The notes beneath the pieces are model-generated. The model saw only the letters and a list, made by a program, of their open reading frames with translations, was not told where the DNA came from and searched no databases. Source: an uncultured Bacteroidota bacterium (GTDB taxonomy: Bacteria > Bacteroidota > Bacteroidia > Bacteroidales > F082). Taken from it: a stretch of DNA of 64,000 nucleotides. Numbering within the stretch: the stretch's first letter is position 1; each line of letters starts with the position of its first letter. Positions 1 through 64,000 of the stretch are shown piece after piece. Position numbers and translations under genes: made by a program. The stretch lies in NCBI GenBank assembly GCA_903891085.1, contig CAITDJ010000124.1, forward strand, positions 62,001 to 126,000, in the 5' to 3' direction.

Positions 1-465
1 GCCCGAAGTTCTTCCCTGCAGCGCATGTTCGATACGACTGATCTGCATATTCTCTAGGTCCTTAGCACGTACCTGTGTGATAGCGCCTGTTACAACACTT
101 TTTTGTTGCACACCATAACCTACAACAACCAACTCTTCGAGTTCTGTTGCACTCGATTTGAGACTGAAATTCAGAGTCAGCGTTTGTTTGTCTGCAATAG
201 TAACAGCCACGGTTTGATTTTCATAACCCACAAACTGAGCTGTTAATTTCAGATCACCTGCTGTAACCTTCAACGAAAATTTACCATCCAGATCGGCAGA
301 AGTGCCTACCGTTGTTCCTTCAACGATGATGTTTGCACCAGGTAATGTTTCACCAGTTCCTTTGTCTCTAATTACACCTTTGATCTCGCACGTTCTTTCC
401 TGGGCCATTATCGGATAGGATAATCCGACAAAGGAAAGCAGCAATAAGAATAGAATTTTTTTCAT
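1..465 (-). CDS. SusC/RagA-family TonB-linked outer membrane receptor, N-terminal part (cut by window edge)
   Basis: Only the first 155 codons are inside the window and the frame stays open to base 1. Residues 1-22 form a signal peptide ending IMAQ. Residues about 25-105 match the carboxypeptidase-regulatory-like domain found at the front of SusC proteins (GTGETLPGANIIVEGT). The hallmark VVVGYGVQQKS lies at about 113-123, and HALQGRTSG at 147-155 is the start of the plug domain. Family knowledge: SusC-type receptors import glycans or peptides across the outer membrane using TonB energy, usually with a SusD lipoprotein encoded just downstream, which here would lie outside the window. The ATG is at 465. 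The gene follows a Y_Y_Y/LuxR regulator, which suggests local control. The substrate cannot be told from this fragment. Confidence 0.93.
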   Translation of the reverse strand, partial: MKKILFLLLLSFVGLSYPIMAQERTCEIKGVIRDKGTGETLPGANIIVEGTTVGTSADLDGKFSLKVTAGDLKLTAQFVGYENQTVAVTIADKQTLTLNFSLKSSATELEELVVVGYGVQQKSVVTGAITQVRAKDLENMQISRIEHALQGRTSG

Positions 466-594
466 CTTTTTCTGCGTTAATTGATACTTGGTTTAAAAAA
501 ATTTTGATTCATGAAACAATATTAAGAAACAAATCAATCGAGATATACATTTATTCTTCATTTATACTACTTCATAGGGTGTTTTTATATACAT

Positions 595-602
595 CAAAAA
601 TA
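595..602 (-). promoter_or_regulatory. TAnnTTTG -7 box upstream of the SusC-like gene
   Basis: TATTTTTG on the minus strand matches the Bacteroidota -7 consensus TAnnTTTG. It predicts a start near 590 and a 5' leader of about 125 nt before the ATG at 465. The match was found by eye. Confidence 0.4.
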
Positions 603-628
603 CAGCATCATTGAAACTAAACATTGAA

Positions 629-649
629 TATCAATAGTATATATTGATA
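629..649. promoter_or_regulatory. Inverted repeat, candidate operator of the SusC-like gene
   Basis: TATCAAT (629-635), 7-nt spacer, ATTGATA (643-649) is a perfect dyad centred about 37 bases upstream of the -7 box at 595-602. That is a typical position for an activator site. The LuxR-type regulator encoded immediately upstream is the obvious candidate to bind it, but that is inference. Confidence 0.35.
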
Positions 650-793
650 AAAACATACTACAGCAACATGAGTTGAAATTATAAATTAGATGGAGAAATG
701 TAGTATCCCTTTTTCAAAATATCTGACAAAAAACCGGATAGTGTTCTATTGGTAAAATATTCCTGAAATTGAATACAAATACCTTACTATCAA

Positions 794-3736
794 TCAAACA
801 CGAAATAAGTATTCTATTAAATTGGCTTCATGTTCGATGTTCAGTTTCTTGCGGAGTCGGTAACGGCCTATTTCTACTCCTCGAATGGAAATATTCATTA
901 ATGGAGCGATCTGTTTTGACGTGAGATTCATTTTCAAATAGGCACACAAACGCAAGTCCTTTGGAGAAAGGTCATCGTGCTTATTTTTAAGTCTCTTCAC
1001 AAAATCCTGATGCACATCGTCGAAATAGGCGTCGAAAACATCCTGAAACTTTTCATTTTTCAGATCTTTGTTGATGCGTCTGATCACCTGCTCTATTTCA
1101 TCTTTCTTCGTTTCCTCCATCATTTGTCTGTTAACCTCAACCAGCTGATGTTTGATCAGGTTAAGAATTTTGTTCTTATGTATAAGATGCTGCGTGGTAT
1201 TGGCGAGTTCCTTGTTTTTATGCACAACTTGTCCTTGTAAGGTTTCGTTACGCAGGTTGATAATCACACGTTCGGCCAGCAGCGATTTTTCACGAAAGGC
1301 AGCTTTTTGTTCCTCCAGTTCCTTATCGTGCCGTAAATTTACTTTTTCCTGCGCCTTCCTGAATCTTCTTTTCATGAACAGAAAATTGAATAACACAAAC
1401 AACAGAAACAGAAAAAAGTAAATGATATAGGCCAATCTGGAGCGTAAAAAGGGCGGTTCGATGGTGAAAGAAAAGCTGTTGAACTCACTTTCCTTCCTAT
1501 TCACATTCAAAGATTTCACTTCAAACGTATATTTCCCAGGCAGAAGGTTTGTGTACTCTTTATAGGAACTGTTTTCCCAGCCTGACCATGATTGATCAAA
1601 TCCTTTCAGACGATAGGAAAAGCGCACGGCCTCGTTTGATTCAAATGCCGGGCTTGCATAAAGAAATGAAACTGAATTGAAGCGATACGGTATTGTTTCG
1701 GATTGATTTGGAATTGATTCAGGCCCATTGTTGTAATTACTCAACACAAAAACAGAATCTTCACCAGAGAAGGTGATCTCCCTCAGAAAAACAGTTTCGG
1801 TTCGATGGTAATCTTTTTTAATGAAAGGATCGTAATGGATTAATCCGTTTTTTGATCCGATAAATACATTGCGGTTGTCATATACAAAAACACTTTTAAA
1901 CGCAGGGATCAACATGGGATTAATTTTCACGAAAGGCGCCGTGATATTGGTATAACTGCCGTCTTCCTGCAGCCGGTTTACACCCATATAATTTGTTGTA
2001 AAATACCATATATTTCCCATTCCATCCTGTTGAATGGTCTCGTAAACAGTCTTTTCAGGAAAAATACGGTTGTATTTTTCTGAGTTTATAAACGTTTTCG
2101 AGTTAATGTCGAATTGGAAAAAGCCTTGCGTGGTCGAAAAAACAAGGTCAGCATCAATTTGATGGATAGCATAGGGCAATTGGTCTGGCAAGCCACCGGA
2201 GCCACAATAAAAATGGACTTCAATGGCTTTTCTGAGCTCGCTGTCGAGTTTAAGACTATACAAACCCCTGTATCCATGCGAAACCCAGATGGTTCCATAA
2301 GCGTCCTGCAACACGTTTTTGCATGAAATATTAAACCCATCAATCTTTCTTTCAAATTTCCAGATTTCATTTTTTTTGGTTATGACTCCTAACCCATCGT
2401 AAAGACCTGCGATGAATGTTCCCGGCATATCCTTACATTTTATGATTGTCCAGAAACCCCTTTCATTCGATATTTTCGTCGCCCTGACATCGTTTATCAG
2501 AAAACACCCGAAATTGTGACCACAAAAAACCTGACCATCTATTACCTGCAAAAACCAAACCTGCCCTTCCGTTCCGGGAATAATTTTGAAAATCCCGTTT
2601 TCCTCCTTTTCAATCAATGCATTTCGTTTGGCAACGTATAAGCCCTGATTTGTACCCACATACCAAAAATCATTGAACACCAAGGTAGTATAAGTGCTTT
2701 CCAAATTATAGTTGAAATTATAAATGGAGACCGGCGAACTTATTTCGACAAAATCGATGCCATTATCGAGCCCTAACCACAGGTTATTTTGCTGATCTTC
2801 AAACAAACTTAGTATCGTATTATTCTGTAAGCCACGAAACCGGTTAAGATGTTGTATCATTTTACCATCAGTGGTGGTGATAAACAATCCATCCTGCACT
2901 GAACCAAATGCAAAATAACCATTCCGTAGACGAATTGCCGAAAAAAGCACATTTTCTTTCAATATCGAATTAATATCTGACTCCCACGGAGTAAGCTTAT
3001 TTCCATCAAATAAAAACAGGCCCGCATTGATGGTGCCTATCAGCAGTTGTTTATCGTCGTAGGGGAGAATACAACGAATTTCATATAAACTGAAAACCGG
3101 ATCATCATTTAGGTAGATTAAGTGATTATGTTCGTATTTCATCAAACCCTTGGCCCTGTCTACAACATATATTTGCTGTCCAATCTGATAAGAATAGCTG
3201 AAACTAGATGGTGGTGGTAAAATAGTAAACTGATTATCCCTGAGCACCAGTAAATAACGGAAAGATTGAAAAACGATAGAATTATCTAAGAGGTGAATTT
3301 TCCAAATCTCATCAAATGACCGGTATTCATGCGGGATTTTCGGAATCAGTGATTGATAACTGAGGGCTCCCGTTTGGTCAGGGGCAAAAAAACCGCACTC
3401 TTCGAATGCTCCGATATAAATAGTGTCTCCTACGGCAAAAATGGACCGGATGATAGAACCATTTGGAATTTTGTAGGTACGCCAGTGTTTTCCATCAAAC
3501 TCAAGTAAACCGTCGTTGTTTCCAAAATACATAAAACCCTTTGTGTTTTGTGCAATGGACCAGTTCTGTGTACTTGCATTATACGCTGATTTCGGATAAT
3601 TTGTGATGAAAGGAATGCCTGATTTTTTGACTGAAGACGAATAAAGTGCCTGACTGAAAACCATTGTAAGAAGGCAGGTTAACAGTATCACATAAGATGT
3701 ACGAAATAAAATAAGTGCTTTTTTAATTAACTCCAT
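794..3736 (-). CDS. Two-component-type propeller / Y_Y_Y regulator with C-terminal LuxR-like HTH
   Basis: About 980 residues. A signal peptide (about 1-32) precedes a long periplasmic sensor of two-component-regulator propeller repeats (residues about 40-690, e.g. WSIAQNTKGFMYFGNNDGLL). A Y_Y_Y domain follows at about 698-748 (FSYRLKGFDQSWSGWENSSY), then one membrane segment (about 765-789), a coiled coil, and a LuxR-type helix-turn-helix at about 917-978 (DLSPKDLRLCAYLKMNLTSKQIA). There is no histidine kinase or receiver domain, unlike classical hybrid two-component systems. The ATG at 3736 gives a normal signal peptide; the frame extends upstream to 3877 but those residues do not look like a secreted N-terminus. 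It lies between a hybrid kinase and a SusC gene, so it probably senses an extracellular compound and controls the SusC locus. Confidence 0.87.
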   Translation of the reverse strand: MELIKKALILFRTSYVILLTCLLTMVFSQALYSSSVKKSGIPFITNYPKSAYNASTQNWSIAQNTKGFMYFGNNDGLLEFDGKHWRTYKIPNGSIIRSIFAVGDTIYIGAFEECGFFAPDQTGALSYQSLIPKIPHEYRSFDEIWKIHLLDNSIVFQSFRYLLVLRDNQFTILPPPSSFSYSYQIGQQIYVVDRAKGLMKYEHNHLIYLNDDPVFSLYEIRCILPYDDKQLLIGTINAGLFLFDGNKLTPWESDINSILKENVLFSAIRLRNGYFAFGSVQDGLFITTTDGKMIQHLNRFRGLQNNTILSLFEDQQNNLWLGLDNGIDFVEISSPVSIYNFNYNLESTYTTLVFNDFWYVGTNQGLYVAKRNALIEKEENGIFKIIPGTEGQVWFLQVIDGQVFCGHNFGCFLINDVRATKISNERGFWTIIKCKDMPGTFIAGLYDGLGVITKKNEIWKFERKIDGFNISCKNVLQDAYGTIWVSHGYRGLYSLKLDSELRKAIEVHFYCGSGGLPDQLPYAIHQIDADLVFSTTQGFFQFDINSKTFINSEKYNRIFPEKTVYETIQQDGMGNIWYFTTNYMGVNRLQEDGSYTNITAPFVKINPMLIPAFKSVFVYDNRNVFIGSKNGLIHYDPFIKKDYHRTETVFLREITFSGEDSVFVLSNYNNGPESIPNQSETIPYRFNSVSFLYASPAFESNEAVRFSYRLKGFDQSWSGWENSSYKEYTNLLPGKYTFEVKSLNVNRKESEFNSFSFTIEPPFLRSRLAYIIYFFLFLLFVLFNFLFMKRRFRKAQEKVNLRHDKELEEQKAAFREKSLLAERVIINLRNETLQGQVVHKNKELANTTQHLIHKNKILNLIKHQLVEVNRQMMEETKKDEIEQVIRRINKDLKNEKFQDVFDAYFDDVHQDFVKRLKNKHDDLSPKDLRLCAYLKMNLTSKQIAPLMNISIRGVEIGRYRLRKKLNIEHEANLIEYLFRV

Positions 3737-3854
3737 GCGAAGTTTGGATAAAAATGATGGCTCTAAATTACACAAATCCGGAGATTCAGGGCACAGAAAA
3801 TCAGAATACAAGACACGATAAAACGTGCTGCAAAAATGGAGGATGATTGACTGA

Positions 3855-6800
3855 TCAGATTGAATTGATAGCAGCAAACAAAACTTCTTTGTTTATCGGT
3901 TTCGAAACATAACAACAACATCCGGCTTCAATCGCTTTATTAATTTCAACTTTCTCAGTATGAGCACTCACCGCAATAACAGGCAGGTCAGGATGATTCT
4001 CCCTGATGATTTTAGTTGCCTCAACCCCATTGATTCCCGGAAGTTTTAAGTCCATTAATACTAAATTGAAAGGAAACAGCCCTGCCAGATGAATGGCTTC
4101 CTCGCCATTAATTGCGTGGAGTACACTTTTAACACGTGGCTGTAACAACGAAACGAGATAATTGTAATTATCTATTTCATCTTCAACAATCAACACGTTA
4201 AAACCCGATATTTTTTGAACACCGGATTTCGGTCTTTTTACTGCTATTTTATCTCTTTGATAGTTCTTTAAAACAGGGATTGTAAAGTAGAACTTCGAAC
4301 CCTGACCTTTCTCAGATTCAAGGCCGATGGTGCCACCAATCAACTCAACCAGACCCTTGGCAATACTTAAACCTAAGCCATTGCCACGGATTGCTTTCAA
4401 TTGCACTTCATTTGTACGGTAAAACCGATCAAAAACATGGGCCTGTTCACGCTTGTCGATGCCAAGTCCGGTATCTTTTACTGAAAAACGGAGTTGATTG
4501 TCAATTAGTTGACAATCCATTTCAACTGAACCCTGTAAGGTATATTTAATCGCATTTTCGATAAACCCGGCCAATACCTGCCTTATTTTTCCTTTATCGT
4601 GGAATATATTCACAGGTAGTGTAGGTGATAATTCGGGTTTATGCAGGATCAGATTGCTTTTTACGGCAAGATTTGTGAAGGTGTTATACAGATCTTCGAA
4701 AAGCTCTCTAATGGAAAAGAATTCATTGTCGATAGGGATTTTCTCTGATTCGAGACGAGAAACAGCCAGCACATCATCAATGATATGTAGCAATTGATTT
4801 GAATTATTGTTGATGATATCAATGAAACCCATCTTTTGTTCGTCCGGATAATCAGCATTGAGTAAATCGGAAAAACCGACAATGGCGTTCAATGGTGTCC
4901 TTATTTCGTGAGAAAGATTATTTAAAAAAGAAGTTTTCAGGTGGTCGCTTTCTTCGGCTCTTTCTTTGGCCGAAATGAGTTCCTGTTCCATCTTTTTACG
5001 TTGTGTGATGTCAATAATCATTCCGATTAATCCGCCGATATTGTTGTTGGAGTCTGGAAAAGGTGATTTTGTAATAATGACATCTCTTTCTTCACCATTT
5101 GGCAGTTTAATGGTACGATCATATGTTTGTGAGGCTTCGATCCCGTCAAAAATTAACTTATCAGAGGCAATATGGATCTTTGCAGTTTGAATAGAATCGA
5201 TTTCATAAAGATTTTTTCCGATAAAATCTTCGTTTTCAACCTGATAAAAATCACGAAACGCCTTGTTAATGCCTATATATTTACCTGAGTTATCCATATA
5301 GAACAATGGATTTGGAATCGAGTCGAGTAGTGTTTCGATGAACCGCGACTTGTTTTTTGAAGCTTCTTCGGCCAAACGTCGTTCACTAATGTCCCTGACA
5401 ATGGCCAGCACTTCGTTTGATCCGCTTTTGACAATTCGCGCATCGAACCATCGGGTAATATCGTTATTTGTAAGTTCATACTCAAATTGAGTTAGTTCAC
5501 CAGTCCTTAAGGCAGTATTGATTGCCTCAATTGTCAGTGCAGATACGCTGAGTGGTAATAATTCGCCGATAGATCTGCCAATTGATTGTTCAACCGGAAA
5601 AAGCAATTTCGATTGATCATCAACAACGATGTCGATAATGCAACCTTCTTTATCGATCCGAAAGAAAAAATCAGGTATCGCCGAAATGATTGCTTTGTAA
5701 CGGGCTTCACTTTCTTTGATAATTTTTTCGGCTCGCACCTGCTCTGTGATATCTTTCGAAATAGAGAGGATTCCCTTCTCTCCGTTTGGCAAGGTTATCA
5801 GAGATTCAATCAATTCGAAAACCTTGGGCTTTCCGCTTTTTGTAAATCCATTTACCCTTGTCAACAAAAATTTGTTTTGAAATATTTTTCGAATGTTTTC
5901 CTGTATTAAAGGCTTGTTTTCTTCCGCAACAAAAACATCTAACGTATTACCAATGAGCTCTTTGCTGCTATATCCATTTTGTTGACAGAAAACTTCATTC
6001 ACATTGATAATTTTCTGCTGCTGATCGATCACCATAATACCGACTGGGGCCGAATTAAACAAGGTGCGATAGCGTTCTTCACTTTCGGCCAATTCGAGTT
6101 GTACGAATTTTCGATCAGTGATATCCTGCCCAAAGGCAATGATGGCCTCTCTTCCGTCAAAAATTGTTTTATAAATATTCACCTCTTTCGGAAAAATATC
6201 TCCGTTTTTTCTTTTGCCCCAAAATTCGAAATGCTGCGATTTTCCACTGAAAGCCGCATCAATATAACTTTGTATCAGTTTAAGGTTGTTTTTACCCGGC
6301 GCGCTCAGAAATTCGGGGGTTTTACCCAAAAATTCTTCTCTTGAATATCCATACAACCCAACAGCACCTAAGTTCACATCTAAAAACCGTGCTTCACGAT
6401 CCTGAATATAAATCGCACCTGCTGTGCTATTAAAAAGTGCATTGAAATTTTCAGCACTACGTATAAACTCAGTTTTACGCAAACGATCAGCACGTAGATC
6501 GCGGAAAACAATTACTGCTCCAATTACAATTCCTTTCGAACTCAATCTTCGCGTGCATCTGAGTGAGATTGGAATTTCTTCACCAGACCTTGTAATGAAA
6601 AGCAAATAATCCTCAATATCGACCCGTTCACCAGTTTCAAGCACTTGCTTTACAGTATTTTGTATGACTTCACGATTCAATTCGTTAACAAGTGGAAAAA
6701 CAACATCAATTTCGATGCGCATGGCATCTTTTTCGGTCCAGCCTGTTAATGATTCGGCAACAGGATTCATTTGTAATACAGTCGAAGTATTGTCGGTGGT

Positions 6801-7448
6801 AATAATTGCTTCACTCACATTATACAAAGTAGTACGATACAACTCTTCGTTATCTGAAATTTCATCAAGGAAGGCTTTGTTCTGGGACTGATCGAGTAAT
6901 ATTTTGCCAATAATCAAATTTCCGACAGGATATACAATGATTACTGAAAAACCTATAATAGAAAAAACTTCGCCTATAAAATTATTGGGCAGAAAAAGAA
7001 TGTCCAACAACATAAAAAAATGCACAATCAATCCGAAAAGATACAGATTGGCAATTTTTAGTTTTCTGTTTGGTTTAGCCTGAATCCAATATCGAAAAAC
7101 CAAACCAACAACCATCGAGGTGATGATAACTGCCACACCCATGATTGATCCTAACCCACCGATAATGACAATCCGGTAGAAGATCGCCATAATGGCACTG
7201 ATTAAACCAGAAACCGGACCGAAAAAGAGTGCTGCCAAACTGATAATAATCGAGCGGCCATCGAAGATTATTCCTTCGGTCAACACGAAAGGATAGATCA
7301 TTCCAACTACACAGGCAAATCCGAACAACATGCCCTGCATTATTTTCCCGGGCAACCCTGAGCGATTGAACCTCAGGTCGATAAAACCTGACAACACGCT
7401 TATTGCAAGTAGTATAGCAAGATTGAAAAATAAATCTTTGAGAAGCAT
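3855..7448 (-). CDS. 5TMR-LYT / PAS5 hybrid sensor histidine kinase with receiver domain
   Basis: About 1197 residues from the ATG at 7448; an upstream codon at 7517 would add 23. Residues 1-185 are membrane helices with the LytS-type 5TMR pattern (EGIIFDGRSIIISLAALFFG and RIVIIGGLGSIMG). About five PAS domains follow (about 190-820), each ending in a typical DIT/FRD boundary. HisKA has His847 in NNLSHEIRTPLNAIVGFS. The ATPase domain has FIENAIKYT, DTGLGID and GNGLGLSIAKGLVEL. A C-terminal receiver has phospho-Asp1133 in LVLMDLKLPG and Lys in YVSKP. No DNA-binding output is present. The next gene on the strand, 118 bases downstream, is the LuxR-type Y_Y_Y regulator, which has no receiver, so the two may be functionally linked. 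The receiver carries an unusual run of three cysteines just before YVSKP. Confidence 0.9.
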   Translation of the reverse strand: MLLKDLFFNLAILLAISVLSGFIDLRFNRSGLPGKIMQGMLFGFACVVGMIYPFVLTEGIIFDGRSIIISLAALFFGPVSGLISAIMAIFYRIVIIGGLGSIMGVAVIITSMVVGLVFRYWIQAKPNRKLKIANLYLFGLIVHFFMLLDILFLPNNFIGEVFSIIGFSVIIVYPVGNLIIGKILLDQSQNKAFLDEISDNEELYRTTLYNVSEAIITTDNTSTVLQMNPVAESLTGWTEKDAMRIEIDVVFPLVNELNREVIQNTVKQVLETGERVDIEDYLLFITRSGEEIPISLRCTRRLSSKGIVIGAVIVFRDLRADRLRKTEFIRSAENFNALFNSTAGAIYIQDREARFLDVNLGAVGLYGYSREEFLGKTPEFLSAPGKNNLKLIQSYIDAAFSGKSQHFEFWGKRKNGDIFPKEVNIYKTIFDGREAIIAFGQDITDRKFVQLELAESEERYRTLFNSAPVGIMVIDQQQKIINVNEVFCQQNGYSSKELIGNTLDVFVAEENKPLIQENIRKIFQNKFLLTRVNGFTKSGKPKVFELIESLITLPNGEKGILSISKDITEQVRAEKIIKESEARYKAIISAIPDFFFRIDKEGCIIDIVVDDQSKLLFPVEQSIGRSIGELLPLSVSALTIEAINTALRTGELTQFEYELTNNDITRWFDARIVKSGSNEVLAIVRDISERRLAEEASKNKSRFIETLLDSIPNPLFYMDNSGKYIGINKAFRDFYQVENEDFIGKNLYEIDSIQTAKIHIASDKLIFDGIEASQTYDRTIKLPNGEERDVIITKSPFPDSNNNIGGLIGMIIDITQRKKMEQELISAKERAEESDHLKTSFLNNLSHEIRTPLNAIVGFSDLLNADYPDEQKMGFIDIINNNSNQLLHIIDDVLAVSRLESEKIPIDNEFFSIRELFEDLYNTFTNLAVKSNLILHKPELSPTLPVNIFHDKGKIRQVLAGFIENAIKYTLQGSVEMDCQLIDNQLRFSVKDTGLGIDKREQAHVFDRFYRTNEVQLKAIRGNGLGLSIAKGLVELIGGTIGLESEKGQGSKFYFTIPVLKNYQRDKIAVKRPKSGVQKISGFNVLIVEDEIDNYNYLVSLLQPRVKSVLHAINGEEAIHLAGLFPFNLVLMDLKLPGINGVEATKIIRENHPDLPVIAVSAHTEKVEINKAIEAGCCCYVSKPINKEVLFAAINSI

Positions 7449-7627
7449 CGGTAAAAATGTTGAACGGTAAAGATAATAAAAAAGATATGTAGGATAATTG
7501 ATGAACAAATGAAGCATTTATCATTTCAGACTGAAGTCAAAAAAATTATTTTCAATGCATTACTATGCCCATCCTACTCTTTCAAGTCACCCTTTTATTC
7601 CGGCTTTTAAACTGCCGCTTCTTTTTT

Positions 7628-7635
7628 TACCTTTG
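7628..7635 (+). promoter_or_regulatory. TAnnTTTG -7 box of the RNase HI gene
   Basis: TACCTTTG ends only 4 bases before the ATG at 7640. With a start point a few bases past the box, the mRNA would begin at or next to the start codon. Confidence 0.5.
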
Positions 7636-7639
7636 CCAC

Positions 7640-8263
7640 ATGTCGAAAAAACAAAAATATTATGTGGTTTGGGTTGGGTTGAAACCCGGTATATATACAA
7701 ACTGGAACGAATGCCGCAAACAGATTGATGGTTTTCCTGATGCAAAATATAAATCCTTTGAGGAACGCGAATTGGCTGAACTTGCGTTTGGGGACGAATT
7801 CAAAAACTATTATAATACAGCGCAAAAAGTTCAAAAAACACATAAACAAGCACCTGAAAACACGTTAAAAGCCATTGCAGTCGACGCGGCCTGTTCCGGA
7901 AATCCGGGCAAGATGGAATATCGGGGGGTGTTTATCGAAACAAAGACAGAAATTTTCCGAAGTAAGGTGTATGAAAGTGGCACAAATAATATAGGGGAGT
8001 TTTTGGCTATTGTTCATGCATTGGCCTGGCAGGCAAAGCAAAACCTGAATTATCCTGTTTACAGCGACTCAAAAACAGCTATTTCGTGGGTGAAAGCCGG
8101 TAAATCAAGAACCAAGCACACATTGAATGCCAAAAACAAGGAACTTTTCGAATTGCTCGATCGTGCCGAAAACTGGTTGAAAAACAACAGAGTAAGTGTT
8201 CCTATTATCAAATGGGATACGAAAAACTGGGGTGAGATAGTGGCTGATTACCAGCGGAAATAA
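7640..8263 (+). CDS. rnhA: Viroplasmin-domain ribonuclease HI
   Basis: 207 residues. Residues about 6-52 match the caulimovirus viroplasmin-like domain that binds RNA/DNA hybrids (KYYVVWVGLKPGIYTNW). Residues about 76-207 form the RNase H fold with acidic residues Asp82 (VDAACSGNPG), Glu120 (NNIGEFLAI), Asp143 (YSDSKTAISW) and Asp203 (IVADY). The enzyme cleaves the RNA strand of RNA/DNA hybrids using Mg2+. The ATG at 7640 is preferred over the more upstream ATG at 7565 because the viroplasmin domain starts right after it and a promoter box sits just before it. The gene is divergent from the hybrid kinase and its stop codon overlaps a tandem/inverted repeat. Confidence 0.92.
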   Translation: MSKKQKYYVVWVGLKPGIYTNWNECRKQIDGFPDAKYKSFEERELAELAFGDEFKNYYNTAQKVQKTHKQAPENTLKAIAVDAACSGNPGKMEYRGVFIETKTEIFRSKVYESGTNNIGEFLAIVHALAWQAKQNLNYPVYSDSKTAISWVKAGKSRTKHTLNAKNKELFELLDRAENWLKNNRVSVPIIKWDTKNWGEIVADYQRK

Positions 8264-8372
8264 GTGAGCTAAAGTTCGGAGTGAGCTAAAGTTCGGAGTG
8301 AAATAACGTTGAATTTAAGAACTTTAAATAACTTTAGGCACTTTAGCTCACTTTAGCTCACTTTAGTTCACT
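8263..8372. repeat. Tandem plus inverted short-word repeat between convergent genes
   Basis: Two 17-bp tandem copies of AGTGAGCTAAAGTTCGG occupy 8263-8296 and are followed by a third partial copy. At 8339-8372 there are three and a half 10-bp units of CACTTTAGCT. The two tracts are reverse complements over GTGAGCTAAAG, so the transcript folds into a hairpin with several registers. It fills the gap between the ends of rnhA and the serine hydrolase gene and may act as a bidirectional terminator. Confidence 0.75.
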
Positions 8373-8376
8373 CATT

Positions 8377-9651
8377 TTACCACATTCCCCTGTCACGTTC
8401 AAACTGCATATTGACCGACGAAGGAAATAGTTTGAAAGCCGGATCTTCCATGATTTCCCAGAGATGTTCCGAACCCGGTCCTTTGTCTTTATTCGTGAGC
8501 ACAATCAGGGTGCGTTGCTGCTTCATATCGCGGATAAAAAAGGTTCTGAAGCCTTTCCACCAGCCATAATGATAAACTGTACTGTCAGCATCGGCACGTG
8601 TGCGCCAGCCAAAACCATAATTATCAGCGGTGCGACGCCTGTTTTCACTTCCGGGAGTAAATGCTTCTTTGAGCGTTGATGCTTTCAGCAACACCTGATT
8701 GTAAAGTGCTTTGTCGAATTGAAATAAATCACCCACGGTTGAATACATGATTTTATCGCCCATTACACCATTCAGGTAATTGTTTGGTACCTCAACAAAA
8801 CCCTTGCGATGCGCGTCGAAGCCGGGCACGCCACGATCAATGGTTTCAGGAAGTTGATTTAATCCACGCAAACTATATATGAATGAATGATTCATGCCGG
8901 CTGGTTGAAAAATACGGTCGTGCATAAAATCTTCAAAATTCTGCTTGCTTATCCGCTCCACGATCGATCCCAGCAAGGCAAAATTGGTGTTGCAATAATG
9001 AAACCCGCCATCAGGTTTAAAATATGCTTCCGGCCGATGCACAACAAAAAGACGTATCATGTCTTCATTGAAAAGCGGAACCCGCTGGTCTGACCATTTT
9101 TCATCCGCGAGAACTTCGTAACGTGGCATTCCCGACCGGTGATTCAATAAATTTCGAATGGTAACTCCTTCGTAGGGCCACTCCTGAATATACATACGCA
9201 CATCATCGTCGTAATTCAGTTTGCCTTCCTCATGCAGTATCATGATGGCAGTGGCGGTGAACATCTTCGATACTGAAGCCAATCCAAACTGACTATCTAA
9301 GGTCAAAAGTCCTTTTCGGCGACGAACATCAGCATAACCATATGCTTTTTGAAACACGATTCTTCCCTTTTCCGCAAACAATACAGTTCCATTGAAACCA
9401 TTGTTTTTCTGTAACTTACTAAATACGCTATCGATTTTCTTCTGCTGCCGGCGTAGTTTTTTGGCTTCCAGATTTTTATAAATACTATCAGCCGACATAA
9501 CCCGAAACCCTAGTTCGGCATCTTGCCGTTGACTGATCCCCTCGCTCTGACAGGCAAAACGATTAATGAGAAAAAATACTGTCGCCATTAACAAGGCGAG
9601 CAGCACGAAAAAACTAAGTATTTTTTTAATTGAGTATCTGCGACGTGTCAC
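8377..9651 (-). CDS. Membrane-anchored serine hydrolase (class C beta-lactamase / penicillin-binding fold)
   Basis: 424 residues. One hydrophobic segment (about 11-31) anchors or exports the protein. The catalytic motifs of the beta-lactamase/PBP-like family are present in order: SxxK as Ser126-Val-Ser-Lys129 (LASVSKMFTATA), YxN as Tyr219-Cys-Asn221 (HYCNTNFALLG), and the third motif HxG as His361-Tyr-Gly363 (YHYGWWKGF). Such enzymes are esterases or D-aminopeptidases/carboxypeptidases acting in the periplasm; the substrate is not predictable. The start codon is GTG at 9651 with a purine-rich GGAGAGG upstream. It follows the DUF302 gene by 37 bases on the same strand, so the two may be cotranscribed. 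Confidence 0.85.
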   Translation of the reverse strand: MTRRRYSIKKILSFFVLLALLMATVFFLINRFACQSEGISQRQDAELGFRVMSADSIYKNLEAKKLRRQQKKIDSVFSKLQKNNGFNGTVLFAEKGRIVFQKAYGYADVRRRKGLLTLDSQFGLASVSKMFTATAIMILHEEGKLNYDDDVRMYIQEWPYEGVTIRNLLNHRSGMPRYEVLADEKWSDQRVPLFNEDMIRLFVVHRPEAYFKPDGGFHYCNTNFALLGSIVERISKQNFEDFMHDRIFQPAGMNHSFIYSLRGLNQLPETIDRGVPGFDAHRKGFVEVPNNYLNGVMGDKIMYSTVGDLFQFDKALYNQVLLKASTLKEAFTPGSENRRRTADNYGFGWRTRADADSTVYHYGWWKGFRTFFIRDMKQQRTLIVLTNKDKGPGSEHLWEIMEDPAFKLFPSSVNMQFERDRGMW

Positions 9652-9681
9652 GTATGGTAATCCCTCTCCAAATAATGAACA

Positions 9682-9702
9682 TCAATGATCAGAGATCATT
9701 GA
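9682..9702. other. Hairpin overlapping the stop codon of the DUF302 gene
   Basis: TCAATGATC, loop AGA, GATCATTGA is a perfect 9-bp stem. On the minus strand it contains the TGA stop of the DUF302 gene and precedes the serine hydrolase gene. There is no T-run on the exit side, so a processing or mRNA-stability role is as likely as termination. Confidence 0.4.
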
Positions 9703-10075
9703 TCATTTTTTCCAGTTTACAACTCACTTCTTTGGCAAGCTTATCGAGTTCTTCATTTCCGATGCCTGCCATCATGGCAATTGGGTCCATGGCGGCTACC
9801 TCGATAACATTGGGCGCCTGCTCAATGACAACTACATTGCATGGTAAAACCACCCCAAGTTTGTCCTCAATACGCAAAGCCTTTGAAGCGAAATGCGGAT
9901 TGCATGCGCCAAGAATGGTGTAGGGCTTAAAATCGTCGTTGATCTTCATCTTCAGGGTTTTCTTCACATCAATAATGGTCAGTACACCAAAACCGATATA
10001 TTTTAATTCATTCGTCACCCGTTCTATTATTTCATCAAACTGACCTTCAATGGTTTTACTTATAAAATAGTTCAT
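9689..10075 (-). CDS. DUF302 domain protein
   Basis: 128 residues with no signal peptide. The whole protein matches the DUF302 fold: it starts with a short strand (MNYFISKTIEG), continues with FDEIIERVTNELKYIGFGVL, and has the typical LGACNPHFASKAL and LPCNVVVIEQ segments and the motif DPIAMMAG. The family has no firmly established biochemical role. The ATG is at 10075 and a TATTTTTG box lies about 45 bases upstream. The serine hydrolase gene follows on the same strand. Confidence 0.88.
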   Translation of the reverse strand: MNYFISKTIEGQFDEIIERVTNELKYIGFGVLTIIDVKKTLKMKINDDFKPYTILGACNPHFASKALRIEDKLGVVLPCNVVVIEQAPNVIEVAAMDPIAMMAGIGNEELDKLAKEVSCKLEKMINDL

Positions 10076-10119
10076 GATAATGTTTGTTATTTGGTAGTAT
10101 TTTCAGTCATAATCGATGG

Positions 10120-10127
10120 CAAAAATA
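10120..10127 (-). promoter_or_regulatory. TAnnTTTG -7 box of the DUF302 gene
   Basis: TATTTTTG on the minus strand predicts a leader of about 40 nt before the ATG at 10075. Confidence 0.45.
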
Positions 10128-10193
10128 CGAAAAATGAGGTTGATTTTTCTTAATATTCGAAATAAGCGGACAAACATTCAGGGCTGGATGATG

Positions 10194-10201
10194 TATCTTT
10201 G
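10194..10201 (+). promoter_or_regulatory. TAnnTTTG -7 box upstream of a tiny ORF and the SMP-30-like gene
   Basis: TATCTTTG is an exact consensus match. It is followed immediately by an ATG (10202) that opens a 15-codon ORF, and then by the SMP-30-like gene at 10322. It could therefore drive the latter with a leader of about 115 nt. Confidence 0.45.
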
Positions 10202-10249
10202 ATGAAAAAACGCGTACAAAAAGCCATCTCAAAAAAAAAGGATGATTAA
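10202..10249 (+). CDS. Possible 15-residue basic leader peptide
   Basis: The ORF encodes MKKRVQKAISKKKDD, 15 residues. It starts directly behind a consensus -7 box and 73 bases before the SMP-30-like gene. Nothing beyond position and lysine/arginine richness supports translation, and an ORF this short can arise by chance. Confidence 0.15.
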   Translation: MKKRVQKAISKKKDD

Positions 10250-10321
10250 AAAACGCAACATATTCGGACTAAAATAAACACCTATTATCCCATTCAGTCA
10301 ATCTGATAATGAACGAATTCG

Positions 10322-11224
10322 ATGAAGAAAATTATCTTAATACCAGGCTTGTTTATCACATTTTCAGCAATTGTTATTGCCCTGCTTTCAAACTGTGTTG
10401 GACCAAATAAACTTTTTATAGCCCAGGACTTCACTGCCGAAAACCTTTTTTCAGTAAATATCGAAGGGCCTGCATTTGACAAAAACGGCCAGTTGTATGT
10501 GGTGAACTTCCAGCGTGACGGAACGATCGGGAAAGTTGCTGCTGATGGGGTTTGTTCCATGTTTATTGAATTGCCTGAAGGAAGCATAGCAAACTGCATA
10601 CTTTTCGATAAGCAGGATAATATGTTTTTGCCGGATTTTATCGGCCACAATATTTTACATATTGACATGAAAACCAGGCAGGTGAGTGTGTTTTGCCATG
10701 AGCCACAAATGTTTTCGCCAAACGATTTGTGTATGAACCAAAATGGACAAATCTTTGCCAGCGACCCCGAGTGGAATACCGAAATCGGCCAATTGTGGCG
10801 CATTGAAACCGATGGGAAGCCGGTGTTACTTGAAAAAAACATGGGAACTACCAATGGAATCGAATTGAGTCCGGATGAAAAAATCCTTTATGTGAATGAA
10901 AGTGTCCAACGCAGGGTGTGGAAATATGATATTGACCCGAACGGAGACATTTCGGGCAAAAAACTTTTTTATCAGTTTATCGATTTTGGCCTCGACGGCA
11001 TGAAATGCGACAAAAAAGGAAATCTCTACATCACCCGCTGGGGAAAAGGAACCATTGTGGTTGTTTCGCCTTCAGGAAAATTTATCCGAGAAATTGCGTT
11101 GAAAGGAAAAAAATGTAGCAATCTGGTTTTTGGAGGAAAAAATGGCAGGACGATTTTTGTAACACTTCAGGACAGAAAATGTATGGAAAAGCTGGAGAAC
11201 GATATCCCGGGAAAAAGATTCTAA
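10322..11224 (+). CDS. SMP-30/gluconolactonase-like beta-propeller protein
   Basis: 300 residues. The N-terminus (about 5-24) is a hydrophobic export signal ending LLSNC, so a lipid anchor is possible though the lipobox is weak. The rest is a six-bladed propeller of the SMP-30/gluconolactonase/LRE type, with repeated patterns such as FDKNGQLYVVNF, MNQNGQIFASDPEW and CDKKGNLYITRW. Candidate metal ligands of the family are present: Glu48 (NIEGPAFD), Asn178 (TNGIELSPDE) and Asp225 (LDGMKCD). Family enzymes hydrolyse sugar lactones or related esters using a divalent metal. The gene stands alone, facing the end of the LPP20-type gene. Confidence 0.82.
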   Translation: MKKIILIPGLFITFSAIVIALLSNCVGPNKLFIAQDFTAENLFSVNIEGPAFDKNGQLYVVNFQRDGTIGKVAADGVCSMFIELPEGSIANCILFDKQDNMFLPDFIGHNILHIDMKTRQVSVFCHEPQMFSPNDLCMNQNGQIFASDPEWNTEIGQLWRIETDGKPVLLEKNMGTTNGIELSPDEKILYVNESVQRRVWKYDIDPNGDISGKKLFYQFIDFGLDGMKCDKKGNLYITRWGKGTIVVVSPSGKFIREIALKGKKCSNLVFGGKNGRTIFVTLQDRKCMEKLENDIPGKRF

Positions 11225-11264
11225 ATGGAAAAAGCCGGATAAAACTGATGAATTAGACCAAAAT

Positions 11265-12641
11265 CTAAAACAATTGAGATAAGATGTCAGGTATCACCCT
11301 TGTTTTAAGATACTCTTTTCCCTTGGTGTCGGCCTCTTTTCCGGCTGCTTCACAACTCCCCTGAGTGGTCATTATATCGGTAACATTCCGTTGATACAAT
11401 GGTTTGCCTAACTGATTTTGAACTGTGACTTCGGCAGTAAAATTTACTTTGCAAATACCGTTAACTTCTTCCGTTTTCCTGCAGTCGGTAACAATCGTCA
11501 GGATGAAATCGGCCTCCGCCATGTTGCTGCTAAAGTCGCAGGCGTTCGCTACCAATACTTCCTTACATAGTTCCTTTAACCCATTTGATGTTGGATTGCC
11601 AAAACTTTTCGTGCTTGATTCAATAAAAAAAACAGGATTCAGGACCGAAGTTTCGATGGTGGCTGGTTCAATCACGAAATTTTTGAGTAATTTTTTGATA
11701 ATGAAATCGTTGGTAGCATCCTGCAATAAGGTTGCCACATCAATTTTTGCCTCAAAATATTCCGTACTTTTCTTCGATTTAATTTTTGGAATAGTAAAAG
11801 ATACTTTTCCGTCTTTATCGGTCCGCGCTTTGTTGTTGATGAGCCCGCCACTGGAGTAATCCGCCACAACCGGAATTCCCTCCATTACATGGCCGCTGCG
11901 GTCACTCACCACAAATATCAATGATTCATCACTGATCATTTGTCCTCTTTTGACCGCCATTTTGCTTTTGACAGGGACAATTTTCAAATCGTTGAAACAG
12001 GCAAATATTTCGTTGAAAAGCTCATTTCCAAAATAGATTTCCGTGTTTTTATAATTGGTGAGCAATGGTTCAGCCAGGTAAGGTTTTATGTCTTCGGTGG
12101 CTTTAACAAATAGCACCAGGGCATTATAATATTTAAAGTCAGACTTATACTGCATGGCCATCGAAAATTTCGACATGGCATTGTCCAATGCCTTTTGAAT
12201 CCGTTGCTGCTTGAGTGACAGGTAGGTCGATTTCGACAGGCTGTAATAAGCCCAGCAGGTCGTCTTATCTTCAAAAGTTCCGACAAGCGTGTAACCTTCC
12301 AGATTTTCGTTGATGGTGGTTTGAGTTCTTGAGTCGAAAGTTTCGTTAAACACATCGTTCACGGCAAGTTCATTCAGAAAAGATGCATTTGAAATATTCA
12401 TACTTATCTCGCCGGCCAAATCATTCAGTGCATTCTTTTTAGCAATTTGCTGATAATCGTTGATATTGCTGGTCACGGGAGCAGATCCTATTCCGATATA
12501 ATTCGTTGTGCTTGCCGGTCTGCTAAGGAGCCAATCGGGTTTTTGAGGAAGGTTTTTGGTGGTTACACAAGAAAATTGCGAAAACACAAGAAATGCAAGA
12601 ATAAAAGCCTGAAACAATCTGTTTATCGGAAAAATAATCAT
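11265..12641 (-). CDS. LPP20-family lipoprotein
   Basis: 458 residues. A signal peptide with a lipobox-like FSQFSC (Cys at about 25) indicates an outer-membrane lipoprotein. Residues about 35-150 match the LPP20 domain: PDWLLSRP, the glycine-rich YIGIGSAP, then an alanine-rich helix with AKKNALNDLAGEIS. The central part has a helical segment and an Ig-like insert (SLIFVVSDRSGHVMEGIPVV). The C-terminal part resembles domains that measure total parameters in such proteins (ADFILTIVTDCRKTEEVNG). The function of LPP20 proteins is not well defined. The ATG lies 4 bases after the stop of the TPR lipoprotein gene, so the two form an operon. Confidence 0.78.
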   Translation of the reverse strand: MIIFPINRLFQAFILAFLVFSQFSCVTTKNLPQKPDWLLSRPASTTNYIGIGSAPVTSNINDYQQIAKKNALNDLAGEISMNISNASFLNELAVNDVFNETFDSRTQTTINENLEGYTLVGTFEDKTTCWAYYSLSKSTYLSLKQQRIQKALDNAMSKFSMAMQYKSDFKYYNALVLFVKATEDIKPYLAEPLLTNYKNTEIYFGNELFNEIFACFNDLKIVPVKSKMAVKRGQMISDESLIFVVSDRSGHVMEGIPVVADYSSGGLINNKARTDKDGKVSFTIPKIKSKKSTEYFEAKIDVATLLQDATNDFIIKKLLKNFVIEPATIETSVLNPVFFIESSTKSFGNPTSNGLKELCKEVLVANACDFSSNMAEADFILTIVTDCRKTEEVNGICKVNFTAEVTVQNQLGKPLYQRNVTDIMTTQGSCEAAGKEADTKGKEYLKTRVIPDILSQLF

Positions 12642-12645
12642 AGTT

Positions 12646-14049
12646 CTATTTATTTTCAGGATTATAACGTATCACTTCCCCACTGCTTTTTAAGACAATC
12701 TGTTCGACCAATTCTCCCATCAACTGTTCGGCTGATTTGATGGTGCGTTTAGCCGAGAAAAGTCGTTGCAGGTTGCTAAATTCTGAATAGGAACTACTTA
12801 CAACATCCTCCGGCGAATTCACCTTGGGCGATTTCCAAAAACCCGGATACACCTGCTTGGCATCTCCGTTATACGTTGCATAATACAGCTCATCTTTGCT
12901 ATTCAGACTTATTTCATCCGAAACAAGTACTTCGCCCGTTTCAGCCGACACCAACTGATACGAAAAAACACAGTTTGCCGAGTTGGATTGGTTATATTCC
13001 GAATAATTGATTTTATCATATTCAACTTTTGTTGTTTTCACTCCAGTCACTTTGTCAACAACATCATAGGAGCGTTTGAGATATCCTTTTTTCGACACCG
13101 CATTTAACTTTCCGTTCGATTGGCCGGCTTGTATTACTTTTCCCTTTAATATCGCATTGTTTGTCAATAATTTACCGCTTTGATTACCGTGAATAGTTGT
13201 AGCATTGTTGACAACTTTGCTTTGTTGTTGTTGCATTTCCTTTTCAAAAGTTTCGTCAACAATCTTCAGAAAAGGGTTGTCCGAATTTATCATCCGGGCA
13301 ATCATTGCGGTTCTGATACCGGCGGCAAACTTCATATCCTGTTTAAATTCAAATCCTTTCACCAATACAGTATATGTGGCAGCTTCGAGTGCATCATTTC
13401 TGTATTGGGCAGCTTCTTTGTAATCACCCGTTTCATTGATGATTGTGGCAAATGTATAGTATGATTTACGGAAAGATTTGGTCTCATAAAGTTTCTTCCC
13501 CTCGCGGTAAAGTGGTTCATAATGCGAAGTTTTATAAAGGTCATTGACATCTTTATAATTGGCTTCGAGGTAAATAATCTCTTTGAACAAGGCTTCGCTC
13601 TCGGTAAATTTTTCCTCATTCAACAACTTGACACCCTGACGGTATTTCTCCTCGATGCTGATGGATTTCACTTCGTTGAATTGTTCTTCATACGAAGAAG
13701 CAAATTCCAAATTAACACCACTTGTTGCAAATTTGTCTTGATAGGTTTTTGCAGTTAAATAATAAAAAACAGCATCGTGCACCTGACCCGCTGAATAAGC
13801 TGTTGAAAAATCGGATAGTTTGCGGTCAAGGGCAATTTGTCCGGTTTTACGGGCACCAATCTTGGCATCGATATTATTTTTATTGGCCGACAATGATTGC
13901 AGATACAATTCGGCCGCATCTTCAAATAAACCGGCTTGTTCGTTTTTGAGGGCAAGTTTCTGATAGCGTTTTGAAGCGCATCCCAACATAAGTGTAGCAA
14001 GGATTAAAACTGCGAAAAATCTAAGCAAACCCGGGTAAAATCGTTTCAT
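12646..14049 (-). CDS. TPR-like lipoprotein paired with LPP20
   Basis: 467 residues. The signal peptide ends in a clear lipobox (LATLMLGC). The first 60 mature residues contain a TPR motif (LKNEQAGLFEDAAELYLQSL), and further helical repeats run to about 250 (LNEEKFTESEALFKEIIYLE). The C-terminal 200 residues are beta-rich with VFSYQLVSAETGEVLVSDE, a pattern seen in CsgG/LpoB-like lipoproteins that read out envelope state; that assignment is tentative. It is the first gene of a two-gene operon with the LPP20-type lipoprotein, 4 bases away. A candidate -7 box lies about 65 bases upstream of the ATG at 14049. Confidence 0.7.
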   Translation of the reverse strand: MKRFYPGLLRFFAVLILATLMLGCASKRYQKLALKNEQAGLFEDAAELYLQSLSANKNNIDAKIGARKTGQIALDRKLSDFSTAYSAGQVHDAVFYYLTAKTYQDKFATSGVNLEFASSYEEQFNEVKSISIEEKYRQGVKLLNEEKFTESEALFKEIIYLEANYKDVNDLYKTSHYEPLYREGKKLYETKSFRKSYYTFATIINETGDYKEAAQYRNDALEAATYTVLVKGFEFKQDMKFAAGIRTAMIARMINSDNPFLKIVDETFEKEMQQQQSKVVNNATTIHGNQSGKLLTNNAILKGKVIQAGQSNGKLNAVSKKGYLKRSYDVVDKVTGVKTTKVEYDKINYSEYNQSNSANCVFSYQLVSAETGEVLVSDEISLNSKDELYYATYNGDAKQVYPGFWKSPKVNSPEDVVSSSYSEFSNLQRLFSAKRTIKSAEQLMGELVEQIVLKSSGEVIRYNPENK

Positions 14050-14115
14050 ATAAATCTAATAATAAATGTCATGTGCGAAAAACTGCAAAGATGAGCCAGA
14101 ACCCAATTGAATCTT

Positions 14116-14123
14116 CAAAATTA
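14116..14123 (-). promoter_or_regulatory. TAnnTTTG -7 box of the lipoprotein operon
   Basis: TAATTTTG on the minus strand predicts a leader of about 60 nt before the ATG at 14049. Confidence 0.35.
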
Positions 14124-14373
14124 CGATTTAGTTTTAAAACAAGAAAAGATATTTGACGCGATATCGGTGAATGAATGGTACACTATTTTCGAATATTTCA
14201 TGAAAATGATCAGCTGATTTCATTTTGTCTGTTATTAGCTTAACAACATGCCGAGCCCATAAATTAGCTGATACAGAAATGGTTATAAACATCTTTTCAA
14301 CATAAAAACCGGTATAATTTGCTGATTTATAAGTATTTTCATGTTTTTACATCTTTTGCACCTGAATATAGAC

Positions 14374-14381
14374 TACCTTTG
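14374..14381 (+). promoter_or_regulatory. TAnnTTTG -7 box of the DEAD-box helicase gene
   Basis: TACCTTTG ends 23 bases before the ATG at 14405, which predicts a leader of about 19 nt. Confidence 0.5.
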
Positions 14382-14404
14382 CCGCTCAAAATTTAATACA
14401 ATTT

Positions 14405-16402
14405 ATGCCTAATTTTCAAGAACTTGGCCTGAATCCCGACCTCCAAAAAGCCGTTGAGGCACTCGGATTCAAAGAGCCAATGCCGGTTCAAGCAGCCGTT
14501 ATCCCCATTTTACTAGAAAACCCTACCGACCTAGTCGGTTTGGCACAAACCGGAACCGGCAAAACGGCTGCCTTCGGATTGCCTGTTTTACAACACATCG
14601 ATACTGATCTACGGCAAACACAGGCAGTAATTCTGTGTCCTACCCGTGAATTGTGTATCCAAATCACCAAGGACCTGACAAGCTTCGCTGTTTTTATGCC
14701 TAAGATCAAAATTGTTCCGATCTATGGCGGTGCAAGTATCGAAGTACAGATGAAACAATTGTACGACAACCCACAGATCCTTGTGGCCACACCCGGTCGT
14801 ATGAATGATATGATCCGCCGCGGAAAAGCCGATCTTTCCCACGTTAAATGGGTAGTACTCGACGAAGCCGATGAAATGCTCGATATGGGATTTCAGGAAG
14901 AAGTGGACACCATTCTACAGGAAATGCCGAAAGAAAAACATACCCTGTTGTTTTCGGCAACCATGCCAAGTCAGGTCGAACGCATCCTGACAAAATACAT
15001 GAAGAAACCTGTGATTAAAACCGTCGGCGACCGCAATGCGGGGACTGCTAACGTGAAACACATTTATTACCTGGTCCATGCCAAGGATCGTTATGTTGCG
15101 CTGAAACGCATCGCCGATTACAACCCAAATATTTACGCCATCGTATTCTGCCGCACACGCCGCGAAACACAGGAAATTGCCGATTCACTCATCCGCGACG
15201 GATATAATGCAGATGCACTGCATGGTGATTTATCGCAATCGCAACGCGACCATGTGATGAATCGTTTTCGTGTCCGTAACCTGCAAATGCTTGTTGCCAC
15301 CGACGTAGCTGCCCGCGGACTTGACGTGACAGATCTTACACACGTGATCAACTATAACCTGCCCGATGAGTCGGAAACCTATATTCACCGAAGTGGTCGT
15401 ACTGGCCGTGCCGACAAAAACGGTGTTTGTGTGAGTATCATCAATATGAAAGAAAAAGGCAAGATTAAAATGATCGAAAAGTCGGTCGGACGTGAATTTG
15501 CCAAGGCCAAAATACCAACAGGTGTGCAGGTTTGTGAAAAACAATTATTCAACCAGATCGACCGCATGGAAAAAGTGGTTGTGAACCATGAAGACATTGA
15601 TTCGTTCCTGCCGGTTATTTTCCGTAAACTTGAATATCTCGATCGCGAAGAAGTGATCAAACGCTTTGTTTCGCTCGAATTTAACAGTTTCCTCGAATAC
15701 TATCGCGACGCACAGGATCTGAACGTAGATGAATCGCGCAGTCGTGAAGATTTCGGCGAAAGATCGTTTGGCCGTGATCGCGACCGCAGCCGTGGCGACA
15801 GACCCGAAAGAACAAATCGCGGAAGCGAAGGCTATAGCCGCGACCGGGGTGACAGACCTGAGAGAAGCGACAGACCAGACCGTGGCGATCGACCGGACCG
15901 AGGCCCAAAACGTCCGGAAGGTGACCGAGGAAGCCGTGGCAGTGGAGGATTCCAACGTATGTTTATTAGTATCGGTCGTAAGGACGATATCAACACACCA
16001 CCGAATCTGATTGGAATCATCAATGAAGTTACACGTTCACGTGATGTTAATATCGGACGAATCGACATCAGCGATGCCTATTCGTTTATCGATATCGACA
16101 GCCAATCAGTGGCCACTGTGATGGAATCATTTGCTAACGCAAGAATGAATCCAAGAGGAATTCGTATTGAAGTAGCCGGCGAACGTGAAGCGGAAAGAGA
16201 CTCATCCAAGCCACGTAACAAAACCAGCTATGCAAGCGCTCCGCGTACCGAAAGAAAAGAAAGACCAGCCATCCATCGCTCTGAAAAACCCACTTCGGAT
16301 TATAAAGAGCAAACCAATAAATTGATGTCTGACCACAATGAGCGTTCGTCAAAGCCAAAACCAAGCTATAGGGATCGCCCGGATAAGCGGAACAGAAGAT
16401 AA
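14405..16402 (+). CDS. DEAD-box RNA helicase with DbpA-type RNA-binding domain
   Basis: 665 residues. All helicase motifs are visible: Q motif (FQELGLNPDLQ, EPMPVQ), Walker A AQTGTGKT, PTREL, TPGR, DEAD in VLDEADEMLDMGF, SAT, and in the second lobe VATDVAARGLD and HRSGRTGR. Residues about 445-515 are an Arg/Asp/Gly-rich linker made of repeated RGDRPD/RDRS units. Residues about 516-590 match the DbpA/CsdA RNA-binding domain (MFISIGRKDD, NVGRID-like NIGRIDISDAYSFIDID). The tail is basic. Such helicases unwind short RNA duplexes in ribosome assembly and cold adaptation. The gene is monocistronic, with its own -7 box and an intrinsic terminator after it. Confidence 0.95.
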   Translation: MPNFQELGLNPDLQKAVEALGFKEPMPVQAAVIPILLENPTDLVGLAQTGTGKTAAFGLPVLQHIDTDLRQTQAVILCPTRELCIQITKDLTSFAVFMPKIKIVPIYGGASIEVQMKQLYDNPQILVATPGRMNDMIRRGKADLSHVKWVVLDEADEMLDMGFQEEVDTILQEMPKEKHTLLFSATMPSQVERILTKYMKKPVIKTVGDRNAGTANVKHIYYLVHAKDRYVALKRIADYNPNIYAIVFCRTRRETQEIADSLIRDGYNADALHGDLSQSQRDHVMNRFRVRNLQMLVATDVAARGLDVTDLTHVINYNLPDESETYIHRSGRTGRADKNGVCVSIINMKEKGKIKMIEKSVGREFAKAKIPTGVQVCEKQLFNQIDRMEKVVVNHEDIDSFLPVIFRKLEYLDREEVIKRFVSLEFNSFLEYYRDAQDLNVDESRSREDFGERSFGRDRDRSRGDRPERTNRGSEGYSRDRGDRPERSDRPDRGDRPDRGPKRPEGDRGSRGSGGFQRMFISIGRKDDINTPPNLIGIINEVTRSRDVNIGRIDISDAYSFIDIDSQSVATVMESFANARMNPRGIRIEVAGEREAERDSSKPRNKTSYASAPRTERKERPAIHRSEKPTSDYKEQTNKLMSDHNERSSKPKPSYRDRPDKRNRR

Positions 16403-16484
16403 CAATGATAGTTTTGAAAACTGATGTCTAAGACAATTCACTGTTTTATTCCCGGTAATCACAACTGATTAGAAGTTTTTCACT

Positions 16485-16522
16485 AAAAGCCTGATATTCT
16501 TAATATGTCAGGCTTTTTTATT
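16485..16522 (+). terminator. Intrinsic terminator after the helicase gene
   Basis: AAAGCCTGA pairs with TCAGGCTTT across a 13-nt loop and is followed by TTTTATTT on the plus strand. This is the classic form of a Rho-independent terminator, about 85 bases after the stop codon. Confidence 0.75.
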
Positions 16523-16577
16523 TAACTTCTGTTGGTTTTTGCCCGAACCTTTCATGCTTGGGACCATCACAAAATAT

Positions 16578-16585
16578 TAACTTTG
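16578..16585 (+). promoter_or_regulatory. TAnnTTTG -7 box of gldH
   Basis: TAACTTTG ends 29 bases before the ATG at 16615. It lies after the helicase terminator, so gldH has its own promoter. Confidence 0.5.
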
Positions 16586-16614
16586 CTATCAAATTTGTAT
16601 CATCGTCCATTTTT

Positions 16615-17073
16615 ATGAAAAAAGTCTTTTCACTTTTCACTTTACTATTGTTTTTCGGCTGTCAAAACAGTATTGTTTTTGAAAAGACCAAACAATTTGA
16701 AGGCCATCGCTGGAATCGCTTCGTTTTTATAGAGACGGATTTTGAAATTACAGACATTGACAAACTCTACGATTTACAATTGAATCTGGTTAACAGGACT
16801 ACCTACGCATACGATTATATCTCGTTGAATATCACACTTTATCTTCCTGATGAAACCATGCGTTCGCGTGATATTGAGATTCGTTTGCAGGACAAAAACC
16901 TCAACTGGTTGGGTACGGTAAATGGCGATTTGGTGACAACATCTTTTAGTTATATAAAAGGGATGAAATTCCAGGCTCCCGGAAAAGTCAGACTGCGAAT
17001 CGAAAACAAAATGAGCATTTTAAATCTCGAAGAAGTAGAAAGATTGCAAGTGAAGGTGATGGAAACAAGATAG
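16615..17073 (+). CDS. gldH: GldH-like gliding motility lipoprotein
   Basis: 152 residues from the ATG at 16615; an upstream ATG at 16558 would precede the promoter box. The signal peptide is short with Cys at position 16 (LLLFFGC). The mature part matches GldH in length and pattern: FEKTKQFEGHRWNRF near the start, a central YDYISLNITLYLPDETMRSR, and LNWLGTV followed by GDLVTTSF. GldH is needed for gliding and surface adhesin movement in Flavobacterium, and homologs occur in non-gliding Bacteroidota with T9SS. Its presence agrees with the four T9SS cargo proteins in this window. Confidence 0.82.
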   Translation: MKKVFSLFTLLLFFGCQNSIVFEKTKQFEGHRWNRFVFIETDFEITDIDKLYDLQLNLVNRTTYAYDYISLNITLYLPDETMRSRDIEIRLQDKNLNWLGTVNGDLVTTSFSYIKGMKFQAPGKVRLRIENKMSILNLEEVERLQVKVMETR

Positions 17074-17234
17074 AACGAAATAAAAACACTATATCAATGC
17101 CCAAAAGGAATACTATTTATTACGTCATCAGTGTATGATATTCACCATCCGGTAAAATTGCGTTAACAATCAATTGGTTACAGATTTTAAGCAAATTTAA
17201 CTGGCTATAGTTAATAAATGACAATTAGATAAAA

Positions 17235-17242
17235 TACATTTG
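17235..17242 (+). promoter_or_regulatory. TAnnTTTG -7 box of the low-complexity protein gene
   Basis: TACATTTG ends 26 bases before the ATG at 17269. Confidence 0.45.
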
Positions 17243-17268
17243 TAACACATAACTAAAAACAAATTGCC

Positions 17269-17787
17269 ATGAAAAAATTAGCATTATGCCTTTCTGTTGT
17301 TGCCATTGTTGCCTTTGGCGCATCCTCTTTTGCACAGGAAGCAAAAGAGGTGAAGTCGACCGATGTTAAAAAAATAACACCCAACAATCAGAATACTGTT
17401 AAACCAGCTACTGATGCGAAAACAACCACAAATCAGGATGCGAAAAAGGTAACCCCCGGCAATCAGAATACTGTAAAACAGGCTACTGACGCGAAAACTA
17501 CCACAAATCAGGATGCGAAGGAAGTGAATACTTCAAAAACCAATGTAACAAATACCGGAGTTACCAAAGAAAAAACTACGGATAGCCCTGGAGACAATAA
17601 ATTAAATAAAGAAACAAACGAAGCAAAATCCATCAAAAATGCGGACGATAAAACCACATCTAAGCAACTCAAGGCTTCGGACAGAGGCACGACAAAAGGC
17701 AATGCCGAACCTAATAAAAAGCAAAACCACAAGAGAAAGTCACGCAAAGCAACGAGAGCAGCAAAAATTGATCCTGCAATAAAATAA
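17269..17787 (+). CDS. Secreted lysine/threonine/asparagine-rich low-complexity protein
   Basis: 172 residues. A clean signal peptide (1-22, ending SSFAQ) is followed by a mature chain made almost only of K, T, N, D, A, E and Q, without predicted globular structure. It holds two copies of a 25-residue unit starting NQNTVK (DNA unit of 75 bp, at 17386 and 17461) and ends in a strongly basic tail (KKQNHKRKSRKATRAAK). No family is recognised. A signal peptide, own promoter and normal codon use argue for a real gene. The disordered, lysine-rich composition would suit an envelope, surface or nucleic-acid/polyanion-binding role, which is only a guess. Confidence 0.7.
   Translation: MKKLALCLSVVAIVAFGASSFAQEAKEVKSTDVKKITPNNQNTVKPATDAKTTTNQDAKKVTPGNQNTVKQATDAKTTTNQDAKEVNTSKTNVTNTGVTKEKTTDSPGDNKLNKETNEAKSIKNADDKTTSKQLKASDRGTTKGNAEPNKKQNHKRKSRKATRAAKIDPAIK
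17386..17535 (+). repeat. Two 75-bp tandem repeats inside the low-complexity gene
   Basis: Units start at 17386 and 17461 and differ at a handful of bases. The length is a multiple of three, so copy-number change would keep the reading frame. Confidence 0.75.
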
Positions 17788-17799
17788 ACTTCAGACTGT

Positions 17800-17842
17800 T
17801 AACCGTATGTTTTGCCTTTTACGATAGCATAACATACGGTTA
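17800..17842. terminator. Hairpin between convergent genes
   Basis: TAACCGTATGTT (17800-17811) pairs perfectly with AACATACGGTTA (17831-17842) across 19 nt. It sits just after the low-complexity gene and before the end of the facing T9SS gene. There is no long T-run, so it is a weak or bidirectional terminator candidate. Confidence 0.5.
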
Positions 17843-17940
17843 CAAATCAAAGTCGGAAAAACCCGGAACACCTTACTTCCCGTTTCCATCAAGTAATGCA
17901 CTATTATCATTACAAAGGATACAGTACGTGTTGTTGGAAG

Positions 17941-18792
17941 TTATTTAACAACCATTCTTCTTGTAATGGTTTGATTGTGAATGAACAACTTAATTAAATA
18001 AACCCCTGAAGTTAAATTTGACACTTCAATCTGATCTTCCAAAGTAGTAAATTCATTCTTTTCAAACAATACCTGGCCCAATGTATTACATATAAGTAGT
18101 CTGCTGGGTAGATAGTTAATAGAATTTACATAGAAAACTCCGTTATTCGGATTTGGAAAAATCATCACTTCCGATAAAGCCGGATCCTCATCCAAACCTG
18201 TCATGACATCGCCAGTCACCATCACATCATCGATTTTGGTTTTCCCACTTGCCAATACATCACTTCCAGCCACGGATTGGTTGGAAGCCATCACCCAACG
18301 TACATAAACCAGGGGCTGGTTATTGCAGATTTCCGGAAGTTGTTTTGCGGTCAAAGCACCGGTTGTCCAGTCATTGGCTACTTCATACAATCCGTTAGGG
18401 ATATCGGTCCAGTCGCCGGCTTCGCCGATTTTCACCTGCACCTTAAAATCCTTCGGTCCCGGATCGGTGTTGCCCGATTGCTGCACCGAACTCAATTTGA
18501 TGTTTTCGTAACCTGTCGTATTCAAAAAGATTCTCCAGGCTTTACTATCCATGCCATTATCCCAGCCATCTGCCTGAGCAGCTTTGGTGGTGAGGCCATT
18601 TTTCATACTGATGGCACCTGTGCCACCCATGGTGCCTAATGTTGCATCTCCATTCAGATCGCTGTATGTTTCGACAAGCGTATCGGTTAAATTGTCGTTT
18701 GGGAATGTCCATTTTACAAGTAACACATTCTCCTGTGCATAGCTAATGAGGCTGAAAAATAATACAATGATTAACGTAAATGTTCTTTTCAT
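17941..18792 (-). CDS. T9SS-exported protein with beta-sandwich domain
   Basis: 283 residues. A signal peptide (1-19, ending ISYAQ) is followed by a domain of about 175 residues of the kind found in secreted Bacteroidota proteins (LLVKWTFPNDN, GWDNGMDSKAWRIFLNTTGY, LVYVRWVMASNQ). Its pattern resembles lectin/discoidin-like beta sandwiches, but no exact family is assigned. Residues about 205-283 are a type A T9SS sorting domain (MIFPNPNNGVFYV, LTSGVYLIKLF, ending TRRMVVK), which directs the protein through the T9SS to the surface or medium. Hairpin-rich repeats lie directly upstream of the ATG at 18792. Confidence 0.8.
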   Translation of the reverse strand: MKRTFTLIIVLFFSLISYAQENVLLVKWTFPNDNLTDTLVETYSDLNGDATLGTMGGTGAISMKNGLTTKAAQADGWDNGMDSKAWRIFLNTTGYENIKLSSVQQSGNTDPGPKDFKVQVKIGEAGDWTDIPNGLYEVANDWTTGALTAKQLPEICNNQPLVYVRWVMASNQSVAGSDVLASGKTKIDDVMVTGDVMTGLDEDPALSEVMIFPNPNNGVFYVNSINYLPSRLLICNTLGQVLFEKNEFTTLEDQIEVSNLTSGVYLIKLFIHNQTITRRMVVK

Positions 18793-18838
18793 AAGTTTGA
18801 TTTTGTTAGGGTTAATGTTTATTTGTCATGAAATTGAA

Positions 18839-19108
18839 CCCCTTCGGGGCTCATTTGATTTGTTCTTTATTGTACCTCCGGTTGCACCGGAGGTTATTGT
18901 GATTGATGTCCGTTGGACTTCTTTCGTATAAATATTATTTTCTTCTAAGCCCCGAAAAGGACCAATCTCAATAACCGCGGGCGCAGCCCATGGATATACA
19001 AAACTCTTTTCCTCTAAGCCCTGAAAGGGCTTAATCTCAATAACCGTGGGCGCAGCCCATGGATATACAAAACTCTTTTCCTCTAAGCCCTGAAAGGGCT
19101 TAATCTCA
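18839..19108. repeat. Hairpin-rich intergenic repeat array with 69-bp units
   Basis: Three units with a 69-bp period (18943, 19012, and partial 19081) each contain two tiny dyads: GCCC-TGAA-GGGC type and TGGGC-GCA-GCCCA. To the left are two further dyads, CCCC-TTC-GGGG (18839-18849) and ACCTCCGGT-TGC-ACCGGAGGT (18874-18894). Because 69 is divisible by three, the minus strand stays open as a pseudo-ORF whose translation (GLEEKSFVYPWAAP) repeats with the DNA. It lies between the end of the TonB receptor gene and the start of a T9SS gene. Similar dyad-rich strings are common between genes in Bacteroidota. Confidence 0.85.
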
Positions 19109-19165
19109 GAGTATGCAAATATAAACCGATTGTAATAATATGTAATATCAGAATAATACATCCAA

Positions 19166-21235
19166 CTAAAGTTTATACATAAATACTGCTGTCATAAACC
19201 GACCGGGTGATAACTCACCCTTTCGGTCAACATATTGATTGTCAAGTAAATTCTGCGCTTCTAGCGCAATGTAATAATGGGTTGAAAATGATTTGGAAAT
19301 CATTGCGTTCAACAAAAAATATGCATCAACCTGAATGGTATTTTCCGGATCGAACCATTGTTTGTCGACATAGTTTCCGTTTAGCTGAAACTCAAAAAAA
19401 CTATTTTTCCAAAGCATACCGGCATAAAAAAGATGGGGTGAAACCTCGGCCATTTCCTTACCATTAAGATTGGCGTTGATATCTACCATCGATGATTTAT
19501 ACTTTTTAATTACCGAGTGATTGAATGAATAACTCAACTGAAACGAGAGTTGTTTTGTTAAAAAATAATTCGAACTGAATTCAAGCCCAACTATTTCCAC
19601 CTTACCAATATTATCAGCAATCAGGACCGGTTTTAGCGCGTTTCCTCCTGTATCTACCGAATCGCCTGTGCTTACTGAATATTGAAAATCATGACCAAAT
19701 GAATAATAACCAGCCGTACTCATACTCAATTTATCAGATTGAACATGTGTAAAACCAATTTCATAGTTCGTAAGATATTCCGGTTTCAGGTTTGGATTCG
19801 CCAGCCTGAATCCTTTATTAATTTTCCCCGACTGACTCAGGTCTTTGAGTTTGGGAGGCTTAAAACCAACACCAGCAGAAACGTATATCGCATTTTCAGG
19901 AGTTAATTTGTATTGCAACGACACCTTCGGACTGAAAGCAACCCAATTGTTCTTATCAAAATCCTCATGAAAACCTTCAGAGAATCCGGTCGCTTTTGTT
20001 GGATTGATAATGGTTTGTTCTCCATGATGAAATCCAGCCACATCCAGACGGAATCCCACAATGGCTTTCATCCTGTTTTTTAAAAATGAAGCCTCATCCT
20101 GCACAAAAACACCTACGATATCCATTTTCCCCGAAGAAGTAATTTCATCGGGCGAAGTGCGATACGTTTCGTGGTTATGCGACAATCCTGATTTAATCTC
20201 AAGACCGGTTGTCAGGATTTGAGTCTTGAAAACAGGCATTGACATTGTCGAAATCAATCCCTTGTCGGTGCGGTTACTATATGAATCGAGAAGTCGGTAT
20301 TCGGCAAAATCATTCATTGATTCTTTTTGACTGTAATAATCCTCTTTCATCCAAAAAATGGAGGTGACAATATCTGCTTTCCCAACATTTGTGTAATAGG
20401 TGGTTCGGAGGTTGTTGGTAAAAACTTTGTCGAAACTACCTTCTTTGGTGAAAACTTTTGTCCCACCACCACGTTTTTCGTTGTAATTATCAATCACCAT
20501 TTCGAGCCGGTTTTTGCTATTGAGGCGATAACCCACTTTCACACTTCCTCCTGTTTCGTCAAGAGATGTCAGCACATCGGTTTCATCAATCAACGCGGGT
20601 GCCGCAAACACATAACCATCGCCGTGGCGATAAATACCATTGAAACTCCAGTAGCAACCTTTGTTATTTTTGATTTCATTGCCCGACAAGGCAATCGAAC
20701 CACCGATGGTGTTGTATGTTCCATAAAATGCTTTCACATTTCCTTCAAACTTCTTTTCAGGCATTTTGGTAATCAGGTTGATAACGCCTCCCATGGCATT
20801 GTTTCCGTAAAGTGCAGAAACCGGGCCTTTTACAACTTCTATTTTTTGGAGTTTATCTACAAAAATATTGTGCCAGTTGACTGACCCGCCTACCAGACTG
20901 TTCTTGGGAATGCCATCGACTAAAACAAGTACCCGGTCACTACCTTCGAGGCCACGCATGGTGACAGCCGCATTTTTTGAGAAAATTCCCCAACTCCGGT
21001 TCACCTGAACATTGGCCGTGGATTTTAAAATATCATCAATATTGCTCAATGGAAAAGCTGAAATTTCCCTGGCGCTTATAAGATCAGCTTGCGCAGGAAC
21101 CTCCAGTAATTGTCTTTCGGTGCGCGTGGCCGTTATGACTACTTCTTCAAGATTGACAACGTTGGTATCGGCTATTTGCGCCAATAGACCGCAGGTACTA
21201 AAAAACAGAAAAATAAATAAAATCCCGTTTTTCAT
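19166..21235 (-). CDS. TonB-dependent outer membrane receptor (BtuB/FepA-like)
   Basis: About 689 residues from the ATG at 21235. A signal peptide (about 1-20) is followed by a TonB-box-like EEVVITATRTERQ, a plug domain (about 40-150) with AVTMRGLEGSDRVLVLVDG and VVKGPVSALYGNNAMGGVIN, and a beta barrel that ends in an aromatic-rich strand (GRFMTAVFMYKL). The short N-terminus without a carboxypeptidase-like domain places it with vitamin/siderophore-type receptors, not SusC. The start codon overlaps the stop of the lipoprotein gene as TGATG. It is the last gene of a tight operon with a lipoprotein, a small membrane protein and a TiaS-like protein, implying uptake of a substrate handled by those partners. 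Confidence 0.93.
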   Translation of the reverse strand: MKNGILFIFLFFSTCGLLAQIADTNVVNLEEVVITATRTERQLLEVPAQADLISAREISAFPLSNIDDILKSTANVQVNRSWGIFSKNAAVTMRGLEGSDRVLVLVDGIPKNSLVGGSVNWHNIFVDKLQKIEVVKGPVSALYGNNAMGGVINLITKMPEKKFEGNVKAFYGTYNTIGGSIALSGNEIKNNKGCYWSFNGIYRHGDGYVFAAPALIDETDVLTSLDETGGSVKVGYRLNSKNRLEMVIDNYNEKRGGGTKVFTKEGSFDKVFTNNLRTTYYTNVGKADIVTSIFWMKEDYYSQKESMNDFAEYRLLDSYSNRTDKGLISTMSMPVFKTQILTTGLEIKSGLSHNHETYRTSPDEITSSGKMDIVGVFVQDEASFLKNRMKAIVGFRLDVAGFHHGEQTIINPTKATGFSEGFHEDFDKNNWVAFSPKVSLQYKLTPENAIYVSAGVGFKPPKLKDLSQSGKINKGFRLANPNLKPEYLTNYEIGFTHVQSDKLSMSTAGYYSFGHDFQYSVSTGDSVDTGGNALKPVLIADNIGKVEIVGLEFSSNYFLTKQLSFQLSYSFNHSVIKKYKSSMVDINANLNGKEMAEVSPHLFYAGMLWKNSFFEFQLNGNYVDKQWFDPENTIQVDAYFLLNAMISKSFSTHYYIALEAQNLLDNQYVDRKGELSPGRFMTAVFMYKL

Positions 21236-22182
21236 CAATCTTCCATTTTAATATCAAACGTTACATGGCCATCGTTCGTCCCCTCCACTTCTTTCACCAT
21301 CAAAAGCCCTTTACGATCGGCGTCAGTTACAAAAGAATAAATAATGCCCGGGGCAAGGTTCTTCGCTTTTCTGTTTCCGGAAGAAAAAACAAAAGTGTTC
21401 GTAACGATCAAACTGTCATTCATACATTTATAGAAATCGGCTACAGTCAGGTCTGATTCCAGCTTAAAACGAACCGTATTCCGGCTTGTCCAGTTCGCAA
21501 GGCCATATTCACCACCAAAAACCGATTCGTCAATATTGGCGCCCGGAGAAGCAATTGTATTTGCGTCTGTTTCTATCAGATCGTAAAAATACAAGAGGTT
21601 TATTTTCTGCTGAAGTTCATAAGCACTGGCCAATGCATAATTCTGACCGGTTTCAAAGGAATAAAATCCTCCGTTCGATGCATTGTTTTGCGCCCCCAAC
21701 ACGATGGAATTCAGTTGTTTTATTCCCCCGAAAATAGAAGCAGCATCTTTTTCGAGATGAACGCTCAATGTTTCCGATTTTCGACCCTGACGGTCCCGGA
21801 CATAAAACTGCCATTCTTCGTTCAGTGCAATACCTTTGGAAAGTGACAAGGTGTAATCGAAAGCATTTCCATAAATACCTGTATCAAAGGAAGTTAAAAA
21901 TGAATCCCTGATCCCGGTAATATTCAAATGGGTGAGTGCCACATCACTTTTTGTAAATGCTTTGATTCTGATTTTGATGTTGGCGCCCAGAAGCAAAGTA
22001 GTATCGCCTGACAGATAACCATTTGTTGTATCGAATTCGATAGAAGGTGGCGGAAAATACTGTTCCGATTTATTGCAGCCACCAAAAGCCATCAGCAAAA
22101 TAAATAACAACAAGGCAATTTGCGATATGTGTTTTTTCGCATATCGTTTGACGCAACAAAAACCATGTTGAATAACTGACAT
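21235..22182 (-). CDS. Surface lipoprotein of unknown family in the TonB receptor operon
   Basis: 315 residues. A 20-residue basic start precedes a hydrophobic stretch and a lipobox (LLMAFGGC). The N-terminal half (about 45-150) looks like an Ig-type fold (IEFDTTNGYLSGDTTLLLGA, SFLTSFDTGIYG). The C-terminal half has YSFETGQNYALASAYELQQK, followed by LLYFYDLI. I do not recognise a named family. The length and position before the TonB receptor suggest a SusD/HmuY-like surface substrate-binding role, which is inference. It starts 2 bases after the membrane protein gene and its stop overlaps the receptor start, so the genes are translationally coupled. Confidence 0.72.
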   Translation of the reverse strand: MSVIQHGFCCVKRYAKKHISQIALLLFILLMAFGGCNKSEQYFPPPSIEFDTTNGYLSGDTTLLLGANIKIRIKAFTKSDVALTHLNITGIRDSFLTSFDTGIYGNAFDYTLSLSKGIALNEEWQFYVRDRQGRKSETLSVHLEKDAASIFGGIKQLNSIVLGAQNNASNGGFYSFETGQNYALASAYELQQKINLLYFYDLIETDANTIASPGANIDESVFGGEYGLANWTSRNTVRFKLESDLTVADFYKCMNDSLIVTNTFVFSSGNRKAKNLAPGIIYSFVTDADRKGLLMVKEVEGTNDGHVTFDIKMED

Positions 22183-22184
22183 GA

Positions 22185-22736
22185 TTAGGCAGTGATTTTA
22201 CGTGTATAGGAAACGATACCATATGCCAGGACCCCGCCCAGTGCTCCAAAGAAAAAATGTGTGAAAAATGGAAGCACAAATCCTTGTTTCAGAAAGGTTT
22301 CGTAGGGATATCCCGAAACAACATAAATCACAAAGCGGCTCAGCGGAATCATCATATAAGCAAATCCACCAAGGAAACCAAGCAAGATAAAATTGTCCTG
22401 AACCCATTTTAATTTATTGTAAACAAGATCAATAACGAATCCCATCGCCAAATAAATGAAAGGTAAAAAAGGATCTTTGAAACCAAGAAAAGGCAGAAAT
22501 ATAAAAGTTGCAGCCGTGAGCGTTGAAATACTGGAACCAAACGGTATTTTGGTTATTTTCCGTCCAATAAGCAGAATTGCCATTACTTCGAGCCCGTGAT
22601 GACCCGGAATATTCAACGGAATCCGAAGGTAGGCCCTCAACAGGATGGCTACAGCTCCGGTAAACGTAAGTATCAAAACATCAATCAATACGCGGTTAAC
22701 CGGTAATGCTTTTGATGTAATCTTTGGTTGCGACAT
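22185..22736 (-). CDS. Small integral membrane protein, possible transporter S-component
   Basis: About 183 residues from the ATG at 22736; ATGs at 22745 and 22757 are also possible and all overlap the end of the upstream gene. Five or six hydrophobic helices are visible (LIDVLILTFTGAVAILL, LTAATFIFLPFLGF, FIYLAMGFVIDLVY, FILLGFLGGFAYMMI, FFGALGGVLAYGIV). A conserved-looking loop IPGHHGLEVMAILLIGR follows the first helix. Size, helix number and loop are reminiscent of S-components of energy-coupling-factor transporters, but I cannot name the family and no ECF ATPase genes are nearby. Its operon position between a kinase-like protein and a TonB receptor suggests inner-membrane passage of the receptor's substrate. 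Confidence 0.72.
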   Translation of the reverse strand: MSQPKITSKALPVNRVLIDVLILTFTGAVAILLRAYLRIPLNIPGHHGLEVMAILLIGRKITKIPFGSSISTLTAATFIFLPFLGFKDPFLPFIYLAMGFVIDLVYNKLKWVQDNFILLGFLGGFAYMMIPLSRFVIYVVSGYPYETFLKQGFVLPFFTHFFFGALGGVLAYGIVSYTRKITA

Positions 22737-23442
22737 GCCATTCATGGTTTTTATCATTTTGAATCTGTTCGGCAATGATAATAAGCTTGTGGTCTTTTAC
22801 GATGGGTTTCATCCACTCGCCAACCGTAATTTGCTGATCATCCTGCAATCTGTTGTAGTTTTTATCGGTAATGCCATCGACGACAACTAATTTCAGGAGT
22901 TCAGCAACAGTAAATGTACCTGAAATTTCGCGCAGGTCTTTTCCTTTCACCCACAAACAACGCCCGTCGTCGCCGGCTTTACGTAATCCAATAGCAGCCA
23001 GCGAGCCAATCACACCATCTTCGGTTCCGGTGAAACCTTCGAGGTAAACGCCATTATTTCTGGCAAGCAAACGGGCTTCAGATTGGGTAAGGATTTCCGC
23101 CTTTGCGCGTTTGCCCCAATCGCAAATAGTATCGCTTACTCCATCGAAATATCTCACCGCCAATCCGGCATCGGAACCCGGCGCACTCTCTTCCGGAAGA
23201 AAGGACCTGCAAATGGCGATTACCTTTTCCAATTCACTGGTATGCAAATCAATGCAGGCAGAACTATTGTGCGAAGTATAAGGGATTCGCCGATCGAACA
23301 GCAATTGGTGACGACTCACGCTGTTTACCGTTGCCAGGCCTTTGGCTTCAAGCAAAGCGCCTAATTGCCTTGCCCGGAAGCCGGTTCCGCGACTTTCTGC
23401 GTTGTCAGTATCATCAATTCCTATCAGGAGACGTTTTTCCAT
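22696..23442 (-). CDS. Standalone TiaS-like IDDTD (TCKD-type) domain protein
   Basis: 248 residues from the ATG at 23442. The N-terminal motif IGIDDTDN (Asp10, Asp11, Asp13) is the signature of the ATP-dependent kinase domain (TCKD) of archaeal TiaS. Two more features agree with that domain: RRIPYTSHNSSACIDL in the position of IPYKTRGN in TiaS, and TEDGVIGSLAAIGLR in the position of GVIGALAAIG. The OB-fold and zinc-ribbon parts of TiaS are missing. Bacteria modify tRNA-Ile2 with TilS, not TiaS, so another substrate is likely. It opens a four-gene operon with a membrane protein, a lipoprotein and a TonB receptor, which points to phosphorylation of an imported small molecule (inference). A -7 box lies about 20 bases upstream. 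Confidence 0.78.
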   Translation of the reverse strand: MEKRLLIGIDDTDNAESRGTGFRARQLGALLEAKGLATVNSVSRHQLLFDRRIPYTSHNSSACIDLHTSELEKVIAICRSFLPEESAPGSDAGLAVRYFDGVSDTICDWGKRAKAEILTQSEARLLARNNGVYLEGFTGTEDGVIGSLAAIGLRKAGDDGRCLWVKGKDLREISGTFTVAELLKLVVVDGITDKNYNRLQDDQQITVGEWMKPIVKDHKLIIIAEQIQNDKNHEWHVATKDYIKSITG

Positions 23443-23459
23443 TTTCACATTTCGTAATG

Positions 23460-23467
23460 CAAAAATA
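23460..23467 (-). promoter_or_regulatory. TAnnTTTG -7 box of the TiaS-like/TonB receptor operon
   Basis: TATTTTTG on the minus strand lies 17 bases upstream of the ATG at 23442, which predicts a leader of about 13 nt. Confidence 0.5.
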
Positions 23468-23681
23468 ATCAACTCGATCCAATAAGGACAAGGATGAACG
23501 CATAAAATGCGTAATTCCGTCAAGTTTAGAATGGTTCTTGGTTGATTGAAAAAAAAACGTGATTGAATAGAAAGTATATTTTGACAATTACATGAAAGCA
23601 ATCACTTTTTGGGCCATGACTCGATTTTTGATTAGTCAATAATCAATTGTAAATGAACAATATAAAATTACCTTGAGGCAT

Positions 23682-23807
23682 TTTGTTAAAAAAGCCGGAA
23701 AGTTATTATCTGATGGTCTGTGTATTTATTATGGTTTCATATACCTCGAACAACTACAAACAGTACAATTCAACAATCCTTGTTACACCTCCGGCTTTTA
23801 TAACAAA
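23682..23807. mobile_element. MITE-like element or hairpin-ended small RNA locus
   Basis: TTTGTTAAAAAAGCCGGA (23682-23699) and its near-perfect reverse complement TCCGGCTTTTATAACAAA (23790-23807) enclose 90 bases with no ORF. One mismatch is seen in 18. On the minus strand the distal arm ends in CCGGCTTTTTT, which also fits a terminator closing a short transcript of about 110 nt. No clear target-site duplication is visible, so transposon origin is unproven. Confidence 0.45.
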
Positions 23808-23860
23808 TGAACAATTCCATTCGAAATTTGTCTATTAATCAAAGAAATTCTTGATTATCT

Positions 23861-24571
23861 ATGAAAAAAACACTTCATACAGCCGACAGTCGCGGCCGGG
23901 CCGAACATGGTTGGCTGAGTTCGCGTTTCAGTTTCAGTTTTGCCGAATATTACAACCCTGAACGAATTCATTTTGGCATGCTGCGCGTATTGAATGATGA
24001 TATTATTCAACCGGACATGGGATTTGGTATGCATCCGCACGACAATATGGAAATTGTTACGATTCCGTTGCTGGGTGCACTTGAACACCGCGACAGCATG
24101 GGCAACGGCAGTATCATCAAGGCAGGCGAGGTGCAACTGATGAGTGCCGGAACAGGCATTCGCCATTCTGAGTTTAATCCTTCGCACAAAGAAGATGCCG
24201 GCTTGCTTCAGATATGGGTCTTCCCTAAATTGAAAAATATAACACCCCGATACGAACAAGGGGTTTTTGACCCAAGTCAATTACTGAACCAATGGCAACT
24301 TATCGTTTCACCCGATGGAAAAGATAACAGTTTGGTAATCAATCAGGATGCCTGGTTCAGCCTGACGAAAATAGTACACGGAGAAAGCATAACTTACTCT
24401 CCAAAACAACAGAATAACGGCATGTATCTGTTTGTGATTGAAGGAGGTATTATCGTCGGTGATACAACGCTCGGAAAGCGCGATGCGGTCGGCATTTCAG
24501 AAACAGAAAACATTGTCATTGAAGCTGTTGAGGATGCCTTTTTACTCCTGATGGATATTCCCATGCGTTAA
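23861..24571 (+). CDS. Pirin family protein (YhaK-like bicupin)
   Basis: 236 residues. The N-terminal cupin keeps all pirin metal ligands: His58 and His60 (MHPHDNMEIVTI), His102 and Glu104 (GIRHSEFN). Other family hallmarks are the start HTADSRGRAEHGWL, the motif MSAGTGIRHSE, and LLQIWVFP. The C-terminal cupin is degenerate, as usual for the family. Pirins bind iron; some have quercetin-2,3-dioxygenase activity and some act as redox-linked regulators, so the role here is open. Likely cytoplasmic and monocistronic. Confidence 0.92.
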   Translation: MKKTLHTADSRGRAEHGWLSSRFSFSFAEYYNPERIHFGMLRVLNDDIIQPDMGFGMHPHDNMEIVTIPLLGALEHRDSMGNGSIIKAGEVQLMSAGTGIRHSEFNPSHKEDAGLLQIWVFPKLKNITPRYEQGVFDPSQLLNQWQLIVSPDGKDNSLVINQDAWFSLTKIVHGESITYSPKQQNNGMYLFVIEGGIIVGDTTLGKRDAVGISETENIVIEAVEDAFLLLMDIPMR

Positions 24572-24634
24572 AACTAACTGTGCACTTAAACACAGAAATA
24601 AAAAGTTCAAGGATTCAGGAGGCAATTAAAGTCG

Positions 24635-27600
24635 TTATTCCCTGATAACTTTAACATAAAACCTTACACCAGATTCATTCACGATATCCAGCACATATAT
24701 TCCTGCAGAACAGGTCGAAAAATCGTGAGTAAACTGACCACCATTCAATTCACTCAACCCTTTGCTAACCAATAAACCATTCGCATTGAATAGTTTGTAT
24801 GAAACGATTTTGCTATTGGGCAAATAAATAGCAAGCTGGTTTTTCACCGGCATCGGAAAAGCCTCTATTTTTCGCAGTGAAGCTGATGGTTTTTCGACAG
24901 ATGTAATATCCGTACAGCCTTTCAGGTAAAATTCCGCAGCCGAAGCCCAGGGGTTTCCGTTGACTTCGGAAATCGCAACCAACCTGAAATACCTGCCTAT
25001 CACCGGTTCATCAAAGGTGATTGTTTGTGGGGCAGCCGTATTTCCAAATTGTCCGGTGGACACAACCTCTCCCCAATTCAGGGTGTTTTCGCTTATATAC
25101 AATTCATAATCCTTGATTCTTCCATTTTCTCCATCCTGACGATTCAGTAATGTAAAATCGAACAGCTTGTATGGTTGTCCCATATCAATCTGTATTTCAT
25201 GGGGATACTGATCATCACCCGTGCTCCAGCGCGTGTGCCAGATGGTGGAAGGATCATCATCGAAGGCCATGATTGCCGTGCCGGGATAATTTACCTCTTC
25301 ACTATCAACATATTCCAGTTCCCAGCTGCTTTTCGGGGTTTCGGCCGGATTTTCACAATCTTCAATCGACGGACAAGTGGTGGTTGTAACCATATCTGTC
25401 AAGGTTTTTTCATAAGTTATCCCGTTTTGTATAAGCTGAAAATCAACCGTATAAGACCCCGGATTTCCCAAAACAACCTTTGGATTCCGGCTATTTGCAT
25501 CGTTGATATATGTTGGTTCCGGACTGATGTTCCACTGCCAGCTGGCTCCTTCATGATTGACAATGGAATGGTCATCGAAAAACAAAGTATCTGTCATACA
25601 ATTATATATCGGCTTCTCAACCCATGGATCGACCAAAGGCTCAAAAACTGTTTCCAATAATGATGATTCCCAAACACCTGCATTTCCGGCCACCCTCAGT
25701 TTTCCATCGCGGAAAAATGGTAAAGCCATATTCACAGTCATTCCCACCGGATAATTTGTGTTGTAGGTTTCCCAATCATTCATATTCTGTGTCCTGTAAA
25801 AAACACTGGCTGCCTGACCATTTCTTGAATTTGAAAACAGATACAATATATCCTGACCATCACTACCAGGTTGAATCACAAGGCATTTGGTGTATTCAAG
25901 CAAGGAACCGGTAAAATCGGTCCAGGTATTACCACCATCTTCCGAGCGGAATATTTTCCCAATATCTGCAGTCCATGTACCATTTTGCAGACAGGCGTAA
26001 ATCACATTTTCATTGTAGGGTGAAATGGCAAAAAACAACTTTCCTTTCCAGTAAGCGGAACCATATTCTCCATTGGTTAACGCTGGTTTCAATGTCCATG
26101 TAATTCCGCCATCTCCGCTTCTGTACAGCCCCATTCCATTCACATCCACATAGATAACCAAAGGATTTTTCCGGCTGATCTGCAGGTATCTTACTGTATT
26201 GGTAAAATTATGCAACAGGGTAAAGGATATACCCATATCTATGCTTTTCCACACGCCCTTTTCTTCGCCAAGATAAATGGTTCCGTAATATTTCGGATGA
26301 AAAACCATATTGCTGCGCCGACCACCGTATTCTTCCATATTTGGATATTTAGAGAAGATAAACCTTCCTTCGGGCAGGCCTTCAGCGGAAGCTGGTAAAA
26401 TCCAACCATTTCCCAGATCATTAAAAGCGACATGACGACTTTTTCCCTGCAATACCCATCCTGTGGGCGATTCAGCGCCACCCATACGTAATGCTTTTGG
26501 CTGATAAAAATCAGCCATGGAAGTATTTCCGTTGTGATATCGTCCACCAACCACAATGTCCTCGTTCCAGCCCTGATCGAAACCCCACATATCAGAGCCA
26601 ACGAGGCCGTTGTTGTAAGATGCATAATTCGATGTGCTGGTGAAATTGTCTGTTGTAAGTGTCATTCCGCCATCGGTTGAAACCCAGGTTTCACCATTCT
26701 CAAGGAGTTTCATGTCCTGAATATCAGGATGTATGGCAAAATTACCACTGTAACCACCGATGGCATGAAAATCCTGTCCCCCATTTGATGATTTGAAAAG
26801 TGTTGTGGTCCCCGCGAAGAGGATGTCTTTGTCGACCGGTGAAATTTCCAGTATCAAATCGAAATACCCTTGACCGTTGTCCATCGGGAAGTTGCCTGTC
26901 TGACCGGTTGCCAGCAGAGACCAGGTGGTATTTGTTTCGGTGTTGATTCCTTTGTAGAGTAAAGGAGTGCCATTCGAACTTAGCATGACGGCCAGCAACA
27001 ATGACGGATCATCGGGCGTTGTGGCCAATAAACCGCCTGAAACATCACTGATATTTGCAGGGAAAGTACTTTGTGTGTTAAAAGTGATTCCTCCATTGTA
27101 AGAGGCTGCGACGGAAAATTTTCCGGCTACGGCAGAAAGCGCAAAAATCGTATTGCTGTTACCCGGCTGAATTTCTATATCGTATGTGGCATGCATCCAT
27201 GGGTTTGACCAGTTTTCACCGGCATCGGTACTGATAAAAACACCCGTTGGGGTGGCAGCGATGATTTCGTCGGGATCGGCAGGATCGAGGCGTAAGCGAT
27301 CGGCCGAAAACGTGTTTCCAGCGGCAAGCATGGCAATCCAGGTTTGTCCGCCATCGCTTGTTTTGTGAAGCTGATTTCCGGCAGCCACATAAACAATATC
27401 GGGATTTTGCGGGTGAATAACCGTCGCAGTAACACTTCCTCCAAACACATGATCAATACCAACTGGCGACCAGTTCAGGCCTTTGTCGGTTGTCTTATTC
27501 ACAAATCCAGTTTCCGTACCTGCAAACAGGATATTTTCGTTGGTCGAAGCCACATCAAATGAGTAAACATTCGCCTGCCATGGACATGCTGAAGGTGGTG

Positions 27601-28039
27601 TTTCTGAACCCGATTCATTCAGCCAGAAGGTTTCTTTTGGCCCAAGAAAAGTCCAGTTTGATTTGGACCCAGCCTGCTGATTTTTCGAATTTTTCTTTTC
27701 GTAAACAACAGGTTTTTCTTTCGGAATTACAATTTCGCCCGATTCGTTAACATAAGCCACAACATCCCTTGACCACATTTTAAAGTACCGGATGATTGCA
27801 CTTTTCTCATTGGGATTATCGGTACTGTATTTTTGGAACGCACCCGATAATTCATTGAAATTCACCGGATAAACATATAACATCTTTGCCCAATCAGGGA
27901 AACTCTCTTCATAGGTTGGTTTATAGCTTTTCTGAATCCCCGATAAATCGTCATAAGGGGTAAAATGTTGCTGACCAAATACCTGCGCCGAGAGTGCAAG
28001 CGCGAATAACAACAGTATCGTCCGTATTGAAGTTTTCAT
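24635..28039 (-). CDS. Large T9SS-secreted BNR/sortilin-like propeller protein with F5/8C (discoidin) domain
   Basis: About 1134 residues from the ATG at 28039. A signal peptide ends SAQVFGQ. Residues about 120-790 hold many BNR/Asp-box-like propeller blades (TTDKGLNWSPVG, TSDGGQTWIAM, STDAGENWSNPW, RSGDGGITWTLKP, RSEDGGNTWTDF), as in sortilin-like and exo-glycosidase/xyloglucanase-type propellers. A PKD-like domain follows at about 810-880, then an F5/8 type C domain at about 903-1040 (WHTRWSTGDDQYPHEIQIDMG), which usually binds carbohydrate. Residues about 1060-1134 are a T9SS sorting domain (IEAFPMPVKNQLAIYLP, CSAGIYVLDI). Catalytic acid residues of a defined glycosidase family could not be assigned. 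Predicted surface or secreted glycan-interacting protein. Confidence 0.87.
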   Translation of the reverse strand: MKTSIRTILLLFALALSAQVFGQQHFTPYDDLSGIQKSYKPTYEESFPDWAKMLYVYPVNFNELSGAFQKYSTDNPNEKSAIIRYFKMWSRDVVAYVNESGEIVIPKEKPVVYEKKNSKNQQAGSKSNWTFLGPKETFWLNESGSETPPSACPWQANVYSFDVASTNENILFAGTETGFVNKTTDKGLNWSPVGIDHVFGGSVTATVIHPQNPDIVYVAAGNQLHKTSDGGQTWIAMLAAGNTFSADRLRLDPADPDEIIAATPTGVFISTDAGENWSNPWMHATYDIEIQPGNSNTIFALSAVAGKFSVAASYNGGITFNTQSTFPANISDVSGGLLATTPDDPSLLLAVMLSSNGTPLLYKGINTETNTTWSLLATGQTGNFPMDNGQGYFDLILEISPVDKDILFAGTTTLFKSSNGGQDFHAIGGYSGNFAIHPDIQDMKLLENGETWVSTDGGMTLTTDNFTSTSNYASYNNGLVGSDMWGFDQGWNEDIVVGGRYHNGNTSMADFYQPKALRMGGAESPTGWVLQGKSRHVAFNDLGNGWILPASAEGLPEGRFIFSKYPNMEEYGGRRSNMVFHPKYYGTIYLGEEKGVWKSIDMGISFTLLHNFTNTVRYLQISRKNPLVIYVDVNGMGLYRSGDGGITWTLKPALTNGEYGSAYWKGKLFFAISPYNENVIYACLQNGTWTADIGKIFRSEDGGNTWTDFTGSLLEYTKCLVIQPGSDGQDILYLFSNSRNGQAASVFYRTQNMNDWETYNTNYPVGMTVNMALPFFRDGKLRVAGNAGVWESSLLETVFEPLVDPWVEKPIYNCMTDTLFFDDHSIVNHEGASWQWNISPEPTYINDANSRNPKVVLGNPGSYTVDFQLIQNGITYEKTLTDMVTTTTCPSIEDCENPAETPKSSWELEYVDSEEVNYPGTAIMAFDDDPSTIWHTRWSTGDDQYPHEIQIDMGQPYKLFDFTLLNRQDGENGRIKDYELYISENTLNWGEVVSTGQFGNTAAPQTITFDEPVIGRYFRLVAISEVNGNPWASAAEFYLKGCTDITSVEKPSASLRKIEAFPMPVKNQLAIYLPNSKIVSYKLFNANGLLVSKGLSELNGGQFTHDFSTCSAGIYVLDIVNESGVRFYVKVIRE

Positions 28040-28111
28040 CACAATGTAATTAATGGATAAATCAATAATGTTTTTGTTTACTTATTCACTGGCAGGAATC
28101 CCAAATCAAAA

Positions 28112-28909
28112 CTAATCTTCTTTAACAAAAACAATCGTTATTTTCTGATTTTCATCTTTCAAAATAAGTTTATTCTCTTCCAGTGAATAAAGCAACGTAG
28201 CATTCAGCGCTTGTTTCAGCTCGTCTTCTTTGCCCATGGGACAAGCCATCAGGGTGGAAATCATCTGACCAAAGCGTAATTTCCCCGGACGCATATTCAG
28301 GTTTCCACTGATCATATTGCAGCCACTCGAACCGCCGAAGCGCATAGCATTCATTTCAAACTTGAAAACAGGAATTTTTCCATAAAAATCTGTCTCCAAC
28401 GCTTTATTGTTGCCCAATTGCGCAACTTTCCATTTGCCATCGAGGCGGTAATCGGGGACAAAACTACCACATCCGGTAAAGGTTGTTTTGTTGGATTCGC
28501 CTTTCAACTGCACCTGAATGGTAACAGAATAGGAAGATATTTTATCAGACATGCTATCACTGCATTCTTCCTCTGTGGAAGTGAATGAAAAAATGACCGA
28601 CTCGTCGGATGCTGTAAAAGCATACGAGGCATCTGTTAACCACTTCACATCCATCTTGTTAAAAATCAGTTTATCCCCTTCCATATTTGTGAACCTGATT
28701 TCGTGATCACGATCGATGTCGATTGACCAGAAAGGCTCATTTCCGGTAGCGAAAAACACGATACCGTTTCTCCATTTTTGGGCCTCAACACTAAAATTTT
28801 CGGCAGTTTCCGCTATTTCTACCACGGGTGGTGTTTTTGTCAGGCTTGCGGGACTTTTACAGGAAACCAACAATATCAGGACAAACAGGAAACTACAGAT
28901 ATTTTTCAT
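28112..28909 (-). CDS. META-domain (HslJ-like) lipoprotein with N-terminal COG3650-like domain
   Basis: 265 residues. The signal peptide ends in a lipobox (LILLVSC, Cys17). Residues about 45-145 resemble the COG3650 domain (IVFFATGNEPFWSIDID). Residues about 155-260 match the META/HslJ domain: LDGKWKVAQLGN, FGGSSGCNMISGN and the diagnostic MISTLMACP. Such proteins are periplasmic or outer-membrane lipoproteins linked to stress or antibiotic tolerance in other bacteria; the precise role is unknown. It lies between the CLC channel gene and the BNR protein gene on the same strand. Confidence 0.85.
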   Translation of the reverse strand: MKNICSFLFVLILLVSCKSPASLTKTPPVVEIAETAENFSVEAQKWRNGIVFFATGNEPFWSIDIDRDHEIRFTNMEGDKLIFNKMDVKWLTDASYAFTASDESVIFSFTSTEEECSDSMSDKISSYSVTIQVQLKGESNKTTFTGCGSFVPDYRLDGKWKVAQLGNNKALETDFYGKIPVFKFEMNAMRFGGSSGCNMISGNLNMRPGKLRFGQMISTLMACPMGKEDELKQALNATLLYSLEENKLILKDENQKITIVFVKED

Positions 28910-28958
28910 GACGCATTTATTTTAGTGTTTAAAAACTCCGGTCGAATAGTTTAAAAGT

Positions 28959-30725
28959 TTAATCATCGGAAACTTCACTCAGCTTTTTGCGATAGGTTGA
29001 AAACACATTGGCACGTGAGATATACCCGATATATTTTCCGTCCTGGACAACGACAATATTGTATTTTCCTGATTCCTGAAACTTTCGCGCCACTTCTTCC
29101 ATCGATTCCTGTGGTGCGATCGTAAAGGTTGGCATCACCATGATGTTTTCGATTGGTGTATTGTATAAATCATTGTCGAACATGATATTACGGATATCAT
29201 CCAATAAAATATGGCCTAAAAACTCATTATTTATATCCACAACAGGAAAGATATTCCGCTTCGAAATAGCGATAATCCTGACAAGATCGGCCAGTGTGGT
29301 TCCGGGTTGAATGATATGAAAATTAGTTTCTATCAGCCGTCCGACTTTCATCTGGCTAAGTACGTTCTTGTCTTTATTGTGTGTAAGCAAATCGCCGCTT
29401 TGGGCCAGCTGATAGGTATAAACCGAATGATTGATGAAAATGCGCACGGTGGCATACGAAATTGTTGAGACAATCATCAGCGGAACAAAGAAGGAATATC
29501 CCCCTGTTATCTCAGCTATAAGGAAAATGCCAGTCAGTGGAGCGAGCAAAATTCCGGCAATCACACCTCCCATACCGACCATGGCATATTTTGTAGGGTT
29601 CAGCTCACCAAATCCCAAATCTGTAACAAAAATGGCAAAAAATAATCCGGTGAAAGCGCCGATAAAAAGTGCAGGTGCGAAAATACCACCCACCCCGCCG
29701 GAACCAAATGTTACGGAAGTTGCAACAGCTTTTAGTAAAATAACCGCCGCGAAAAGCAGGAAAACCACCCATTTTATTTCACGGTAATCGTAGAAGATGC
29801 TGTGGTTGAAAAGAACGCTGTAGTCACCCTGAAGACTTAAATTGATCGATTTATAACCCTCGCCATACAATGCAGGAAAGAAAAAAATCAAAACACCCAG
29901 CGTCAGACTTCCAATCAGAAAACGGGTTTGCCATCGTTTGAAACGCCTGAAAAAATGCTCCGAGGCGATATAAACTTTTGTGAAATAAACAGATACCAAA
30001 CCAAGCAAAATGCCAAGCACAATATAATACACCGTATTGCCGGGAATAAAAGCTTCTATCTCATTCACAGGATAAGCCACAGCCTGTCCGAGCACGAAAT
30101 AGGAAGTCAGCACAGCTGTGACAGTCGCCAGCAGTAGAGGAATGATAGATGCTACCGTGAGGTCAATCATAATCACTTCGAGTGCAAAAACCACACCGGC
30201 AATTGGCGCCTGAAAAATGGCTGCCATGGCGGCTGCACTGGATAAACTGATCATCAGTGTAATTTGTTTGTAGTTCAACCGCAATATCTGACCGATATTT
30301 GACCCAATAGCGGCACCGGTTGAAACCGTTGGTCCCTCGAGCCCCACCGAACCACCAAAACCAACCGTAAATGCACTCGCCACAATGGAGGAGTAAGTAT
30401 TATGCCGCTTAATGAGTCCGTTTTTGCGCGAAATAGCAAACAACACTCCGGGAATCCCGTGGCCTGGCTCCGATTTTACAACAAACCGCATAAAGAGAAT
30501 CGCGATAAGAATTCCAATGGCCGGATAAAGAAAATACAGGTAATTCCCGCCCTGACTGGTGATGGCCAGGTTGAGTAAATAACTGATAAAATGCGCGGAT
30601 TTTTTAATGATGATCGCCGAAATAGCTGCCAGCACCCCAACCACAATACTTAGAAAATAAGTGTATTGCTTGTCTGAAATATGTGCGATCCGCCATTTAA
30701 AAAACCTGAGTAATAATTTTTCCAT
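28959..30725 (-). CDS. CLC-family chloride channel with two CBS domains
   Basis: 588 residues. Residues about 20-435 form the CLC membrane core. The gating glutamate is kept as Glu130 in GSVGLEGPTV, and the third selectivity motif is GVGGIFAPALF. The first filter motif reads GHGIP (His89 where Escherichia coli ClcA has Ser107), and the residue matching the proton-pathway Glu203 of ClcA is Val184 (VVFALEVIM). Loss of that glutamate is typical of CLC channels and not of H+/Cl- antiporters, so passive anion conductance is the better guess. Residues about 455-580 contain two CBS domains (NIFPVVDINNEFLGHILLDD; YNIVVVQDGKYIGYISR) that probably sense nucleotides. Start ATG 30725. Confidence 0.93.
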   Translation of the reverse strand: MEKLLLRFFKWRIAHISDKQYTYFLSIVVGVLAAISAIIIKKSAHFISYLLNLAITSQGGNYLYFLYPAIGILIAILFMRFVVKSEPGHGIPGVLFAISRKNGLIKRHNTYSSIVASAFTVGFGGSVGLEGPTVSTGAAIGSNIGQILRLNYKQITLMISLSSAAAMAAIFQAPIAGVVFALEVIMIDLTVASIIPLLLATVTAVLTSYFVLGQAVAYPVNEIEAFIPGNTVYYIVLGILLGLVSVYFTKVYIASEHFFRRFKRWQTRFLIGSLTLGVLIFFFPALYGEGYKSINLSLQGDYSVLFNHSIFYDYREIKWVVFLLFAAVILLKAVATSVTFGSGGVGGIFAPALFIGAFTGLFFAIFVTDLGFGELNPTKYAMVGMGGVIAGILLAPLTGIFLIAEITGGYSFFVPLMIVSTISYATVRIFINHSVYTYQLAQSGDLLTHNKDKNVLSQMKVGRLIETNFHIIQPGTTLADLVRIIAISKRNIFPVVDINNEFLGHILLDDIRNIMFDNDLYNTPIENIMVMPTFTIAPQESMEEVARKFQESGKYNIVVVQDGKYIGYISRANVFSTYRKKLSEVSDD

Positions 30726-30964
30726 TAAATACAGTAAGCCATGATGTTTCGTTTGCGAATTTAGGCAATCGACAGAAGAAAGCGAACGGAATTGGTTATT
30801 ATTTGTGTTTAGCCCTGTATTTGACTATGTAATCAACACTATCAGCTACTAAGATCGTGTAGTAAAATCAGAAGGCACCTTTCAACACAATTGCAATCTA
30901 ATCCGAACGTTGAATTGTTCGCGTGGCGGCTAAGGGAGGATTAAATGCTTCTGATTAACTCTGT

Positions 30965-31231
30965 TTATGGAAAAACCCGAAATATATCCTTTCGATGCAG
31001 AAACCTGACAAAATAAACTGTTCCGTTATCAATATTCAAACCGATCCGGTAATCTTTTACCTTCAGCCGGTAAAATGATTTAAAATTCACCAATTTGCGT
31101 AAATGTGCAATATCATTTACATTATCAGCAAACTCAACATTACTGATAACATTCTTAATCATTGATAGCAGCTCTTTATCAGCAATCTTTTTGATATCCC
31201 GTTCAAAACTTGATTTGAAAACAAGCTTCAT
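30965..31231 (-). CDS. RelE/ParE-superfamily toxin
   Basis: 88 residues, the usual size of a RelE/ParE toxin. It begins with a strand-helix pattern (MKLVFKSSFERDIKKIADKE), has the family middle segment AHLRKLVNFKSFYRLKV, and ends with DYRIGLNIDNGTVYFVRFL and HRKDIFRVFP, the typical basic beta-strand core. RelE types cleave ribosome-bound mRNA while ParE types inhibit gyrase; I cannot choose between them. The ATG overlaps the antitoxin stop by 4 bases (ATGA), giving the antitoxin-first order of type II systems. It lies in a repeat-rich accessory patch. Confidence 0.85.
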   Translation of the reverse strand: MKLVFKSSFERDIKKIADKELLSMIKNVISNVEFADNVNDIAHLRKLVNFKSFYRLKVKDYRIGLNIDNGTVYFVRFLHRKDIFRVFP

Positions 31232-31425
31232 TGTTCGAGTGCTTTTAGTATGGATGTTTTTGACACATTCCGACTTTTCATCCCAGCTTCGATGGCTAAT
31301 CCAAGACCAATATCTTCGCGATCCTCCATGGTGAGTACTTTTGTCTTTATTTCCAATCGTTTAAGAATCTCTGTAATGAAAAGAAATTCTTTTTTATCTT
31401 TAGGTTGAACGACAATACTTTGCAT
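31228..31425 (-). CDS. Antitoxin partner of the RelE/ParE-like toxin
   Basis: 65 residues from the ATG at 31425; the frame also runs upstream to a TTG at 31449. The sequence is helical and charged (QPKDKKEFLFITEILKRLEI, MEDREDIGLGLAIEAG), like the small antitoxins that accompany RelE toxins in Bacteroidota. It precedes the toxin, overlaps it by 4 bases and has its own -7 box (31447-31454). It probably neutralises the toxin and represses the operon. Confidence 0.8.
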   Translation of the reverse strand: MQSIVVQPKDKKEFLFITEILKRLEIKTKVLTMEDREDIGLGLAIEAGMKSRNVSKTSILKALEQ

Positions 31426-31446
31426 AATTTCATGTATTTCTGTTTG

Positions 31447-31454
31447 CAAATTTA
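31447..31454 (-). promoter_or_regulatory. TAnnTTTG -7 box of the toxin-antitoxin operon
   Basis: TAAATTTG on the minus strand lies 21 bases upstream of the antitoxin ATG at 31425. Confidence 0.5.
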
Positions 31455-31561
31455 CTTTAAAAATGAAAGAATTAATAAGATGGGATAAAAGTTAAATCTA
31501 GTTTGATCGATGTGAAATTGCAAACAAAGTTGAACGAGAGAGACCGAAATTGTGAAACGAC

Positions 31562-31587
31562 GTAGTTGCAAACTACCCCGAACGGGG
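31562..31587. repeat. Double mini-hairpin next to the chimeric thioredoxin gene
   Basis: GTAGTT-GCA-AACTAC (31562-31576) is joined to CCCC-GAAC-GGGG (31576-31587). The three-base-loop style matches the dyads elsewhere in the window. It lies just past the end of the thioredoxin-domain gene. Confidence 0.5.
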
Positions 31588-31594
31588 GGCAATG

Positions 31595-32107
31595 TCACTC
31601 ATTATTTTTTGCTGATTCAATGATATTGTAAATATTGTCGATAAAAACGAATTTCTCAATGTATAAAGCACCAGAATAAACAACCATGCCTTTTTTATCG
31701 ATAACAACAATGGTGGGTACAGCATCAATTTTCAGCAATTCTCTTATTTGCTTTACCGAGTTTTGATCGGTGTATAATGTTTTAAATGAATATGAAAATG
31801 AGTCAATAACTTTTTTTAATGAACTCATTTGTTCTTTTGGATAAATTAGATTTACAGCGTAAAATTCAATCTCTGATTGTGATGTGTATTTCTGTTTTAG
31901 CTTATCGAATTCTGGAAATTTTTTAAAACAAATACTACAACCAGTGCTCCAGAAATCTAATACCAAAACTTTTCCAGCTTGATTATTCAGATTAAATAAC
32001 TCCCCCCGCTGGCGCTGATTTGCAATCAGTGCCATTATTACCAGATCACCCAATCGGCTCCCCCTAAACACATCCTTGCCTTTGCTGTGGCGGGTGGCAC
32101 GCACCAT
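31595..32107 (-). pseudogene. Thioredoxin-fold (TlpA-like) domain with a repeat-derived N-terminus, probably a broken gene
   Basis: 170 residues from the ATG at 32107. From about residue 37 it is a good TlpA/redoxin domain: GKVLVLDFWSTGCSICFKKF with the redox pair in CSIC, and the cis-Pro loop DAVPTIVVIDKKG. TlpA-like proteins normally have a signal peptide and 30-200 residues before this point. Here the front is MVRATRHSKGKDVFRGSRLG, encoded by a GC-rich stretch (about 31994-32130) that contains an inverted repeat and looks unlike its surroundings. I infer that a repeat or recombination event replaced the original 5' end, leaving an in-frame fusion without an export signal. It could still encode a cytoplasmic thioredoxin-like protein. 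Confidence 0.6.
32011..32033. repeat. Hairpin in the GC-rich segment at the front of the thioredoxin ORF
   Basis: GGCGCTGATT, loop TGC, AATCAGTGCC has a 10-bp stem with one mismatch. The segment around it is markedly more GC-rich than its flanks, and the same three-base-loop dyad style recurs in the intergenic repeats of this window. Confidence 0.5.
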
Positions 32108-32570
32108 GGGCTGGGTTTTGTAATAGCTGATCAAATTGTTCAATTATGGTGCATTCGCTTTTACACAAATGATTTTGAAGTAACCGGATAATCGTTGTTG
32201 TCATATATTTTAGATTAGGGGTTGTTAACTAAAAATACGTTCCCCAAATTTAGACCGAAATATTGTCTAGTGCAACTATTTTTTAAAATTATTGAATATT
32301 AATTCTCGAAGGCGCATTTGGCGCAGCATCCACCTGATGAAATACTTAGACCGCGCAACGTGCGAAAGTGTGAATTGTATTTTCGGCAGGCTTTCGCAAG
32401 GAGCGAAAAGGCAAATCAGGTTTTCGGCAGGCTTTCGCAACGAGCGAAAGGATGATTCAGGTTTTCGGCGGGCTTGCACCGACAGAGGCAAGATCAATAA
32501 CTTTTCGCCTCTTTATTCCTTCACAAAACATCCGGTTAAAACTTTTATCTTCGTGCACCAAAAATAGAAG
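32108..32570. other. Non-coding, repeat-rich region before exonuclease III
   Basis: About 460 bases with no supported gene. It contains the remainder of the GC-rich segment, an AT-rich stretch near 32150-32290, and the 41-bp REP-like repeats at 32380-32500. A degenerate -7 box (TATCTTCG) lies about 20 bases before the xth start. The minus-strand reading through the repeats is a translated repeat, not a gene. Confidence 0.6.
32380..32500. repeat. REP-like tandem repeats, 41-bp period
   Basis: Two complete 41-bp units (32380-32420, 32421-32461) begin TTTTCGGCAGGCTTTCGCAA, and a third, diverged unit starts at 32462. Each unit contains the dyad CTTTCG...CGAAAG. The repeat lies about 70 bases upstream of exonuclease III. 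Confidence 0.8.
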
Positions 32571-33335
32571 ATGAAAATTATAAGCTATAATGTAAATGGT
32601 GTAAGAGCCGCTATCTCAAAAGATTTATTCGGCTGGATTCGTGCAGTGAACCCTGATGTTTTGTGCTTACAGGAAATTAAAGCACAGACAGATCAGATTC
32701 CATTATTGGAATTTGAGGCGCTTGGATATAAAAATTATTGGTTTCCAGCACAGAAAAAGGGATATTCGGGAACGGCCATCCTCTCGAAAACTGAACCCGA
32801 TCATGTGGAATTTGGCATGGGAATACCGGCCTATGACAACGAGGGCCGTTTTTTGCGTGCCGACTTTGGCCGGCTGAGTGTGGTGAGTGTGTATCATCCT
32901 TCGGGTAGCAGTGGCGATGATCGTCAGGCATTTAAAATGAAGTGGCTTGATGATTTTACAATGTATACTGAAAAGTTGCGAATCGACCGGCCTAATCTGG
33001 TTTTGTCGGGCGATTTCAATATCTGCCACGAAGCGATCGACATTCATGATCCTATTCGTAATGCCGTCATCTCAGGCTTTCTGCCTGAAGAAAGGGCATG
33101 GTTCACGCGGTTCCTCAATTTAGGTTATACCGACACATTCCGTCATTTGGTTAAAGAACCGCACCAATACAGCTGGTGGAGTTACCGTGCCAATGCCCGT
33201 AACAATAACAAGGGTTGGCGTATCGATTATCATATTATCACGAACAATATGTTGCCAAACCTTGAATCGGCACGAATCCTGCCCGAAGCCAAACATTCGG
33301 ATCATTGTCCTGTGGTGGTGGATATTGCGGATTAA
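32571..33335 (+). CDS. xth: Exodeoxyribonuclease III
   Basis: 254 residues covering the whole endonuclease/exonuclease/phosphatase fold. Key residues are present: Asn7 (SYNVNGVRAA), Glu in CLQEIKA, Tyr-His in VYHPSG, Asp-Asn in SGDFNICHEAIDIHDP, Trp-Arg-Asp in KGWRIDYH, and Asp-His in HSDHCPVV. The enzyme removes 3' blocks and cuts at abasic sites in base-excision repair. Monocistronic on the plus strand; the DUF2490 gene converges from the right. The upstream 70-450 bases are repeats and not coding. Confidence 0.96.
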   Translation: MKIISYNVNGVRAAISKDLFGWIRAVNPDVLCLQEIKAQTDQIPLLEFEALGYKNYWFPAQKKGYSGTAILSKTEPDHVEFGMGIPAYDNEGRFLRADFGRLSVVSVYHPSGSSGDDRQAFKMKWLDDFTMYTEKLRIDRPNLVLSGDFNICHEAIDIHDPIRNAVISGFLPEERAWFTRFLNLGYTDTFRHLVKEPHQYSWWSYRANARNNNKGWRIDYHIITNNMLPNLESARILPEAKHSDHCPVVVDIAD

Positions 33336-33393
33336 CGTAAAAGGACTTGATTGACTAATCTTCTATTTAAACGTTGTTCAAACGAAAAGCCGG

Positions 33394-34080
33394 CTATAAT
33401 TTAAACGAATAACCCAGGCCCACAACAAAATCTGTTTCAGGATGACTTACGTCTATTTCCTTTTGAATCATGTAGAAAACATCAATTTTGTGGTGTTTCG
33501 AAAAAGCGTATTCAAGCCCGGTGGAAGCACGGATATTATCAATGGCACTATACCAGGGCGAATTTAATGGTGAGAAAAGTTCAACTGAAAGATATGGGGT
33601 AATTGGCTTTTCGGTGTCCCATTTCAGGCTGAATTTATTGCGCATATAATACTCCGCAATTCCGCCATCTGATTCACGTCCGATATCGGCATATTCGTCC
33701 TGAATACGACATCGCACCTGAATTTTAATCGGTTTTAACTTTTTCTCATATTTTATGTCAACATACTTTCTTTGCCTGAAACTGTAATAATTGTCTTTCC
33801 TGCGTTTTTCAACAAATCTGTAATTTACACTTACCTGAAAATATTTATTAATCTTATATTCCAGTCCAAAATCAGAATAGATGGTGCCCGCTTCAGTCAT
33901 GTTTTCGTTGAATCGTAACTCCTGTGATACATTGGCTGTCAGTTTTTTAACCAGTTTGGCTTCAATGCTTAACGATGTCCATAACTGCGCATCCTTATCC
34001 TGACAAAAGGCTGGAGTATCGCAAAAAAGAACAAAAATAACAACAGGGAAAACAAATAACCGGACACTTTTCGACAGCAT
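33394..34080 (-). CDS. DUF2490 outer membrane protein
   Basis: 228 residues from the ATG at 34080, seven bases after the upstream stop. A signal peptide ends TPAFCQ. The rest is a small beta-barrel-like protein of the DUF2490 family (AQLWTSLSIEAKLVKKLTAN, YSDFGLEYKINKYFQVSVNY, closing strand FVVGLGYSFKL). The role is unknown. It is the last gene of an operon with a VTC-domain protein and a DUF4956 membrane protein, so it may serve their product at the outer membrane. Confidence 0.84.
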   Translation of the reverse strand: MLSKSVRLFVFPVVIFVLFCDTPAFCQDKDAQLWTSLSIEAKLVKKLTANVSQELRFNENMTEAGTIYSDFGLEYKINKYFQVSVNYRFVEKRRKDNYYSFRQRKYVDIKYEKKLKPIKIQVRCRIQDEYADIGRESDGGIAEYYMRNKFSLKWDTEKPITPYLSVELFSPLNSPWYSAIDNIRASTGLEYAFSKHHKIDVFYMIQKEIDVSHPETDFVVGLGYSFKL

Positions 34081-34087
34081 GTTCAGC

Positions 34088-34813
34088 TCATCTTTTTTTG
34101 TAATAGTAAATAATGATTGATGTAGCATCTTTTAAAAAATCGATTGACATGATCGAAAACCGGTGAATATCAAAACCTGTCCGTTTCCGCAAATCCTCGA
34201 GTAGAATTGTGTGATTTTCAGGCCTGATTAACTCTATCCTTTCATAAATAATCGTTTTCGAAACTTCCTGCTTGAAAACAACCGGATGATCGAGCACAAA
34301 AATGAACGCAATAAATATCGCATTGAATACCAGAATTGGTATTAAACCGAGACCGATAGCATTGATGAGCCCCAGCGCAATGGCAATCAGCAGGTAAGTC
34401 ATCTCCTTCATCGATATGCCTTCGGTACGATACCTTAACATCGAAAAAACAGCAAACAAACCAAAAGCCGCTCCCATCGAAATATTGGTTTTGTTCAGTA
34501 CAAAGGTGATGATGAAGATAATAATGTTAAACAGGAAGAAAGTGAACATGAATTCCTTGTTCCTGTAATTTGGGAAATAAATGAAGCCGAAAATGAGGAT
34601 CATTGTCGAAATATCGATGGCAATGGCATAAGCAAAACGCTCATTAATCGTCACAACATCAGTCTCATTTACCGTAACGCCGGTTACATTTTCAGCAGCT
34701 TTTTTTATGGTCATGTTTTCAGCCGACTGGCCTGTTTGCCCAAAGGCAGAAATGAACCCGAAAACCAATCCGAGAACCAATATGCAGGTAAGTGCATGTC
34801 TAATATATATCAT
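34088..34813 (-). CDS. DUF4956 membrane protein
   Basis: 241 residues from the ATG at 34813, which overlaps the end of the VTC gene by 14 bases. An N-terminal hydrophobic segment is followed by a periplasmic stretch, then several membrane helices (ISTMILIFGFIYFPN, FFLFNIIIFIITFVL, LLIAIALGLINAIGLG) and a cytoplasmic tail. The DUF4956 signature MGAAFGLFAVFSMLRYRTEG is clear. This family is regularly encoded beside VTC-type polyphosphate polymerases and is thought to be their membrane partner; the mechanism is not known. Confidence 0.88.
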   Translation of the reverse strand: MIYIRHALTCILVLGLVFGFISAFGQTGQSAENMTIKKAAENVTGVTVNETDVVTINERFAYAIAIDISTMILIFGFIYFPNYRNKEFMFTFFLFNIIIFIITFVLNKTNISMGAAFGLFAVFSMLRYRTEGISMKEMTYLLIAIALGLINAIGLGLIPILVFNAIFIAFIFVLDHPVVFKQEVSKTIIYERIELIRPENHTILLEDLRKRTGFDIHRFSIMSIDFLKDATSIIIYYYKKR

Positions 34814-35555
34814 ATCCAAGTTTATTGAAAGTAATTATTTTTTTTTTGAAACGATTCATTTTCAAATCTTTATTCAAACAGGCCACACCCATGCAATATT
34901 TACTGAAATAGTTACGTGCCTGTCTCTCTAATTTCATGAGTTGCCTGAATGGCGAAGCAGCATGCATTTCCTCTTTTACTTCAATAATGACGAGATTATG
35001 AATTTGCTTTTCGCCCGAAATGCCTGAATAGCGAAGGTTTAGATCGACAGTAAGCCTTTCGTTTGCATTTTTATTAACAAAAGTAATCCGATCGAAAAAC
35101 ACTGTTAATGCAGGAACAAAGTGTTGATATTCCCCGGGTGTGTGTTCACCGATAAACCTTACAAGTGTTTCGTCCAGTATTTCAGGAACACGGTCAATCA
35201 GTATCCGGTTTTTAATCGTCCGGCTTTTATTGTTCTTTGATTTAATTTCGAAATAGGTAATGCCGGAGTTCACGTATTTTCGAAACCGCAGTTTAAACCT
35301 GTTTCGTCTGCCGTTGTGATGCATCTGGTAGAGGTGAAATCCCGAGGTGTCGAGATACGACGTTTCGTAAGGATGGATCGATTTCCCTCCAATAACAAGC
35401 AACTTATAGTCATCCGAAATTGCTTTCAGATAATCATGTAACTTGTACTGATGAACGACGTATTTTGTATCGATGCGGTTGAGCAACTTCACATGATCCA
35501 TCTCTTCGAGACTAATCGGATCAAAATGTAACAATGTTGCAGCAATATCATTCAT
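34800..35555 (-). CDS. VTC-domain (polyphosphate polymerase-like) protein
   Basis: 251 residues, no signal peptide. It matches the VTC/CYTH-type tunnel fold of the yeast Vtc4 polyphosphate polymerase: LLNRIDTKYVV near the start, YETSYLDTSGFHLYQMHHNG, the basic strand RNRFKLRFRKY (phosphate-binding arginines and lysine), ITYFEIKSK, RILIDR, and the acidic metal-binding strand NLVIIEVKEE. Vtc4 makes polyphosphate from ATP. Activity here is a prediction from the fold. It is cotranscribed with a DUF4956 membrane protein and a DUF2490 protein, and preceded by a small lipoprotein gene 69 bases upstream. Confidence 0.9.
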   Translation of the reverse strand: MNDIAATLLHFDPISLEEMDHVKLLNRIDTKYVVHQYKLHDYLKAISDDYKLLVIGGKSIHPYETSYLDTSGFHLYQMHHNGRRNRFKLRFRKYVNSGITYFEIKSKNNKSRTIKNRILIDRVPEILDETLVRFIGEHTPGEYQHFVPALTVFFDRITFVNKNANERLTVDLNLRYSGISGEKQIHNLVIIEVKEEMHAASPFRQLMKLERQARNYFSKYCMGVACLNKDLKMNRFKKKIITFNKLGYDIY

Positions 35556-35624
35556 CGATAAAAGGCCAATGCCCCGATTACTTATTATATCATTTTTGAT
35601 TTTACGTCAGAATACGGCATATGC

Positions 35625-36026
35625 CTATTTGAATATTTTAATCTCCTCAACCTCAACCGTTTGACGATTATTGTCAATGGTTATGTTTTTTACTACGGCA
35701 TACATTTCGGAAGCGAGGGTCAATGTTGAATCTTTTGAATAGACATAGATAGAATAATCACCAGACCGTAGATATTTAAATTCATAAATTCCTTTGTAAT
35801 TGCTACGTATGCGCTGGCTGTAACTATAGTCGTCACCATATATTAAAAAAACATCTTCGTCAGCCGCCGGATAAATCCCTTTCAGATTGGTAAATTCGGC
35901 ATTGTAATCGTGCGCCACGATTTTTCCGTATATGGTCGAATTTCCCCCTTCTCCGGGTTCTTTTGAACAGGACAACACAATCACTAATAATATTACCAAT
36001 CCGAAAAATATTGGAAATTTTTTCAT
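35625..36026 (-). CDS. Small Ig-like lipoprotein
   Basis: 133 residues. The lipobox is VIVLSC (Cys20). The mature part resembles a carboxypeptidase-regulatory/SdrD-B-type beta sandwich: STIYGKIVAHDYN, YKGIYEFKYLRSGDYSIYVYS. No enzymatic motif is visible. It starts the run of four same-strand genes with the VTC cluster and has a good -7 box 41 bases upstream. Confidence 0.75.
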   Translation of the reverse strand: MKKFPIFFGLVILLVIVLSCSKEPGEGGNSTIYGKIVAHDYNAEFTNLKGIYPAADEDVFLIYGDDYSYSQRIRSNYKGIYEFKYLRSGDYSIYVYSKDSTLTLASEMYAVVKNITIDNNRQTVEVEEIKIFK

Positions 36027-36379
36027 TTAACGAAAATTTAACAATTTAATAACCTATCCTTTCGCACAAAGGTAATAAATCGATTGGTATCAGAAATTGA
36101 GTCACAGTAATAATTTCAATACGCTATTAATAAATAAAATATATATCTGAATATCAATAGATTAATCAACAAATGGAAAAAGATCTTCTGGTAAAAAAAT
36201 TCTTAGACTAAATAGGCTGATTTAATCGATATTACGCACATACCTAATGAGATAACGCTTTGCTTTGTTGTAAAAGGTAGTCGACTAAGAGAATGTATAA
36301 CAGCACGATAATTCAAATCACAAACATCCTGTAATTCGGGCTTATCCAAATTTATTGCCTTCTGCTGATTATGTAAGGA
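36027..36379. other. Intergenic region, 353 bases
   Basis: Very AT-rich. It holds the -7 box of the small lipoprotein gene near its left end. I see no ORF, terminator hairpin or repeat in the remainder, which also carries the 3' untranslated end of the secreted nuclease gene. Confidence 0.5.
36067..36074 (-). promoter_or_regulatory. TAnnTTTG -7 box of the lipoprotein/VTC operon
   Basis: TACCTTTG on the minus strand predicts a leader of about 36 nt before the ATG at 36026. Confidence 0.5.
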
Positions 36380-37684
36380 TTAGTGAACTTTGATAACTTT
36401 TAACACCTCGACAAAACCATTTTCATCGATAATTTTCAACAGATAAATTCCAGCGTTGAATTGGCTGAAATCCAGTGCCACCGTTTGATCGGATGTCATA
36501 GTTGTCAGCTGTTGTTTTTGATAACTTTTCCCTTGCATATCCATAAGTTCAATGGTCAACGAACCCAAATTCCTTCCCCGAAGCATAAGGTTGGCCTTTG
36601 CATTGGTTGCCGAAACCGGATTCGGTGAAAGATTTGCGAGAAATGGTTTATGGTAAATTTCATCCACATCAAGTGTTTTGTCAACCCGGAGCTTTACGAC
36701 TACCGGCAGATGGTCAGACATATTGTAAAGGGCATCGGCCACTTGCTGCGAAACATTTGAATTTACCGGAGAACCATTGATATAACCATTGAAACGGTTT
36801 CCATCCTGACCAAAAGCATGATATGAACCCGGAATGTATTTGATGTGGGCGGTGCCATCGCGTATTTCATCTGAAATCAGCACAAAATCAAAGCGATCGT
36901 CCATGCCACCGGACGAGGCACAACCATCTGAACTTGTGTGAGTTGACTGTGTGTGAACATCACTGAAAGACGAAGAATTATTCCAACTTCCGATACGGTT
37001 AACTGGATCATAAAAACGCAAGGCTGGCAGGCTGTAATTGGTCATCGATTGAAACCCGGGCTCGAAGGCAGTATAATAATTAAAATCGCCCATAAACATC
37101 AGGTTTTCCGATTGATATCCGTTTTCGAGATACGCCATTGTATTATTCACCATGGTGTTGCGTGTGCCTTCATCTTCATCGGTGTCTCCTGCTTTCAGAT
37201 GAGCAACAATACAAATCACAAAGGCAGTATCGCCCTGGGCCAGGTCATCGGAAATATAATATAGTTCATACATATTGATATCACGCACAACAGACTGGGT
37301 AACCGATTGCTTTTTTAACCTTAGCTTTAACGAATTATAAAACAACATACTGCAAATACTTGAATAGGCAACAGGTCGTTGAGCCGCTTTTTTATACTTT
37401 GTCGTGCCTTCAAAGTTCAAATCCGTGTCGAGTAGATGCTGGTGCACGGTGATGGTGGACGACAGTTCATTCACGGTGAAAATATCGGGTTTTACCTCAT
37501 CAAGTATCAACCGAAGTGCCGCATCTTTTATTTGGAGATTGTTGTTTTCAGAAGTGCAAAAACTGGTATTAATGCCATAATACAATAGGTTGTATTGCAT
37601 GACGGTAAGGGTATCCTGCGCCGGCAAGGTGATTGTAAAAGTCAACAACCCAACAAAAAGTATAAACCGCTTCATCCTGTTCAT
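36380..37684 (-). CDS. T9SS-secreted endonuclease/exonuclease/phosphatase-family protein
   Basis: 434 residues from the ATG at 37684. The signal peptide ends TLPAQ. Residues about 25-330 match the EEP fold: VMQYNLLYYG, KPDIFTVNEL (catalytic Glu), VAHLKAGDTDEDEGTR, FMGDFNYYTAFEPG (Asp-x-Asn), and NMSDHLPVVVKLRV (Asp-His). It could be a secreted nuclease or phosphodiesterase; the substrate is not defined. Residues about 350-434 form a T9SS sorting domain (ANLSPNPVSATNAKANLMLRG, NAGIYLLKIIDENG). The gene is divergent from pabB, and a -7 box ends 6 bases from the ATG. Confidence 0.9.
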   Translation of the reverse strand: MNRMKRFILFVGLLTFTITLPAQDTLTVMQYNLLYYGINTSFCTSENNNLQIKDAALRLILDEVKPDIFTVNELSSTITVHQHLLDTDLNFEGTTKYKKAAQRPVAYSSICSMLFYNSLKLRLKKQSVTQSVVRDINMYELYYISDDLAQGDTAFVICIVAHLKAGDTDEDEGTRNTMVNNTMAYLENGYQSENLMFMGDFNYYTAFEPGFQSMTNYSLPALRFYDPVNRIGSWNNSSSFSDVHTQSTHTSSDGCASSGGMDDRFDFVLISDEIRDGTAHIKYIPGSYHAFGQDGNRFNGYINGSPVNSNVSQQVADALYNMSDHLPVVVKLRVDKTLDVDEIYHKPFLANLSPNPVSATNAKANLMLRGRNLGSLTIELMDMQGKSYQKQQLTTMTSDQTVALDFSQFNAGIYLLKIIDENGFVEVLKVIKVH

Positions 37685-37690
37685 TTGTTT

Positions 37691-37698
37691 CAAAAGTA
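37691..37698 (-). promoter_or_regulatory. TAnnTTTG -7 box of the secreted nuclease gene
   Basis: TACTTTTG on the minus strand ends 6 bases before the ATG at 37684, so the transcript is expected to be leaderless or nearly so. Confidence 0.45.
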
Positions 37699-37748
37699 CA
37701 ATTTTATCGTGAATTGCGCTACCGGCCGCTAACTTCCGGCAGGTTTTC

Positions 37749-37756
37749 TATCTTTG
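37749..37756 (+). promoter_or_regulatory. TAnnTTTG -7 box of pabB
   Basis: TATCTTTG is followed by CCAA and then ATG at 37761. The spacing matches that of the rnhA promoter (CCAC then ATG). Confidence 0.5.
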
Positions 37757-37760
37757 CCAA

Positions 37761-38738
37761 ATGACAAAAATGCAAGAAATATCGGAAAAGATGAACGCCC
37801 TGGGCGGACAAAAAATTCCGTTTTTGTTTGTTTTTGATTTCCTGATGCAACAAGCCTTTGTTATTCCGTTGAATGAACTTAATCCGGAGGAAATTCAGTA
37901 CAACATTTTTGGAAATGGTAACCAATCCATCGTTGAAGTTGAAAGCCGGAATGAAATCGTTTTCAGTGTAAAATCACCTGATTTTAAACGTTATACAAAA
38001 GCGTTTGATAAAGTGATGTTTCATCTTAGGCATGGTGATTCATATTTATTGAATCTGACGATGCCCGTGAATATCAACACAAATCTTGGATTATTTGAGA
38101 TATTTTATCGCAGTACCGCTCCGTATAAACTGTGGATAAAAGATAAAATTACTGTCTTTTCGCCCGAGCCTTTCGTGAAGATTTTGAATGGAAAAATTTT
38201 CTCATTCCCCATGAAAGGTACCATCGATGCGGATTTAGACAATGCAGAACAAAAATTACTTGCTGATCCGAAAGAACTTGCCGAGCATTATACCATTGTC
38301 GATTTGATACGAAACGATTTAAATCGGGTATCGACAGGTGTTTGTGTTGAGAAGTTCAGGTACATCGAAAAAATACATACCCATCATAAAAATTTACTCC
38401 AAACCAGTTCAATGATATCCGGTGTAATTCCCAATGATTATGCTGCCAATATTGGCTCAATCATTACTACATTATTGCCGGCAGGTTCCATCACCGGGGC
38501 ACCGAAAAAGAAAACCATCGAAGTTATTCTTGAGGCCGAACAATATGATCGGGCTTATTATACAGGTGTTTTTGGGGTTTTTGATGGTCAATGTCTCGAT
38601 AGTGGAGTGATGATACGGTTTATCGAACAAACGCCATCAGGCATGGTGTTCAAGGCCGGTGGCGGCATCACCGTGAACAGTAATGTACAGGATGAATACA
38701 ATGAATTACTCAACAAAGTATATTTACCTTTTGTGTGA
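37761..38738 (+). CDS. pabB: Aminodeoxychorismate synthase component I
   Basis: 325 residues, short for the family because the N-terminal regulatory-like domain is reduced. The chorismate-binding core is complete: SYLLNLTMPV, FSPEPFVKI, FSFPMKGTI with the active-site lysine, LIRNDLNRVSTG, LLPAGSITGAPKKKTIEVI, and YYTGVFGVFDG. It adds ammonia to chorismate to give 4-amino-4-deoxychorismate for folate. The next gene overlaps its stop (TGATG) and encodes the matching lyase. No glutaminase subunit (PabA) is adjacent. A later in-frame ATG at 37770 is an alternative start. Confidence 0.9.
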   Translation: MTKMQEISEKMNALGGQKIPFLFVFDFLMQQAFVIPLNELNPEEIQYNIFGNGNQSIVEVESRNEIVFSVKSPDFKRYTKAFDKVMFHLRHGDSYLLNLTMPVNINTNLGLFEIFYRSTAPYKLWIKDKITVFSPEPFVKILNGKIFSFPMKGTIDADLDNAEQKLLADPKELAEHYTIVDLIRNDLNRVSTGVCVEKFRYIEKIHTHHKNLLQTSSMISGVIPNDYAANIGSIITTLLPAGSITGAPKKKTIEVILEAEQYDRAYYTGVFGVFDGQCLDSGVMIRFIEQTPSGMVFKAGGGITVNSNVQDEYNELLNKVYLPFV

Positions 38739-39361
38739 TGAATAACTATCCACTTTTCGAAAGTATTCGCTTATCCAACGGGCTTTTCGACCTCATCGAA
38801 CATCACGAAAGACGAATGAAACATGCACAAACAACACTTTTTGGTTATGCCAGCGAGTCATTTTCACTTGCAGGATATTTGAACAGTTTCAGTTTTCCAA
38901 CATCAGGTCTTTATAAATGTCGGTTGCTTTATGGTATTACACCAGCAAATCCGGAGTTTATTTCCTATCAAAAGCGACGCATCGAAACACTGAAAGTGGT
39001 GCATTGTGATACGATTGATTATCACTTAAAATTTACTAACCGTTCGTTTATCAATAATTTATATGATGGTAGAAATGATTTCGATGATGTGTTGATCGTC
39101 CGGAATGGCATGATCACCGACACTTCGTTTTGCAATATTGTATTCAGCAATGGAAAAGACTGGTACACACCCGAAAACCCCTTGTTGGAAGGTGTCAGGC
39201 GCGAGTCACTCATCAACAATAGTATTATCCGAAGAAAAAAAATAGATTTGGGAATGCTTGATAAATTTGAAACGTTTAAATTGGTCAATGCCATGATACC
39301 ATGGCAAGAAGCTGAAGAAATATCTGTGAGGAACATTTTTACAGACACAAATCCATCATAA
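38738..39361 (+). CDS. pabC: Aminodeoxychorismate lyase-like class IV aminotransferase
   Basis: 207 residues, shorter than usual for this PLP family (about 270). The likely PLP lysine is in YHLKFTNRSF. The following ITDTSFCNIVF matches the strand that normally reads ITEgs-sNi, with Asp in place of Glu. LLEGVRRESLI is the usual phosphate-binding helix start. Given the 1-base overlap with pabB it most likely releases pyruvate from aminodeoxychorismate to form p-aminobenzoate. The ATG at 38738 is preferred to the GTG one codon upstream. Confidence 0.85.
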   Translation: MNNYPLFESIRLSNGLFDLIEHHERRMKHAQTTLFGYASESFSLAGYLNSFSFPTSGLYKCRLLYGITPANPEFISYQKRRIETLKVVHCDTIDYHLKFTNRSFINNLYDGRNDFDDVLIVRNGMITDTSFCNIVFSNGKDWYTPENPLLEGVRRESLINNSIIRRKKIDLGMLDKFETFKLVNAMIPWQEAEEISVRNIFTDTNPS

Positions 39362-39391
39362 ATTAGGTATTTTTACAAAAAAATCTCTCAG

Positions 39392-41554
39392 ATGAAGAAA
39401 TTGGTTATAGTGCTGTTCCTTTTCGGTTATTTAATCAAAGGATTATACGCCGGCGAAGGCATGTGGATTCCGATGTTGCTCAACAGTTTGAACGAGAAGG
39501 AAATGCAGTCCATGGGCATGCGCATTTCGGCAGATGACATTTATTCGGTGAACCATTCAAGTTTGAAAGATGCTATCGTTTTGTTCGGCAGGGTATGCAC
39601 TGCCGAAATTGTTTCGGATAAGGGATTGCTGTTTACCAACCACCACTGCGGTTACGGCGAAATACAGAAACACAGCAGCCTCGAACATGATTATCTCACC
39701 AATGGATTCTGGGCCATGAATAAAAGCGAGGAACTACCTAATCCGGGTTTAACAGTTACCATGCTTATGCAGATGGAAGATGTAACCGACATTGCGTTGT
39801 TTGGCGTTACAATTGACATGACTGAAGCGCAACGCAAAGAAAAAATTGCTTCCAACATAAAAGCCATCACCGGTAAAGCCAAAGAAAAAACGGGGTTTGA
39901 CGCCGAAGTGCGCTCGTTTTTTCAGGACAATCAGTATTTTCTTCTGTATACTCAGGTGTTTAAAGATGTTCGTCTTGTTGGTACCCCGCCCTCAGTGATT
40001 GGAAAATTCGGTGGCGACACCGATAACTGGATGTGGCCCCGTCACACGGGCGACTTTTCAATGTTCAGGATTTATGTTGGAAAAGACAACAAACCAGCAG
40101 AATATAACATCGAAAACATTCCCTATCAACCAGCAAACCACCTGCCCATTTCATTGAAAGGGGTTGAGGAGGGCGATTTTACTTTTGTACTGGGCTACCC
40201 GGCGCGAACCAGCGAATACCTTCCCTCCTATGCTGTCGATCTGATTACCGAAAAAAGCAACCCACACCGGATTAATCTACGCCAGATACGGCTCGATATT
40301 TTTGGCAAATACACTGCGACTGATCCTAAAGTGCGGATTCAATATGCCTCTAAAGATGCGGGCGTGGCAAACGGATGGAAGAAAATGATTGGCGAAAGCA
40401 ATGGTATTGACCGAATGAAAGGCATCGAAATAAAACAGGCCGGAGAAATAGAATTTACACAATGGGCCGACGTTAACAAAACTGAGACAACAAATTATAC
40501 AGGATTGATTCCCTCATTTGAGAAAGCATATTTGGGCCTCGAACCATTGAAAATTGCAGTTGATTTTCAAACCGAAGCGGGAATGGGAATCGAACTGATT
40601 AATTTCGTGTCTAAATTCAGTGTCCTGGTTGATGAGAGTAAAAAAGCGAGTGCTGATGGAAAAAAAATGGAGGAGTTAATCAAAAGCCTGAAAAGCCAAA
40701 CAACTACTTTTTTTAAAGATTATTACCAACCCATCGATCGTGAAGTGGCAACAGAACTTATTTCGTATTATATTCATAATCAACCTGTCGATTTCAGACC
40801 AACATTTCTGAACACCATCAACACCCAATCAAAAAATACGATCAACGACTATGTGAACCGTCTTTTCGACAAAACAATGTTTGTGAGTGAAGAAGCGGTG
40901 AATGACTTGTTAACCGGATTCACACTGAAAAAAGTAAAAAAAATTACACAGGATCCCGCTTATCAGATTGTTGTTAATATGAAAGAGTTTTCTGATAAAC
41001 AGCTGCAAAAACCCGTGAAGGCACTGAATGCCACACTCGACAGCCTGCAGCGTGTATATATGAAAGCCCAGATGGAGATGCGACAGGATGAGCGTTTCTA
41101 TCCGGATGCTAATTTCAGTTTGCGGGTTGCCTATGGAAAAGTAGCAGGTTTTTATCCGGCCGATGGTGTTTATTATGACTATTATACTACCCTCGATGGA
41201 ATCATAGAAAAGGATAATCCGGAAATATACGATTACAGGGTAGATGAAAAACTGAAACGACTTTATACGACCCGGAATTATGGTCGATTTGCTGATAAAA
41301 CTGGTAAAATGCGGGTTGCATTCGCTGCTACAAACCATACGACCGGCGGAAATTCGGGCAGTCCGGTGCTGAATGCCGACGGACAAATGATAGGAATCAA
41401 TTTCGACCGATGCTGGGAAGGCACCATGAGCGACCTGATGTATGATCCCAAAATGTGTCGCAATATATCGGTAGACGTACGTTATATGCTTTTTATTATC
41501 GATAAATATGCGGGTGCCGGTCATCTCATCGACGAAATGACCCTTATTCAATAA
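39392..41554 (+). CDS. dpp11: S46 dipeptidyl peptidase, DPP11-like (acidic P1 specificity)
   Basis: 720 residues with signal peptide (1-20, LIKGLYA). The S46 fold is unmistakable: GEGMWIPMLL at the mature start, catalytic His85 in FTNHHCGYG, Asp221 in MWPRHTGDFSMF, and nucleophile Ser655 in GGNSGSPV. The S1 pocket position is Arg673 in GINFDRCWEG. As I recall, the Porphyromonas gingivalis DPP11 uses Ser655 and Arg673 too, and Arg there gives cleavage after Asp/Glu. The periplasmic enzyme removes dipeptides from oligopeptides for amino-acid nutrition. It starts 30 bases after pabC and ends 16 bases before radA. Confidence 0.94.
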   Translation: MKKLVIVLFLFGYLIKGLYAGEGMWIPMLLNSLNEKEMQSMGMRISADDIYSVNHSSLKDAIVLFGRVCTAEIVSDKGLLFTNHHCGYGEIQKHSSLEHDYLTNGFWAMNKSEELPNPGLTVTMLMQMEDVTDIALFGVTIDMTEAQRKEKIASNIKAITGKAKEKTGFDAEVRSFFQDNQYFLLYTQVFKDVRLVGTPPSVIGKFGGDTDNWMWPRHTGDFSMFRIYVGKDNKPAEYNIENIPYQPANHLPISLKGVEEGDFTFVLGYPARTSEYLPSYAVDLITEKSNPHRINLRQIRLDIFGKYTATDPKVRIQYASKDAGVANGWKKMIGESNGIDRMKGIEIKQAGEIEFTQWADVNKTETTNYTGLIPSFEKAYLGLEPLKIAVDFQTEAGMGIELINFVSKFSVLVDESKKASADGKKMEELIKSLKSQTTTFFKDYYQPIDREVATELISYYIHNQPVDFRPTFLNTINTQSKNTINDYVNRLFDKTMFVSEEAVNDLLTGFTLKKVKKITQDPAYQIVVNMKEFSDKQLQKPVKALNATLDSLQRVYMKAQMEMRQDERFYPDANFSLRVAYGKVAGFYPADGVYYDYYTTLDGIIEKDNPEIYDYRVDEKLKRLYTTRNYGRFADKTGKMRVAFAATNHTTGGNSGSPVLNADGQMIGINFDRCWEGTMSDLMYDPKMCRNISVDVRYMLFIIDKYAGAGHLIDEMTLIQ

Positions 41555-41570
41555 TGCAAGGAAATTAATA

Positions 41571-42938
41571 ATGGCAAAAACAAAAACAGTTTTTTTCTGT
41601 CGTAACTGCGGCAATGAGTCACCGAAATGGATAGGAAAGTGCAATGCCTGTGGCGAATGGAACACCTATACCGAAGAAACTGTTGTCACCGGAAAAATAA
41701 ACAAGACTGTCAGCTTTAACAAACTGGGCACAAAATCGAAACCCATTGCCATCAACGATATTGTTGCAGGAAAAGAGCAGCGTATTGATATGCAGAATGC
41801 CGAGCTCAACCGTGTGCTGGGTGGTGGTCTGGTAGCCGGATCGCTTGTTTTAATCGGTGGCGAGCCGGGCATAGGTAAATCAACCCTGATGCTTCAGGTG
41901 GCGTTGGCATTGAAAAACCTGAAAGTCCTTTATATTTCAGGTGAAGAAAGCCAGCAACAGATTAAGATGCGTGCCGATCGCATCGGGATACACAACGAAA
42001 ACTGTTTTATTCTTTCTGAAACATCGACCACAGAGATTTTTACCCATTTCGAAGCACTTCAACCCGAAATCATTATCGTCGATTCTATTCAAACCCTGCA
42101 ATCTGATCAGATTGAGGCTTCTGCCGGAAGCATTTCACAAATCAGGGAGACGGCTGCTGAGATGATGAAAATGGCAAAAATGACCAATGTGCCGGTTTTT
42201 CTGATTGGCCATATCACCAAAGATGGCAGCATTGCAGGTCCAAAGGTGCTCGAGCATATTGTTGATACAGTAATTCAGTTTGAAGGCGACCGTCATTATG
42301 GTTTTCGAATCCTTCGAGCCGTGAAAAACCGATTTGGTTCTGCTTCCGAGCTTGGTATTTTTGAGATGAATGCCAGCGGATTGCGCGAAGTGAATAACCC
42401 AAGTGAGATATTGTTGTCGCAACGCGAGGAAAACGTGAGCGGTGTTGCTATTTCGGCCATGGTTGAAGGCTTACGTCCAATGCTGATCGAAACACAGGCG
42501 CTGGTGAGTACGGCCGCTTATGGAACACCGCAACGTTCAGTTACCGGATTCGATTTGCGTCGTTTGAATATGCTGCTGGCAGTATTGGAGAAACGATCCG
42601 GTTTCAGATTGAGTTCGAAAGATGTGTTTCTGAACATAGCAGGTGGTATCCGGGTAGATGATCCGGCCATTGATTTGTCGGTTATTGCAGCGGTATTGTC
42701 GTCAAGCGAAGATACTCCGCTTGATTCAAAGATCGCTTTTGCCGCTGAGGTGGGTCTTTCGGGCGAGATACGGGCTGTAAACCGTATTGAAGCACGTATC
42801 TCGGAGGCGGACAAACTAGGGTTTGATAAGATTTACATTTCAAAATACAATTTCAGAGGAATCGATCCATCAAAATATCATATCGAAATTATTCCGGTTG
42901 CCTCGGTGAATGAGGTTTTTGCATTGTTGTTCGGATAA
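41571..42938 (+). CDS. radA: DNA repair protein RadA
   Basis: 455 residues. An N-terminal C4 zinc finger (CRNCGNESPKWIGKCNACGEW) is followed by a RecA-like ATPase with Walker A GGEPGIGKST, Walker B IIIVDSIQTL and the RadA-specific KNRFGS motif. The C-terminal third is the inactive Lon-protease-like domain (GGIRVDDPAIDLSVIAAVLS). RadA drives branch migration during recombinational repair. An AAGGA ribosome-binding site lies a few bases before the ATG. A 20-bp perfect hairpin follows the stop. Confidence 0.97.
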   Translation: MAKTKTVFFCRNCGNESPKWIGKCNACGEWNTYTEETVVTGKINKTVSFNKLGTKSKPIAINDIVAGKEQRIDMQNAELNRVLGGGLVAGSLVLIGGEPGIGKSTLMLQVALALKNLKVLYISGEESQQQIKMRADRIGIHNENCFILSETSTTEIFTHFEALQPEIIIVDSIQTLQSDQIEASAGSISQIRETAAEMMKMAKMTNVPVFLIGHITKDGSIAGPKVLEHIVDTVIQFEGDRHYGFRILRAVKNRFGSASELGIFEMNASGLREVNNPSEILLSQREENVSGVAISAMVEGLRPMLIETQALVSTAAYGTPQRSVTGFDLRRLNMLLAVLEKRSGFRLSSKDVFLNIAGGIRVDDPAIDLSVIAAVLSSSEDTPLDSKIAFAAEVGLSGEIRAVNRIEARISEADKLGFDKIYISKYNFRGIDPSKYHIEIIPVASVNEVFALLFG

Positions 42939-42942
42939 GTTC

Positions 42943-42991
42943 CGGCTTTTGGTCAAGGCTTCACTTGTTGAGAAGCCTTGACCAAAAGCCG
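42943..42991. terminator. 20-bp perfect hairpin between convergent radA and DPP7 genes
   Basis: Arms 42943-42962 and 42972-42991 are perfect reverse complements (5' arm starts CGGCTTTTGGTCAAGG) with a 9-nt loop. The hairpin fills almost the whole 59-base gap between two convergent stops. No T-run follows on either side, so termination would depend on the stem alone or on Rho. Confidence 0.7.
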
Positions 42992-42997
42992 AAACAG

Positions 42998-45169
42998 CTA
43001 TTTCAAAGGTCTATCGTTCACAATCACCATTTCATCAATCAGGTTTTGTGCCCCGGCAAATTTATCGATGATGAGCATCACGTAACGTATATCCACATTG
43101 ATGGTGCGTTGTAATTCGGGTTCAAAGGCAATGTTTCCGCTCATGGCTTCCCAGTTTCCATCGAATGCCAGTCCGATCAGGCGACCCTGCCCGTCGATCA
43201 CCGGACTACCAGAGTTACCGCCAGTAATATCGTGGGTGGTCAGAAAATTCACTGTCATGGTGCCATCGGGATTTCCATAAGGGCCAAAATCATTGTTTTT
43301 ATAAATTTCTCTCATCTTTTCCGGAACAATAAACTCCCTTACTGAAGGATCTTCCTTTTCCATTATGCCATCGAGGGTGGTGGTAAAGTCGTAATGAACG
43401 GCATCGGCAGGATAATAATCGAGCACAGTTCCGTAAGTGAGACGCATGGTAGAGTTGGCGTTTGGATAGAATTTGCGGCGGGGCTGCATTTCGCGTAAAC
43501 CGGCCAAAAACAGACGATTGCCTTTTTGCAGATTCTGATTAGCCGTTTCTGTCATTTTGTTCAGATCATTCGACTTATCGGTGAAAGCCCTGATCAGTTG
43601 GAAAGCTGGATCTTTTGCAATGCTTTTGGCACTAGGTTTTGCCAGAAGTTTGTTCACCTTATCCGGACAATCAAAGTAAGACTTTTTGAAAATGTCTGCT
43701 GCCATTGCCTGGTAATCGCCTTTATATTTGGCAACCATATTCTTCAGAAGTTCAGGCTGATGCTCAGGTTTCACACCAACGACAAACATTTCGAGCATAC
43801 GGGCCAGCAGATGCTGATCTACCGTTTCATTGTAATCTTTAAACTGCCCTTTAATACCATTTTGCAACTGCTTTACTTCTTCGGCAATCGCTTCTTTTGT
43901 TGATTTCTTATCTGCCAGTAACTGCCTCAGTTTTTCGAAACGGTTGGCATATCCCAAAATCTCACTTCCGCGATTAACCCCTTCAGAATAGTACAGACGG
44001 GTTACAGTGTATTGTCTGATTGTGTTGTATGACTCTGAAATCAAAGGCAATGCGTTTCCATATTTTTTTACAAGCATCGGATCAGGATCCATCCATGCGT
44101 TAAAATCACTCTCAATACGTTTCTTCTGATCAGCAACTTTTAATCGTTTCAAACCTTTTGTCTGGCCAATGAAGAACTTCCAGTAGTTTGCCGTTCCGGC
44201 ATATTTTGATGCATATTGAAGGCGAACTTTCTCATCGGTATCCATGCCTTCTTTCATGATTCTAAGCTTTTCTTCACGGATTTTCACAATGGTCGGGCCG
44301 GTTTCTTCAACGGCCATATCAACACCCCATGAAGTAAGGTAACGGTCAGTTGACCCAGGATATCCCATGATCATCGAGAAGTCGTCTTTCTGGATTCCGG
44401 CAATCGAAACAGGTAAAAAATGACGTGGTTTGAAAGGTTTATTGTCAGCACTATATTCCGCAGGCTTACTATCTGCTCCGGCATACACACGAAACATCGA
44501 GAAATCGCCTGTGTGGCGCGGCCACATCCAGTTATCGGTATCAGCACCAAACTTTCCAATCACTTCAGGTGGTGCTCCTACCAAACGAATATCTTTGAAA
44601 GTTTCATAAACAAGCAGGTAGAACTCATTTCCCTCGAAATAATCCTTCACAGTGGCATTGTAATGATTGCCGGTTGTGGCCTTGGTTTCGATGGCTTTGC
44701 GGTTCTTTTTCAGAATTTCGGCACGATCAGTTTCTGATGTTTCGTTGGTGATTCCTGCCAGCATTTCGCCGGTAACATCGGCCATGGTGATCAGGAACTG
44801 AACGGTAAGCCCCGGGACGGGGATTTCCTCGTTTTGCGATTTTGCCCAGAATCCATTGGTAAGGAAGTCGTTTTCAACCGAACTTACCGATTGGATAGAT
44901 CCATAACCACAATGGTGGTTTGTAAGGATCAAACTCTGATCGGAGATGATTTCACCGGTGCAGCCCCGGCCAAATATAATAATGGCATCTTTTAAACTAC
45001 CGTTGTTCACACTATAAATTTCTTCGGCTGTGAGCTTCAGTCCCATTTTTTGCATATCGGTATAGTTGAGCCGGTCGATAAACATCGGGATCCACATACC
45101 CTCATCCGCTATGACAGGGAACCGGCACAGACTAATCAGTATAATTAACAACAAAAGTGATTTTTTCAT
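42998..45169 (-). CDS. dpp7: S46 dipeptidyl peptidase, DPP7-like (hydrophobic P1 specificity)
   Basis: 723 residues from the ATG at 45169; the open frame extends to 45235 but the signal peptide (KKSLLLLIILISL, cleavage before DEGMW) fits the inner ATG. Motifs: catalytic His in LTNHHCGYG, Asp in MWPRHTGDFSMF, Ser653 in GGNSGSPVIDG. The S1 position is Gly671 in GLAFDGNWEAMSG, where DPP11 has Arg. Gly is the DPP7 state, which accepts hydrophobic and aliphatic P1 residues. It is a paralog of the 39.4-kb enzyme, on the other strand with only radA between them. Its -7 box is at 45215-45222. Confidence 0.94.
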   Translation of the reverse strand: MKKSLLLLIILISLCRFPVIADEGMWIPMFIDRLNYTDMQKMGLKLTAEEIYSVNNGSLKDAIIIFGRGCTGEIISDQSLILTNHHCGYGSIQSVSSVENDFLTNGFWAKSQNEEIPVPGLTVQFLITMADVTGEMLAGITNETSETDRAEILKKNRKAIETKATTGNHYNATVKDYFEGNEFYLLVYETFKDIRLVGAPPEVIGKFGADTDNWMWPRHTGDFSMFRVYAGADSKPAEYSADNKPFKPRHFLPVSIAGIQKDDFSMIMGYPGSTDRYLTSWGVDMAVEETGPTIVKIREEKLRIMKEGMDTDEKVRLQYASKYAGTANYWKFFIGQTKGLKRLKVADQKKRIESDFNAWMDPDPMLVKKYGNALPLISESYNTIRQYTVTRLYYSEGVNRGSEILGYANRFEKLRQLLADKKSTKEAIAEEVKQLQNGIKGQFKDYNETVDQHLLARMLEMFVVGVKPEHQPELLKNMVAKYKGDYQAMAADIFKKSYFDCPDKVNKLLAKPSAKSIAKDPAFQLIRAFTDKSNDLNKMTETANQNLQKGNRLFLAGLREMQPRRKFYPNANSTMRLTYGTVLDYYPADAVHYDFTTTLDGIMEKEDPSVREFIVPEKMREIYKNNDFGPYGNPDGTMTVNFLTTHDITGGNSGSPVIDGQGRLIGLAFDGNWEAMSGNIAFEPELQRTINVDIRYVMLIIDKFAGAQNLIDEMVIVNDRPLK

Positions 45170-45214
45170 TTTTCTCGAATTAGGTGAACGTATAAGAATT
45201 TTATGATTTTGCGG

Positions 45215-45222
45215 CAAAGCTA
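45215..45222 (-). promoter_or_regulatory. TAnnTTTG -7 box of the DPP7-like gene
   Basis: TAGCTTTG on the minus strand predicts a leader of about 41 nt before the ATG at 45169. Confidence 0.5.
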
Positions 45223-45235
45223 AGAAAATATGCAT

Positions 45236-45268
45236 AAAAAAAGCCTGCCGGATGAATGTTGGCAGGCT
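45236..45268 (-). terminator. Intrinsic terminator of the PKD-protein gene
   Basis: On the minus strand AGCCTGCC pairs with GGCAGGCT across 11 nt and is followed by seven T. It lies 20 bases past the stop of the PKD-protein gene. Confidence 0.8.
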
Positions 45269-45288
45269 CTTCAGTTTGTAAATAATAT

Positions 45289-48200
45289 CTAATTTTTAAC
45301 TACCCTGATAATAGTCTCTGTATTATCACTGTCAATCACCGACAGATTATATAATCCAGATTTCAAAGTACTTATATCAATTTCTACCTTCATTTTATCG
45401 CTTCTTGTCTCTCTTAACAGTTGACCTGAAAGATCATATAATTTCAGTTTACGATCTTTTACTGTTCCAAAGTCCAAATTTATGGTTTCATTTGCCGGAT
45501 TAGGATACATGATAAAACCTGAATTACTTTCATCCACTCCGGTTGGAATAACAATATAATCTGTTTTTATTTCTGTATCACTTCCTCCGGGACCTGCAAC
45601 CTGAAGAGTAACTGTAAATTCTCCGACATTTCCATAAGTGTGTGTTGGGTTCTGTTCATCCGTAGTAAACCGGTCACCAAAATCCCAAACCCAGCTATTA
45701 ACATTACCGGTTGACAAATCGGTAAATGAAACCACAAGAGGAGCACTACCACTGGTTGGTACTCCAACAAAATCAGCTACCGGAGGTGCAATGGTTGTAA
45801 CACTTATATAATTTGATTTTGTCTCTGTATCACTTCCCCCCGGACCATTAACCGTCAGGCTAACCGTGTAAACACCCGCTGAAGTGTAAGTATGCAATGG
45901 ATTTTGAAGTGTGCTTTGACCACCATCGCCAAAAGTCCAGCTATATGTATTGATAACACCGGTGGATGCATTTGTAAACTGCACATTCAGAGGCTGTTCT
46001 CCGGTTAAGGGAGTTCCGCTGAAAGCAGCAATTGGTGCTGGTTCATTCACTGTAATATAGTTGGTTCTTATTTTTGTATCGGAGCCTCCGCTGCCTGAAA
46101 CTGTTAGGGAGACCGTGTAAACACCTGAGTTTTGATATATATGTACAGGATTTTGAAGTGTTGAAGTGCCTCCGTCACCAAAATTCCATGCCCAAGTGGT
46201 TGCATTAATCGAAAGATCGGTGAATATTACCAAAAGTGGTTTCAGCCCCGAAAGTGGAGTAGCACTGAAATCAGCAGTTGTTTCAGGATTTGCTACAGTA
46301 ATATAATCAGTTTTTATTTCGGTATCCGTACCACCAGGTCCTGTTACAGTAAGCGAAACCGTATAAACACCTTCATTGGCATATGTATGCGTTGGATTTT
46401 GGGTTGCGGAAGTGGTACCATCTCCAAAATCCCATGCCCAGGTGTCAATATCGTTTGTTGTCAAATCGGTAAACACAACCTCAAGTGGTGACGTTCCTGA
46501 AGTTGGGCTTCCACTAAAATTTGCTACCGGCATCGGTATGGATACTGTAATATAATCAGTTTTTATTTCAGTGTCGGTTCCATCAGGACCAATAACTGTG
46601 AGCGTTACCGTATAAAGGCCTTCATTGGCATAGATATGCATGGGATTTTGACTTGTTGAAGTGGCACCATCTCCAAAATCCCATGCCCATGAATCAATTT
46701 GGTTGATTGACAAATCAGTAAATTCAACTTCGAGCGGCGGAGATCCCGAAGTAGGTGTTGCTGAAAATTCAGCAACGGGTGTGGGGCCGGCAATGGTTAT
46801 ATATTCTGTCTTTATCTCTGTATCAGTTCCGCCGGGACCTGAAACTGTGAGTGTTACTGTATAAACACCTTCATTTAAATAAGTATGCATCGGATGTTGA
46901 GCAACAGAGGTTCCTCCATCGCCAAAACTCCATGCCCAGGTATCTATTTCGTTGGTTGACAAATCAGTAAAAGTAACGTCAAGGGGTGGCAGCCCCAGAG
47001 TAGGAAATCCGGTGAAATCAGCCACTGGTGCTGCTGCTGATACTGTAATATAATCAGTTTTTATTTCGGTATCAGTTCCATCAGGACCCGAGACAGTGAG
47101 TGATACAGTATAAATGCCAGCGTTTTGATAAATATAAACCGGATTTTGTAGCACAGAAGCTCCTCCGTCACCAAAGTCCCATGTCCAGGAAGTAACTGCA
47201 TTTATTGAAAGATCAGTAAACGAGACCTCAAGAGGTGATGTACCAGAAGTCGGTGTTCCTGAAAAATCAGCAACAGGATTAGGACCCGATACCTGAATGT
47301 AATTTGTTTTTATTTCAGAATCAGTGTCTTGCGAATCTGTTATTGTCAAGGAGACAGTATATATCCCTGCGTTTGTATAAGTATGAACAGGATTTTGTAG
47401 CACAGAAGTTCCTCCATCACCAAAATCCCAGGCCCAACTAAGAATGGCGCCGGTTGACAAATCACTGAAAGCCACTTCAAGTGGTGCCATACCGGATAAT
47501 GGAGTTGCGCTGAAATTTGCCATTAGAACGGATCCAGGAAAAACTATAGATGCAATTTTGGTTTTCTGTGAATCACCCGAACCGACATGCTGTGAAGTAT
47601 ACCAGAAAGTGTGATCATCTATTGGATCTATTACCATATTTGAATAATCTCCCCAACGTTCGGCTCCTGTTTGAGAATATGCTCCCTCAACGATTGATGT
47701 TTCCGAAATATCAAGCACACCTGATGCAAGTGAGTTCTCCGCAGATGATTGTCCGGTATACCTAATACTTGGTTTTAAAGTAGAACTTGAGACTGAATAC
47801 CCGAGTGCGATTTCGTGGTTGCCATTCATCGCTATACTACCCATCCACCGATGATGAATGTCAGGGCCGTAAGTACCTTGCTGACGCACTGACCACAGTC
47901 CGCTTGTCTTCTGAAGTTCGTACCATCTGATTCCGGCATGATTTGAGGCATTAAGATCAACAGTATGGTTACACACTATCGTTTGTGAATCACCGAAATT
48001 TCTATATTGGGCACGATACATCAAAACCATTGGAATGGCATCGAGTTTCTGACTTGTTCCCTGCTGTGGAATATTCTCCCAAGAATTACCAAAATTACTG
48101 TCAAATGCTGTCACATTCAATTGCTGAACACGGTTAAATGTGGCAGCTGAGGCATTGGCCCAGTTAACCGTTAGTTCATAAATCCATAACTGGTCGGATC

Positions 48201-49113
48201 CGCCGGAAATCGCATCGTCGTTGATGGTAATAAACAATCCGGGAGAACCTGCCGGAGCCAAGGGACCATCATTATCGAGTGGCATGATGGTATGGAATCC
48301 GTCGATTGTTGATGGTCGCCAGGGGTTATCAAAACTTACCATCTGAGGGCTATCTGCGCCTGCAAGCATTGCGTCGCGCTCAAAAGCGTAAACATCTTTC
48401 CCGCTACCTGTGTTTGTTGCCATATAATATCCATCACGCCAGATTCCAAACTTTTCATAATCAGGCATACCCGTCATTACAAATGACCATCGGTCCCAGG
48501 TTCCTGTCGGATCTTCCGATTGCGAAACCGCAATCAACATCCTGTCGGGACTGCCACTTATTGAAAACTCAACAGCGAGCCAGCGTCCGGCATCGTCATC
48601 ATAAAGAATCAACGGGTCACCGTCATTAAAACCTGCACCGGGCACACCCGCAAACAACAAATTCATTGCTGTGGCAGGAACGACCATATTTCCGGATTTA
48701 TCCCAGATAGCATAGCTGCAGTTTATTGTTTGCATATAATGGGTCAATCCAGCGCTTCCATTGGCATCGGGTGGATAATAGGGCGAGGTAAGGCCTGCAA
48801 AATTCAGCACTGTTTCGCGGCTGCCGCTTTTTCCTTGCTGTTGCTGCCATGCAGCATCCGGACCCTTTGGCAAGGCGGATGCAGCAAACGGATATAGACG
48901 ATTTTTCAATTCTTCGTTTCTTTCCGTTTTTGCGTACTTTTCATGCTCTCTAAATTCAGCCTCTGTCATTGGTGGAAAATTTCGGATTGGCCCGATAACA
49001 TCGTGATAATCGGCTCGTGTGACTCCATCTGTTTGAATTGGTCCTTCCTGAGCATTCAACTGTAATGTCCACAGAAGTCCAGAAAACAAAAGTGGAAAAA
49101 GTACATTTTTCAT
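45289..49113 (-). CDS. T9SS-secreted protein with eight tandem PKD domains
   Basis: 1274 residues. The signal peptide ends LQLNAQ. Residues about 30-530 form an unassigned globular region with YPPDANGSAGLTHYMQTIN, FNDGDPLILYDDDAGRWLAV and AERWGDYSNMVIDP, a type often found in surface proteins of this phylum. Eight PKD domains follow (about 531-1184), each about 83 residues with the WDFGDG core and YTVSLTV strand. A T9SS sorting domain closes the protein (about 1195-1274: FIMYPNPANETINLDFG, LKSGLYNLSVIDS). Likely a long surface adhesin or a glycan/protein-binding stalk; the catalytic status of the N-terminal part is unknown. A strong terminator follows. Confidence 0.9.
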   Translation of the reverse strand: MKNVLFPLLFSGLLWTLQLNAQEGPIQTDGVTRADYHDVIGPIRNFPPMTEAEFREHEKYAKTERNEELKNRLYPFAASALPKGPDAAWQQQQGKSGSRETVLNFAGLTSPYYPPDANGSAGLTHYMQTINCSYAIWDKSGNMVVPATAMNLLFAGVPGAGFNDGDPLILYDDDAGRWLAVEFSISGSPDRMLIAVSQSEDPTGTWDRWSFVMTGMPDYEKFGIWRDGYYMATNTGSGKDVYAFERDAMLAGADSPQMVSFDNPWRPSTIDGFHTIMPLDNDGPLAPAGSPGLFITINDDAISGGSDQLWIYELTVNWANASAATFNRVQQLNVTAFDSNFGNSWENIPQQGTSQKLDAIPMVLMYRAQYRNFGDSQTIVCNHTVDLNASNHAGIRWYELQKTSGLWSVRQQGTYGPDIHHRWMGSIAMNGNHEIALGYSVSSSTLKPSIRYTGQSSAENSLASGVLDISETSIVEGAYSQTGAERWGDYSNMVIDPIDDHTFWYTSQHVGSGDSQKTKIASIVFPGSVLMANFSATPLSGMAPLEVAFSDLSTGAILSWAWDFGDGGTSVLQNPVHTYTNAGIYTVSLTITDSQDTDSEIKTNYIQVSGPNPVADFSGTPTSGTSPLEVSFTDLSINAVTSWTWDFGDGGASVLQNPVYIYQNAGIYTVSLTVSGPDGTDTEIKTDYITVSAAAPVADFTGFPTLGLPPLDVTFTDLSTNEIDTWAWSFGDGGTSVAQHPMHTYLNEGVYTVTLTVSGPGGTDTEIKTEYITIAGPTPVAEFSATPTSGSPPLEVEFTDLSINQIDSWAWDFGDGATSTSQNPMHIYANEGLYTVTLTVIGPDGTDTEIKTDYITVSIPMPVANFSGSPTSGTSPLEVVFTDLTTNDIDTWAWDFGDGTTSATQNPTHTYANEGVYTVSLTVTGPGGTDTEIKTDYITVANPETTADFSATPLSGLKPLLVIFTDLSINATTWAWNFGDGGTSTLQNPVHIYQNSGVYTVSLTVSGSGGSDTKIRTNYITVNEPAPIAAFSGTPLTGEQPLNVQFTNASTGVINTYSWTFGDGGQSTLQNPLHTYTSAGVYTVSLTVNGPGGSDTETKSNYISVTTIAPPVADFVGVPTSGSAPLVVSFTDLSTGNVNSWVWDFGDRFTTDEQNPTHTYGNVGEFTVTLQVAGPGGSDTEIKTDYIVIPTGVDESNSGFIMYPNPANETINLDFGTVKDRKLKLYDLSGQLLRETRSDKMKVEIDISTLKSGLYNLSVIDSDNTETIIRVVKN
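45550..47530 (-). repeat. Eight tandem PKD coding repeats of about 250 bp
   Basis: Eight units beginning (A/V)xF(S/T)GxPxxGxxPLxV are visible in the translation. DNA identity between some neighbouring units is high (for example the AWDFGDG-to-TDYIT stretches). This makes copy-number change by recombination, and assembly error, possible. Confidence 0.85.
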
Positions 49114-49272
49114 ATTGGCATAAGTTTGAAATGTTGATCCTTCAATAATTCATTTTGAAAATAAGGGACTAAATATACGTAATATCAATACTATGTATGC
49201 AGTTATTCATGGAAATTGAATTCATGCCGCCAAGAAATCGATTGGAAAATAGTAATTGGCTGTCAAATTTTA

Positions 49273-49280
49273 TATTTTTG
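49273..49280 (+). promoter_or_regulatory. TAnnTTTG -7 box of tag
   Basis: TATTTTTG ends 16 bases before the ATG at 49297. Confidence 0.45.
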
Positions 49281-49296
49281 AACCAAACATTAACCT

Positions 49297-49854
49297 ATGG
49301 AACGCTGTGATTGGCCATCAAACAACGCCTTAATGATTCAATATCACGATAATGAATGGGGCACACCACTTCATGATGATAAAAAACTATTCGAATATCT
49401 GGTGCTTGATGCTTTTCAGGCAGGATTAAGCTGGCAAACCATCCTGAACAAACGTGAAAATTTCAGGCTGGCACTCGATGATTTTGATCACCGGAAAATA
49501 GCAGTTTATAATGATGCCAAGATAGAAGAGCTTATGAACAATGCCGGCATCATTCGAAACAGACTCAAAATAAAAGCTACTATCGGCAATGCGAAATCTT
49601 TTTTACGTATTCAGTAAGAATTTGGAAGTTTTGATCATTTCATCTGGCAATTTACTGATTATAATACGATTACAAATCATATTGTCTCGCTTAAAGAAAC
49701 ACCTGCAAAATCTGCTGAGTCGGATGCTATGAGCAAGGCGCTGATCGCAAGAGGATTTAAATTTGTCGGAAGCACGATATGTTATGCTTTTATGCAGGCA
49801 GCCGGAATGGTGAATGACCACCAGGTGAAGTGTTTCAGGTATAAGGAAGTATAA
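49297..49854 (+). pseudogene. tag: DNA-3-methyladenine glycosylase I, interrupted by one in-frame TAA
   Basis: The 186-codon frame from ATG 49297 to TAA 49854 encodes a full-length Tag (MERCDWP, YHDNEWG, AFQAGLSWQTILNKRE) except for a TAA at codon 107 (49615-49617). The residues that ligate structural zinc in Tag, Cys4, His17, His175 and Cys179, fall exactly in place on both sides of the stop, and the downstream part (EFGSFDHFIWQF, YAFMQAAGMVNDHQVKC) stays in frame. An AAA or AAG lysine codon changed to TAA is the simplest explanation. Tag removes 3-methyladenine from alkylated DNA. Either the gene is freshly inactivated, or the stop is a sequencing error or is read through. Confidence 0.88.
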
Positions 49855-49938
49855 AGTTCATAAAGTTTAAATTTTATAAAGTGTACGTTTCATTAAACTT
49901 TATAAACTTTACAAACTTCCAACTTTACAAACTTTCAA
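49854..49938. repeat. Imperfect inverted repeat with AAGTTTATAAAG words
   Basis: 49854-49870 pairs with 49893-49909 over 17 bp with one mismatch (AAGTTYATAAAGTTTAA) around a 22-nt loop. It is followed by two near-copies of ACAAACTTYCAAC. It begins at the tag stop codon and has the same design as the repeat that follows rnhA at 8263. Confidence 0.65.
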
Positions 49939-49948
49939 CTCAATAGAC

Positions 49949-49956
49949 TAATTTTG
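49949..49956 (+). promoter_or_regulatory. TAnnTTTG -7 box of the men cluster
   Basis: TAATTTTG ends 16 bases before the menB ATG at 49973. Confidence 0.5.
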
Positions 49957-49972
49957 CAAAAAACCATACCCC

Positions 49973-50794
49973 ATGGCGCAACGTAATTGGACACCGCTGA
50001 AGAAGTTCAAAGATATCCGCTTCGAAAGTTGGAATCACATCGGTAAAATCACCATTAACCGTCCCGAAGTGCACAATGCATTTCGACCGGCAACCACTTT
50101 TGAAATTGCAGAATCGTTGGATATTTGCCGTGAAAGCAATGATATTTATGTAATTGTTCTCACCGGCGAAGGAGACAAAGCATTTTGCAGTGGTGGCGAT
50201 CAGCAGGTAAAAGGCGAAGGTGGTTATCTTGACGAAAATGGCATTCCACGCCTGAATGTGCTCGATGTACAACGCAAAATCAGGTCGATGCCAAAACCCG
50301 TGGTGGCCATGGTGAATGGCTGGGCGGTGGGAGGCGGACATGTATTACACGTGATCTGCGACCTCACAATTGCCTCCGAGAATGCACGTTTCGGTCAGGT
50401 TGGACCAAAAGTTGGAAGTTTTGACGCTGGTTTTGGTTCATCCTATCTGGCAAGCATTGTCGGACAAAAGAAAGCCCGCGAAATATGGTTTCTCAACCAA
50501 TTCTACACCGCAAAGGAGGCTCTTGAAATGGGGTTGGTGAATAAAGTCGTTCCGTTCGAACTTCTCGAAGATACCACTGTTGAATGGTGTGAAATCATGA
50601 TGAAACGAAGCCCGATGGCATTACGTATGATCAAACTTGGGTTAAATGCCGAACTCGACGGACAGGCCGGCCTGCAAGAGTTTGCTGGAAATGCAACATT
50701 GCTGTATTACCTGACTGAAGAGGCACAGGAAGGAAAACATGCTTTCCTCGAAAAACGTGAACCTGATTTTCATAAATATCCAAAATTTCCATGA
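49973..50794 (+). CDS. menB: 1,4-dihydroxy-2-naphthoyl-CoA synthase
   Basis: 273 residues, the usual MenB length. Crotonase-fold motifs specific for MenB are present: [49 protein letters not shown] with the oxyanion-hole glycines, [20 protein letters not shown], and a C-terminal [14 protein letters not shown]. It closes the second ring of menaquinone from o-succinylbenzoyl-CoA. It is first in the order menB-menA-menC-menE and has its own -7 box. Confidence 0.96.
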
Positions 50795-50895
50795 ACCAGA
50801 AAAGTTGCATTTTAACCAAAAAAGTAATCACATAAAACCATGAGTAGTAATCCCACTTCACTTTTCAGTTTTCACTTTTCACGCCACACCTCGTC

Positions 50896-51795
50896 ATGGT
50901 TTCTTTAAATTCATGGATCAAAGCCGCGCGGCTAAGAACATTGCCGCTGGCGTTGTCGAGCATTGCCATGGGCGGATTACTCGCTGCTACAAAAGAAAAC
51001 TTCGACAAAACGCCCATTTTTCTGGCAGGACTTACCACCCTTTTATTGCAGATACTTTCTAATTTGGCCAACGATTACGGAGACTCAAAAAGTGGCATCG
51101 ATAACCAACATCGTCTCGGTCCCAAAAGAACTGTGCAATCTGGAGAGATTTCCCCCGCACAAATGAAATTTGCTGTCATACTTTTTGCTGTACTTTGTTT
51201 TATTTCAGGATTGGGGCTGGTATTTCTGGCTTCTGGTCTAAGTCTATTTTATTCATTGCTATTTGTATTTACCGGTATCGGTGCCATCGGAGCAGCAATT
51301 AATTATACTATTGGCAAGAACCCTTATGGATATGCTGGTTTCGGTGATTTATTCGTTTTCATTTTTTTTGGTATTATCGGCGTTTGTGGAACCTTTTTAT
51401 TGTCGACAAAAAGTATTGGATTTCAGCTATTACTTCCTGCGGCTGCCATGGGAATGTTGAGTACAGGGGTGCTCAATCTGAATAATATGCGGGATTTGAC
51501 CAACGATAAAGCAAATGGTAAAAATACGGTTGTTGTAAAAATCGGGTTTCAATATGCCTATCTGTATCATTGCCTGCTTGTATTGTTTCCGTTTCTCTTG
51601 CTTACAATTTACAATTTACTAAATTACAATGGTTTATATCAATTCGTTTTTCTTTTGCTCCTGCCCCTGTTTGTTGTCGATCTTATCAAAATCCACAAAA
51701 CCAGCCCAATGGAACGGCTAGATCCTTTTTTGAAGAAACTCGCCCTGAAAACACTTTTACTAACACTTGTTTTTGGATGTTGTAATTTGCTTTGA
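50896..51795 (+). CDS. menA: 1,4-dihydroxy-2-naphthoate polyprenyltransferase
   Basis: 299 residues with about eight membrane helices. The UbiA-family prenyl-diphosphate binding motif is seen as SNLANDYGDSKSGIDN, and the second Asp-rich motif as NNMRDLTNDKANGKNTV. RTVQSGEIS follows the first motif as in MenA. It attaches the isoprenoid tail to dihydroxynaphthoate in the inner membrane. It starts 101 bases after menB and its stop is 1 base from the menC start. Confidence 0.94.
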   Translation: MVSLNSWIKAARLRTLPLALSSIAMGGLLAATKENFDKTPIFLAGLTTLLLQILSNLANDYGDSKSGIDNQHRLGPKRTVQSGEISPAQMKFAVILFAVLCFISGLGLVFLASGLSLFYSLLFVFTGIGAIGAAINYTIGKNPYGYAGFGDLFVFIFFGIIGVCGTFLLSTKSIGFQLLLPAAAMGMLSTGVLNLNNMRDLTNDKANGKNTVVVKIGFQYAYLYHCLLVLFPFLLLTIYNLLNYNGLYQFVFLLLLPLFVVDLIKIHKTSPMERLDPFLKKLALKTLLLTLVFGCCNLL

Positions 51796-51796
51796 T

Positions 51797-52846
51797 ATGC
51801 TATCGGCAAGATTTAATAAACATACACTCATTTTTAAACAGCCCGGAGGAACCTCCCGTGGCCCATTGTATACCAAGGATTCGTGGTATATCACTATTTC
51901 GCGGCACGATCATCCTGAGCGCTTCGGAATGGGCGAATGTAGCCTGATACAAGGCCTGAGTCCGGATAATATTGATCTGTTCAAAAATGAGTTAAAAACA
52001 CTCTGTGAGCGCATCAACGAATATCCGGAATGGGTTGAAAGGCGTGGCGCATTGTTTCCAGCCATTCGTTTTGGTCTCGAAACCGCTTTACATGATTTGG
52101 CCGAAGGCGGGAATTGTTTTTTTGGTGAAACTGACTTCACCCTCGGGATTACCGGAATTCCAACCAATGGCCTTGTTTGGATGGGCGATGCCACATTTAT
52201 GAAAAAACAGATTAAACAAAAGTTGGATGCTGGATTCAGCTGTATAAAAATGAAGGTGGGGGCCATTGATTTCGACGAAGAATTGGAAATTTTATCTTCT
52301 GTAAGGAAAGAGTTTTCCAAAAACCAGCTTGAGATCAGACTGGATGCGAATGGCGCGTTTACCATGCAACAAGTATTCGAAAAACTAAAAAGACTGTCCG
52401 ACCTTGAGATTCACTCAATCGAACAACCAATCAAACCGAAACAGGTTGATGATTTGGCCCATATTTGCCGCAAAAGCCCCATACCTATCGCCATTGATGA
52501 AGAATTGATTGGTGTGGCTGAAGAAAATATAGCGCAATTACTCAACCGGACCAAACCAGACTACATTATATTGAAACCCAGTTTATTGGGAGGATTGCAT
52601 ATGGCAAAAAAATGGATTCAGCATGCCGAATCTAACCATATCGGCTGGTGGATTACTTCAGCACTCGAATCGAATATTGGTTTAAATGCAATCGCTCAAT
52701 GGACATTTAAAAACGGAAATCAGCTAACACAAGGACTTGGCACTGGTCAACTATTCACAAACAACATCCCTTCTCCGCTCGAAATGCATCAGGGCAGGCT
52801 TTTTTACAACCCGGCATTACAATGGAAAAAACAACTTCCTGATTGA
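51797..52846 (+). CDS. menC: o-Succinylbenzoate synthase
   Basis: 349 residues from the ATG at 51797. Enolase-superfamily residues are visible: the KxK base pair in CIKMKVG, metal ligands in IRLDANGAF (Asp), SIEQPI (Glu) and IAIDEELI (Asp-Glu), and the second catalytic lysine in YIILKPSLLGG. It dehydrates SHCHC to o-succinylbenzoate. The start one base after the menA stop and the TGATG junction with menE show tight coupling. Confidence 0.93.
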   Translation: MLSARFNKHTLIFKQPGGTSRGPLYTKDSWYITISRHDHPERFGMGECSLIQGLSPDNIDLFKNELKTLCERINEYPEWVERRGALFPAIRFGLETALHDLAEGGNCFFGETDFTLGITGIPTNGLVWMGDATFMKKQIKQKLDAGFSCIKMKVGAIDFDEELEILSSVRKEFSKNQLEIRLDANGAFTMQQVFEKLKRLSDLEIHSIEQPIKPKQVDDLAHICRKSPIPIAIDEELIGVAEENIAQLLNRTKPDYIILKPSLLGGLHMAKKWIQHAESNHIGWWITSALESNIGLNAIAQWTFKNGNQLTQGLGTGQLFTNNIPSPLEMHQGRLFYNPALQWKKQLPD

Positions 52847-53913
52847 TGAAAACCTGGACCTCACATTCACTCATGCTAAATGGCAAACAGCTCAATCCGC
52901 TTCGTTTGACAACGCTTATTGCCAACGAATCTGATTCATTGGTTATCAATGTATTGGAGTTTTTTAAAGAATGGATCCGCGAAGAAGAATGGCTCTACCA
53001 GCAAACATCAGGATCAACCGGCAAACCAAAAACAATTCCTGTTTCGAAAAAAAGCATGATCGAAAGCGCATTGGCTACGATTCATTATTTTGGTCTTGGC
53101 AAGGGGCTAAAAGCATTGCTTTGCTTATCTCCTGACTTTATTGCTGGAAAAATGATGATTGTTCGCGCCATGGTTTCGAACATGGATTTGATTACAAAAG
53201 ATGTAAGTGCCAATCCTATACAAAATCTTGACAACTATATCGGTTTTGCTGCCATGGTTCCTTTACAGGTGAACCAGATTTTGAAACAATCGCCTGATAA
53301 GTTTCGTTTCATCAAAACACTGATCATTGGCGGAAGCGCAATCGACCCAGTTCTGGAAAAAGCGTTGCAAACAATTGACACACAATGTTTTCATACTTAT
53401 GGAATGACCGAAACACTCAGTCATATCGCCTTGCGGCCTATTAATGGAATCAACAAAACAAACTGGTTCACGCCCCTTGAAAACATTCATATTTCACTGG
53501 ATCAGCGTGATTGTCTGGTAATTCAAGTACCTTACATACAGGATAACCCACTCCTAACCAACGACCTTGCTGAAATTGATCAATATGGTAATTTCAAAAT
53601 GCTGGGCCGCATCGACCATGTGATTGTAAGTGCCGGACGAAAAATTCAACCGGAAGAAGTGGAACGGAAAATCATGCATTTGTTTAATAAACCATTTATT
53701 ATCAGTTCGGTGAAAGATGAAACAGCCGGTGAAAAAATTGTATTGTTTTGTGAGCAAAAGCATGAAATAAAAGCGTTGTATCAGTTGTGGAAACAACTAT
53801 CCGAATTGCTGGAACCACACCAAATTCCACGACAAATCATTCATCTTGAAAAGATTCCGTTGTTAGAAAGCGGAAAAACAGATAGAAAAGGGATTATTTA
53901 CTTCGAAAAATAA
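52846..53913 (+). CDS. menE: o-Succinylbenzoate-CoA ligase, short form
   Basis: 355 residues, shorter than Bacillus-type MenE (about 480) as in other Bacteroidota, because the N-terminal subdomain is reduced. AMP-ligase motifs: P-loop QQTSGSTGKPKTIPVS, GGSAI, HTYGMTETLSH, GRIDHVIVSAGRKIQPEEVE and the C-terminal lysine in LLESGKTDRKGI. It activates o-succinylbenzoate with CoA, supplying MenB. It overlaps menC by one base and converges with the EnvC-like gene 12 bases away. menD, menF and menH are not in the window. Confidence 0.92.
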   Translation: MKTWTSHSLMLNGKQLNPLRLTTLIANESDSLVINVLEFFKEWIREEEWLYQQTSGSTGKPKTIPVSKKSMIESALATIHYFGLGKGLKALLCLSPDFIAGKMMIVRAMVSNMDLITKDVSANPIQNLDNYIGFAAMVPLQVNQILKQSPDKFRFIKTLIIGGSAIDPVLEKALQTIDTQCFHTYGMTETLSHIALRPINGINKTNWFTPLENIHISLDQRDCLVIQVPYIQDNPLLTNDLAEIDQYGNFKMLGRIDHVIVSAGRKIQPEEVERKIMHLFNKPFIISSVKDETAGEKIVLFCEQKHEIKALYQLWKQLSELLEPHQIPRQIIHLEKIPLLESGKTDRKGIIYFEK

Positions 53914-53925
53914 GCTGGGAACGAA

Positions 53926-55149
53926 TTATCTGGCAAGCCAAAATTCAGGATTCACGATCTCTCTTCCCTGCCAGAGTTCAAAATGCAATTCGGTTTTGGT
54001 TTCACTTTTGTCGGTATGAATCCTTCCAACCAACTCCTTGGTTTTCAGTTTATCGCCCCGTTTTACATACACTTCCTCGAGATTTGCATACACCGAAAAG
54101 TAATTTCCATGTCGTACAATTACTGCATTATTGGTGGCGGTAATCCGGTTAACACTTACGACAACACCCTCAAAAACACAGCGGGCATCGCTCATTTTTG
54201 ATGTGACAATGTCGATCCCGTTGTTCTTTATTTTAACTTTTTTCAACACAGGATGCGGGTGTTCTCCAAAATGACCTGAAATTACACCACGTTCGGTTGG
54301 CCAGGGCAATTTCCCTTTATTCAGCGTGAATGAATTGGATAAGGCAAGTTCTTCAGGCGTCAATTCCATGAGTTTGTCAGGAGCCGGGTTTTTGATGCCT
54401 AAACGCTCATTTGCCTTACGCATTTCCTCGTTAATAATATCTTCAATAGCCCGCTGCAACTGCTGCGCTTCTTTTTCTTTCTGGCGCAATGTCTGGCGTA
54501 ATTGACTTTCCTTTTTAGACAATTGCTGAACAGACTTATCTTTTTGTAATCGTTCTGTACTCAACGAAATTTGTTCCCGTTTTTCAGAATCGAACAAGGT
54601 GATTTTTTGCGCCTTTTCTTCTTCAAGCTGGTTCACCGTTTCTAGCAATTTCTGCTGTGCCTGCTCAATTCTGCTGATTTGTGATTGTCGGTAAACTGCA
54701 TATTGCTGAAGATATTTCAAACGATGGTAAGCCTGATTAAAGTCCTCCGAAGCAAAAAGAAACATCAGCGTGTTATAACCGCCGCGATTACGGTAAGCAA
54801 ACAATATCATGCGAGAATATTCTTCACGCAATAAAGTCAGTTCTCTTGTGACTTTATCAACCTCCTTTTCACTTTTTATAAGGTCATTATTGATGCGGAT
54901 TAATTGCTTCTGAATGGTTGCGATGAGATTCTCACGTTTGGTAATTTGCGATTGAAGTATCTGCAGTTCATTCAACGTGAGATTCTTGTTCTTGTTCGTC
55001 TCATCGAGTAATTGATTTGTAAACGAAATTTCCTCTTCAATACGCCGGATATCATCCTCGAGCTCTTTCTTTTTATCCTGTGCAAAAAGCTGATATTGGG
55101 AAAACAGGATACCCAACAGAAAAAAAATAAGACGTAAGTTCCGATTCAT
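53926..55149 (-). CDS. EnvC-like murein hydrolase activator (degenerate M23/LytM domain)
   Basis: 407 residues. A signal peptide (about 1-23) leads into a long coiled coil (about 25-265, e.g. RENLIATIQKQLIRINNDLI). Residues about 285-405 are a LytM/M23 domain (GVISGHFGEHPHPVL, NNGIDIVTS, FSVYANLEEVYVKRGD, ELHFELWQGREIVNPEFWL). Catalytic zinc residues are lost: Asn replaces the His of HxGID, Ala the His of YxHL, and Glu the first His of HLHFE. This resembles EnvC, which activates amidases without being an enzyme. It is the last gene of the envelope operon, 9 bases after the DUF4292 gene. Confidence 0.88.
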   Translation of the reverse strand: MNRNLRLIFFLLGILFSQYQLFAQDKKKELEDDIRRIEEEISFTNQLLDETNKNKNLTLNELQILQSQITKRENLIATIQKQLIRINNDLIKSEKEVDKVTRELTLLREEYSRMILFAYRNRGGYNTLMFLFASEDFNQAYHRLKYLQQYAVYRQSQISRIEQAQQKLLETVNQLEEEKAQKITLFDSEKREQISLSTERLQKDKSVQQLSKKESQLRQTLRQKEKEAQQLQRAIEDIINEEMRKANERLGIKNPAPDKLMELTPEELALSNSFTLNKGKLPWPTERGVISGHFGEHPHPVLKKVKIKNNGIDIVTSKMSDARCVFEGVVVSVNRITATNNAVIVRHGNYFSVYANLEEVYVKRGDKLKTKELVGRIHTDKSETKTELHFELWQGREIVNPEFWLAR

Positions 55150-55158
55150 TGGTTAAAA

Positions 55159-56112
55159 TTACTTCATTTTGCTGTAATTTCCGGGTATTTTAAACGGAAA
55201 ATCCTGTTTCACACCCACTTCAATCCGTGAATAATCAATTTGAATAGCTAATTTTTTATTCGATTGCAGGTCGATTTTCAAACTTGTCGGAAACAACTGA
55301 CTTTCAATAGGTTTAAAATTACCGTATTCGGTTTGCAGGCGCTTCAAATCTTCACCGTATTCCTTCAGGTGTACCTTCGTAATCTTATAATTATCCGGAT
55401 TAAGCCAGATGCTTTGAACCAGTATATTAGGTGTATCGTCTTTTTTTAGGTATTTTCGTTTTTTTAAACGATGTGTGTTTTGCAGTTTGTACTCCATTGC
55501 ATCAATCGAAACTCTGAAAGTATTGTTTTCGTAGCTATGTAAGTCGTTGCCAAGGATGAGCGACTGAAGAATATCGAAATCGATTGTTGTTTGGAAAATG
55601 GCACTAATGAAATCATAATCGCCAATAAAATAGGATTTATTCAGCCGGTTAATGAACTTGATCGAATCGCTGGTTATCATCAGGCGAGCCACTTCGATGC
55701 CGAGCGCGGGTGATAGTGAAATCCATATAACACTGTCGTTTTGGATGCGAATTTGTCCGTTAAATTCTGTTTTACTCTTTTTATCATCTACCACAACAAT
55801 ATTACACCGGGCACTCAACCAATCAAATTTAACCTCGCTTTCGGCCAGCCTTTCAAGTAGATACGATTCTCCCTCCTCACGCAGTGGTTGCCTGATCAAT
55901 CTTCGTTTTGTGGTACAGCTTTGGCCTAAAATTATAATGCTAAGGAGTAAAATACCAAATAAAAGAAACCTGTAGTGGTGTGAAACAGGAAGTGCTAATT
56001 GTGATGATGTATGCGTCTTGCTTTCAATAATATAGATTGATTTAACCTGTTGAATAAGCGATTTTTGAATTTGAATCCTCCTCAGGTGGTTTTCTGTTTC
56101 AGGGTCTACCAT
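55159..56112 (-). CDS. DUF4292 lipoprotein
   Basis: 317 residues. An unusually long 45-residue front precedes the hydrophobic segment and lipobox (LSIIILGQSC). No better start codon than ATG 56112 is available. The mature part matches DUF4292: EVKFDWLSARCNIVVVD, VIWISLSPALGIEVARLMIT, and FNGQIRIQNDS, a pattern related to the LolA/LolB-like fold. A role in lipoprotein or lipid handling is plausible but unproven. It lies between a TPR lipoprotein gene and the EnvC-like gene, an arrangement common in this phylum. Confidence 0.87.
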   Translation of the reverse strand: MVDPETENHLRRIQIQKSLIQQVKSIYIIESKTHTSSQLALPVSHHYRFLLFGILLLSIIILGQSCTTKRRLIRQPLREEGESYLLERLAESEVKFDWLSARCNIVVVDDKKSKTEFNGQIRIQNDSVIWISLSPALGIEVARLMITSDSIKFINRLNKSYFIGDYDFISAIFQTTIDFDILQSLILGNDLHSYENNTFRVSIDAMEYKLQNTHRLKKRKYLKKDDTPNILVQSIWLNPDNYKITKVHLKEYGEDLKRLQTEYGNFKPIESQLFPTSLKIDLQSNKKLAIQIDYSRIEVGVKQDFPFKIPGNYSKMK

Positions 56113-56213
56113 TAATTTGTTTTTTGTTACATTTCTGTTTAAAATTCAGGTTTTCAAAGCTGATCAAGGTTGAGCATTGAAAGGCCTCCAACGTAGTATC
56201 CACACTTCCAAGC

Positions 56214-57959
56214 TTACTCGTATAACATTTTGTCGGCAATTTTCTTATCTATCAAATCAGATGTTTCACCGGCTGCTTTGGCCTTCTGCCACCATTCAAC
56301 AGCCTCTTCTTTTCGGTTCAGCCTGAAAAGAATATCGCCATAATGTTCGAAGATAGTTCCACTGGGTTTATCATTTCCGTTAATCGCTTTTTCTAGCCAG
56401 CGAAAGGCATCTTCATAGCGTCCCATTTTGTAATAAACCCATGCGTAAGTATCGATGTTGGAGTTATTGGAAGGATCTAGCTCGGTGGCTTTTTGCGCCA
56501 TTTCGAGTGCTTTTTCCAACTGTTCGCCCCGTAGTGACAAATAATAGGCATAATTATTCAACACCATTGAATTTTTTGGATTGATAATCAACGCCTTGTC
56601 GTAAGCCAATGAGGATGCTGTAAAATTTCCGAGTTTTTGCTGCACCTCGCCCGTATAATTATAAAATTCACCCAACAAATTATCGTTGTTTACAACAAAT
56701 TTACGGCCACTCTCGAAAGATTTTAGTGCTTCGGGATATTTTTCATTCTGATAACTGCCAATTCCATTGAACAGATAAGGCAATGGCTGCACAGGAAATA
56801 AATTCATACAACGCTGGCTGTGGTCTTCGAGTGAAACAAAATCCTGCAGGTTAATATCGGTAAAAAGGAGATTTTCCCATAAAACATAATTGCTACTATC
56901 AATCTCGATAGCAAGGAGATAATTGTCATTCGCACTTTCATACTCTTTATTATCCATCAGCACATCGCCAAGGATCTGATAACCTTTTGGACTGTTAGGA
57001 TGCGTTTGGATAAGCACCTCCGCAATACCAACCGCCTTTTCTTTCAAATCAGGATTCACTTCGGCCCCTTCGAACCAAAAAACAAGAACCTGAACCTTCA
57101 TGTCGATATCTAATTCAGGATTTGCCAACGCGAGCAACAGTTCTTCATAAGCCTTTTCGATATCACCTTCCTGGCGATAATACTCCGAAATAGAAACGTG
57201 GATATAAGGGTCGTTTGGATCGAGTTCGTTGATTTTGTTGTAGGCTTCAAGCGCTTTAAGTTTTTGTCCCTGCTTCATATAAATCTCGGCAAGTATCGCC
57301 TGATAACGAGGTTCAAAAGGAAAAGTGGTAGCTAATTTTTCAATTTCAGCGGTAGCTTTGTCGGGCTTATCAAGCGTGATATAAATTTGTTGTTTTTGCA
57401 GACTCAATGCTTCATTCACACCTATTTGCCTTTCAATCTGATTAAACACATCGATGGCTTCATCATATTTTTCGAGCAGCATTAGGGCCGATGATAATTC
57501 GCCATAATATTCTGTGGTTTCAGGATGTTCGTTAAGTAACTGACGATACACGTCCGAAAACGCCTCATAATCACCCATAAATTTGTAAATCTGTGCAATA
57601 CGGATTTTGTACCAGGTGTTATCGGAGGCCAATGAAATGGCATTTTTCATCATGACCAGTGCCTCATCAATACGGCTTTCGCGGGCAAAAAGATCACTCA
57701 ATTCATACATGCTTGCATGATCGTTCGATTTTGCATCCAGCGCCTGTTCGAAATAGACAATTGCTTTCGCGTTGTTACCCGCCATTCGTTCTTTTAAACC
57801 CAATGCATAAAACTGCGCATTCATCCGTTCCGGTGATATTGCAGATGCTGAAGCCTCCTTGTTTTTAGGAGTAGTAGCCGCTTTTTTCGAACTTTGACAA
57901 CCGAATGCAAGCGGAATAAAAAAGAGTAAAACACAAAGAAATCTTAATAGACTTTTCAT
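56214..57959 (-). CDS. TPR-repeat lipoprotein
   Basis: 581 residues. Signal peptide with lipobox (IPLAFGC, Cys21). A Lys/Ala/Ser-rich linker is followed by at least ten TPR repeats over the rest of the protein (AKAIVYFEQALDAKSND, LKALEAYNKINELDPNDPYI, LEKALEMAQKATELDPSN, EEAVEWWQKAKAAGE). TPR arrays mediate protein-protein contacts; an outer-membrane scaffold in envelope biogenesis is the natural inference. The start lies 15 bases after the nucleotidyltransferase stop. Confidence 0.88.
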   Translation of the reverse strand: MKSLLRFLCVLLFFIPLAFGCQSSKKAATTPKNKEASASAISPERMNAQFYALGLKERMAGNNAKAIVYFEQALDAKSNDHASMYELSDLFARESRIDEALVMMKNAISLASDNTWYKIRIAQIYKFMGDYEAFSDVYRQLLNEHPETTEYYGELSSALMLLEKYDEAIDVFNQIERQIGVNEALSLQKQQIYITLDKPDKATAEIEKLATTFPFEPRYQAILAEIYMKQGQKLKALEAYNKINELDPNDPYIHVSISEYYRQEGDIEKAYEELLLALANPELDIDMKVQVLVFWFEGAEVNPDLKEKAVGIAEVLIQTHPNSPKGYQILGDVLMDNKEYESANDNYLLAIEIDSSNYVLWENLLFTDINLQDFVSLEDHSQRCMNLFPVQPLPYLFNGIGSYQNEKYPEALKSFESGRKFVVNNDNLLGEFYNYTGEVQQKLGNFTASSLAYDKALIINPKNSMVLNNYAYYLSLRGEQLEKALEMAQKATELDPSNNSNIDTYAWVYYKMGRYEDAFRWLEKAINGNDKPSGTIFEHYGDILFRLNRKEEAVEWWQKAKAAGETSDLIDKKIADKMLYE

Positions 57960-57974
57960 TTTATTTGGATGTCT

Positions 57975-58982
57975 TTATAAGGTAATTTGACTATAGTCGC
58001 CCAGGCTTAATTCATCAAAAACTCCATCAATCGTGGTAAAATTACCAATGAGGCTGTTTTCGATCAGTTTATTTTCAATTTTACTATTTTCCTGCACGAT
58101 GGTATTCCTGATGATTGAGTTATAAATTACAGTTTTTGGTCCTATTGAAACAAAGGGTCCAATCACTGAATTGATTACCACCGCACCCGGTGCAATAAAA
58201 CAGGGTTCAATGATCAAGGCATCATCCACTTCGGCCTGCAATGAAATGAGGCTTTCGTCTTCGCCTAAAATTTCAAGCATGCGCCGGTTGGTATCGAGTA
58301 CAGCATCCTTGTTGCCACAATCGAGCCATTCGGCCACGGTTTCGGTATGAAATTTTGTGCCTTTTTTCATCATATTCTGCAATCCATCGGTGATGCCATA
58401 TTCACCACCAGATGTAATTTTCTTGTCGAGCAGATATTGCAACTCAGAACGAAGATATTCACCATCGCGAAAATAATAGATTCCGATAATGGCCTCATTG
58501 GATACAAATTCCTTCGGTTTTTCGTAAAAACCTTCAATACTTCCGTCATCACTCAGCTTCACAACACCAAACTGCGCTGGATTTTCGACTTTACTTACCC
58601 AGATAATTCCTTCTTTGTCGTCCGACAATTTGAAATCAGCACGAAACAGCGTGTCAGCATAAGCAACAACAACTTTTCCATGTAAAGCCTGTTCGGCACA
58701 CAGAATGGCATGGGCAGTTCCCAAGGCTTCTAACTGGTAATAAATTTTGCCTGTTGCACCAACCGACTCAGCAATGGCTATCAACTGATTTTCAACATCT
58801 TTTCCAAAATCACCAATCACAAAAGCGATTTCATCAATTTTTTCATCAATCACCCTGGCAATGTCTTCAATCAGTCGCTGAACAATAGGTTTACCGGCAA
58901 TGGGTAACAGTGGTTTTGGTGTGGTGAGTGTATGCGGGCGAAGGCGTTTTCCAAGTCCTGCCATGGGTACGATGATATTCAT
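57975..58982 (-). CDS. Sugar-1-phosphate nucleotidylyltransferase with LbH-type C-terminus
   Basis: 335 residues. The N-terminal Rossmann-like domain has the nucleotidyltransferase signature PMAGLGKRLRPHTLTTPKPL, followed by EALGTAHAILCAE, VVVAYADTLF (metal Asp), and VAEWLDCGNKDAVLDTN. The last 80 residues have the hexapeptide-like left-handed helix pattern (IGPFVSIGPKTVIYNSIIRN). It is closest in style to glucose-1-phosphate thymidylyl/uridylyltransferases, but the sugar and nucleotide are not determined. The neighbouring flippase gene suggests supply of activated sugar for cell-surface glycan. Confidence 0.9.
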   Translation of the reverse strand: MNIIVPMAGLGKRLRPHTLTTPKPLLPIAGKPIVQRLIEDIARVIDEKIDEIAFVIGDFGKDVENQLIAIAESVGATGKIYYQLEALGTAHAILCAEQALHGKVVVAYADTLFRADFKLSDDKEGIIWVSKVENPAQFGVVKLSDDGSIEGFYEKPKEFVSNEAIIGIYYFRDGEYLRSELQYLLDKKITSGGEYGITDGLQNMMKKGTKFHTETVAEWLDCGNKDAVLDTNRRMLEILGEDESLISLQAEVDDALIIEPCFIAPGAVVINSVIGPFVSIGPKTVIYNSIIRNTIVQENSKIENKLIENSLIGNFTTIDGVFDELSLGDYSQITL

Positions 58983-59087
58983 ATTTGTCTGTTTTTTTTG
59001 CTTGGTGTTGTAATGTCAAATGAACGAATCAGCGCAAAACTTCCTAATTTTCAATTTATTACAACTATTAAATTGTTTTTTATTCCA

Positions 59088-59516
59088 TTACCCTGTATGC
59101 CCGAAACCACCAGCGCCACGGGTTGTTTGGTTCAGATCATCTACTTCTATCCATTCGGCTTTTTCGTGTGCTGAAACAATCATCTGGGCAATCCGATCTC
59201 CATTATTGAATACATACACTGAATCAGAAAGATTCACCATAATCACTTTTATCTCGCCACGATAGTCTGCGTCAATAGTGCCGGGGGTATTTAACACTGT
59301 GATTCCGTGTTTGATTGCCAGACCACTTCTGGGACGCACCTGGGCTTCGTAACCAACCGGAATCTCAATAAAAAGTCCGGTGGGAATCAAGGTACGCTGC
59401 AATGGTAACAATGTTAAGGGTTCCGAAATAAAAGCCCTGAGGTCCATGCCGGCCGAAGCAACCGTTTCATAAATTGGTGAGACGTGGTCTGACTTGTTTA
59501 CTATCTTAATTCTCAT
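59088..59516 (-). CDS. dut: Deoxyuridine 5'-triphosphate nucleotidohydrolase
   Basis: 142 residues, standard for the trimeric family. All five motifs are present: SAGMDLRAF (I), [11 protein letters not shown] (II), [18 protein letters not shown] (III), GDRIAQMIV (IV) and the C-terminal [12 protein letters not shown] (V; Ala where Glu or Ser is more common). It hydrolyses dUTP to dUMP, preventing uracil incorporation. It lies inside the envelope operon, an arrangement seen in other Bacteroidota. Confidence 0.97.
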
Positions 59517-59600
59517 TTGTTTTCGGGATTGAATGCCCGCAAAATTACTGAATAATTCAATTATTCAGATAATGCCTACACATCGATTAGAAAACACTTA

Positions 59601-61061
59601 TTATGAAGCTTTTAACTGATACTTCTTTTCAATAAAAAAGGCAGATCCGATAAATAAAAGGAATAAAGCAGAATTTACTGTATAACGCAACCACAGGTTT
59701 GCAGCCGTTAATTCATAAGCAATGAAGTAAATCAGGAGTGAAACTACCACATAACCACCAATACGCCCAACCTGATATGGAATGGGATATACCTTATTGC
59801 CCCAACTATATGAAACAATCATCATAAATGAATAACAGGCCAAATGTGCCCAGGCAGCTCCCAGATAACCAATAAATGGTATCAGTATGATGTTTAATAT
59901 GATTGTTATTACAGCTCCGCCAATTGAAACATAGGCAGCATCACCCGTGCGGTCGGTGAGTTTGTACCAAATTGAAAGATTGAAAAAGATGCCATAAAAC
60001 AAATTGGCCATTAGCACTATGGGAACGATTGTGAGTCCTTCACGATAACTTTTACCAATGAGTAGTTTAAATACATCGAGATACAAGGTCACCATCAGGA
60101 AAATCATCAATCCGAAAATGACAAAATAATTCATCACCCTGGCAAATAAAATTTTGGAATCGGCTTTATCCGCCTGCGCGAAAAAGAATGGCTCTGCGGC
60201 ATATCTGAACATCTGAATGAAGAGTGTCATAAGCACACCAAGCTTATAATTTGCACCATAAACTCCCAACTGCATCATGGCGGTGGATGAATCAGGAAGC
60301 AGATACTTCAGTAATATCTTGTCAATCACTTCGTTCACCATGCCAGCAATACCAACAATTAAAACAGGCAATGCGTATAGAATGATTGGTTTTAAAAAAG
60401 CAAGATCAAGTTCCCATCTGTATTTTTTCATTCGCGGCAGTAGCATGATCAAACTTAATGTACTAGAAACTAAGTTGATAATAAATACCCAAACCAACAA
60501 TGTTGATCCGGGCCCAAAAATATCAATAGCCAGTTGCAATGAATAGGCTGGAAATACTGTGAGAAACAACAGGTTGAGCGAAACATTTGCCACAACATTC
60601 ACCAGTTTTATGATGGCAAATTTGCGGGCCATATTTTGTTTCCGAAGCAAGGCAAACGGAACAGCAGTTGCGGCATCAAGGGCAACAATCAAACCGATGA
60701 AAAGTACATATTCGCTGTTACCACTGTATTGAATCAAACCGGCTAATGCGCCGAAACTGGCCGAAATCAACAGGATAAAAATACCGGTTGTGACAATAAT
60801 CAAAGAGAAAATATTATTGAATACCTTATTTACCTCATGTTTTTGTGCGAAGCGAAAAAAAGCAGTCTCCATGCCATAGGTTAGTAAAACCAGCAGGAAG
60901 GCAACGTAAGCAAACAATTCGGTAATCTGGCCATAAACACCTTGCTCGAAAACCCTTGTGTAGTAAGGAACAAGTAAATAATTCAATAGCCGGGGAACGA
61001 TGGTTCCCATACCATAGACCATGGTTTGACCTGCCAGACTCTTTAAGGGATTCGATGCCAT
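59601..61061 (-). CDS. Polysaccharide flippase (Wzx/MVF-type)
   Basis: 486 residues from the ATG at 61061. It has 12-14 hydrophobic helices and the family start NPLKSLAGQTMVYGMGTIVP, RLLNYLLVPYYTRVF. It probably flips undecaprenyl-linked glycan units across the inner membrane. It is the first gene of a same-strand series with dut, the nucleotidyltransferase and envelope lipoproteins. A -7 box (61070-61077) sits 8 bases before the ATG, which supports this start over the upstream frame extension to 61127. Confidence 0.9.
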   Translation of the reverse strand: MASNPLKSLAGQTMVYGMGTIVPRLLNYLLVPYYTRVFEQGVYGQITELFAYVAFLLVLLTYGMETAFFRFAQKHEVNKVFNNIFSLIIVTTGIFILLISASFGALAGLIQYSGNSEYVLFIGLIVALDAATAVPFALLRKQNMARKFAIIKLVNVVANVSLNLLFLTVFPAYSLQLAIDIFGPGSTLLVWVFIINLVSSTLSLIMLLPRMKKYRWELDLAFLKPIILYALPVLIVGIAGMVNEVIDKILLKYLLPDSSTAMMQLGVYGANYKLGVLMTLFIQMFRYAAEPFFFAQADKADSKILFARVMNYFVIFGLMIFLMVTLYLDVFKLLIGKSYREGLTIVPIVLMANLFYGIFFNLSIWYKLTDRTGDAAYVSIGGAVITIILNIILIPFIGYLGAAWAHLACYSFMMIVSYSWGNKVYPIPYQVGRIGGYVVVSLLIYFIAYELTAANLWLRYTVNSALFLLFIGSAFFIEKKYQLKAS

Positions 61062-61069
61062 AAACGCTT

Positions 61070-61077
61070 CAAAGATA
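61070..61077 (-). promoter_or_regulatory. TAnnTTTG -7 box of the envelope operon
   Basis: TATCTTTG on the minus strand lies 8 bases upstream of the flippase ATG at 61061, so the leader would be only a few bases. Confidence 0.5.
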
Positions 61078-61234
61078 CGATAATAGAATAATCTGAAACC
61101 GCATTGGCTTTTTGGTTGATAAGTCAAACAATCAATTGGGCTTAAAAATTGGGTTCTTTCATGAAATATTGCTCAAAATGAATGTATTCTCTGAATATTT
61201 TCATAAAAAACAGTCAGGTTTTTTACAAAATAAA

Positions 61235-61242
61235 TACATTTG
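61235..61242 (+). promoter_or_regulatory. TAnnTTTG -7 box of the AI-2E-type permease gene
   Basis: TACATTTG predicts a leader of about 54 nt before the ATG at 61301. Confidence 0.4.
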
Positions 61243-61300
61243 GAAAAGTAATGGAAAACATTCACTTTTGTCCCCTAAAAAACATTAAAATTATTTATCA

Positions 61301-62425
61301 ATGCAAGAAACACAGAAAACGGTTACTTACAGTAAAACCATGACGGCTGCTGCAGTGGTTGTGCTCGCAACAGGAATTATATTGTTGCTGATATATGCAA
61401 AATCACTCCTTATGCCACTGATTACAGGTGCGTTTCTGGCTATGCTAATGGTACCGGCAGTTACCAGGATGGAGTTGTACAATATACCACGTGTACTGGC
61501 AATATTTATTGCACTCCTTCTTTCAACGGTTGCATTTATGGGTATTGGTTGGTTTTTTGGCCAGCAAATCAGTAATTTTTCTCAGGATTTATCAGGCGTT
61601 GAAATTCAGTTTGACACTTTCATTAATAATATTTCCGTTTTTCTGGAAGAAAATCTTGGGATGAAAGATGCCTTGAATTTCAAGTCAATCAATGATAAAA
61701 TTTTCCTGTTTTTAAAAGAAAATGCTACAAATATTTCATCTGCTGCTTTCAGTACACTAGGCAGTCTTGGACTGCTTATTTTGATTCCGGTATATATTTT
61801 TATGTTTTTGTTGTATCGTGATCATTTTACAGTTTTTGCTGTTCGGTTATTCAACAATCATCCTCAGGCACGTGTTATTGAGGTTGTTACAGACCTAAGG
61901 AGTGTTATCCAGAAGTATATCCTGGGTATGCTAAAAGTGATGGTTATTTTAGCCATTTTAAATATCATTGCACTTTCAGCATTAGGCATCAGGCATGCAC
62001 TTTTCTTTGGGATTTTTGCTGCGATGATGAATGTAGTGCCTTATGTAGGCCCAATGATTGGTTCTGTTTTACCCATTCTATTTGCTTTACTTACAAAGGA
62101 TAGTTTGTTCTATCCATTGGCAGTTTTTGTTTGTTTCACAATTATTCAGTCAATCGAAGGAAATTATCTGACGCCAAAAATCGTTGGTTCAAATGTGAAT
62201 ATCAATCCGATTATTTCTCTGGTCGCTTTATTAATCGGCAGTTTATTGTGGGGAGTAGTGGGAATGATATTATTTATTCCATTGGCAGCAATTATCAAGA
62301 AATTACTTGAACTTTCTCCTTCAACCGAGGTTTATGGTTTTTTAATGGGAGAAGAGGTACCATCACTGGCAAAACCCAAAAAGAAACTGAAACTTCCACG
62401 GTTTATTAGAAAAGATAAAATCTGA
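61301..62425 (+). CDS. AI-2E family (PerM/TqsA-like) membrane transporter
   Basis: 374 residues. Two helices at the start (VVVLATGIILLLIYAKSLLM and LAIFIALLLSTVAFMGIGWF) precede a helical extramembrane segment. The conserved C-terminal core follows: LGIRHALFFGIFAAMMNVVPYVGPMIGSVLPI, IIQSIEGNYLTPKIVG and LLIGSLLWGVVGMILFIPLAAI, which are family hallmarks. Substrates differ between members (AI-2, Na+/H+ and others), so the cargo is not predicted. It converges with the kinase gene, 17 bases apart. Confidence 0.9.
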   Translation: MQETQKTVTYSKTMTAAAVVVLATGIILLLIYAKSLLMPLITGAFLAMLMVPAVTRMELYNIPRVLAIFIALLLSTVAFMGIGWFFGQQISNFSQDLSGVEIQFDTFINNISVFLEENLGMKDALNFKSINDKIFLFLKENATNISSAAFSTLGSLGLLILIPVYIFMFLLYRDHFTVFAVRLFNNHPQARVIEVVTDLRSVIQKYILGMLKVMVILAILNIIALSALGIRHALFFGIFAAMMNVVPYVGPMIGSVLPILFALLTKDSLFYPLAVFVCFTIIQSIEGNYLTPKIVGSNVNINPIISLVALLIGSLLWGVVGMILFIPLAAIIKKLLELSPSTEVYGFLMGEEVPSLAKPKKKLKLPRFIRKDKI

Positions 62426-62442
62426 TATTCAATCGTTTGACA

Positions 62443-64000
62443 TTATTTTACAAGTGGTAAAAGAATCGTAAATGTGGTTCCTTTACCTCTTTCGGATTCG
62501 AAAGAAATAGTACCTTTTGCTGCACTGATGATATTGTGTACTATCGATAAACCTATACCCATCCCACTTGATTTTGTCGTGAAATTTGGCGTAAAAATCC
62601 TATTCTTTTCATCTTCTGTCATACCGACACCATTGTCGTGAACCGAAATATGGTAGTAGTTTTTAAACAAATCCAATGTAACCTCCACAAATCCGTCCGG
62701 TATATTTCCAACGGCTTGGATCGAATTTTTAATCAGATTATTAAAGGCACGATTGAGGTTTTTTGTGTCGGCATAAACATGGGTTTCACCTGAAGTTTTA
62801 TTGATAAGTCTGATATTAATGTGAGCTTCACTTTCGAACAGAGTAACAACATTTTGGAGCACAACATAGAGGTCGATTCGCTCAGGTTTGTTAACAGGCA
62901 TTTTGGCGAAATCGGAAAATGCGGAGGCAATTTCCGATAATGTATCAATCTGTTCGATTAAAGTGCGTGTAGTGCGATTCAATTTGTCATCAATATCCGG
63001 ATCCTTTTCGTCCCAGGACCGTTTAAGATACTGCACACTTAAGCGCATGGGTGTTAAAGGGTTTTTAATTTCATGGGCCACCTGTTGTGCCATCTCACGC
63101 CAGGCGGTTTCACGCTCCGAACGAGCCAATAAACCGGCACTCAGCGCTAATTCATCAATAAGCTGGTTGTATTGACTGACCAACTGCCCCAATTCATCTT
63201 TACTATTCCATTGAATTTTTTCGTTCACTTTGTCAATTCTTACGGTTTTCATCCTGTCTTGAATCATTATCAATGGTTTTGTCAAACGACGTGATAAAAT
63301 CAGTGCAAAAACTACCGAAATAGCCGTCAGTGCGAGAATAATATTCAAATAAGCAAGTACAAATCCCGATATTTCATCACGTAATTCGGTTTCACGTGCG
63401 AAGTATGGAAGGTTTACGTAAGCGGAAGGATTACCATCCGCATCACGAAATGGTATGTAGGACGAATAATAGGTTCCCTTCCCAATATTTTCCTGCTGAA
63501 GATAAAATAATGAACGCTTGAAATGCATCATTCGGTATGCTTCCTGATTCATATTGTGTGAAACCAAACCATTGGCAAATATTTCGGGCCTCGAAGAACC
63601 GAGTAAATGTCCGTCCAACGCATACAAATTGATGTCGGAGAAGAATATTAAGGAAAATTTTAATAATAATTGATGCAAATACTCCTGAATCTCTTCATTA
63701 TCAATACTTACGTTTTTTAGTTTTTGTTGCAATTCAATCAAAATTGATTGGGTTCGTTCATTGAGAAAACTAACATTTTTCTGTAAATAAACACCCCGGA
63801 TGTAGGCAATTGATGTTGCTCCAATTATTGAAAACGAAAAGGTAAGTGCGGCAAAAATGAATATCTGCAATTTCAATCTGAAGTTGATGGCCCTGCGCAA
63901 TTCTCCTGATTTCATGAAGAAAAAAACATAAATCACCACAGAAAAAATCAATAATAAAAGGAAAAACAAGGAAAACAAGGCGATTCGTTCTGAAAGAGAC
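62443..64000 (-). CDS. NtrY-like sensor histidine kinase, C-terminal part (cut by window edge)
   Basis: The frame is open to the right edge (SLSERIALFSLFF is encoded by the last bases), so the 5' end is missing; homologs of this type are often over 1000 residues. The visible part has two membrane segments around a periplasmic loop of about 155 residues, HAMP (SRRLTKPLIMIQDRMKTVRI), HisKA with His in MAQQVAHEIKNPLTPMRLSV, and an ATPase domain (LNRAFNNLIKNSIQAV, HDNGVGMTEDEKNRIF, GMGIGLSIVHNIISA). The HEIKNPLTP box is typical of NtrY-like kinases that pair with sigma-54-type response regulators. No partner is in the window. Confidence 0.9.
   Translation of the reverse strand, partial: SLSERIALFSLFFLLLLIFSVVIYVFFFMKSGELRRAINFRLKLQIFIFAALTFSFSIIGATSIAYIRGVYLQKNVSFLNERTQSILIELQQKLKNVSIDNEEIQEYLHQLLLKFSLIFFSDINLYALDGHLLGSSRPEIFANGLVSHNMNQEAYRMMHFKRSLFYLQQENIGKGTYYSSYIPFRDADGNPSAYVNLPYFARETELRDEISGFVLAYLNIILALTAISVVFALILSRRLTKPLIMIQDRMKTVRIDKVNEKIQWNSKDELGQLVSQYNQLIDELALSAGLLARSERETAWREMAQQVAHEIKNPLTPMRLSVQYLKRSWDEKDPDIDDKLNRTTRTLIEQIDTLSEIASAFSDFAKMPVNKPERIDLYVVLQNVVTLFESEAHINIRLINKTSGETHVYADTKNLNRAFNNLIKNSIQAVGNIPDGFVEVTLDLFKNYYHISVHDNGVGMTEDEKNRIFTPNFTTKSSGMGIGLSIVHNIISAAKGTISFESERGKGTTFTILLPLVK

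Follow-up and report, generated by a model that had tools for sequence, protein, structure and literature searches.

The question raised by this locus is what a stand-alone kinase-like protein does beside a TonB-dependent receptor, and which cargo such a gene set would handle. The locus lies in a 64,000-nucleotide stretch of DNA from an uncultured Bacteroidota bacterium (the window), in which all four open reading frames were confirmed on the minus strand with start and stop codons checked. They encode the kinase-like protein (22696-23442; 248 aa, ATG to TAA, IDDTD at residues 9-13), a membrane protein containing IPGHHGL (22185-22745; start ATG 22745, alternatives ATG 22736 and TTG 22775), a lipoprotein (21235-22182, after a 2-base gap) and the receptor (19166-21235, ATG 21235 within TGATG). 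The membrane-protein and kinase genes overlap by 41 bases with ATG 22736 and by 50 bases with ATG 22745, the start taken for alignment. The sequence-only reading had placed these four frames and both motifs correctly, but its span was too short, and a fifth gene for a secreted protein with a Por secretion tail (17941-18792, minus strand; Pfam PF18962, E 2.4e-12) follows the receptor in seven relatives (L011, L012, L013, L024, L025, L026 and L029).

Conservation was assessed in 13 Bacteroidota loci (the window, L011-L016 and L024-L029). The kinase and membrane-protein genes were adjacent in all 13, the lipoprotein gene was present in 12 (absent from L028, and truncated in L016 where the contig stops) and the receptor gene was directly downstream in nine; L014 and L015 have a receptor relative some 2 kb upstream of the kinase gene, and the contigs of L016 and L027 stop short of the receptor position. 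Neighbouring genes recur in relatives as distant as 37% kinase identity, and gene linkage therefore exceeds chance. The genes form a conserved unit, as had been proposed, and are kept together in related genomes. The family is rare in the phylum, being found in one of 345 evenly drawn Bacteroidota genomes, namely the window's own, and in 10 of 61 near relatives. The earlier reader knew of no described system of this composition and none was found in open-access PubMed Central full text either; the operon is without description in the available portions of PMC13119186, PMC12584684, PMC11980592, PMC11938285, PMC12096430, PMC9246946, PMC1779556 and PMC13197769.

The 248-residue protein matched TiaS structures in profile searches (E 2e-10), and its model (pLDDT 92) superposed on 4rvz with Z 22.4 and an rmsd of 1.7 over 152 residues, predicting the TiaS kinase-domain (TCKD) fold with IDDTD. 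Residues 1 to about 151 align with TiaS, the archaeal tRNA(Ile2) agmatidine synthetase (NF040849; 3amt, 4rvz). TiaS has about 420 aa compared with 248 here, the profile search gave no match past the kinase domain, and the full-length TiaS family model gave 18 bits where its cut-off is 600, the match stopping near residue 153. The protein is thus a stand-alone TiaS-type kinase domain without the other domains of TiaS, as the sequence-only reading had held, and not a member of an unrelated family; it differs from TiaS also in its own motif, RHQL, and in its tungsten/molybdenum (W/Mo) gene context. The best NCBIfam match was methanogenesis marker protein 11 (TIGR03280; E 3e-11, kinase residues 3-156), at 43 bits far below the whole-protein cut-off of 255.8 and covering only profile positions 133-285 of 292. 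Searches of open-access PubMed Central full text found no functional study of this marker. Fusion proteins of the kinase were considered for G598, G745 and G696, which have open frames of about 470 aa, and rejected, as L083 and L092, which were read, show an ordinary kinase start inside a long GC-rich read-through.

The membrane protein had no sequence-family match (Pfam and NCBIfam among the profile searches), and Foldseek alone gave a weak result (E 0.036). Its model (pLDDT 87.9) matched 5edl best with Z 14.0, followed by ThiT, PanT, BioY and RibU; the S-component values were 14.0, 11.8 and 11.6, with methane mono-oxygenase subunits reaching 11.4. The predicted fold is that of the S-components of ECF transporters, which makes the protein a plausible inner-membrane carrier, as suggested earlier. 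The ECF T-component (EcfT, PF02361) was found in none of the 13 kinase-bearing Bacteroidota genomes (own genome included; G000 93.6% complete), whereas an ECF T gene lies near the kinase in nine relatives, and the receptor occurs together with ECF A/T genes in several relatives from other phyla. S-components without EcfT exist, for example BtuM. The receptor has the plug and barrel domains of TonB-dependent receptors (Pfam Plug E 9.7e-23, barrel E 1e-39), and its top NCBIfam models were those for heme and B12, all below cut-off. Pfam, NCBIfam and PDB gave no match for the lipoprotein, which is proposed as a surface or periplasmic partner of the receptor that may bind its ligand. None of the four proteins matched the oxyanion-binding protein, permease or ATPase families of the Tup/Wtp/Mod systems.

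Evidence on the cargo was sought in gene context. Genes of the AOR family, the tungsten aldehyde oxidoreductases, were present in 51 of 51 kinase-bearing and 52 of 76 kinase-free genomes tested. For this association p was 0.0017 in the own family and 0.02 in the phylum of G409, where it is weak on its own because 41 of 49 kinase-free genomes also carry AOR. Mo/W genes (AOR, ModE, Tup/Wtp/Mod transporter, molybdenum-storage) were found near 25 of 45 kinase loci and in four of 40 control windows (p 9e-6), a count biased toward the W/Mo reading by references drawn mostly from kinase or AOR loci already read; the same choice of references makes the count of uptake-partner genes circular (23 of 45 against 0 of 40). 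MoeA and the HTH+PBP regulators have a domain in common and so do not count as independent markers, and some neighbours were named by visual inspection of their first 70-130 residues. The 45-locus scan omits the near copies L011 and L012; of 32 genomes with kinase matches, 28 entered as L082-L109 and G409 as L018, but not G502, G728 and G801. Several of the control windows were short, and L141, on a contig known to hold AOR, was kept and counts against the W/Mo reading. In five of the 45 kinase loci (L020, L023, L082, L087 and L108) the scan showed no Mo/W marker and no uptake partner.

At individual loci the operon directly follows the AOR and ModE genes (G018, G022, G034 and G407), and the G022 and G034 operons occupy the interval between AOR and MoeA that holds WtpABC in the kinase-free G027. 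The tungstate/molybdate ABC importers TupABC, WtpABC, ModABC and MolBCA have regulon and gene neighbourhood in common with the operon, which differs from them in having an outer-membrane receptor and a kinase instead of a substrate-binding protein, permease and ABC ATPase. A WtpA/ModA-type protein was present in 10 of 13 kinase-bearing Bacteroidota genomes, including the own genome; loss of WtpA was tried as proof of replacement and rejected (absent from 3 of 13, while none of the 11 kinase-free AOR genomes lacked it; p 0.22). The kinase gene was also found beside Tup/Wtp/Mod transporters and a storage protein with no receptor within reach, so that the kinase is not tied to receptor-borne cargo.

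This context bears on the nucleoside-like cargo that the sequence-only reading had suggested, in which such a molecule would be imported and phosphorylated. The TiaS domain modifies a cytidine, and a small nucleoside phosphorylase-type gene (PF06865) lies within the AOR cluster of L029, but inspection of the loci by eye showed no nucleoside-metabolism gene as a recurrent kinase neighbour, whereas W/Mo genes did recur. Gene context, genome co-occurrence and the shared operator described below indicate W/Mo metabolism instead, and nucleoside import is very improbable, the least likely of the readings weighed here.

The operator is a palindrome of the AOR/modE/wtpA type, CGATATG-N10-CATATCG (22123-22146, no strand assigned), located 36 bases into the lipoprotein gene. 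It was scored with a matrix of 13 training sites from AOR, modE and wtpA promoters of kinase-free genomes, chosen with a consensus first noticed in a set that included kinase-bearing genomes. The site has 15 of 16 consensus matches and was the matrix's top match in the window at 22.4 bits, a score that rose no higher than 17.2 in any of 25 simulated windows. Besides the window, L011, L012, L013, L024-L027 and L029 have an operator hit of this kinase-free matrix where the lipoprotein gene begins, and L028 has one upstream of the receptor gene; the lipoprotein-start sites of L014 and L015 were weak. A weaker variant immediately upstream of the kinase start codon (23453-23476, no strand assigned; 14.1 bits) was fourth-best in the window and within the simulated range, and recurred at the equivalent position in L011, L012, L013, L014, L015 and L024. 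An unguided dyad count returned the motif in 11 regions, eight AOR and three modE upstreams, and in none of eight kinase upstreams. A plain palindrome test of the kinase promoters gave p 1.0 for the window and values below 0.05 for only L012 and L024 of 13; the half-site consensus accompanying this test used kinase-promoter letters and is partly circular.

The AOR gene of the own genome (L032) carries the same operator site. Sharing of the operator with AOR, modE and wtpA, as in a ModE-type W/Mo regulon, provides a strong link of the operon to that regulon. Because sites occur at modE genes beside AOR, a ModE-type regulator, putative in identity and sign, would be expected to bind here and to respond to W or Mo; no ModE gene was located within the stretches of the own genome that were read. 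Riboswitch control was rejected, as no riboswitch or other Rfam match was obtained in 17800-24900. This absence also speaks against an ordinary heme, cobalamin or iron-chelate importer lying near W/Mo genes by chance, as does the operator itself. The heme and B12 models of the receptor and the BtuC/FecCD-type permeases of some relatives would fit such an importer, but the binding protein of such a relative matches HI_1472, a molybdate/tungstate-binding protein, and this explanation is considered very unlikely.

Since relatives adjoin W/Mo genes and the operator is common to a tungsten-enzyme gene, an undescribed route of W/Mo capture is proposed. The operon is probably a high-affinity W/Mo acquisition module, with tungsten the most likely metal, serving AOR-type enzymes under a ModE-type operator that the AOR gene also has. 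The receptor, with the lipoprotein as ligand-binding partner, would move a W/Mo species (oxyanion or chelate) inward across the outer membrane, the S-component-like protein would carry it across the inner membrane, and the TiaS-type kinase would spend ATP on an intracellular conversion of the imported species or of its chelator, thereby trapping the cargo or freeing it for storage and for assembly of the cofactor. The Bacteroidetes thiamine set, consisting of an outer receptor, PnuT and a kinase, follows the same logic of receptor, carrier and cargo-trapping kinase; the operon differs in its carrier and kinase families and in its W/Mo-type operator.

Two further readings share the W/Mo setting. 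The receptor and S-component could import part of an organic cofactor, a molybdopterin- or tungstopterin-like pterin that the kinase re-phosphorylates; structurally known S-components carry vitamins, a kinase suits salvage, and all 21 of the family's 21 AOR-bearing genomes lacked MoaE. MoaE was equally missing from 11 kinase-free AOR genomes, however, MoaC occurred in 18 of 20 kinase-bearing genomes, MoaA, MoaC and MoeA stand together in the own genome (L150), and oxyanion transporters and a storage protein recur near the kinase, which leaves pterin salvage unlikely. Equally unlikely is a role of the kinase in W/Mo homeostasis as a regulatory or chaperone ATPase (a protein kinase or storage-protein helper) and not as a metabolic trap, with the transporter genes as companions: it accompanies very different transporters and a storage protein, but the S-component gene adjoins it in 13 of 13 Bacteroidota loci, as expected of an import partner.

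Prokaryotic tungstate and molybdate uptake is described as ABC-transporter based, with TupABC, WtpABC and ModABC named, in the available part of PMC11980592; 'TonB' and 'ECF' are absent from the available text of that paper and of PMC9246946. The acquisition module proposed above can tentatively be extended to a new form of tungsten acquisition, in which a TonB receptor and a motorless S-component work with a TiaS-type kinase whose chemistry traps the metal species or sets it free, the kinase family serves W/Mo import and storage in other phyla, and methanogenesis marker 11 is a W/Mo-handling kinase in methanogens; this wider reading is possible but doubtful. Such a route, built on a receptor and a kinase of its own, would, if true, add an outer-membrane step and a new phosphoryl-transfer reaction to tungsten biology, give the bacterial branch of the TiaS kinase fold a testable role and provide a lead for methanogenesis marker 11.

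The four genes that the sequence-only reading had proposed as an operon were recovered as open reading frames on the minus strand: a stand-alone TiaS-type kinase (22696..23442), a membrane protein (22185..22745), a lipoprotein (21235..22182) and a TonB receptor (19166..21235). Depending on the choice of ATG, the membrane-protein gene shares 41 or 50 bases with the kinase gene; 2 bases separate it from the lipoprotein gene, at whose end TGATG contains the receptor start. A fifth gene (17941..18792), for a secreted protein that has a Por secretion tail, lies 3' of the receptor gene, and does so in seven relatives too. Between these two genes the window has a tandem repeat (18938-19108) with 2.5 copies of a 69-base unit.

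Dyads were counted, with no prior motif, in 27 regions upstream of tungsten aldehyde oxidoreductase family (AOR), modE and kinase genes. ATATG-N10-CATAT was present in 11 regions (8 AOR, 3 modE), whereas no dyad was present in more than 4 in any of 30 letter shuffles, and the fuller operator form was CGATATGC-N8-GCATATCG. Scanning of the window and 27 Bacteroidota loci gave 29 sites with at least 14/16 matches, all at AOR, modE or lipoprotein/TonB starts (the site at L040:5238 was reckoned to modE, whose annotated frame starts upstream of it). Ten sites had 13 matches, seven of them at starts of these genes, wtpA or the kinase and three elsewhere, two of these in the window. No site with at least 13 matches was found in 105 kb (seven control windows), and a further 228 kb of these genomes held five: one AOR, one wtpA, two modE and one within another gene.

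Using a matrix of 13 sites from kinase-free genomes, 22122-22147 ranked first in the whole window at 22.4 bits, the maxima being 17.2 bits in 25 simulated windows and 15.0 bits in seven control loci. The operator (22123..22146) also marks the 5' end of the lipoprotein gene in L011, L012, L013, L024, L025, L026, L027 and L029, and precedes the receptor instead in L028. The site cannot be put down to conserved protein sequence, because it shifts from 7 bases upstream of the lipoprotein start codon in L029 to a place 36 bases into the gene in the window, and because the arms in L013 are unchanged while the encoded residues differ. A weaker variant 5' of the kinase start (23453..23476; 14.1 bits, inside the simulated range) recurs in L011, L012, L013, L014, L015 and L024; in L014 and L015 the lipoprotein sites are weak only. 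The AOR gene of the window's own genome has an operator with 15/16 matches (L032:7972-7995).

The kinase gene lies directly 3' of AOR and ModE genes in G018 (L027), G022 (L028), G034 (L029; both identities verified) and G407 (L016). The order in G034 is AOR, ModE, kinase, S-component, lipoprotein, receptor, fifth gene, MoeA, MoaA, MoaC; G022 has the same unit minus the lipoprotein and fifth gene, and kinase-free G027 has AOR, WtpA, permease, ATPase, ModE, MoeA, MoaA, MoaC (WtpA verified, others named by eye). The operon and the Wtp unit are therefore both placed between AOR and MoeA, on opposite sides of ModE. A 93-residue PF06865 nucleoside phosphorylase-type protein is encoded between AOR and ModE at L029:8280-8561 and, by eye, such a gene is also present at L027, L041, L042 and L043. 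Other kinase loci share a molybdenum-storage protein (E 2.6e-63 to 2ogx), TupA, WtpA, ModA, molybdopterin oxidoreductases or HTH+PBP regulators. Still others have a transporter of the BtuC/FecCD type, and its binding protein gave a match to HI_1472 chains (E 1.1e-21; best match 4ovk); HI_1472 is the molybdate/tungstate-binding protein MolA. A molybdenum/tungsten (Mo/W) gene was present at 25/45 kinase loci and 4/40 control windows drawn from kinase-bearing genomes (p 9e-6); with uptake partners included the counts were 40/45 and 4/40, a partly circular figure. The HTH+PBP make-up of the regulators near kinase relatives is that given in PMC11980592 for TaoR, which regulates a tungsten aldehyde oxidoreductase. 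A small conserved protein of ~70-90 residues (L097:8264-8476, L102:7773-8048, L105:3602-3865, L021:7384-7590) adjoins the kinase or separates it from the molybdenum-storage gene; for its L097 copy Pfam and NCBIfam gave no match.

An AOR-family gene (PF02730) was found in 20/20 kinase-bearing and 11/27 kinase-free genomes, and in a second set, the phylum of G409 (record titled Deltaproteobacteria), in 31/31 and 41/49; the G001 gene, a contig-edge piece below the cut-off in the genome search, was accepted on reading (517 residues, 78% identity). In gene clusters of this kind the AORs that have been characterised use a tungsten cofactor, according to PMC1779556. Scavenging of the whole cofactor is unlikely, since MoeA, MoaA and MoaC are retained by the window's own genome (L150) and MoaC by 18/20 kinase-bearing genomes, the exceptions being G022, where the contig ends beside MoaA, and G407. 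MoaE, the molybdopterin synthase large subunit, was found in 0/21 AOR-bearing genomes of family f1 (G000-G036; AOR loci L027-L029, L032, L034-L036, L039-L046); MoaC was present in 19/21, and ThiS/MoaD-like and ThiF/MoeB-like genes stand beside AOR in many.

TupA was not found in any tested Bacteroidota genome. WtpA/ModA-type proteins (PF13531) were found in 11/11 AOR-bearing kinase-free family members, 0/5 AOR-free ones tested and 10/13 kinase-bearing Bacteroidota. The three without, G018, G034 and G407, are among the four genomes where the operon adjoins AOR, which fits the operon as a substitute for the oxyanion importer at a level that is not significant. By eye, WtpA-like genes at L033:6405-7364, L036:9255-10220, L039:4704-5666 and L040:3829-4818 are without visible permease/ATPase neighbours, in contrast to L044, which has the full set.

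The kinase family is rare. It was present in 10/61 near relatives, 1/345 Bacteroidota genomes (the window's source itself) and 32/395 genomes of the phylum of G409, and 13 named records came from Bacteroidota, Deltaproteobacteria, Archangiaceae, Gammaproteobacteria and Thalassoglobus. A tree of 36 members had one Bacteroidota clade (support 100/100) and another made up of L017, L018, L019 and L082 (98/89). ECF or BtuC-type transporters accompany a third clade (100/100), and in a fourth (100/100) most members are near the molybdenum-storage protein, while three are near TonB and ECF genes.

In a single-sequence scan the kinase hit methanogenesis marker 11 at E 3e-11 and TiaS at E 8e-4, in each case far below the family cut-off. 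A profile of 19 relatives matched TiaS structures at E 2e-10 and 3u02, a P. furiosus protein of 252 aa, at E 5e-10. The model built from 36 sequences (pLDDT 92) matched TiaS over 152 residues (Z 22.4); the first unrelated structure had Z 8.0. The TiaS profile match stops near residue 151, and the further domains of TiaS have no counterpart in the 248-residue kinase. T20, the threonine of GTG, aligned with TiaS Thr18, the autophosphorylation site of that enzyme.

The membrane protein matched no sequence family. Its model (pLDDT 87.9) was closest to ECF S-components (Z 14.0 to 5edl, then ThiT and PanT); the match is good and not overwhelming, because methane mono-oxygenase subunits reached Z 11.4 and Foldseek alone was weak (E 0.036). 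The assignment as an S-component is strengthened by nine kinase loci of relatives that carry an EcfT gene (L018, L083, L084, L085, L090, L092, L094, L095, L097), eight of which also have a TonB receptor and eight a membrane protein matching the profile of this family (that of L018, adjoining its kinase, is part of the profile). EcfT was found in 0/13 kinase-bearing Bacteroidota genomes, where the predicted S-component would thus act alone or with another partner.

The single parts of the operon are of known kinds; open-access PubMed Central text gave no account of the combination, the S-component subfamily or a TiaS-type kinase with a tungsten/molybdenum (W/Mo) role. Judged by its anatomy, its regulation and the activity class to which the fold belongs, the operon would provide a route of receptor, carrier and ATP-dependent trapping. 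The kinase is also encoded near oxyanion ABC transporters and the storage protein with no receptor in reach, which suggests that it acts on something common to W/Mo routes, whether the oxyanion, a chelator or a target of regulation. Trapping by the kinase we consider less likely than not. The operon probably belongs to the W/Mo regulon and serves uptake, and the joint statement, a W/Mo-regulated uptake module with kinase trapping, is favoured by a modest margin of belief.
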